Source of the DNA: Glaciozyma antarctica PI12
Lineage: Eukaryota; Basidiomycota; Microbotryomycetes; Kriegeriales; Camptobasidiaceae
Direction of reading: 5' to 3'
DNA length: 41,946 nucleotides
NCBI GenBank assembly: GCA_002917775.1
Contig: KZ627148.1
Location: forward strand, 1,746,833 to 1,788,778
The notes beneath the pieces were generated by a model. It was given only the letters and a program-made list of their open reading frames with translations, made no database searches and was not told where the DNA came from. The first letter of the stretch is position 1. Each line of letters begins with the position of its first letter. Positions 1 to 41,946 of this stretch are shown here, one piece after another. The translations under genes and the position numbers were made by a program.

Positions 1-457
1 TNCTTCGAGTCCATCATCTACCCCACCAGTACGCCCTTCGCACCACCCCTCGCTCCCTCAGCTAATTTCTTCGCACGCAGCCTTCACTCTCGCCACCGCT
101 CGTCTCGGCAAGTGGACCAAGCGCGGAGCTGGACTCATGTGCCAGGGAGTCGGACCGCTTTACTTTCATCCCTCTCGCCGACGCCAAGGGCACCAACATC
201 TCCTACATCATCCCTACGATCGGTTTCGTCGCCGTCGCCATCTACGGAGGTTCGTTTGCATTCCTCACGCTGCTCGCTTGGCACTCGCTGATCTCTGTTC
301 TTCCCGCTTCGCAGCTGTTATGCGCGTGTACAACGCTCGCCTTGATGCCGAGACTACCACCGCTCTCGAGAGCGGACCCACTCTCACCAAGACCGGGTCT
401 GTCGGAACCGAGTCGGACGACGAGAAGCTCGAGTCGGCGAAGCCCATCCACTACTAG
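1..457 (+). CDS. FucP-type sugar/H+ permease (MFS), 3' part only
   Basis: Last part of a major facilitator transporter of the L-fucose/glucose/galactose permease (FucP) group, a plasma-membrane sugar importer. Exons read as 1-28, 81-249 and 315-457 with GT-AG introns, ending in TAG at 455-457. Residues seen include FESIIYPT, then KRGAGLMCQG, then a last membrane helix (ISYIIPTIGFVAVAIYG) and an acidic cytoplasmic tail ending in KPIHY. FESI-PT and TKRG are characteristic of the FucP group. The 5' part lies outside the window and base 2 is N. The middle exon carries one surplus base around 145-165, and a few family residues (the GGA-PP stretch) seem missing there, so this edge may be misassembled. 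The family call is fairly safe; the sugar transported cannot be read from this fragment. Confidence 0.7.
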   Translation, partial: XSSPSSTPPVRPSHHPSLPQLISSHAAFTLATARLGKWTKRGAGLMCQGVGPLYFHPSRRRQGHQHLLHHPYDRFRRRRHLRRFVCIPHAARLALADLCSSRFAAVMRVYNARLDAETTTALESGPTLTKTGSVGTESDDEKLESAKPIHY

Positions 458-897
458 AGGTCTTTGCTTGCGGGGATCAGGGGTGTATAGATATCTTAGG
501 GCTTAGGGAGGGAGAGAAGGACGCATATCCCATTAATGGTATCGCATTCAACCCTCATTCGAGCTCGTGCCTCTCCTGCTTCCACTCCGCTCTCGTGCGG
601 TGACCCTCTCGCGCCTGGAGCTATGAGCGAGAAGCCCAGTGAAAAACAGCTGCAATCGTCTCGCCGAGGTGCGCGATGAGGAATACGACGTATTCGGCAA
701 CGAGCAGAGGGGTGCGAAGGAAGGAATGGCCAAGGGTCAAAGGCCAATCACAGCGAGCAGGTCGTCGCATGTTGATGACTGACGGCAACATCGCATGATG
801 GGAGAGAGCTGGATATATCGGGCCAGCAGATATACGGCAAGGCCGAAAGTAGAGGTGCCAGTCCCTTTTCGAGGTCGAAACGATCCATTCGGCAGCC
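458..897. other. intergenic, convergent 3' ends
   Basis: Space between the convergent permease and rhomboid genes, holding their 3' untranslated regions. The small open frames here have no family resemblance and no splice-supported extension. I see nothing else in it. Confidence 0.6.
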
Positions 898-2174
898 TCA
901 GAACCGTCCTCCGAGCCTGAGGAACCACAGCAGTCCCGCCGCCGCTCCACCAATGTCTGTGGTCCAAGGACGTCAGCTTCAGCTTCTCAAAGACGGAGAA
1001 TCGAGGACGCACGTCCTGCTGAATCCGTCTTTCCTCCCGGCCGATTGAAAGCAGAATACGCGTCCCACGCGACGATACCTGATACACAAAGCCTAGAAAA
1101 GAGCGTCAGAGCGAGCGAGAAGGGACGGGGAAGAAGGACGGAACGCACCAGGCGGGAACTGGGACGACGAAGAAGAGGAGGAAGGTCGTGCGAGGGTATG
1201 AGGCGGCGAAGAAAGTGAGGACGCCGTACACTGCCCCGCTTGCACCCTGTACATTGTATAGAGTCAGTAAGGTTCTCTGAACGAGAGTTGTAGGGAACGG
1301 GGAACGTACGTGCGAAGAATAGTACGGGTTTGGCCGTGCGTCTGCGACCTGGTGGAATATGAGGGAGAAGCACGATGACGCGATACCCTAAATTTGAACA
1401 CGTCAGAAACGCTGTTCTTCAGCAGAGGGGCAGGGGGCGCACGGAAAAGAAGTAGAGAGCGAGGAACCCGGACTGCGAAGGGCTCAAGGCAGTCAGAAAA
1501 TGATGAGGGGAGAGGAAGAGGACCCACGTTTCCAAGCATGGCGAGTACGGGAGGTGCCATGAAGAACAGACTGGCGCAGTTCATGAGGATATGACCCGTA
1601 CCTTCGTGAGAGAAGCAGCAGGTGAGGAGAGTCCAACTGGCGCGGGCAGGCATCAGCTTCGGCGCCTATCTCCTTCGCACGTCCACCGAATCACGGATGA
1701 AACGTACATTCTGCCCTCTTTCAGATTCCTCGCTGAGCTGGTGAAGTTGTTATTCAAGAAGCGCAGCCACGATGTGTCCCGGTACTTCTGAGCCAGCTGC
1801 CCCCCGTACGTCCAGGCTCCGTACACGACGACGTTCGTGCCAATGATTCCGTAGAGTATCCACTCGTTGGGCACGCCATCGATCTTCCTTCTCCATCCGT
1901 TCCCTCCCCTGCCACCGCCGCGCTGCTGACCATAATACGGCCGAATGCCAGATCGAGAGGTCGAGGAGGAAAATGGCCGGTGGGAGTAAAAGTAGTCGCG
2001 TAGTGGGGTGGAAGGGGGTAATGACGGAGCTGTGGAGGAGGACTGCAGGCGGAGTGGGAGGTTGGAGGAGAAGCGGAGTGGCCGAGATGCTGGGAGTCGG
2101 AGCTGGACAGGTAGCGAGCGAGGTGTTGCTGGTGAGAGCAGCCGAGATGCTAATGCTCTTGTGAGCGAGTTCAT
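898..2174 (-). CDS. PCP1: mitochondrial rhomboid protease (Pcp1/PARL type)
   Basis: Intramembrane serine protease of the inner mitochondrial membrane. In yeast the family cleaves the fusion GTPase Mgm1 and cytochrome c peroxidase. Exons, in reading order: 1708-2174, 1528-1636, 1443-1472, 1349-1387, 1149-1246, 1013-1092 and 898-956, totalling 882 nt (293 aa). The N-terminus (MNSLTRALASRLL, rich in R, S and L, no acids) looks like a mitochondrial presequence. The core shows WTLLTCCFSHEGTGH, FFMAP, the serine motif GASGAVYG and the histidine motif DSAGHIGG. The catalytic His codon is split by the last intron (C|AC), so an unspliced reading loses it. Length and motif order fit the family. It diverges from FOL2, about 130 bp away. 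Symbol by resemblance to yeast Pcp1/Rbd1; no search was run. Confidence 0.87.
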
Positions 2175-2308
2175 AGTCGTCTCTAGTCGTCCGTTTAGTA
2201 ACTAACTCGAAGGAAGGAGGCAGAGAGCTGCTGCCGTTTCCCAAGATCTGGCGCTTGGCTGTCGCTCTTCCTGCTCCTCCTGCACCCCTGAAGCCAGCCG
2301 CCCGCAGG

Positions 2309-3681
2309 ATGAACAGCAACCAGAAGCACCACCGCCCTTCCCCGCCCTCCCCCCTCTCGTCAGAGCTTAGGTCCAACTCCTACACTGGTCCTCTCTCCCC
2401 GGCGGCTCCCAGCTCTCTCGTGCACATGAACGAGACCAACCCCTTCCAGTCAGCCCTCCACTCGGCTCTCCTCGACGAAGCGGAAGCAGCGGAGGAGGCT
2501 AGCGAACTCGAGGCCTACCGCGAGAAGGCCATCCGCAAGCAATCGCTCGAGGACAAGCTCGACGCTCTCGCCCTCGCCCACCCCTCCCCTTCCTCGAGCC
2601 GTCCTTTTGTAGCTGCACGGCCCGAGAGCCCCATTCCGGACGACCACGGTCTTGGCTGGCCAGGTGCGCTTCGTCGCGTCCTCATCCACTCTCGAATCTC
2701 GCGCTGATTTTTTTAAGAATGGCGCAGGCAAGGGCACGTTGACACGCTTGCACGAGACTCCGGCGCAGACGGCTGCGAGGCAGGCGAAGCTTGCGGATGC
2801 GGTGCGAACGGTGTTGGAGTGCATTGGGGAGGATCCGGAGAGGCATGGCTTGATCAAGACGCCTGACAGGTATGCGAAGGCGCTCCTGTGGATGACCAAG
2901 GGGTATTCGGAGAAGCTCTCGGGTGAGTCGCACCTCTTGTCGCTATGGGAGAGAGAGCTGAGACGAGCGCGTGCTGCAGATGTCATCGGGGACGCTATCT
3001 TTGCGGAGGACCACGACGAGATGGTGATTGTGCGCGATATCGATATTTTCAGCCTCTGCGAGCACCACATGGTGCCCTTCACAGGCAAGGTAAGTCCTTC
3101 GTAGTCTGCTCGCGCTGGCCTCCGCCCCTGCCTTCAATACCTCGCTGCATCTGTTCCTTCGTCCATCCCCGCTAACCCCGCTCTTCGCAGGTCTCGATTG
3201 GCTACATCCCCAACAAGTCCGTTCTCGGGCTCTCCAAGCTCGCCCGTATCGCAGAGACATTCTCGCGACGATTGCAAGTCCAGGAGCGGTTGACGAAGCA
3301 GATCGCTATGGCGGTAGACGAGGCGATTCGCCCCCTTGGAGTGGCCGTCGTTATGGAGGCTACGTGAGTGTCTTCCCTCCTCCTTGCTACGCTCCTCCCC
3401 CTTCCCCTTCCTTGCACACTTCCCACCGCCTATCCGCTCGCTGCCGCCATTCGCTCCCACCGCCTCCTGCGAACCAGACTAATTCTCTCCTTCCACAGCC
3501 ACCTCTGCATGGCGATGCGCGGCGTACAAAAGCCCGGAGCGACGACCGTCACTTCCGCCATGCTCGGAGCTTTCCGTCGCAGCGACAAGACGCGCGCCGA
3601 ATTCCTCGCCCTAATCCGGTTCGTCCCTCCCTCCCCCTCCTCCCTCCCTCGCTAACTCCCCACCCCAGAACCCCCCGCTAG
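2309..3681 (+). CDS. FOL2: GTP cyclohydrolase I
   Basis: Converts GTP to 7,8-dihydroneopterin triphosphate, the first step of folate (and biopterin) synthesis; cytosolic decamer in the family. Exons 2309-2663, 2728-2922, 2980-3089, 3191-3363, 3499-3618 and 3669-3681 sum to 966 nt (321 aa). The first about 120 residues are a low-complexity Ser/Pro and acidic extension. The catalytic domain starts near [12 protein letters not shown]. Visible motifs are the zinc-binding CEHH in [42 protein letters not shown], and [13 protein letters not shown] with the third zinc-ligand Cys. The start at 2309 is the first in-frame ATG; the frame is open further upstream but without another ATG. The protein ends four residues after the usual LIR terminus. 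Confidence 0.93.
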
Positions 3682-3986
3682 ATCTTTCTCGCCGTTTGCC
3701 CATCCCATTTGTCGATACCCTCAACGGTCCTTTCTTCAGCCCCGGATCTCCCCATCCTCACTCGCACATCACTGTACATCAACTGTACCTGGTCCGTTTC
3801 CCTATCACGTATTACCCCCCTCTCTCACTCGCTGCGAAATCAACGAAAGCCCGCTTTTCATTCTCTCTTTGGCGTCGCGTCGAGCCGAACGGTTGACAGC
3901 GAGAGAATGCGGATGGATTTAAATAATCGGTATGCGGGAGAGGGAGGGGAGAGGGGGGTATGCAGTGCGGGTGGAGAGGGAAGGGT
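3682..3986. other. intergenic, convergent 3' ends
   Basis: Gap of about 305 bp between the stops of FOL2 (+) and the GT90-A gene (-). Only pyrimidine-rich sequence and chance open frames are visible, presumably the two 3' untranslated regions. Confidence 0.6.
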
Positions 3987-6436
3987 CTAGTCCCAGTAGT
4001 CTTGAGGCTCGGCGTCGTCGCGGTGGAGGAGGCGCGACCATTCGAGGCTGAGGCGGACTGTGGAGAGGAGAGCGTCAGATTCGTGTGAGGAGGAGGGGGA
4101 AGCGAGGTGGCGTACACATGTATGCTGTGAGGAGGGAGGAGGAGAAGAGAGTCAGCAAGCGATCGAAGAGGGTGCGAGCGAGAAGGAGGATGTACCAGCC
4201 ACTGCGAAGGAGTTGGTTAGCAAGGAGCCCCCGAGCAACGAGGCGAAAGAGACAGCTCACTGTCTTGTTTTCTCCACTGCGCGAGAGACGAACGCACAAG
4301 CGTCAGCTATACTCTCGCGAGCGGACGAAGAGAAAGCGCAACGCACATGATCCCTCGCCCAGTTCTTCCCGATGATCCCAATCCTCTGCGCGAGGTCCTC
4401 GTGCGCTCCTTGACCGTCGGGCGTACCGCGGAAGAAGGTCATGATGTCGTAGAGATCCGAGTAGTCGACCTTGACGGGGACGTAGCTGAAAGGGAACGTC
4501 AGCGCTCGCGCTTCGCAGGAAGGAAGAACAGCGCACTGAACCCAAGGCTGAATCCGATCGCTGTACCATTCCGGGAACAGAGTCGACTTGAGGACCGTAG
4601 CCTTCATCGACATGAGGCGATGGAAGCGCCCACTCCAGCCGTTCCCATCGACGTCCATGACATACTTGTACTGCGTCGCGCGAACCTCGTCAGCTCCCAT
4701 CGACTGCCTCCAGCGAAAGAGCGACGCACCCGGTACGACTCATCGAGCCCCATCGTCGGCTTGAAGTCGACGTTCTTGCGCATCCACTCGCACGTCACAG
4801 GATCGCACTGCACCGGTCCTCCCGAGAAGCTAGCGTCCATGTACGCCTTGTTCATCGCGCCGACGCTCATCTCCTCCTCGCGCATCTCCCCCTCCTTCTC
4901 CGACATCAAGACCTTCTTCCTCCCCGTCGTCTCGTGCGTCATAAAGTGCAGCCTGCTGCGTTGACTCGCTTGCCAATCGACGTCCTCCTCGAAATCGACT
5001 CCCGTCGTCGAACCGCGCCAGAGGAGCTTGTTGTACGGCTTTGAGGCCCAGTCGGGGTCGTAGCCGATGTAGGAGTCCGAGTACTGCTCGAGGGGAGTGA
5101 CGAGGATGTCGGAATGAATGTTGGTCTTGGCGAAGGTGAAGAGGGGGACGAGAGGGCCTGGGTTTGTGCCGACCGAGGTGGTGAAGCCGTGGATAGGCAT
5201 GATCTCGGGGTGCTGGCAGATGTCCATGGCGGCTTGGTGGTCGAAGATGTAGGAGCGCGACTTGGAGAGCTCCGTCACGTACGCGGGCGAGTGCGACTTG
5301 AACTTGGGGTTCGACGCCGAGAGGACCTCGTTTCCTCCTTCCTCGAGTGCGGCGAGCTCGACTTCGCGGAGAGACGAGTCGGAAGGGCATCCGTTCGCCC
5401 AGTTGGAGAGCTTCGCGTCGCCATCGCCGACGTAATCGGAAGGTCCAAAGTCTGCGAGCGAGCCGCCAAATCAGCTCCCACCCTTCGCAGGCCTGGTTCC
5501 CACTCACGGTCTCCCATCCCAGCCAACTCAATCATACGTTCTTTGTGAGCCCAGCCGAGCTGGCACGCAGGCTGGTCATGCCGCGTAAAGGAGAGCTTGA
5601 CGTCGCCGATATGCTTGCTGAACCGAGCAATGAGGTCGCCAGTGTCCTTCGCTCGATCCAGATGCGCGTACTCGCCCTGCAATCCGACGCGCCCGTTCTC
5701 AACCGCGATCGTAAACGTCTCCTCGCGCTCCTCCATATCCTTTACGCGATGCAAAAGGTCCGAAGGCTCCCTGCGAACGACGGCATCAGTCAGCTCTCGC
5801 CCGTCCCCAGCTCCTCTCCCGCGAAGAAGCAAGCACTCACAATGCCCAAAACGGCTCAAGGTCCTTGTGGATCTGGTCGTACTCGTCCATCAACACGATC
5901 CGGTTCGCCTTCGCGTACGTCCACCACTGATCGAAGCCCTTGGGCGGGTTCCTCGCGTACCTCCTCCTGTACTCCGCCGCCGCCTCCTTCAGAGTCCTAC
6001 TCTGCCTTGCGACCTTCTGCTGCCACAGCTTCTCCGCTCGCTGGATGAGAGTGAGGATAGGATGCGGTGCAGGCGCCTTGGCGAACGACGCGACGGGCTT
6101 GACGAGGAAGTGCCCGTTCGGATGGAACGTGTGCGGCGTGCTAATCTCCTCCTCGACCTCTCCGACCTCTTCTGGTGGTGGAGGCAGCCACTCGAGATCG
6201 TTCGAGCCGTCATCAGCGCTCGTGCTGTAGTAGTCAATAAAGTCGTGCAGTCGATCAGGGATGCGGTCGGGGATGGGGACTCCAGCGTTCTTGAGCACCG
6301 CGTGTGCTGCATTTCGGTTCGAGGCGGGGAGGAGGAGGAGAGTGACGAAGGCGAGGAAGACGAGGGTGCCGACCGTTCGCGGGCGGAGGCAGAGTGAGGT
6401 CCCAACGCGTCTTGCTACTCGCGCGCCTCCTAGCAT
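3987..6436 (-). CDS. GT90 (CAP10-like) glycosyltransferase A
   Basis: Type II membrane glycosyltransferase of the CAP10/GT90 family. Characterised relatives include cryptococcal xylosyltransferases acting in the Golgi on capsule and glycolipid glycans. Exons in reading order: 5841-6436, 5508-5770, 4730-5451, 4537-4670, 4347-4485, 4261-4276, 4196-4201, 4116-4124 and 3987-4057; 1956 nt, 651 aa. A signal anchor lies at residues 21-37 (TVGTLVFLAFVTLLLLP). Family motifs: RNPPKGFDQWWTYA, DEYDQIHKDLEPFWAL, KLLWRGSTTG, DVDGNGWSGRFHR and LFPEWYSDRIQPWVHYVP. Three consecutive tiny exons (16, 6 and 9 nt) rebuild the C-terminal stretch HWRKQDMAAYMFRLSLEW, which aligns with WEDLEAYQYRLLLEY in GT90-B. The true start may lie upstream: the frame is open and protein-like to about 6690 but lacks an ATG, so a 5' exon is probably missing. 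Donor sugar and acceptor unknown. Confidence 0.87.
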
Positions 6437-7036
6437 TGGCGTCTCGGGCGCAATGTAGGAAGGGAGAGAGTCGTACTCGCCCAGGCCGCGAGAGCCTGAG
6501 GCGGCAGCGCGTCTCCGGGAAGCCAGCTCGACGTCGTCCTGATTTGATCCTGCTGAGCGGGAGGAGAAGGTCGGAGAGGGAGGGTACTGGATGACCGCGT
6601 AGGAGGACCGCGGGGGGCTGCTGTCGGACTTGAAAGGTGCCAGGTTGGCGACGGTTGGAAGGAAGTGAAGAAGGAAGACAGCGTCGTCGTCGTCGTCGTT
6701 GCTCGCAATCTCGAATCTCGAGATTTACTCCCGGACTTGCCGCGCGAGCACGATCTTGATGAAGGGATTCGCGATGAAGCTGAACGGCCTGGTTTCTGTT
6801 CAGGGCGTCTCTGCGAGGGACAGGCGAAGACCTTTCTTCGCGCAAGTGCTGCGCGCGTCGCGCTAGCTGTGCTCAGTCCTTCAGCGAACATATGCCTCTC
6901 GTGCAAACGACCCCGAATCGCTCTCTCGCACAACTACAATGGACGAGAAGGAGACCCGGTTCGTATTACTGCTTTATAGATGGTTGCGTGGGAGGGACGA
7001 TAAACATGGGTGCCAGTCTTAGATCTGTCGCGGCGC
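6437..7036. other. 5' leader of GT90-A and 3' end of the mutase gene
   Basis: About 600 bp between two same-strand genes. The 6437-6690 part reads on the minus strand as a protein-like extension in frame with GT90-A (for example LGEYDSLPSYIAPETP just before the chosen ATG). It includes a (GTC)n/(GAC)n run at about 6681-6700 that would give an Asp tract. Upstream of that is a stop, so an unidentified first exon or 5' UTR intron is likely. Confidence 0.5.
6972..6978 (-). promoter_or_regulatory. TATA-like box, candidate GT90-A promoter
   Basis: TATAAAG on the minus strand, about 540 bp upstream of the chosen GT90-A ATG. The distance implies a long leader or an extra 5' exon, which agrees with the open upstream frame. 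The same heptamer lies upstream of the mutase gene. Sequence match only. Confidence 0.35.
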
Positions 7037-9314
<2,278 letters not shown>

Positions 9315-9798
9315 TGCTGAGACGAGTGGAGGCTGGTCAGGAGATGAAGGAGTGACTCGGTGAGAGTTGAGGGTGCTGCTCGGCGAGAGGAGGAGGGTGC
9401 TGGCGGAGGAGAGAGGTGAAGGGAGGAGAGAGAGGCTGGTCCAAGTCAATCTCGCCAAAACTCGCTGAGAGAGTCGATCGCGTTCATTTAGAGCCACGCG
9501 GTTTCCGCAGCTTCCAGGGCAGGCGCTTGCCTGCTCCGGCGTTCACCTTCAAGCTACTTTATACTCAAACGCCTCTCCTGTCACCAAGCTTGGCTGCACA
9601 AAGTCCTGCGTCGCCAGCCCCTCAACGCCGCAGAAGGACTCACTTTCGCCGACGTCGGCAATTCCTCGCTGTACTCACGTAGTACTCACGTAGATAGACA
9701 GAGCCCAGCGTCTATACGAAGTCTCAACGTGCTCGGCGAGCGCCCTGACGAAGGCTTTGACCCAGAAGATGAATGCGATTCCGCTCGCCGCGGAGCTT
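9315..9798. other. mutase promoter region / GT90-B 3' end
   Basis: About 480 bp between GT90-B and the mutase gene, both on the minus strand. It holds the TATA-like box annotated separately and otherwise only chance open frames. Confidence 0.55.
9557..9563 (-). promoter_or_regulatory. TATA-like box upstream of the mutase gene
   Basis: TATAAAG (minus strand) within GAGTATAAAGTAGC, about 240 bp upstream of the mutase ATG at 9314. It is identical to the box upstream of GT90-A. No transcript data. Confidence 0.4.
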
Positions 9799-12700
9799 CT
9801 ACACCTTGTCCCTCCGCAACTTCCCAGTCCACTCCGGCTCGATGAGACTGCGCGCAAAGGATCAGCACAAGTCACAAGCAAAAAGAAAGCGAGAGAGAAA
9901 GCGCACTCTTCTCCCCGGAAGTCGTTGCTCCCAGGCGAATCCTCGTCGTTATATAGCCTTCCGTACTCGAGAAGAAGTCTGCGACGACCGTCAACATCGA
10001 AGATTGAAGAGGCTGAAAAGAGAGCCACGCACCGGTACTGGTAGGCCTCGAGATCCTCCCAGCGATAGCATTCCCGAACCCACTCCTTCCCAGCCAGAGC
10101 GATCTCCTTCGCCAGCGCATCGTGCGCGCCTTCGCCATTCAGCCCACCTCGGAAGAATGCGAGGATGTCCCACATGTCGCTGTGAGAGAGGAGAGTCAGG
10201 AAGACAGCGGTGGTGTGAGCAGCGAAACGAGCGGACCTGTAATCGACCTGGGAAAGAGCTGCGAGTCAGTGATGAGAACGACCGAGGGCAGAGCTGTGAA
10301 CGCACCTGCATAGGAATGTAATGAAGCCAAGCTGCATCAGGAAGAGAGTCAGTTCCGGTATTCAGGTGAGCATGAAGGACGTACGAATAGCCCAGTCCTG
10401 CGAAGACGTGCGTTAGCGCGACAACTTCGAGCGAGCAAGAGGGATCACTCACGGTCCAGAACTCGGGGAACAGAGTTGCCTTGATGACAGCCGCATTTGA
10501 CCTGCGTGCCAAAATGAGCGGTGCGTTGAGGGAGAGCGAACGCGAACTCACATCATCAGACGACGGAATCGACCAGACCAACTGCAAAAAGTTCGACCGT
10601 CAGCGCGCTACTCAAAGCCGTGAAGAGAAGAGCTGACCTGTTTCCATCTATATCTGCGCAGAGAATTGTCAGCGAAGCGCACATCTCGCGAGCGAAATCT
10701 CGAACTCACCCAAAACAAACTTGTACAGCGACGCTCGATCGAAACTGATCCTCTTGTCGTACCCCTGGAACACCTCATACATCTTATCGCACGTCCCATC
10801 CTCCTGCACGCACTGCACCGCCGGTCCCACCATCCCCGTATCCAAGAACAGCGGATTCAGCCTAAAATTCGGCACCTCGACGACTCGCGCGTTATCCTCC
10901 TCGTCAGTAAGAACGATCTTGCGATCCCCGACCTCTGAATGCGAGAGGAGGTGCAACCGAGCTCGCTGCGTCCCCTTCCACGGCATCCACTTGTCCCACA
11001 GCGGTCCGCTCGTCTGCCCGCGCCACTGGAGCGACGAGAAAGGTCGTTCCTCCCACGACGGGTCGTGCTGCTGTTCGAGGTCGAGTTGCTCCGTGATAAG
11101 GCCGTGGATGTCGCCAAAAGTCTTCTGGACGCCTGGCGTGAGGAGGGGGAGGACGGGAGTAGGGTGGTGCTGATAGACCCACGACGTCGTCGCGTGGAAA
11201 TGGCGGTACTGAGGGTTTTCGCAGACGTTCATCGACGCTGAAAAGTCCTCGATTATCGCTCCGATAGAGCCTTCGACGAGAGGAGGCATCTCGAAGCCCG
11301 TCGCTCCCGCTGGAGGGTCGCCGTAGACGAAGTTGGGCTCGCGGACGGCGGAGCCGACAGGGCAGAATATATCCTGACCCCAGTGAGGTTCGGGGCCGAG
11401 TTCTTTCGGCCAGAAGGGAGGAGAGAGGTCGGAATCGTCTGTGCGAGGGTCGTCAGTTCGGGTTCTCGCTGAATGGGTTCTGAGCTCACATTGACCCGAG
11501 TTGGCGAGCTTCTCGAGGCGAGTACGTTCCTCGGCCGTGATAGAGATACGAGCACCGTCGTGTCCGTTGTAGACGAGCGTCATATCCGGCAGCTCGTGCG
11601 CGAAGCTCTCCATGAGTTCGGCGACGCCCCACGCGCGGTCGTGATTCGCGAGCTGTCCTTCGCGTAGGACCTTGCCGTTCTCGATGCGGACGATCCAGGT
11701 GACGTCCATGAAGCTTCGGTCGGCGAGGTGGGCGACGCGAGCGCGGAAGGTCGAGGGGGAGAAGGCGCGGTAGATGAGGAGATCTTGGTCGATGAGGTCG
11801 AATTCGTCGATAAGGAGGACGTTGTTCGCTCTTGCGAACGCGTACCTGCGACCGCACCTCAGTCAGCTCGCATTCCTCCCCCAAGCTGAGAGCAACGCAC
11901 CACTTGTCGAAGCCCTTCGGCGGTCGTCTCCCATACCTCCGTCGGTACTCCTTCACCGCCTCCGCAAACGTCTTACTCTGCCTGCCTTTCAGCGCCTTCC
12001 ACCTCCCCTTCGCCCTCTCCATGAGCGCAGGGATCGGATGCGGCTTCCCCTCCTCCAAGAGCATCCTCCCATCCTTCCTCGGCGGCGCAAGCGGGATGTC
12101 CTCTCGACCGATCCACGAGCTCGGGTTCCTCAGCGCATGGAACGTACTATCCCAAGGCGCCTGCTTCCCGCGCCACTTGATCGCGTCCGCCGCGCGCTGG
12201 GGAATGTAAGGTCCCACGGCGCCCTGCATGCGTCTCTTGACGCTCTGGCTCGAGGGAGAGGTCGAGTAGGTAAAGAAGAGGATGAAGAAGACGAAGGCGA
12301 GGATAGGGAGGAGCGGTCCACGGCGGCCCAGGACATAGAGAGGTCGGAGGAGGGCGTTTCGGAGGAGGATGACCGGGTGCGCTAGAGAGGCGCGACCTCT
12401 TCCGCTGGGATCTGGCGACGCGCCGAAAGGACGGCGAGTGGTGGGGAGGTGGGAGGGCTGAGGGGAGGAGAAGACCTTGGACCAGAGGCCAGGGGAGGCG
12501 GGGTAGATGCTGTTGTTCGAGTTGGAGATCTTGCGCTGGTGCGTGCCGCCTAAACGGGGGGAAGGGGCGATGCGAGGGGTGGAGGTGATTCGGGGAGAGC
12601 TCGAGTCGAGGAAAGCTCCAAAGGCGCCTTCGAGACGAGGAGACCTGTTGCCGCTGTCCGAGTAGAGAGGCTTGTCTGCGCGCAGGAGGTCAGCTCTTCC

Positions 12701-12801
12701 GCGGACTACCGCCAGCTCCTCTCCCTTGCTCCACTGGAGTTTGAAGGCTTACTTGGATCTACCGAAAGCTTCCCTTCACGTCCCAGTCCCAGAGGTGCCA
12801 T
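9799..12801 (-). CDS. GT90 (CAP10-like) glycosyltransferase B
   Basis: Second CAP10/GT90 enzyme, paralogous to GT90-A, predicted type II Golgi membrane protein. Exons in reading order: 12753-12801, 11901-12675, 11490-11845, 10710-11438, 10638-10653, 10552-10581, 10453-10501, 10385-10397, 10306-10331, 10237-10247, 10033-10179, 9907-9978 and 9799-9847; 2322 nt, 773 aa. A Ser/Pro-rich cytoplasmic tail of about 135 residues precedes one transmembrane helix (about 137-154). The catalytic region shows YGRRPPKGFDKW, DEFDLIDQDL, SLQWRGQTSG, DIDGNSWSGRFRRL, TLFPEFWTDWAI, WLHYIPMQVDYSDMWDILAFF and EDLEAYQYRLLLEYGRL. Internal exons of 16, 13 and 11 nt are required to keep the motif order. It is the first of three same-strand glycan genes. 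Substrate not inferable; conservation with GT90-A is clear but far from identity. Confidence 0.9.
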
Positions 12802-13437
12802 CCTGAACGCGTTCAAGTCCCCGTTCGATCCGAAACCGCGAGTGAACTGCTACGCCGTGTTGAAGTGAGCTCCTTCCTGCCCGCGCCGGTGTGCGAGAGC
12901 GCAAGGGTGAAGTTCGCGACGTGTGGCTGAAGCTCAGGCGATGGAAGGGAGACAAGCAGTCAAAAGTAAACTCGCGGCGCGGTTAGATGTAGGCAGATCT
13001 TTCCGTAATGCGAGGCTGGTTACAGGTTCTCCGGTGTCCTCGTCCGCGATTCACGCCGCTACAGGATGACCGAAAGACTCCAGTGTGATCGGGTCCGTAC
13101 GAGCGGTCGGGAGCTGTAAAACACGCTACTCCTAGGTCGAGGTGCTGCTGATGATGGTCTGCTGCGCCCGCGATGGGATTCGCAGTTGCTCGAGGGGAAA
13201 CTCCTCGCACCGAAAGCGCTGCGGATGAGCCTGCTTGGATACGCGCTTGCTTGCTTGAGTTTCGACAGCAGCGACGCGTTCGACCGAAGACACGACGACG
13301 GGCGCTGGAATCGGCGAGCAGAGAAGTCCGCGCACCAAAGGACCCAAGCTGCCCTCCTGAGCAGTGATTGAGAAGAATAGCAACGAACCAGCAGGTGCCA
13401 TTGAACTCAAACAAAACCTCCAGCGCGCCCATCTCGC
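12802..13437. other. intergenic, GT90-B promoter region
   Basis: About 635 bp upstream of GT90-B and downstream of the coiled-coil gene. Two minus-strand open frames (12983-13441 and 13132-13410) overlap each other in different frames and resemble nothing I recognise, so I treat them as chance. No clear TATA box seen. Confidence 0.5.
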
Positions 13438-14898
13438 TCACTCCTCGCTCCTGCCCTCGCCGACCCTTTTCTCCTCCTCAAGCTCTTTAACCCTCTGCTC
13501 CATCTCCCTCCTCTCCCTCAACAGCCCCCTTCTGACCTCCCTCAACACGTCGACCTCCCTCGCAAGCTCCTCCCTCTCCATCCTCCCCTCCTCCTCCCTC
13601 CTCCCTGCCTCACTCCTCTCCCTCTCCCATCCTTTTTTCTCCTCCTTCAACATCCTCAGCTCCGCATTCAATTTCCTAAGCTCCGTATCCCGCTCGCGAA
13701 CGACCCCCTCAAGACGGGCGACTTCGGCCTCAGCAGCGTCCGAGGTCGATTGGCGCGCGGAGAGGTAGGTGCGGGGTGCGGAGGAGAATCCTTCGGGGGA
13801 GAGGGCGACGAGAGAGTGGGTTATTTGGGATGGGCGAGGAGGGGGAGAAGGACGGGCGGGAGTCGAAGGGCGGGAGGGGGAGAAGGTGCGATGGGCTGGA
13901 GAGCGAGGGAGGGTGGGGATAGGCTGATGCAGGGAGAAGCGGGAAGACGTAGCGGGACGGCGGAAAGGTTCAGGAGGACTGTGGGAGGGGTTAGAAGAGT
14001 TGAGGAAGGGAATGAGGACGGACTTGGGGAGGACGGGAGCTGAGGAGGCGACTGCGTTGGCGATGGGGAAGTCGAGACCGTCCGAGTCGAGCGCGGCGAT
14101 GCATTCTGCAATCCCAGCTTTCTCAGCTGCAGAGTGGTGGATGCTGCGAGAGGTCGAGGAGGTGGGGACTTTGAAAGGAGAGGGGATGTCGAGCTCGGGG
14201 CTGGCGTCGCGGGGAAGAGCTGGGGGAGCGGGATCTTCAATTCGAGGGGTCTTGGATTCGATGCGGTCTCCTTGCTGAAGTCGAGCTTGGATCTGTAGAG
14301 GTAGCTCGATGGAGGACGAGACTGAAGAGGGCGGGGGAGAGACTGGCGGACGACCTTGGGCTGGAGTCGGAGGAGTCGCGCTCCTAGCTCGCTCAGCGAC
14401 CACAGTCGTCTTATCAGGGATAGGGTTCCCATCCTCGTCTTCCTCTGGCAAAGTGAGCACCACCTTGTCCTCCTTCCTAGCGCGCTTCGCCTCGCTTGCT
14501 GGTCCTCCGGGAGGTTCGTCCCGCTTCTTCGACGGGATCAACGCGTCGTCCGCTGGGGGCTGGTGCTTGAACTTTTTGAGCTTGCTTTCCTTGTCGAGAG
14601 TGGAGCGAGAGGGAGAGGCTTGAAGAGGTGTGTGAGAGGTCGAGGCTGCGCGGGAATGGGGTAGTGGCGCGGTCTTGATAGCCTTCGGAGGGACCTTGGC
14701 AGGGACCTTGGCTGCTGGAGGAGGCTTGTTCGGTGCTGGAGTTGACTTCTTCCTGGATGCCTTCCGCTTGGGAGCCACCGCGACAGGGGCGGGAGGGTAG
14801 ACCAGCTGGGAGTCGTCCTCGAGCTCGTCGACTTCGTCCAGCTCCGATGGAAGAGGATAACCACGACTGTCGACCGGACCGTAGTTGTGAGGAGCCAT
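13438..14898 (-). CDS. unknown low-complexity protein with C-terminal coiled coil
   Basis: Single uninterrupted frame of 486 codons from MAPHNYGPVDSRGYPLP; an in-frame ATG 81 nt further upstream (14979) would add 27 less conserved-looking residues. Product not recognised. The N-terminal half is Lys/Pro/Ser-rich and basic with nuclear-signal-like clusters (PKRKASRKK, KKRDEPP, AKRARKE). The middle is Pro/Ser-rich. The last about 110 residues are strongly charged (E, R, L) and predicted to form a coiled coil, beginning near EAEVARLEGVVRERDTEL and ending near EGRSEE. This layout suggests a nuclear scaffold or chromosome-associated protein, but nothing fixes a function. It diverges from the EST1/SMG7 gene, about 230 bp away. 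The length without an intron is unusual for this window. Confidence 0.7.
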   Translation of the reverse strand: MAPHNYGPVDSRGYPLPSELDEVDELEDDSQLVYPPAPVAVAPKRKASRKKSTPAPNKPPPAAKVPAKVPPKAIKTAPLPHSRAASTSHTPLQASPSRSTLDKESKLKKFKHQPPADDALIPSKKRDEPPGGPASEAKRARKEDKVVLTLPEEDEDGNPIPDKTTVVAERARSATPPTPAQGRPPVSPPPSSVSSSIELPLQIQARLQQGDRIESKTPRIEDPAPPALPRDASPELDIPSPFKVPTSSTSRSIHHSAAEKAGIAECIAALDSDGLDFPIANAVASSAPVLPKSVLIPFLNSSNPSHSPPEPFRRPATSSRFSLHQPIPTLPRSPAHRTFSPSRPSTPARPSPPPRPSQITHSLVALSPEGFSSAPRTYLSARQSTSDAAEAEVARLEGVVRERDTELRKLNAELRMLKEEKKGWERERSEAGRREEEGRMEREELAREVDVLREVRRGLLRERREMEQRVKELEEEKRVGEGRSEE

Positions 14899-15126
14899 CT
14901 TGGAGTCGCGAAGTGGGGAGAGAACAAGCGACGTCGGAGCTGGAGGAGCTGGACGTCCGAGTCGTGTGGCCCACCTCACTTCTTCGCCTTTCGCCCCTTC
15001 CCTCTCGACTTCTGCAGGGATCCTTTCCTAGAGACAACGAGGAATGCCAACCTCAGAGTAACCCCCTCCTCACTCGCGCTCCCTCACCTCGGCTCCAACC
15101 AGTCAATCCGCACACCACCCACGACC
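14899..15126. promoter_or_regulatory. shared divergent promoter
   Basis: About 228 bp separates the ATG of the coiled-coil gene (minus) from the ATG of EST1/SMG7 (plus), so both promoters must lie here or overlap the genes. No TATA box or recognised operator was seen. Confidence 0.4.
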
Positions 15127-17702
15127 ATGCAACATCTCTCGCGCCCAGCAGGCCAGGCCCGTACGACGCTGAGGAAGGAGACAACCAACTCGGTCATCAG
15201 GTGCGCTGCTCGCTGAACGCCTGGGGAAGGAGACGGAGCTGACGCGTCCCGGTCCTCTCTCCGTGTTCAGGGATGCCAAAGGCCTCAGTCTCGAGCTCAA
15301 GGCGATGCTCAAGAGGAAGGACCTCTGGGACAGGGAAGTCGAGTTTCAGCGTGCAGCGTAAGCCCTCTCTTGTTGCCAGTGCCGAAGACCCAAGCCGACC
15401 CACCCTCCGAGCAGTCTCCGGCAGGCTTACCTGCACATCATCTTCGCCCCCCACGTCCCTACGCGCTACTCGGCCACCGACGCTCTCACCACTACTCCCT
15501 CTTCCCCCGTCAAGACTCCCTCAACCTCCCACACCTCGCGCCTCCTCGACGTCCTCAACCTCCTCTGGCTTCAAACGAGCCATGCGGTGATCCACGTCTA
15601 CCGCGCCAAAGTCGCCGAGATGGAGAAGGCGATCGCTGAAGCTCCGAATGCTCACCGTGGAGGACGAGGTCGCGGAGGACCGGCGGGAGGAGGGGGAGGA
15701 GGACGATCGAACAGCGCTCCGGGGCCGACGGCGAGGAGGCGCCTCATCCACTCGTTCAGGACGTTTCTCGGCGAGGAGGAGGAGTTCTTCAGGACCTTGC
15801 TCTCCCGTCTCGCGACGAGCTTGCTTCCTCCCGACCTCGCGGGCCTGCGAGCGCTCGGAGTGATGGTCTCGCAGGCGCAGCCGAACGACGGGGAGGAGCG
15901 AGAGGAGCTGAGTCCCGAGGAGAAGCTCACGCGGAGGGCTGGAGCTGTCCCGCTCGCGCACAAGGCCTTGATCTGCTTCGGCGATCTGGCTAGGTACCGC
16001 GAGCTGTACAACGAGCCGGGGGCGGGAACGCCCAACCCCGTCGCAGGAGGAGGAGGGAGGAGGGACAAGGGCGCGAAGGGAACGAAGGGCAAACCCGAGG
16101 GCGAACGCAAGGTCAAGAACTGGTCGAAGGCGGCGGAGTGCTATCACCAGGCGCGACTGCTTCTGCCGGACAATGGTGCGCCTTCTCCTCCTTCCACGGC
16201 TCGTGCGCCGTCGCTAACGATGTATCGCAGGGAACCCTTCGAACCAGCTCGCTGTTCTGGCGCAGTACGCCAACGATCCCCTCTCCTCGACCTACCACTA
16301 CTACCGCGCCCTCTCCGTTCGCTCGCCATTCCCTACCGCGCGAACCAACCTCGACATCACGTACGCCAAAGCCGTTTCTCGCTGGTTTAGTGAAGGAGGA
16401 GGAGAGCCCGAAGGCGACGAAGGAGTCAAGTTCCGCGCTGCGTTCGTTGTACTCCACGGGTTGTTCTTCATCAAGGCGAGGTGAGTCGCAACCGCGTAGT
16501 GCTGCTACGAGGAAATCTGACGCCCTCGTACAGGACTGAAGACATCCCTGCGCTCTCGGTGAGAGTTCAAGAGCTCTTCTACGCGTCGGTCGAACAGCGG
16601 CTCCTCTCCTCGGACATGATCGTCAAGACGGTCGTGACTGGCCTCAGTGCTCTCTGGAATGCTCGCATGTTCCGGTCGGGTACGTACCATTGCGTCTTCT
16701 CCCTGGTTTCCCCGCCTGACTCGTCTGAGCAGCTTCGACGCCCGCCGGCCAAGACGGAACCAACCTCCCCTCCCCTCCCATCAACCTCGAACGTGATCTC
16801 CTAGTCCACGTCCTCTCCTTCTACCGCATTCTTCTCACCATCGGCACCTCGGAAACCAACGAACTAGTCGCCTCGAACCTCGCTTCCAAAATTGACACCT
16901 CCTCCTCTCTCGCCCTCAACATCAGCGCCGTCCTCCGCCGCACGCTCCCCGCGATGCGTATCCTTAGCAAATGGGTCATGGGCCAACTCGAATACATCCC
17001 TCGCGTCGAAGCGCGCATCGAAGCGCACGGGAACAAGGCGGTCGAATCGGCCGACAGCAGCGTCGATCCCTCGGTCAGCCTTGCGAGCGTCCGCGAATCG
17101 CTGAGCGCGTTCTGGGCTTCGTACGTCGCGTTCGCGAATGCGATGCAGGTCGCGTTCCCGCCTTCGCGGCTTCCGAACGCGTTGGACGGAGGCGTGTTCC
17201 TCGAGGAGGATGTTGATATGCTGGGGTTCGCGCCGTTGAGGATTAGGGGGACCAAGGAGGGGAGTGGTGGGGCGATGGGAGTGCCGGTGGAGATTGAACG
17301 GGTTGGGAAGGACGTACATCCGAATGAGGAGCAGCTCATGCGGATTGCGGATGTGCAGAGTGATGCCGTGCTGGTGGCGGCTGCGGAGGTGAGTCGAGGC
17401 CGGGCCAAGTGGAGGGGAATGGGAGCTGATGAGCTTGGGTCCTGCGCGCAGACTTCGCCAATCTCGCTTGTCGACGGAAGGTTCGTCGCCAACGTCGAGA
17501 AGAAATCTCTCGAATCGTCCGACGCTCGCGATGCCGCTGTCAGTGGACGACCTGTCGGCATCAACTTGATCCAACCTATCGACGACCAGGCGATCGAGGA
17601 TGATGACGAGTTTAGCTAGGATGATGAGGAGTTAAGCGACGGAGGACGATCCGGTCGATCTGGCGATGAGGGTCGCGACGGCCGATCGCATGGTTATGGA
17701 TG

Positions 17703-17733
<31 letters not shown>

Positions 17734-18522
17734 TATCGTCTACCAGTCGCTCAGCTCTTCACAGCTCTTGAACTCGGGGTGAGTCGCGGTATCTCTGGGG
17801 CCGTTCTTTGCAAGCTAACCCACTCCTCCAGCTCTCCTCACTCGCTTCCTCGCCCTCCTTCCCTCCTTCCCTCCACTTCAGCAGCAGGCTCACGCAACGC
17901 TGGTGACCTCCTCCACCAAGTCCTCTCCGCCAACGGCCCTTCTCCGACCCTCCTCCCTGCGACAGGACCCAGCCCTCCCCTGTCCTCGCGATCGATTTGG
18001 GCACCGAACGCTGGCTCGACCACTCGCCCTCCCGCCAACGCCTCGTCCATCGAATCTTTCGAGTCGCTCCCGAACGTTACGCACCAGGCGTTCGGTAGCC
18101 CGGGCGCTCCTCAACCTGGCGCAGCGTCCCTCTGGGCTCAACCCTCGAGGAACCTTCCCTCCGCACGCCATCCCTTTTTCTCCACCACCTCGGCTCCTCC
18201 CGGATTCCCCCAGGGCCAACCGACCGCTCCTCCACCAGGGTTCCCCGCCGCCGCCTCCCTCTTCGGCAACTTCTCCCCCTTCACCTCTCCCTCCCGCCCT
18301 CTCCCCCTCCCAGGATCCTTCTCCGCCTCGCCGCAGAATTCGGACCTCTCGCCGCATGCGAACCCGTTCAGTCGGAGCCCGCAACCAGGAGCGGCGTACG
18401 CGGCGGGAGAAGCGAGTGGGTGGCCCGAGATGAGGCAGGCGCCGCACCCGCCGCAGGCGTTCGCTCCTCCTTTCGCGGGGCCACCACCGGTTCATCGACA
18501 TGATGGGACTGGATTCGGCTAG
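15127..18522 (+). CDS. EST1/SMG7-family TPR protein
   Basis: Member of the EST1/SMG5-7 family: an N-terminal 14-3-3-like TPR fold that binds phosphorylated Upf1 in nonsense-mediated decay, or telomerase RNA in yeast Est1. Exons: 15127-15200, 15271-15357, 15415-16175, 16231-16480, 16534-16679, 16733-17388, 17452 to about 17610, about 17634-17778 and 17832-18522 (TAG). Seen in order: LWDREVEFQRAALRQAYLH, a Gly/Arg-rich loop, KNWSKAAECYHQARLLLP, NPSNQLAVLAQYANDPLS and TYHYYRALSVRSPFPTAR, which is the signature TPR block. Later come EDDPVDLAMRV, an Asp/Glu run, and a Pro/Ser/Phe-rich tail of about 230 residues ending in GTGFG. Between IEDDDEFS and EDDPVDLAM the frame changes and stops block both frames, so an atypical intron or a sequence fault lies at about 17545-17645. 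Family call firm; NMD versus telomere role undecided. Confidence 0.8.
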
Positions 18523-18917
18523 GTCGATTCGAGGAACCGACGCCAGAGTTCATCCTTTCGCTCGCCACTTTTTTGGGCCTCGCGATCTTTTCGTCCCCTC
18601 TTCCCACTCGATTTCGCCGTCGTTCACCTCTTTCGTCGTCGCTACGACCTCTGGCTCCGAAATGCAGAAGCGGGCCGGCGCGGTCAGCTTGTGCTGTTGT
18701 TGGGGGGGAGGGGAGTGCGGGGGGTGGAGCTATTTTTTGTAGCGTGCGCCGCCGTGCAAATTCATTCGATATGGTACGCCCGATATCGTTACCTTGCAGA
18801 AGAGTCTGTTACAGCAAACACAAATAAGTGGGCGGGATCCAGCGGAGCTCCGCCAAACAAAGCGGCTGGCTGAGTTGCCGATGCGGCTCACCTTCCTACC
18901 GCTCTCCTCGCCTCAAG
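18523..18917. other. intergenic, isomerase promoter
   Basis: About 395 bp between EST1/SMG7 and the isomerase gene on the same strand. It holds a perfect 12-bp palindrome (GCGGAGCTCCGC at 18842-18853), about 65 bp upstream of the ATG. Nothing else recognised. Confidence 0.5.
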
Positions 18918-20443
18918 ATGAACAGCAACAGCAGCTCTGTCCTGCTCGAGATTAAGAATGGCTTCGCAGTCATCTCATTGTGAGCGCGCTCCTAGCTCTC
19001 GAGCTGCCAAACCGCTGACGGTCCCAACCCCCCTCTCTCCCCGCACTCCCGCACTCCCGGTCAGCAACGTCCCGCACAAGCTTAACGCCATGAATACGGC
19101 GGGATATAAGCAGCTAACCGCCATCTTGAATGCAGTCGACAAGCGCGAAGACGTCTTCTGCACCGTCCTCACCGGGAAAGGTAAGCGGCTTCAGCTCCAC
19201 AGCTTCCCAGAGCTGACCGCGATCGCAGGGACTTTCTTCAGCGCTGGAGCGGATGTCAAGGCCAGGCGTGATATGGAGGCTGACGAGGAGGGCGACGTCA
19301 GGGTGCGTGCTGTCAGCAGGAGCTGGGAGGAGGTTAGGGAGCTGATTAGGTTGTGTGCAGACCAAGTTCCTTGGACGAGCTGCTGAGATGAACTTGGATC
19401 TTGCTCGGGCGTTGTACAGGTAAGCTAGACTGATGGGGTGGATATCTACGCGCGCAAGGCGCCGTACTCACTCCTGCTCCCACTCCAGGCACACGAAGCT
19501 CCTGGTGGCAGCCCTCAACGGCCCTGCGATCGTACGTTTTTCGCTCGCTACGTCGAAAGAAAGTAGCTCACGAATTCGGCTGTGTAGGGACTAAGCGCGT
19601 GCGCCACTTTTCCCCTCCCCGTCCGTGCGAAATCGCTAACGTCCAACGTCCGAGCTCTCCAGCGGTATCCTCGGCGTGCGTTCTCCGCGCCTCTTCTACT
19701 CAAACGCATGCTAACCTGCTCTCCGCAGTGGTTCGACTTTATCTACGGTCCGTCCTGCTCGTCACTCCGTCGGCCTCTCGCTGATTGATTGCGTTTCGCA
19801 GCCGTCGAGAACGCCTACATCCTCACTCACCTTCTCAACCCTCTCCCTCGTCGCCGAAGGAGGAGCCTCGCTCTCGTTCCCCCGTCGCATGGGAATCAGC
19901 AAAGCCAACGAAGCCCTAATCATGGGCAAGAAGCTCGGTTCGTCCCTCCCTCCCTCCCCCCATCGCACATAATTCATTAATCCCTGCTCAGGCGCCGCTG
20001 AGCTTCAAGCGAACGGCTTCTTCAACAAGATCTGGCCTCAGAGTTCCGATACCGTCTTCCTCGGATCGGTCCTCTCGTACCTCACTGAGAAGTTCGCGGA
20101 TTTGGACCCCGAAGCGATGCTCGTCACGAAGCAGCTCATTCGCTCGACTCTACCTGATCCTGATCCTGCGTGCGTGCTCTCCTCCCCTCGGACGAGGAAT
20201 GAGACTGACATTGCGTCTTTTCGCAGCAACGTTCGCGAAGTGCGTTGATCCTACTACCCCGGGTACCGCGTCGCTGACACCTTCCTCCCTGGCTAGATCT
20301 TCGCAGCGGCTGAACGTCTCAGTACGGGAAAGCCTCAAGCTGAATTCGCCAGGTTCGCACGACATTGCTTGTTCGCCTGGGCTTCGCTGATCCTCGTCCT
20401 TCTTTCCAGGATCGCGGCGAAGCAGAAGAAGCACAAGCTTTAG
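18918..20443 (+). CDS. ECI1: peroxisomal delta3,delta2-enoyl-CoA isomerase
   Basis: Crotonase-fold enzyme that shifts the double bond of 3-enoyl-CoA to 2-trans-enoyl-CoA, needed for beta-oxidation of unsaturated fatty acids. Start at MNSNSSSVLLEIKNGFAVIS; leading exons 18918-18979, 19065-19180, 19229-19302, 19361-19419, 19489-19531, then several short ones to TAG at 20441-20443. Motifs: PHKLNAM, oxyanion-hole FFSAGADVKA, AALNGPAIGLSA, FDFIYAVENAYILT, and LVAEGGASLSFPRRMG with the catalytic-type Glu as in yeast Eci1 (TEGG). The C-terminus KKHKL ends in a PTS1-like tripeptide, so the enzyme should be peroxisomal. The exon 19802-19937 has one surplus base near 19825 that breaks the frame between YILT and the following STLSLVAEGG. 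Without that change the family reading is continuous, so this is an assembly fault or a real break. Confidence 0.83.
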
Positions 20444-20559
20444 ATGGCTGGTGGAGAGGAAGGAAAGACTTTGTGAAGATCCAGAATGCGCGGAATGTTA
20501 TTCTTGGAGTCACGACTCTCGCTCGCATTCGCTCGCCTCTACGAACGGCACAAACCCAC

Positions 20560-22427
20560 TCAAGCACCGACCGGCAGCACCTTCGCCCCATTCCCGAGGT
20601 GCAACTGCTCCTTCACCTGCCTCACCGCTTCCGGAAACCCCGTGTTCTGCTCCCACATCAGCCTCGCTCGCGTCTGAACGACGAAAGGCGTACCTTGGTC
20701 AATTCGTCCGAGATCTTGACGCAGTAGGAATCGTCGATCTTGTACAACTTGATGACCTGCGCGAGAGGTGAGCGAGAATGGGTGGGGAAGGGAGATTAGG
20801 GACAAACCATGTTCAGCGCCTTGCTCTGCTCCTTCTCCTCGCGCACCTCTCCCTCGCCCGGGACATCCTGCGAGATGGGGTTGGAAACCCGCTTGTAGTC
20901 TGCGTGCGAGGAATTCAGCGGGTGGTGGCGAAGGAGAGGAGTTGACGAACCGTTCGTGAGGTGCGTCCCTACGCCGAACGAGCATCCGATCCCCGCTTCG
21001 TCCGAAGCTTTCTTGAGTGCGATACAGCGCTCGACGTCCAGCGCGTCGGAGAAGACGATGAGTTCTGCCCAGGCATCAGTTCGCGCTCCCTCCGCCTCAG
21101 AAAGCATGCGTACTGGTCTTGGGATCCGCTCCTACGCGCGTGAACGCCTCGATCGCAATGGGGATGAAAGCGAAAGGGTCTCCCGAGTCCTGTCGAAGGC
21201 CTTTCCACTTCCGTGCGCGCTCTGGATCAGAAACGAAATCGTCGAAGAAGGGTTGGGTGGAGAAGGTGTCGGTGAGAGCAATGTTCAGGGCTCCTGAGGG
21301 GTAGGTCTGCGTGGGGTTAGCGCGGGAGAGGGAGGAGGAGGGAGAACGTACGAGGTTCCAAAGGTCCATGGCGCGGCCGTTCGCGTGCTCGTAGCCTGTT
21401 ATCGCAGTTAGGAATGTCGAACCCGTTTCTCGACGCGAGGACAGGGCGCACCTTCAATCGCAGCGATTCCCATCACCCACTCGTGCGCAATAGTCCCGAT
21501 AGGCGCAACATCATACTGCTCCGCAAAGCTCACCTAGCCACACCCCATGCTCAGCTCCCGCTCCTCCTCCGCCTCGCGTCGCGCACTCACGTTCGAAGTC
21601 CCGGCAAGCTTCCCCTTCCCTTCCCCATTACCATACTCGTTGTTCGCAGCGATTAATCCTCGCATAACAATATCGTGCCCCAAGTGACTCCGCCTTCGTC
21701 GGGTGCCGAACTCGGAGACGACGCAGCCGGCTTCAAACAGCTGTTTCCCCTTCCACTTCGCCTCCTCTGTTCACTCTGTCAGGCACATAACAGCGCACGA
21801 GGAGCTGAGAGCGTACCAAACTGTCCTCGATAATCCCACGCCTTGTCGTCCTCCCGAAAGTACGTCTCCGAGATCAACGCCATAAGCGGGACCTACTCCC
21901 ATCAGCTCCCTTCTCCCCCCTACACGCGGGAAGCTCACCTCATAAAGGATCGTATCAGCCCAACCTCCCCTAATCTCCAACTCCAACCTTCCCCACTCCA
22001 GCCCCTCCGCATCCTTCTCCGCCGTCACAAACTCCATCACTACCTGCTCCTCCGGGCGGAAGCGAAAGGCCTCTAGGTAGTCGAGGTACGTGCTTGTGAA
22101 GAACGGACAGCGTGCAGCGAGCCAATCGCGCTCAGAGGGCGTAAGCTTTAGGTCCGCGAGTTCTGCAGCTGGGCGTTAGCTCAACTGCCACGAGGACAGG
22201 GAGGGGGCGGACGGAGAATAGAGGTCCGGATGGCGGTGAAGCAGGAGTGGGTGAAGAGGGTTCCCCCGCGGTTCGTGAAGCGGTATTCGACGCGAGAGGT
22301 GGGGAAGTGCTGTAGGACGGCTTGTTGCACTGCAGTGGGGGTTAGCGCGCGTGCTGCCTGAATAATGGCAGAACGTACTGGTGTATTTATAGAGGTCCGA
22401 GTCGAGGAGTGAGTGGATGATGGGCAT
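20560..22427 (-). CDS. NPT1: nicotinate phosphoribosyltransferase
   Basis: Makes nicotinate mononucleotide from nicotinic acid and PRPP with ATP hydrolysis: the entry step of NAD+ salvage (Preiss-Handler pathway). Twelve exons: 22379-22427, 22213-22329, 21939-22162, 21817-21892, 21591-21766, 21452-21533, 21352-21395, 21114-21306, 20951-21064, 20808-20899, 20694-20756 and 20560-20646; 1317 nt, 438 aa (yeast Npt1 is about 429). Motifs: start MPIIHSLLDSDLYKYTMQQA, VEYRFTNRGGTLFTHSC, SEFGTRRRRSHLGHDIVMRG, PIGTIAHEWVMG with the histidine that is phosphorylated in the family, TYPSGALNIALTDTF, GLRQDSGDPFAF, FSDALDVE, SFGVGTHLTN, and the usual C-terminal KNTGFPEAV. The frame is open upstream to an ATG at 22631, but that extension is low-complexity and the shorter start matches family length. 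Convergent with the isomerase gene. Confidence 0.94.
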
Positions 22428-23329
22428 GGCGGACGAGTTCGCGTTCGCGTGAGGAGGAGGCGGAGAGGAGCTTGGAGCGCGGCGGCGAGGAGGGGCGGAG
22501 GGGAGGTAGGCGAAGGGGGAGCTGCTGAACTGGTCCTGGAAGGGCAAGAGTGTTGGCGGGAGGGTAGCGAGGTTGGTGGGAGGAGTCAAACCGAGCGAGG
22601 ACCGATCCGCAACTTGCTTGCAAGGCCGCAAACGCGACGCGCTTGCTCCTCGTCCTCTGTGACAAAGGGGGAAGCTACCTTCACAGCAGCTCTCTGATCT
22701 CTACTAGCAAACCGTAAACGAACAGCTACCGGACTACGAGCGAGCTCAACAGCGGACACCCGCGACCCCTTCCTCTCCTCGGCCTCACCAGGACTGTCAC
22801 AAAGTCCAATCTTCTTCATTTGATTCCTGTGATTCCTGTGATTCTGCAAGAAATACCCGCACTGATGTTCTGAGTGGAACCTGGAGAGGACTCTTCGCTC
22901 GGAGCAGGCGTCCTTCGCGTCAAATCGAACTCGCTCTCTCAGTACAATCTTCTCCTCTCCGTCGAGTAACTTCTCTTTGAATTCTCTGGTGAATATGAGA
23001 AGATTGAGCGGCTTCGACCTCCATGAGGGAGAGTTGCTGCGAAGACTCGGCGATCCGAGCAAATTCGAAAGAGTCCGCGGAGTGAACGGATCTCATCTCA
23101 GCGCGTCTCTCCTCGCCTCTCCTCACGTTCCCTGCCAGCTTCCTCCGCTTCCTCCAGCCTTCTGCACACCTGATCACTCACCTCACCACCGGTCAACGGC
23201 ATCTCGTGAGAGAATCAACTGGAAGCTAAAGAAAAGTGACGTACCAAGATCAGGGCGACTTCGACTCTCCCCATCGGCACTTTCTCCCTTCTACCACTCC
23301 CACCACCCACTCGAACCAACTCCTCCATC
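22428..23329. other. divergent intergenic region, about 900 bp
   Basis: Lies between the starts of NPT1 (minus) and the small unknown gene (plus), so it should hold both promoters. It contains a short tandem repeat (GATTCCTGT, two copies plus a partial third) at about 22822-22846. A 158-codon minus-strand frame (22586-23062) has no recognised domain and overlaps the possible NPT1 leader, so it is not called. Confidence 0.5.
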
Positions 23330-23948
23330 ATGTCCGGCATCTCCCCTCCCAACCTCGTCTCGAAGGCCTTCGCCGCCGTAGCCCGTAAGCATTTCACCTC
23401 GCTCTCACCGCACCATCCAGCTGACGATACCCCTCCCAGATCCCGGAAGCGAGAAGCCAGACCTCTCCCACCCCGCCTCGCACGGTTCCTCCAACAACAG
23501 CGACAACGAAATCTCTACCGGTATCTTCGGTGAGTTCATTCTGGGAGGGAGGTTCGAGACGGGAGCTGACCATCGTGCGCGGTAGATCTCCTGACCTCCG
23601 ACGCTACGACGAAGCAGATCAAGAGTCAGGGGAACAACGGAACGGGGATGGAGAAGTTGCATGACAAGGTGTGTTCTCGACGCTCGTGCAGCAAGTTATG
23701 GATCGGGAGCTGACGGTCGGGCAGGCTATCAACCAGCAGGAGCGCGTAGCGGAGCGATCTAGGCTTTCAGAAGCGGGCATGTTCGAGGTGCGTACTCCAG
23801 TCCAACGTTGAGAGCAGGAAGCTGAATGCGCGACGCGCAGCCTCACCTCAAGCACGAGGAGCTCACGAACTTGACGACCGAGCATCGAGCGGTCGCAGAT
23901 GGCAAGAACGTGTTCCCTGTGGATGATTCCACTGAGCACCAAGTCTGA
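23330..23948 (+). CDS. small unknown protein, 131 aa
   Basis: Five-exon model 23330-23384, 23443-23529, 23586-23668, 23725-23787 and 23841-23948, totalling 396 nt. All introns are GT-AG and 50-60 nt, and the frame is maintained throughout, which supports a real gene. The protein starts MSGISPPNLVSKAFAAVA. It has a Ser/Asn/His-rich stretch (SHGSSNNSDNEISTG), then DLLTSDATTKQIKSQGNNG, an acidic-basic helix-like part (AINQQERVAERSRLSEAG), and ends NVFPVDDSTEHQV. No signal peptide, membrane segment or known motif is visible. Convergent with the SGNH hydrolase gene. Function unknown. Confidence 0.65.
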
Positions 23949-24295
23949 GCGATTAGAAGCGGAGCAGTACATAGGGGGGAAGGGGGCGAGGTGCTTTGTA
24001 GGACGCGCGCTCCGAATTGTAAAACAGCAAAGCAGTACCAAATCAGCTTCGGAGAGCAGTATCGTACCGTTTATTCGCGAGAGAGCGGGAGAGAGAGATA
24101 GACAGACAGACTATCAGGACATGCGCAGTAGCCGTTGGTACCAGCGAGGGTGGATTCGAACGTGGAGCGAACGTGCGAAGGAGTTCCCAGCCTCTGATTA
24201 TTTCAGAGGTTTCTCTCACTGCCAACCACTGCTAGAGAATCGAGATGTATATACACAGTACTGTCTACGAATTTGCGAAGGGGAGTAAGGGATAA
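23949..24295. other. convergent intergenic region
   Basis: About 345 bp between the stops of the small unknown gene and the SGNH hydrolase gene. It contains the inverted repeat annotated at 24191-24209 and a tRNA-like stretch that fails on base pairing (see rejected items). Otherwise unremarkable. Confidence 0.5.
24191..24209. terminator. perfect 7-bp inverted repeat, possible 3'-end hairpin
   Basis: CCTCTGA, five-base loop ATTAT on the plus strand, then TCAGAGG. The arms are exactly complementary. It lies in the convergent 3' region between two genes. A role in transcript ending or RNA stability is only a guess. Confidence 0.25.
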
Positions 24296-26698
24296 CTACG
24301 TCGTAATCAACCCAATCAGCCTAAAGTGCGTCTTCCGACTCGGATGCGACGACTGAGAACTCGGCAACAGCTCAAACGACACCGTATGAGGTCCCGCCTC
24401 GATCCCACCAAACGCCTTATGCGGCACCCCAATCGACCAACCCAAGTCCCACCACCCTGCGATGATCTCTCCTTTCGATTTCTTCCCGTCGACGTCTGCG
24501 GGGAGTGTGAGTGGGGGAGAGGAGGAGGAGAGGGAGGACGTACAGACTAGGACGTTGCCGAGGTCGTAGAACCGGCTACGGAGGAAGTCGACGAGGATCT
24601 CTCCGCCTTGTCCGATTACGACGTCGAAAGTGACTGTCGAGCCGGGCGTGTCGGCAGCGAGGTACTCCTTATCTCGTGCCCACGCGTACTTGGTCCAGCT
24701 GCGCGAGAAGGCGGTCAGTGTACTGCGAAGCGAGAGGAGCGAAAGACGTACCCAGAGTTACGCGAGGGGTCGATAGTCGTCCGAGAGTTCCCTAGCTGGA
24801 TGCACGTCGGTGGAGGGAGGGCGAAAGCGTCCGAAGTGGTAGACGAGGAGTACTGATCGAATAGGGAGCGAAACGGCAGTGCGAGGACGCCTTCGTCCTT
24901 CCTACTCCGCACGTCGAGCTCCGGAACGAGGACCATCGGCCCGCCGCTCTGCGCGATCCGGTTACTCGCGTTCCGCTGAATCGAAGCTTGGACGAGGCAG
25001 GATTGTTGCTCGAGGTACGAGATGAGGATATCGGCGAGGAGTTCGTGGCCCCATTCGTTCGGGTGGTGAAGGTCGGGAAGGAAGAGGTCCTCGATCTTGG
25101 TCGTCGAGCTGGGGAGGATGCCGGGGGTAGGACCGAAGAGGGATTGTTTGGCGGAGAGGATGGGGATGTCGTAGAATTGTGCGGCGGGGAGGTGGAGGTA
25201 TTCGGCGTTCGTGGTGAAGGACGAGGTCTGGGCGAGGAGGAGGCTGGCGGCTTCGAGGATGACGATGGCGGGGGAGGAAGGTAGGGCGCGGAGTGTACGG
25301 AGGAGCTTCTCGAAATCTCGAGTCGCTTGCTCGGTTTGAGGCCAGACGTCGTTGACCCCAAACTCGAGGACGACGAGGTCGGGACCGTTGCCGATCTGGA
25401 GAAGCGTGTCCTTCCCTCGTAACTCCATATGCTCCTTGTAGCAGTAAGCGAAAAAGGCGGAACCAGTCGCCGACTTTGCGACGTTGACGAGCCGACTCGA
25501 AGGCCACTTTGGAATCGTCTTGCCCTTCTTTTTCTTCGAGGCGGCCTTCTTCTTCGCCTTTTTCGACAGCGCACGCTTCGCTTGATGAGTGGGTGGTTGA
25601 AGGAAGGAGCGGTCGGCCAAGTCGGCGAGGTCGGAGGAGGGATCGAGTTGGAGGAATTCGATGGAGCGCTTGGAGAGGGGACTGGTCGTTGCGGCGCGGT
25701 CGTTGAGGCGGAGGGGACCAGCTGTAGTTCGACTGGGGGAGGAAGGCGGGAGAGGAGGGTCGCTTTCCATGGGAAGAGTGCGCTGAAACCATCGCAGGAC
25801 GTGCGAATGCCAGCAGGTCTTCCAAGGATCCACTCCGCGACAGTTCGAGACTGCACAGGGCATTAGCTCCCACTCCCTCTCCGCCATAACGTAAACTCAC
25901 CTGATCCTCCCAGCACTAAGATCCTGAACGGCTCCTCATCCTCCATAACGACCCTCGCCGAGTCTGCCACCGGTCCCTCGCGTAGTCGCTTCGCTCCGTA
26001 CAGACTGCTCTTCGCAGCTCGGGCCAAAATCCGCTGCACCTCGCTCCCCGTTCCGGGAAAGAGTACTGCACGCTCGAGGATAGTCGGGTCAAAGGTCGGG
26101 GAGGAGAGGTTGAGAGCGTATCTAGCGTGAGTCGGTAGAGGACGCGTCGAGGCGCAAGAGTAGGGAAGGAAAGCTGGCGGATGTTGAGAGTGGAAGTAGG
26201 CGGGTGGTGGTGGAGGTGGAGAGTGAAGAACTGGTAGCGTATCGGCGTCGTCCTCAAACATGTCCTCCGGTAGCTCGTCCTCGCCTCCCTCGCCTTCAAC
26301 GGTGGATCCCTGCGATTCCTTCTCCTCCCCACCTTCCACCTCTTCAGGTTCCTGAGGATCGTAGTCCTCCCCCTCTTCCTCCTCCTCGGTCACCTCCTGC
26401 GTGCGCGTGCCTCGAAAGGAGTCAAAGTCGAAGTTGGGCATGGTGATATCGGAACGCGTGTAGCTGAGGGCGTCGGAAGAGCTGAGTCGCGCCGTGGCAA
26501 GCACGCATGCTGTTACCACCAGGGCAATGAGGAAGAGGGATCTTGGACTGCAAGGCACGGGGGTCAGAGAAAGCCAGTGCGCGACGCGGGAAGAGTAGCT
26601 CACGTTTGCAGCCGGGAGCGCACAGGTGAGTCCCAGAGGTGCACACCGGAGCCGGTCCTCCGTCGCGGTGTCGGCGAGGAAAAGGACGCCGACCGCAT
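24296..26698 (-). CDS. membrane-anchored SGNH/GDSL-type hydrolase
   Basis: Predicted type II membrane protein of 731 aa with an SGNH-hydrolase core (esterase or acetyl-ester family). Exons in reading order: 26604-26698, 25901-26547, 24752-25850, 24544-24698 and 24296-24495; 2196 nt. A membrane helix follows the Arg-rich N-terminus at about residues 34-52 (RSLFLIALVVTACVLA). A long acidic linker (EVTEEEEEGEDYDP) comes next. The catalytic blocks are LVLGGSVSN with the nucleophile Ser (about residue 247), FGVNDVWPQ (block III), and PDLHHPNEWGH supplying the Asp/His pair. A Lys-rich segment (KKAKKKAASKKKKG) lies between blocks I and III. The nucleophile codon lies at an exon junction. The C-terminal about 120 residues (WTKYAWARDKEYL to IGLITT) look like a beta-rich domain. 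A role in de-esterifying cell-surface glycans would fit, but substrate is unknown. Confidence 0.78.
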
Positions 26699-26967
26699 TG
26701 CGAGCGCGCGAGGGTGAGGGAGAAAGGGAAAGAGGAGCCAAGCTGAGGGAGCCCCTGCGCTCGCGAGGAGGGGACCGCTCCCGCAATCATTGTACGCCGC
26801 GCTCCCTTCGTTCGTCGACTCTACAAGGGCATGTCGCTGCTCCGACGGCTTGCAATAAGAAAGACGAGAGTCCCACACTCGCTCGTTTGACCCTCCCTCG
26901 CTACCAAAACCCCCCCGGACCTGCTCTCAACTCTTCCTCCCAACCGCTCACAGCCTCCCCTCCTTTT
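26699..26967. other. intergenic, hydrolase promoter
   Basis: About 270 bp upstream of the SGNH hydrolase start. No TATA box or gene recognised. Confidence 0.45.
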
Positions 26968-27782
26968 TCACCCGATCCGCATCTCGCGCAATCTTTCCTC
27001 CTCCAGGCCTCCTGACTGCCCCCGTACCAAAGTCGCAATCGAGGAGAGGGACGAGCAACGAGCGCCGGGCTCGGTGAACTTGTGGGGGAGAGCGAAGCCG
27101 GCTCCTAAGCCAAAGAAGAGAACGACTGTGGTAGTGAAGATAGTGAGAGACTGGTTTAGGGCTTGTAGGAAAAGCGAGACGTACCTCCGATACGTACGGC
27201 CACTTCGTCCTTCGCAACCTCGCTGTCTCCGTATGTTGTCGCAGCCCAGCGCGTTCACGACAAACGTGCAGCGTCCGGGGAAGATCTGGAGAGGAGCAAG
27301 GTCAGTAACCAATATCACAGCCAAAGATCTGACGAACCCCTTCGTTGAGTAATCCTCAGGGAGGAACGAGCGAGCACACCAGCGAGGTCGATGAAGGACG
27401 CACCAGGTGAAGACGACGCTTTCACTCCACACAGTCGTTAAGAGCGTCAAGCACAAGACCGCCAGGACTTCGCTGCTCTCGGAGCTTTAGCAACGTTCTC
27501 ACGAGCAACGCGCACGCGATACTCACAGCAAAGCCTGCACAGGAGCTCCCCGCTTCGTCACGTATCCGAAGTCCTTGGCACTTTTTCTTCCTTTTTCAGC
27601 GAAGTCAACGCGCGGGAAGCAGCGACGAAGCTCGACTTGGTGGAGGAGAGGACAGCGGTGAGCAGGGGAGTCGTTGTGGTCCTTCTTCTCCAGCTGGTCG
27701 CTTCGGGAATCGCTTGAGGAAGAAGAGCAGCGGCGGGAGCTCGAAAAGCGGATAGCGATGCCTTGCGCCATTGCCTGCGCAT
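26968..27782 (-). CDS. possible membrane protein with mitochondrial-type presequence
   Basis: Tentative. A two-exon model (27562-27782 joined to 26968-27484, AC|C codon, intron with GTGACG donor) gives 245 codons. The start MRRQWRKASLSAFRAPAAALLP is rich in R, A, S and lacks acids, like a mitochondrial presequence. Two hydrophobic stretches follow, VLAVLCLTLLTTVWSESVV and FTTTVVLFFGLGAGFALP. An alternative donor 3' of the one used keeps the same phase and gives KDFGYVTKRGAPVQAL before the junction. The second exon may contain further introns (a GTGCGT donor and several acceptors are in it). No family recognised. If not a gene, the open frame of 172 codons in the second exon is chance in GC-rich DNA. 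Confidence 0.3.
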
Positions 27783-28620
27783 AGGACCATGCGGCCCAGC
27801 GGAAGCCCCAGAACAGGCGAGGGAGGAAAGAGCAATCGGGGCGGCGGAGCAGCCACAAGCCACCAGACACCGAAGATGCCTGAGTACGTCCTCCTCTATA
27901 GATCGCTGTGTTACCCCCGTTGAACGTGAGCGAGGCGAACAAGAACTTCATCGTCGCCGCTGGACGAAGGAAGCGTGCGGAGCAGACGTAGAAGCAGGCC
28001 TGAGCGCCTTTGTAACCGCCGAGGGACTCCAAGACTCCAGCGTATCTTGTGAGCAGGCAGCTGAAACGAAGGAGAGGAAGGAGCCTCTGCCAGCCGAGAG
28101 TGTGGATTACGCCGCTTTCGCCGAGCGTGCTGGGTTCCTTCCAGCTGGAGGTCGTTGGGCCTGCCCTCCTGCCTTGACCTCGAACAGCAACACGCAGCGA
28201 CGATTTGACTCTATCGGCCTCCTCCTGCGCCCCTCCCACCTGCTCCAGCTGCAAGACCTGAGCTCCATCGCCCACAGCGGCGCTCTGCACCCCTCCCAAT
28301 GTCAGCTATCATCCCACCACGCCGCCCACCCCGAACGCCCATGAAGCTCTCCATACCGATCATCGTCCTCATCATCGCCATCCTCATCAGCGCCATCCTC
28401 CTCCACCTCCGCCTCCTCCATCTCCCCCGTTCCCCCAGCTCGTCCTCCACGACCCTCTCTCAAAGTCGCCTCCGTCACCTCCTCCCTAGGCTCTCTCTCC
28501 CTCTCCATTCCTCCAAAAGGTCCTTCACACTACGGTACAGCTTTAAATGGGCCGGATTCGGACGACGAGGAGGAGAGGAAGTGGGGGCCTGGGACGGGAG
28601 ACCGGTTGGCGAGGGAGAGG
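27783..28620. other. unresolved region upstream of the MAPKK
   Basis: About 840 bp. From about 28322 to 28620 the plus strand is open in the kinase frame and reads like a typical Ser/Pro-rich MAPKK N-terminus (SSPYRSSSSSSPSS, then KVASVTSSLGSLSLSIPPKG), so at least this part is probably coding. It has no ATG and is preceded by TGA, so one or more 5' exons remain to be found. Several open frames in 27783-28300 on both strands cannot be ranked. Confidence 0.45.
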
Positions 28621-30003
28621 ATGGCGGGGGAGTTGAAGGATGTTATCAGGGGGCCGGTGGGGCTCGAGGACGAGCTGAGTGGGAGGACGAGGAGAATTGA
28701 GGAGAAGAGGACGGAGAGGGAGGAGATTGAGGTGACGCCGGGGACGTTGGAGGATCTGGGGAGGTTGGGCGAGGGTGCGAGTGGGGAGGTTAGGAGGGTT
28801 AGGCACAGGCCGAGCGGGGTCGTTATGGCGAAAAAGGTGAGCTCGTTCGTGTTGGGCAGAGGAGGGAGCTGATGTTGGCGACAGACGATCTCGACGTCTC
28901 CGAACCCGAAACTGCACAAGCAGCACCTTCGAGAGCTCCTCTTCATGCGCGACTGTCAGAACCCGCATATTGTGCAGTACTACGGCGCGTTTCTGGAGGA
29001 TGTGAGTCTGCGTCCTTTCCTGGAGTCGAACACGCGAACTTATGCCTCGCGCAGAACGATTCGCAGATTGGCATATGCATGGAGTTCTGCGAAGGTGGGA
29101 GTCTGGAAACGCTGTACAAGAAGGTCAAGGCAAAGGGATGGCGGACGGGCGAGAAGGTGCTGGGCAAGATCGCCGAGTCGGTGAGTTCTCCCTCTCTCAC
29201 ACTTTCGCTCCGCATCGCTTACTCTGCTCGACAGATGCTGTCGGGTCTCGTCTACCTTCACGACCGCAAAATAATTCATCGAGGTTCGCCTCTCCTCTCC
29301 TGCTTGTGATCTCGCTTATCGCCTCTCGCGTCGCAGACATCAAGCCTTCGAACGTCCTCGTTACCAGGGAGGGCCAGATCAAGCTTTGCGACTTTGGCGT
29401 ATCGGGCGAGCTCATCAACAGTCTCGCGGGAACTTTTGTGGGGACTACGTTCTACCTCTCTCCAGAGCGAATTCGCGGCGGTCAATACTCGTGCGTTCCA
29501 TCTCGCTCCGATCTTTTCTGGCCAGCGCTGAATCGGGATCGGATGACAGGATCAATTCGGACGTCTGGTCTATGGCATTGACTGTTCTCGAGGTCGCACT
29601 CAACCGGTTCCCCTTCCCTGCCGTCGGCGAGGCCCCGCTGAACGGACCTATCGAGCTCCTCACGTACCTCGTTAGGATGGAGACGCCGACCATCGAGGAC
29701 GAGGCGCGTTCTTCTCTCCTTACCTCTTTCTTGGTGTTTTGAACTGACGCGATGAGCAGCCCGACGTAGGAATCAAGTACACGAACGCGTTTCGCAACTT
29801 TATTCAGATTTGGTTCGTCCCCCGCCTTTCTCTGCGCATCCTCTCTCCCGCATACTGATCCCACAGCGAACGACAGCCTCGACAAGAATCCTGCGACGCG
29901 GCCGAACCCGAAGAGGAACCCGAATCACGCGTGGATCGTGCGGAGTATCGAGAGGCAACCTCCGCCGGATCTTGGAAGATGGGTCAAGTCGACTTGCGAG
30001 TAG
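28621..30003 (+). CDS. MAP kinase kinase, MKK1/2 (cell-wall-integrity) type; 5' end unresolved
   Basis: Dual-specificity kinase that activates a MAP kinase. Exons 28621-28836, 28885-29001, 29055-29180, 29235-29283, 29337-29490, 29550-29703, then from 29760 to TAG at 30001-30003. Kinase motifs in order: [12 protein letters not shown] (glycine loop), VMAKK (catalytic Lys), [52 protein letters not shown] (DFG), [17 protein letters not shown] (activation loop), [21 protein letters not shown] and [13 protein letters not shown]. The insert after subdomain X resembles fungal Mkk1/2 rather than Pbs2 or Ste7; this subclass call is from memory of family sequences. The intron 29704-29759 appears to use a GC donor. 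The chosen ATG is the first in frame, but protein-like sequence continues upstream to about 28322, so the N-terminus is incomplete. Confidence 0.85.
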
Positions 30004-30258
30004 TGAAGGACGGCAGTGCAGTATTCCCCTTTGGTAGATTCAATACCCCCCTCGTTCGTTACTTTGCAAACCATCGCAGTCCACAAGAAAGTACTAGGTA
30101 ACTGCGAAGTAGCACCTCGCCCTCGTGCTGGCCCCGCTTGCCGGCGCTCTTAGCTCCTCCTGCCCTCGTCGACTCAACTCGTCTCCCCAAAACTCCGCCC
30201 CAAGCTCCACCAGCTTCCCCACCCACCCGACTTCCACCCCGCTCCCATCACAGAAGCC

Positions 30259-32345
30259 ATGGCAGCTCCTGCCGCCGCACCCTCCGCGCCCTCAGCTCCT
30301 CGCGTTATCCCAGGCTTCAAGGCGCCCGTCGCGCCCGCCCCCACCAAGTCCCGCTCCCGCGCCAAGAAGACCAAGGCGTCCGCCGAAGCTGCGACTGAGA
30401 ACGTCGAGGAGCCCGCCGCCAAGGAGGTCGAGGTGGCCGCCGAGGTTGACCAGGTCGACGAGGTGATCGAGGAGAAGAAGACGAGCAGCGTCGAGGCGGT
30501 TCAGAAAAGGATTAGGGCCGCTAGCAAGAAGATTGTGAGTGGGCGCTTGCGTTGGCGAGTTGGTGGACGGGAGGGAGGTGTTGGGTGATGGAGGCCTGGT
30601 CGCGTGGTCGGCGAAAGGGAGCTTGTAGCGCCTATGGGGAGCAGGCACGCCAGCTGTAACCTCTCTAGAGTGGTTGCTAGGAGTGTACGAGGAGGTGCCT
30701 GCTTGGACGCGCGTTGCAAGCACCAGGAAGGGGAGCCTCAGGACCGCACGCTAACGCCTTGGCTCCCTTGCTCCGCCAGCAACGCATTGTTACTTACGAG
30801 GAGAAGACTGAGGCGCTCAACAAGGACCAGCAGCAGGCCGTCGCGAGCAAGCCCGCTCTCGAGGCGATCGTCAAGGAGCTCCAGGAGCTTCTCGTCATTC
30901 TCAAGGTCCGTCCTCTGGCTTCTCTTGACTCCTTGCTGAGCGCTAACGACCATTTGCCCAGGCTGAGGAGCAAGAGGATGTCGCTCGCCTTGCCCGCGTC
31001 CAGGCTGTCGAGAAGAAGACGCAGGCCAAGGCCATCCAGGCCGCCGTCATTGCCACCAAGGTCCGCTCGCTCCTCCCTGGTCCTCAGCGTAACTCACTGA
31101 CAAGACAACACAGGCCGAGGCGCAATCGGACCTCGTTCTGCTCCTCCAATTCTTCCACCTCCACGGCCTCTACACGGCACAGAACACTGGCTTCGCGCCT
31201 CCCGTCCTCCCCGCTGTCGTTGCCAACGCGACTGGCCAGGAAGTCGCGGCTGTGCGCTGCCTTTACGACGCTTTCGCCAACCGTCCTGTTCTCCTTCTCG
31301 GTGGCCACGGTGACGCACTCGAGAAGCTTTTCAAGATCGCGTCCGGATCCGCAGATGAGGTCCTCCCCGCCGTCACCTGTGCGTCCTCCCTCTCTCGTGC
31401 AATTGCGAACCCACTGCTAACTCACGCCTCAGTCGCGCGCATCAAGGAGCTTATCGAAGGCCTCACCTCCGCCCCCGCCGCGCCCATCGTCGAGGCCGTC
31501 GCCCCCGCCTCCGCTCCCGCTCCCGACACCATCACCTCCTCCGCCCTCCCCACCGCCGCCGACTCTGTCATCTCCCTCATCGACGGCTCCGCCGAGCCCA
31601 CTCCTTCCTTCCTCCAAGCCTCAGAGCTCACCCCCGACAACCCCGAAGCCGAGGAGAAGGTCACTTCCTGGGCCGACGAAGTCGAGATTGCCGAGTCTCG
31701 CGCCCCCACTCCTCCCCCCATCGACGCTCCCGCCCCCATCGACGCGTCCTGGGGCGCTTCCGCACCCGTACCCGTCGTGAACGGCGCTGCGGACTCGTGG
31801 GGAGCTCATACGGCGCCGGTTGACTGGTCCGCCGAGGAGCAATCGACGGAGCTGCCTAGCCTCGAGGGACTCGTCCCTGCGCCCGTTGCGGTCGCGCCAG
31901 GGGTGGCTGATTCGGATGGGTTCCAGACTGCGCGAGGATCGCGGAGAGGAGGAGAGAGGGGTGGACCGAGGGGCGGAAGGGGCGGGGAGAGGAGGGGTGG
32001 GTACAGGGGTGGACGAGGACGGGGTGGATTTGAGGGTGGAGAGGGGAGGGCTGAGAGTGGGTGGGGGAGGGCGCCGAGGGAGGGTGGAGAGGGTTTTAGG
32101 AGGGGTGGAGGGGAGGGAGAGGGACGTGGAGGGTACGGAGGAGAGCTCAGGGGGCGCGGGCGGGGACGTGGTGAGGGGAGGGGACGAGGTGAGTGTGCTC
32201 GTTACGTCGTGGCGAGGATGGAGCTGATGCGTTTCTTTGCGCGCGCGAAGGTGGCAACAGGAATGCCGCCAACAGAGAGGCGGGAGCCCCTGCTGCTCCT
32301 GCTCCTGCTTCCGCTCCTGCCGCTGCCCCGGCTTCGGACAAGTGA
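30259..32345 (+). CDS. caprin-like RGG-box RNA-binding protein
   Basis: Probable cytoplasmic mRNA-binding protein. Exon 1 (30259-30534) encodes an Ala/Pro-rich basic then acidic N-terminus. A long intron (30535-30779, 245 nt) follows, then exon 30780-30905 with QRIVTYEEKTEALNKDQQQA. Later exons carry EDVARLARVQAVEKK and a helical block (SDLVLLLQFFHLHGLYTA, LYDAFANRPVLLLGG). The order of coiled coil then helical dimerisation region resembles caprin. A long Pro/Ala/Ser-rich acidic middle contains repeated W-centred patches (TSWADEVE, ASWGAS, DSWGAH, VDWSAEE). The C-terminus is a dense RGG/GRG box (about 31930-32190), finishing with 32251-32345 and PAPASAPAAAPASDK. Donors are GTGAGT or GTCCG. 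Caprins regulate translation and RNA granules; the assignment is by domain layout and is moderate. Confidence 0.68.
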
Positions 32346-32567
32346 GAGGCGATTGCGGAGGTCGGGAGGTGTGCGCGAGGAAAGGAGCTCGAACGCTTGA
32401 GACGCGGTCGCAAAATGGATTCGGTTTTCTGTGTGCGTTCATCTCTGGATGGAGAGCGTGCTCGTACTGCTCTCGAGCTCTGCTTCTTGCTCAAGCTTCA
32501 GGTTGTTCCTCGCTCCAGTCCAGCCCCGCTCGACCCGACAAGGTCCTGACTGGTTTCGCAACGATCG

Positions 32568-33327
32568 CTACTCTTCCAATCGCCACCGCAAGGGCTCCCT
32601 CTCCTCCTGCTCAAGGTGCATCGCCGCCCTCCTCTCCAGCGCCTGGAGTTCATCCAGCTCGTCCTCTTCCTCTCCAACCCTCTCCTCCGCACGCGCCGCC
32701 CCTCCCTTCTCCAGCATCCCCATCTCGTTCGTCCCCCGCTCCTCATCGTCCTCTGCGCCTGTACCTCGCGTGCGACTGGATCTCTTCGACTGGCGGGACG
32801 CGCGAGAGAAATGGGATTCGCGCGGTCCGTGAGAGGTTGAGTGAGGAGGGGTGGGTGCGCCGACGCGAGTCCAGCCTAGGAGGGAGTTCAGCTGCGCACA
32901 GCTGGGAGGGTGGAAGAAACCGTACCAGCTCCTCCAGGCTCGTCCAGTCCGAACCAGCCGTTCAGGAATGACCTGCTCGAACCTCAGTCACACCAGCCTC
33001 GAAGCCTGCGAGGAAGGAAGGCAGCTCACCGCGTCCCATTCGGCCCTTCGACCGCTAGAGGCGTAATCCCCCATACAGCACTGACGAGCTGCTGCTTCTC
33101 GCGCACGTCGCGCATGTGCTCCAGCCTCGCTTCGTACGCTGGTTCGACTGGGGCGCTCCGAGTGTGGAAGCGGTGGCGCAGGAAGATGAGGAGGAGAACG
33201 AGGACGGTAAAGAAGAAGATGCTGCTGAGAGCTAGGGCAAGGTGCTGGGTTGTGTCTGGGAGCGAAGGTTGAGTGATGAGGCTGCAGTGCGCGCGAGGAG
33301 CGGGCAGGAGGGCGAGGACGTACTCAT
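32568..33327 (-). CDS. small single-pass membrane protein, 194 aa
   Basis: Four exons, 33324-33327, 33030-33255, 32926-32972 and 32568-32875, total 585 nt. The first exon holds only ATG plus one base (ATGA), followed by a consensus GTACGT donor. The protein begins MNTTQHLALALSS, has one hydrophobic helix (about residues 12-28, SSIFFFTVLVLLLIFLR) with basic residues after it, then a cytosolic-type tail containing a conserved-looking SFLNGWFGLDEPGGAGG patch. The last about 70 residues are acidic and helical (EEEDELDELQALERRAAM). The short lumenal N-terminus and basic flank suggest a type III or tail-in topology. No family recognised. Convergent with the caprin-like gene. Confidence 0.6.
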
Positions 33328-33334
33328 GTGGTCT

Positions 33335-33793
33335 CTACACGCTCGATGCGCTTCCTGAGTTTCCGAGCAGGGCTTTGGTTGAGTTAAGATGATGGAGAGA
33401 AGCAGAGGACGAAGGGAAGGACGACGGTGGGAAAAGGAGGTCGCGGAGTCCGCGGAGATCGCAAAGTCGTGAGTTCTCCTTCGCCCAGTTGATCTTTCCT
33501 CTCCCGCTGACCTTCCTCATCTCTTGCCAGCGCCCGACAACGCACAGCGCCAGCAGAGGAGGGTACCCAAAACAGGTCACAAGCCGCTCGCTCTCTCGCT
33601 GAAGGTGTTTTTGTCATCCGACTCACCAGGTCGAGTTCGCAAATCTTTGCGTCTCTTGTCCTTCTGCTCCTCTGTCGAGCTCGTTCGACGAACATCGACC
33701 AAGGCGACCACCTCTGCCGACCACCTCTGCAACTTCGCCCTCTTCTGCCCGACTTCCGTTTCGGCGGGCCCCGCAATCGTCTCAAGGGCGTTT
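33335..33793 (-). CDS. uncertain exon pair of an unknown protein
   Basis: Tentative. Two exons, 33627-33793 and 33335-33522, join in frame through a GTGAGT-AAG intron and encode a charged peptide: NALETIAGPAETEVGQKRAK, LVDVRRTSSTEEQKDKRRKD, then EMRKVSGRGKINWAKENSRL and a Ser-rich end. The acceptor at 33794 implies an upstream exon, but I find no convincing ATG before the divergent transporter gene. The stop lies only a few bases upstream of the next minus-strand gene's ATG, so these exons might instead belong to that gene's 5' leader. Confidence 0.25.
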
Positions 33794-34094
33794 CTGAGAG
33801 GGGGAGAAGGGAGGAGGGCAGCTCATCGCGTCTGGACTAGCTTGGGATTCTGGTAACCGATTCAATTAGCAGCACCCAAGTCACTAGCAGCGTTTCCACA
33901 AGCGTCTTGCGGGGGAGAAGAGGGGGAGTTCGACCCCGCGTTCCGAAAGCCGCCGTCCGCTTCCTTCTCGACTCCACTGCTCTTCTCCTTCTCGCACCGC
34001 AACACCTGCTTCCTTGACAGCACCCGTACTGCCCACCGCCGTCAGACTCCGTCAGCACCTCGCCAAACCCTCGTCCAGCAGCCCTCCACACGCG

Positions 34095-35296
34095 ATGGCC
34101 TCCCAAACCAACGACTCCTTCGACGGCAAGATGCAAGACCTCGAGCAGCGCAGGTCCCACAACCCCAACGGTGACCTCGGACACGAGGCAAGGCAGATCG
34201 AGCCTCTGTCGAAGGGATTTTACGGCCACATCGTGAGCTCGCGTCCCTCCGCTTGAGCACAAGTTCGTACTGACTGCTATGGACTGCAGGGAAACCCTGG
34301 AGTACTCGGACTTGCAGCCCACGCCGTCACTCGTACGTTCCTCTGCTTGCGAGAGCTCCGTGCAGGACGCTGATGTTCTGTCCTTCGACGCAGTTATGGG
34401 TACTCGGTACTCAGTTTATGGGCTGGCGCGGAGTTGCCAACCCTCAGGTGTACATCGGCAAGCTCTTTCGATTGCTCGGGGTCTGAATCAGAAGACTGAC
34501 TTGGCGTTTGCTGCTCAGGAAACCTGTACTTCATGGCGGGACTCTACATGTTCACGACCGCTCAATGGTGCCTCATCAAGGGCGAGACCTTTGCCTACTG
34601 GTGAGCGAGCTCGCTGTACTTCATCTACTGCGAGCCTGACGAAGCTTGCTCGCAGCGTTTTCGGCGTATTCTCAGGCTTCTATCTCTCCTTCGGCGCCAT
34701 CTTGACCCCCTACTACGGCGTCACGGCAGCCTACTCGAGCGTCGCTGGTACCGCCGGAGCCGACACCGCAGCTCTCTATCAGTTCGTCGCTTTCCACTCG
34801 CTTCGCACGCCAACTTTCTGACGATGGATGTTCCGCAGGAGTCTCGCCACCTTCCTCCTTGTCTGGAACGGAGCCTTCATCATCATCTTCATCGCCAGTC
34901 TACGCACGAACATCGCCCTGATAGTAGTGTTCGCTGGTGTTTTCCTGGGCGTCTTCTGCCTCGCTGGAATGTACCTGCAGCTCGCTGAGCTCGCGATCGA
35001 CGCCGGAAAGGGCTCTGCGACGATGGCGGACGCTCTCTCCAAGGTTCGTCTCGCTCACTCCTAGCCCTTCGAGCGCCTTCTGACGATCTCCACCCGCGCA
35101 GGCTGGTGGTGCATTCCTCTTCGTTTCCGCCTCGAGCGGCTTCTACCTCGTCTTCATCCAGCTCACCGAGTCTGTCGAGTACGTCGCTCCTTCGCAACTT
35201 TCGAATCTTAGCTGATCCAGTCATACCTCCAGCTTCCCCTTCACTCTTCCCGTCGGAGACGTTACTCCGTACTGGCCCAAGAAGAAGACGGAGTAA
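34095..35296 (+). CDS. GPR1/FUN34/YaaH-type (acetate transporter) membrane protein
   Basis: Six-helix plasma-membrane protein of the acetate/succinate transporter family (Ato/GPR1 type). Exon 1 34095-34232 encodes a hydrophilic N-terminus (MASQTNDSFDGKMQDLEQRR) ending in SKGFYGHI; exon 2 34290-34332 gives the family signature region GNPGVLGLAAHAVT (usual form NPAPLGL); exon 3 34394-34457 and later exons give QFMGWRGVANPQVYIG, NLYFMAGLYMFTTAQW, FSGFYLSFGAILTPYYGV, LVWNGAFIIIFIASLR, IALIVVFAGVFLGVF, AGGAFLFVSASSGFYLVF, and the tail PVGDVTPYWPKKKTE. The intron 34458-34518 has a GC donor. Exon 3 contains a tandem 7-bp duplication (GGTACTC twice, 34399-34412) that shifts the frame; one copy would give a continuous LMGTQFMGWRG. 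The N-A-P to N-P-G change in the signature is also unusual. Confidence 0.82.
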
Positions 35297-35559
35297 AATG
35301 CTGGCAGCGAGGATTTCTTCGAGTAGACGCTTTTGAGACCTTACACCCCTTTCCATCTTGTATTACTACGAGCTTTGCACCCGGCGTGGGTTTAATAACA
35401 GCGGGAACGACTTTAGGGAAGCGAGAGCGAAAGAACACCCGGCTGCGTCTCGAGTTGGCGACGAGCGGCTGTTGCGGATTCGGTACCGCTTCTCAACATG
35501 CACTGATTTACTTCCGCACCACCACAATGTACTGCTAATACACACGCCACAGTAGCATC

Positions 35560-36674
35560 TCATCTCGCCTCGTCGTCGTCGATCCCCTCGCTCCCCCCTC
35601 GTCTCTCTCTCCCCTCCTCGTCCTCTCCCTCAAGCTCCCCTCTCCGGTCCCCCTCTCGCTCGGTCTTGGCCATCTTCAAAAGCTTTCTCGCCCTACTCAT
35701 CTTCGGTACCAGCAGCGGGAGCGTCGAAGGATCGTCCCTCGTAAAGTGAGGATGAGTCCAGCCAGCTGCGTCTGCGGATCGAGCGGAGGTGTCGAGGGAG
35801 GAGTGGGTGACGAGGGGAATCGTGTCGGCAGAGCTGAGGTGATTGAAAGAATATATCTGGGGAGGATGAATGTCAGCAGGAGGAGGGGGAGGGAAGGGGG
35901 AGGGAGCACACATTTAGCTGGCCTGCGAGGGAGGGTCAGCGGAGCGAGGTGGGAAGTGGGGAGGAGCTTACGCCGGAAAGCGGCTACGCTAGAGTGGGAA
36001 AAACTGAGAGGAAGGACTTCGTTGATAAAGCGAGGGTGCTGGTACGCAACGAGGATCGTGGTGCCCTGGCACGCTTGCGAAGTTAGCTGGGTCTCCTGTA
36101 GCGAGGTCCGAGGTGGACGTACCGAGGCGTCCCAGGTGATGAGATCTCCATAGCGTTCAGGGCTGCTCAGCAAGAACCAGAGCTTGGAGACGAAAGGTTT
36201 CAAGGCCTGAGGAGGAAGAACGACCGAGGGTCAGAAGGGAGAAAGAATGGAGCGAAGGGTTGGACTCACCGACGAATCTGAGCCTGCGGAGGTAGGTCGT
36301 GTACCTTGCACACGAGAATTGGAACTCGGATGGGGCAAGGATGAGGCGCGCCCGCGGGTTGATGGGGAGCGATGCGCTGAGGTGGTGTCCGCAGGAAAGG
36401 TCGGGCTGCGGGATCGCGTTCGAATGGGAGGGATTCCTGAACGCAAAGCTGGAAAATGAGAGGCCGTGGGAGGGGAATACGGTTGCGAGGAGGTGGAGGC
36501 GAACGAGGTGGGAAAAGACGAGGAGTTGAGGGCGGAGGAGGAGGATGTCGCGGAGATGGAGTAGGCGGAGGAGAGGGGAGGAAAGATTGCTGGGTATTCG
36601 GGGCGTGGCGCTGGATGTAGTCGATGTGGTGGAAAGCTTCCTGTCGAGAAAGGTGGTCGTGGTCGTTCGTCCAT
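35560..36674 (-). CDS. HSF-type DNA-binding transcription factor
   Basis: Protein with a heat-shock-factor-type winged-helix DNA-binding domain. Exons in reading order: 36270-36674, 36123-36206, 35972-36065, 35912-35922 and 35560-35856; 891 nt, 296 aa. Residues 1-135 are Ser/Pro-rich and disordered. The domain (about 136-235) reads KPFVSKLWFLLSSPERYGDL, ITWDASGTTILVAYQHPRF, NEVLPLSFSHSSVAAFRRQL, NIYSFNHLSS and GWTHPHFTRDDP. The recognition-helix end FRRQLN is completed by an 11-nt exon. After the domain comes a short, highly charged tail (KLLKMAKTEREGDRRGELEG) and no evident oligomerisation heptads, unlike Hsf1, so an Sfl1- or MGA1-like regulator is also possible. The frame is open to an ATG at 36902, which would add 76 residues. 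Confidence 0.8.
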
Positions 36675-37270
36675 GACGTTGGTGTGGGTGGAGATTCGGC
36701 GCGAGGACGAGGTTGCCGAGGCTGGTCCTCCTGCCGACTGCTGCCAGTCTAGCTCGACGTTGCGCGCGAAGAATAATGGTGGCTGTGGGCGAACAGGAGT
36801 GGAGAGAGGGCGTAAAGGAGGGAGGAGGCGAGGATTCCTTGGCGACTCGACTTGTGAAGGGAGAGGGAGGACGCCTCCGCAGGTGCTTTGCTGGTCCCCC
36901 ATCCATCCAGGGAAGTTGTCAATGGACAGGAAACCATACGATGTCCGCGGAATGTCGCTGGAACAGAATCCCCCGAAGGGAGATAAGGTTCTCGGTCACC
37001 GCTCGGCCTCCTTCCTCATCGCGATCCGCGCACTGAGCCTTCCAGCGCCTTAAAAGTCGGGAGCATCAGTATACCTTGTAATCCCTTTTACGAACCGGAC
37101 GACTGAGGGAGGAAGAGGATCGAGAACTTGTGCACCGATCGTGGACGACCCACTTAGTGGAACCCCAGAAGGGCGACGGCGACGGAGAGAGATCTAGAAA
37201 GCGGAGACAGCAAAGCAGTCGCATCGCGAGCAGAAGTAGCACACCTGTCGAATTCTCAAACACCCCTCCC
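36675..37270. other. upstream region of the HSF-type gene
   Basis: About 600 bp between two minus-strand genes. Part of it (to 36902) is open in frame with the HSF-type protein and may be coding or leader. The remaining 370 bp holds nothing recognisable. Confidence 0.45.
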
Positions 37271-40200
37271 TCAGAACGATCCCATCGTCGCAAACGAGTC
37301 CAAGGCTGTCCAGCCCAGCTGTGCAACACAAGCGGCGTCAGCTAAGCCCCTGCCAGCAAGCTCGAGACTCACCCAGTCGAAGCCTGGGTCGGCGTACTCG
37401 GGTCCAGCCAGTGAGGTGACGTCGAACGCGAATTCGTTGCCAGGAAGTGCGAGGAAAGAGTCTTGGGCCGTCTCCAGGAGCTGTTCCGGCGCTTGCGGAG
37501 TGGCTATCGTTCCCATGCGACTGCTGGGAGAAGCGAAGCGGGTTAGCATTCGGGAACCTCTAGTCGAAACGAAACGCACAAGTCCATGGGGTAGACGTTG
37601 CCTGCGTTGATCCATTCCGAATCCCTGGGTCGACCAGTGGCGAGAATAGGATCGATAGAGGGGTTGGAGGCGGTCCCGCTCGTTGCGGAGGTGCCATCGC
37701 GCAGGCGCGAAGCCGTTCCTAGCGGGTCGAGCCCGCTCGACCTCCCTTCTTCTCCAGCAGCATCAACGACGATAGCGCCAATACGCTTGAGCAGTCGTCC
37801 ATACCTGCCGCCCAAGTAATCTAGATTAGCGTCCTCGACGAAATCCGCAGCGCGACGACCACTCACGTCTCGACCTCCTCCTCGGAATCCCAGCTCTCCC
37901 CCGCCGCTCTCCTCGCCTCGGACGCCTCCCTCCTCTTCTCCACCGCATCAAACAGCAGCTCTACGACCTGTAGACTCTGCTGCGCGATCTTACGCACGGG
38001 AACTTGGCGCGAACCGAGCGAGCGCTCGAAGAAAGGGACCGCTTCGCGAATGAGGCGGTGGTCCTCGTTCTCGGCAATGTCCTCGGGCCATTCGCTCCAC
38101 AGCTCGAAGAAGAGGACGACGACGGCGCCTTGGACCTGCGAGTGGGGACGAGGTCAGCTTGCCGAGGTGAGGGAGCGATGAGGGCGTACGTTCAGGAGCT
38201 GGAATCCCGACTTGACGAGAGGTGCTGCGGAAGCAATGTCAGCGTGCATATGAGGCGAGGCACAGGAAGAGACGGACCTCGGTCGAGGCCTTGCTGAGCG
38301 ATGAGCGAGATCCTCGCAGCGTTGATCGCACTCGTCGTCGAGTGCCGGTATTTGACTTCGCGGTATCCACGCGACACTACGTGCAGTCGCATTAGTACTG
38401 CCCGAAATTTCGATAGGGATAGGGTAGAGCGCACTGAAGGGACGGTGAAGACGGAGAAGGCGGTTGTGAATCGCTGCAAAGATCGGTCAGCGAGCCCTCC
38501 TCGAACGGCGAAGACGTCGAACGCGCTCTGCGTGACCATGTTCCTTCGCCACACCATCGTGATGTCCTCTCCCAACGGCGCCTGAAAGTCCATTCGCATC
38601 TCCGTCGGAATAGACGCAATAATTGCGCTGTCCTCGCACCCGTCAGCATCTTTCCGTCCTCGCAGGAGGAACAGGCGTACCGGTACCCCTTGTCGAGATC
38701 GAGGATCGTATCGTACTCGAACCCCGAATCGCCGACGAGGATCTCGTTGAACCGACGCTGCTGCAGCGCGATCTTGAACTTGATGATCTGCGTTCCCCAG
38801 TCTCCATCAGCCCCAGCTCCACCGCTCGTTCAGCGAAAGCGGACGTACCTCGAAGGAGATATCAGTCGCCACGTCGTCCGGTCGAGGACTGACGAGTCCT
38901 TCCGCCGAGAGGTCCAAGTCGTTGAAGTTGCCCGGCAGAGCGCAGTCCACTGCGTAACCTCATCAGTCCGCGTTCTCGTACTCCGAACCAAGCCAGACGA
39001 AACGCACCCATCGCAGGACTCAAGCTCGACTTGACCTTGATACTCATAAAGTCCAGGAAGAGCAGGACGTAGAACAGGCGGATCGGAATCTCGCGCCGCA
39101 TCGTGTTGACACCCGTCGGCAAGGCTGGGTCTTCGGGGGGCATCGTCGAAGGATCCGAACCGAGCTTGTGGAGGCCGAGCATGAGGGCGATCTTGATCGC
39201 TGCGCCGAGGTCTGCGAGTGAAGTTAGGAGCTGCGCAGCGCTGGGGATGCAGGAGTGGACGAACAGGTTTGGTGGCGCTCTCCGGTGCTGTGGATGAGAG
39301 TCAGCGAGGGCGAGGAGGGTCGAGGGAGGATGGGAACGTACGAGGGCGTGCCGGCGAACAGCAGGAATGGAGCGAAGAGGACGATAGTTTGTAGCGTCCT
39401 GATCCTCGGCTTGCCCGTCCAGTCGCCGCACTCGAGGCAGCTTTGTGCGCATTCAAAGAACTTGATGGGAAGCGTAGCGAGATCATTCTCCGTGATCATG
39501 ACGAGAGGCGATTCGATTGCGCTGTCGAGCGAGTTGACGGAGAGGCAGAGCGTCTGTGAGAGGTCAGAGAGGGAGAGAGCCGAGAGAGCAGGAGGTACGA
39601 ACCATGCAGAAGACTGCGAGCCAGAGCGGGTCAATCTCGTCCTTGCGTCCCTGCATAACGAGCTGGGAGAACGCCTCGTATTCGTTCAGGAACGTCGGCT
39701 TGTGGTGCACTGCCCCCGTGAGCTCGTCAGCTTTCTCAAGTGAGGAACGAAAGAATGAACCCACAGTGCCACGCCCAGTCGACTCTGGTGAAGTAGTGAC
39801 TAACGAGCCAGTCGAGGACGGGCTTGCTCGTAGGAAGGCTCCGCCAGATATCGTCCAAGACGAGCTTGCGTCGCGCCTCGATGCGCGGGACGAGGAGGGA
39901 AGCCATGGCACGCGAGATGGGTGGGAGAGACTGGGTGAGAGCGAGGTGCTTCGGAACGTATGGAGGCGTCCCGGCGAGCGGAGGGGTGGGAGCCTGGGAC
40001 AGCTCGCAGGTCAGTTCTGAAAAGTCGGCGGAGAGGCGAGGGACGCACGGCGGAGACTTTGCGTGCGCGGGAGCCAACGCGATCGAGCTTGCGACCTAAA
40101 GCTGGTAAAGGCGTGGTGAGGATTGCGAGACGGAGAGGTTGGGGTTACTCACCGAGCTCCTCGAGCACCAGAGCTGCGTCTTCTGTGTCGCTGTCCGGCT

Positions 40201-41026
40201 GATCTTCCGAAACTTGTGGACTCGCCTGGTACTGCTGGTAATCCGCGTGCTGCTGCTGCTGCTGCTGCTGCTGCTGCGCGGCCTGGGGGCATGAACGGTT
40301 CCGTGTAGGGGTACATCGCGCCGCCTATCGGGTCCTGGAAGTGCGGGTGCGGTCCATTGCGGAGGAGAGCTTCAAGAGCAGCAACGCGAGCTTTGAGTAG
40401 CTCGTGCTCCGTCGCAAGGGCGAAGGGTTGCCTGCGGGAGGAGGTCAGCGCGACTGCCAGCAGCGATTCAGCAGCAGGACGAACGGAGCAGCGTCTATGC
40501 GCGGAGTCTCCCAGTGGCAGGTCTTCTCCTCTCCTCGTCGGCAGCAGGCTTCGCAGGGAGTCTTGCGGTCACAGCGAATCTTCCTGTGGAGGAGAGTAGC
40601 CGGGTCAGCTTGAGCGCGTGCGCGGGGAAGGACACGTCCCCGAGCTATCCCTTCCGATAGACTAGCCACTCACCTCCTTTTGCACTCTGTACAGCTGAGC
40701 GCGAGCCTGTTCCTCTTGCGGACCTTCTTCTTCTCCGCCCCCTCGGGAGTGCCGTCATCCGGTTCTGCATCCGAGTCGCCATCCTGCTCCCGCTTCTTCG
40801 CTCCCTTCCCCTTCGCCGCCGCCGACGCCTTGATGGTGATGTCTTGCCCTGCTACAGAGGGAGCTCCCGCCGGAGTTGGGTCGGCGTACGAGTTCGGAGT
40901 GAGGGAGTTCGAGGAGGCGGGGGTTTGAGGGAGGGCGTATGGGTTGTTATCGAAGAGGTTGGAGAGGGGATGAGGGTTGAAGCTGTTCGATAGAAGCAAG
41001 CTGTGAATGCTGTGCTTTGAATCCAT
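37271..41026 (-). CDS. Zn2Cys6 fungal transcription factor with MHR domain
   Basis: Nuclear DNA-binding regulator of the Gal4-type family. First exons: 40674-41026, 40485-40583, 40153-40431 and 40049-40095; many short exons follow to TGA at 37271-37273. The cluster is CTECKRRKIRCDRKTPC plus EACCRRGEEKTC, spacing C-x2-C-x6-C-x5-C-x2-C-x8-C, at about residues 112-140, preceded by a basic nuclear-signal-like KKKVRKRNR. A linker and short heptad region follow (ATEHELLKARVAALEALL), then a Gln tract. The middle-homology region shows HKPTFLNEYEAFSQLV, GAAIKIALMLGLHKLG, REIPIRLFYVLLFLDFM and IKVKSSLSPAMG. Exon 40153-40431 has one surplus base in a run of five G/C (40285-40289), which turns Gln into Ala codons and breaks the frame; removing it restores MPQAAQQQ. 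Target genes unknown. Confidence 0.85.
40248..40277. repeat. (TGC)10 trinucleotide repeat
   Basis: Ten perfect TGC units, read on the minus strand as CAG/GCA codons inside the Zn2Cys6 gene. In the frame supported by downstream exons it encodes about nine Gln; in the frame entered from upstream it reads as Ala because of the surplus base next to it. Such tracts vary in length between strains. Confidence 0.9.
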
Positions 41027-41630
41027 TCCTCAACGCAGTTAAGGACCGGAGCAAGGGGGGGAGAGGGGAAGAGGAGATAAGAGCAAACACCGCTTCGATT
41101 TTACAGTCGAGCGAATCCGGAACAAGTAATCTCGTTCTCAATTCGACCTCAGTCTTGTTAGCTGATATCATCTTCAAGACAGAGCACGAGGTGTTTGAAC
41201 GGCGTTGGAACGAAGCGAAACGGTCCCAGAGAAGACGAGAACAGACCGACCTCGAGTCGAAGTCCTGCCTCGCTTCCTTCGCCTCACTGACCTGCTCCCA
41301 CCAGACTGCACCTCTCTACAGAGGGTCGTCCTGCTCTCAAGGGAAGCTCCGAAGCGGACGAGCGTGGGGGATCGATTGAAAGTCGAAAACAAAAACCCTT
41401 CGACGGAACGACTGCTCGAGTAGTCGAGGCTCCGAGTCTCCCCCCTCGCACATCTTCGACTCTTGCGCGGATCGCAGCCTGGGGGATACGCGAGGAGACT
41501 GCTCTTTCTTCTCTCTCGCCTCTGTCAATGGCAAACAAGGCGCGCTCCCTGTCCAGGTCAGGTCCCCAGGATCGCGCTGGGGAACGACGAAGAACCTGCG
41601 CCAGATCTGCTCAGACCAGTTCACCATTCT

Positions 41631-41637
41631 TATAAAT
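41631..41637 (+). promoter_or_regulatory. TATA box, candidate promoter of a gene beyond the window
   Basis: TATAAAT followed by about 100 bp of pyrimidine-rich sequence with CCAC and CTCC runs, a common fungal core-promoter look. No supported start codon lies downstream within the window. Confidence 0.35.
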
Positions 41638-41886
41638 GTCCCCACTCCCCACACTCTCCTCTCCCCCAACCCATCCCGCTCGACCTCCTCTTCTCCACAC
41701 TCGCCACAGCTCGTCGACTTTGATCGAGCCTCCTCATTCTCTCCACCACCACCTACTTCTACAAGCAGCAACGTCCGGGGGATCAAAAATTAATGGCTTA
41801 AGGACCATTGGGTTCAGGCCAACAAGAAGTAGGGGTACATTTCATTAAGGAGAAGTAGAACTTTCCTTTCGGTTGCGTCGCAACAA

Positions 41887-41924
41887 CCACTTAATCTCGG
41901 ACGCAACACCACCTAATCTCGCAC
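41887..41924 (+). repeat. two 16-bp near-identical direct repeats
   Basis: CCACTTAATCTCGGAC (41887-41902) and CCACCTAATCTCGCAC (41909-41924) differ at two positions and start 22 bp apart, about two helical turns. They lie in the promoter-like end of the window and could be paired binding sites. Confidence 0.4.
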
Positions 41925-41946
41925 CTCGCAGTCTCATCACCTCGCT

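Follow-up and report, generated by a model that had tools for sequence, protein, structure and literature searches.

Fungal GT31 glycosyltransferases form a broad family, and both Cap10 and Cxt1 of Cryptococcus belong to another, GT90. A known galactofuranose (Galf) transferase of Aspergillus, GfsA, is a GT31 enzyme whose structure is available as Protein Data Bank (PDB) entry 8YRL (PMC11538602). In Cryptococcus, the polysaccharide GXMGal bears Galf on its galactan and xylose on its side chains; the excerpted account of its synthesis by Cxt1, Cxt2, Ggt2 and Cgm1 identifies Cxt1 and Cxt2 as beta-1,2-xylosyltransferases, names no Galf-transferase among the known enzymes and describes no clustering with the gene for UDP-galactopyranose mutase (UGM) (PMC12493134). 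POGLUT1, an animal GT90 enzyme, works by inversion, as a review states. The UDP-Galf pathway is consistently present in Pucciniomycotina in a survey of nucleotide-sugar enzymes (PMC8092308), and a UGM is therefore expected here if the genome belongs to that group. Three further papers mention related proteins. A UGM spot appears in a proteome of Rhodotorula mucilaginosa under copper stress (PMC6436437), a single putative CAP10 and a single CAP59 are named for R. graminis (PMC4585186), and a CAP10-like gene of R. toruloides is tabulated among mutants affected in lipid accumulation (PMC5922974). Literature searches found no paper treating UGM and CAP10 together in a basidiomycete, and among the papers listed no basidiomycete cluster of galactofuranose-glycan genes was seen.

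The locus described here lies in a window of 41,946 bases (C3:1746833-1788778), the whole stretch of DNA that was analysed, which is part of contig C3 in a 19.98-Mb assembly of 18 contigs and has a G+C content of approximately 0.57-0.65. Within positions 3987-12801, three apparently intact, intron-rich genes on the minus strand encode a first GT90 enzyme (GT90-A), UGM and a second GT90 enzyme (GT90-B), with UGM in the middle and gaps of 484 and at most 600 bases between the genes. The gene models were spliced at GT-AG introns, each giving a complete reading frame, and together with Pfam and PDB matches they confirm the minus-strand order GT90-UGM-GT90 proposed in the initial annotation. The enzyme set itself is ordinary; the layout is unusual, and is explained in part by the concentration of GT90 genes on this chromosome arm.

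The UGM gene (7037..9314, minus strand) is of the UGM/glfA type and comprises 14 exons encoding 499 residues. A first model of 502 residues was corrected at one splice site by comparison with the Aspergillus fumigatus enzyme, with exon 6 starting at 8805 and three residues removed. The closest solved relative is A. fumigatus UGM (PDB entry 3ute; 758.8 bits and E-value of 2.4e-227 with the 502-residue model), to which the protein aligns end to end (residues 5-501 with residues 10-500), and this full-length similarity to a characterised fungal enzyme identifies it as a eukaryotic UDP-galactopyranose mutase. A stretch of 22 residues and the stretch SRGRFGS are conserved between the two. The protein shows nothing notable that sets it apart from 3ute; the differences lie in the gene, which is divided into 14 exons and flanked by GT90 genes on both sides. 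From its sequence, the enzyme would make UDP-Galf from UDP-galactopyranose. UGM was found at a single place in the whole-genome search, and a UGM search of viral contigs for synteny gave no match.

GT90-A (9799..12801, minus strand) has 13 exons and 773 residues, and GT90-B (3987..6436, minus strand) has nine exons and at least 651 residues, as counted from a conservative ATG at 6436. Both CAP10-type glycosyltransferases match PF05686 (Glyco_transf_90) above the curated cut-off of 24 bits (60.9 bits and E-value of 1.4e-16 for GT90-A; 71.3 bits and E-value of 9.3e-20 for GT90-B). The N-terminus of GT90-B may reach an ATG at 6891; eight intron joins between this ATG and the main frame were found, none with the branch-point word sought. 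The long N-terminal tail of GT90-A leads into a hydrophobic stretch that, judged by eye, looks like a type II signal anchor (approximately residues 136-156). The two proteins are 35% identical over 537 aligned columns, and are thus distinct paralogues, as the initial annotation had stated.

GT90-B matches the POGLUT1 structure (PDB entry 5l0r) with an E-value of 7e-11, and POGLUT1, POGLUT2 and Rumi can be aligned with its C-terminal part as well as with a profile built from seven GT90 sequences and exons of this genome. The motif WRG is invariant in the alignment of the GT90 proteins of this genome. The window enzymes share the PF05686 domain and WRG with the GT90/CAP10 family, to which animal POGLUT1/Rumi and Cap10 and Cxt1 of Cryptococcus belong, but differ in an N-terminal tail with a signal anchor judged by eye. 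In a non-significant stretch of the alignment (i-E 3e+02), the HD of GT90-A (YNGHDGA) and of GT90-B (FTRHDQP) stands opposite NVRD of POGLUT1, which contains the catalytic Asp133; this numbering was mapped via the WXGG positions in PMC7803782. By analogy with the family, a xylosyltransferase role is possible for a window GT90, one not tied to UGM.

The genes on either side of the trio, assessed by a Pfam scan of ten flanking frames, include no sugar gene (0/10; three without any Pfam match), and no epimerase or GT31 gene adjoins the trio in these flanks. The left neighbour is an exon of GTP cyclohydrolase I (2613..3104, plus strand; PF01227, E-value of 1.4e-22), which is not a sugar gene, followed farther left by a tyrosine phosphatase, a WD40 protein and a deoxyhypusine synthase. 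On the right lies an open frame of 529 residues without a Pfam match (13438..15027, minus strand), and then an EST1/SMG7-like gene (15362..17613, plus strand; frames 15362-16390 and 16735-17613; PF10374, E-value of 2.1e-17, and PF10373, E-value of 6.5e-5). A GDSL-like lipase/acylhydrolase frame, barely above its Pfam cut-off, is located 12 kb to the right of the trio (24727-25830, minus strand).

Genome searches with the GT90-A and GT90-B sequences found eight GT90 genes, six of them on C3. The counts are lower bounds, with at least eight in the genome; a Pfam genome search by itself returned only two places, because introns split the genes, and a weak match of GT90-A on C9 (E-value of 0.0086, N-terminal tail only) was excluded. 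The C3 loci are at 1327, 1384, 1541, 1751-1753 (GT90-B), 1757-1760 (GT90-A) and 1943 kb, and the other two are at 285 kb on C17 and 276 kb on C1. The six C3 genes span 617,519 bases (C3:1327570-1945089) toward the end of a contig of 2,001,196 bases that makes up 10% of the genome. Under the assumption that genes are placed at random along a single line, and with the figures computed after the pattern had been seen, the probability of six of eight on C3 is 2.4e-5; with the adjacent pair counted as one locus, it is 1.8e-4 for five of seven on C3, and five of seven fall within the observed span in 8.25e-5 of simulated draws. The C3:1.33-1.95 Mb stretch also contains two of the six CAP59/GT69 genes (P of approximately 0.013). 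Of the four loci of the control family GT15, one is on C3, at 74 kb and outside the GT90 stretch.

The nearest paralogue of GT90-B is the gene at C3:1943 kb (51% identity over shared columns), and both trees pair these two while placing GT90-A apart, with the C1 and C3:1541-kb genes; the trees were built from GT90-B-anchored fragments, with weak support for several branches. GT90-A is 26-37% identical to every other GT90, with GT90-B nearest by a small margin (37%). A recent tandem duplication across UGM was accordingly rejected, the two being 35% identical and GT90-B nearer the C3:1943-kb gene (51%) than GT90-A (37%). Going by these sequence identities, the pair may have an ancient tandem origin. 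Segmental duplication was also rejected, as no gene family is common to the flanks of the GT90 loci, the matches between loci being two weak ones (E-values of 2e-4 and 5e-4) and a protein kinase. The MAT locus of Cryptococcus carries a CAP10 homologue; a link with the mating locus was rejected here, the STE3 match being on C15 and not on C3.

Around the other six GT90 genes, 30 (28 + 2) of 175 coding-like segments were scanned with Pfam, the GT90 segments being counted in the 175, and these 30 contained no sugar-nucleotide enzyme or other glycosyltransferase. Matches were obtained for 11 of the 30 (PH, Sec7, TFIIS/SPOC, N-SET, TGT, Nop14, NUBPL, abhydrolase, PRMT and two kinase pieces), that of Nop14 being below its cut-off. 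At C17:279-292 kb, two inverted paralogues (L043 3291-5578 and L044 4015-6421) enclose a NUBPL-like frame together with the GT90 gene of C17, a layout with a paralogue on both sides that loosely mirrors that of the window. Neither has a Pfam match over the cut-off, and one frame is also without a PDB match.

Candidate Galf-transferases were sought in the genome with the profile PF04646. Matches lie at C3:280.8 kb and C14:925.8 kb and, below the family cut-off, at C13:207.7 kb. In the PDB, the exons at C3:280.8 kb and C13:207.7 kb match nothing significantly but GfsA (8YRL; E-values of 4.4e-7 and 1.2e-7, respectively), and both keep the motif LHHW, whose first histidine would correspond to the metal ligand His379 when placed via the glycines of motif IV. 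The gene at C14:925.8 kb has similar motifs by eye. In common with Aspergillus, the genome has GT31 exons matching 8YRL besides one UGM; these genes are remote from UGM, and GfsA-like by sequence only. The nearest, at C3:281 kb, is 1.47 Mb away, and the others are on C13 and C14. A genome search for GT31 with the Fringe profile PF02434 gave no match, which does not show absence. The profile PF01762 found a C16 gene that matches B3GALT6 best in the PDB, its ten matches up to an E-value of 10 not including GfsA, and a marginal match at C3:316 kb (E-value of 0.009), where there are no frames of 400 residues or more. The galE-like matches number 11 at seven places, none on C3 and none over the family cut-off as single exons.

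The upstream regions of the three genes were compared for signs of co-regulation. The word TATAAAG occurs at 9557..9563 (minus strand), approximately 245 bases before the UGM ATG, and at 6972..6978 (minus strand), between the UGM stop and GT90-B; these are the only copies on either strand across the 41,946 bases, and at least two copies were reached in 7 of 100 shuffles. The initial annotation had placed this box upstream of the mutase and of "GT90-A", and both boxes exist, the gene it called GT90-A necessarily being the downstream GT90 (3987-6436). Chance would give the three upstream regions 21.75 common 6-mers and 2.17 common 7-mers; they have 20 and eight, respectively. The eight 7-mers are four words together with their reverse complements, a number that 12 of 300 simulations also reached, and no 8-mer is common to all three regions. 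The GT90-A and GT90-B regions have one common 10-mer, with its reverse complement, and six common 9-mers; 30 and 17 of 200 simulations, respectively, reached these numbers. The excess of 7-mers and of words common to the GT90 pair is slight, and a common promoter motif of the trio was rejected as evidence.

We consider it probable that the window samples an old GT90 array, scattered along one chromosome arm, inside which UGM lies by chance or under weak selection. An ancestral array would have expanded on this chromosome, and within-chromosome rearrangements would then have scattered it, with UGM coming to lie inside. The UDP-Galf would most likely be used in the Golgi by GfsA-type GT31 enzymes encoded elsewhere, and GT90-A and GT90-B would probably be Golgi type II inverting transferases that, judging from the family, most likely take xylose as donor; they would act on wall mannan or exopolysaccharide and not necessarily together with UGM. 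Since the family is concentrated on one arm, the fact that a GT90 gene adjoins some other gene on it says little about a joint function. Against a layout by chance, a named gene would have a GT90 on both sides with a probability of approximately 1e-6 if eight GT90 genes were placed at random and approximately 5e-4 given six in the C3 stretch, both post hoc figures that assume gene counts and density. The common strand and short spacings would equally suit a selected cluster. Such a small functional cluster, in which the UDP-Galf from UGM goes into a Galf-bearing polysaccharide built by at least one flanking GT90, as a Galf-transferase or as another transferase on the same chain, strikes us as unlikely. 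It would account for the adjacency on one strand, the single UGM copy found and the intactness of both GT90 genes; the inverting action described for POGLUT1 makes a beta-Galf product chemically possible, and Galf and xylose occur together in GXMGal (PMC12493134). However, the GfsA-type GT31 genes are present and none is near UGM, the 30 segments scanned, out of 175 around the other GT90 genes, include no sugar gene, and the trio has no convincing common promoter motif. Because GfsA-type genes are present elsewhere, no GT90 is needed as a Galf-transferase, though one could still have a role with Galf; we know of no GT90 that uses UDP-Galf. That one window GT90 is in fact a Galf-transferase or Galf-chain transferase kept beside UGM by selection, which would make the locus a galactofuranose-glycan gene cluster of a basidiomycete, appears very improbable.

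Selection or chromatin might instead keep the capsule-type transferase genes (GT90, GT69) and UGM together on this arm, short of a tight cluster, which we regard as improbable, more so than the functional cluster. Six of eight GT90 and two of six GT69 genes fall within C3:1.33-1.95 Mb while the single C3 locus of the GT15 control does not, and the GT69 genes could reflect a glycan-rich arm rather than the history of one family. The GT69 excess is small, however, the galE-like and GfsA-type GT31 matches lie outside the region, and the support spans only a few families. The scattered array with UGM inside it remains the preferred reading. Of the initial annotation, the enzyme identities, paralogy and layout stand; its proposal of a shared pathway finds nothing beyond adjacency in its favour, and is weakened by the arm-wide concentration of GT90 genes, the remote GT31 and galE-like matches and the want of a convincing motif.

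Conservation of the GT90-UGM-GT90 order would indicate enzymes acting on basidiomycete galactofuranose glycans, and a window GT90 that proved to be a Galf-transferase would open a route to the missing Galf-transferase of basidiomycete polysaccharides. A useful outcome is a small set of putative Galf-transferases of this lineage, the three GfsA-like GT31 genes away from UGM, which their sequences make candidates. These genes lie at L051 1501-2022, L053 1501-1842 and L052 approximately 1027-1788. The open frame on C16 (L049 1042-1953) carries a Galactosyl_T match, B3GALT6-like, and an EOS1 match side by side.
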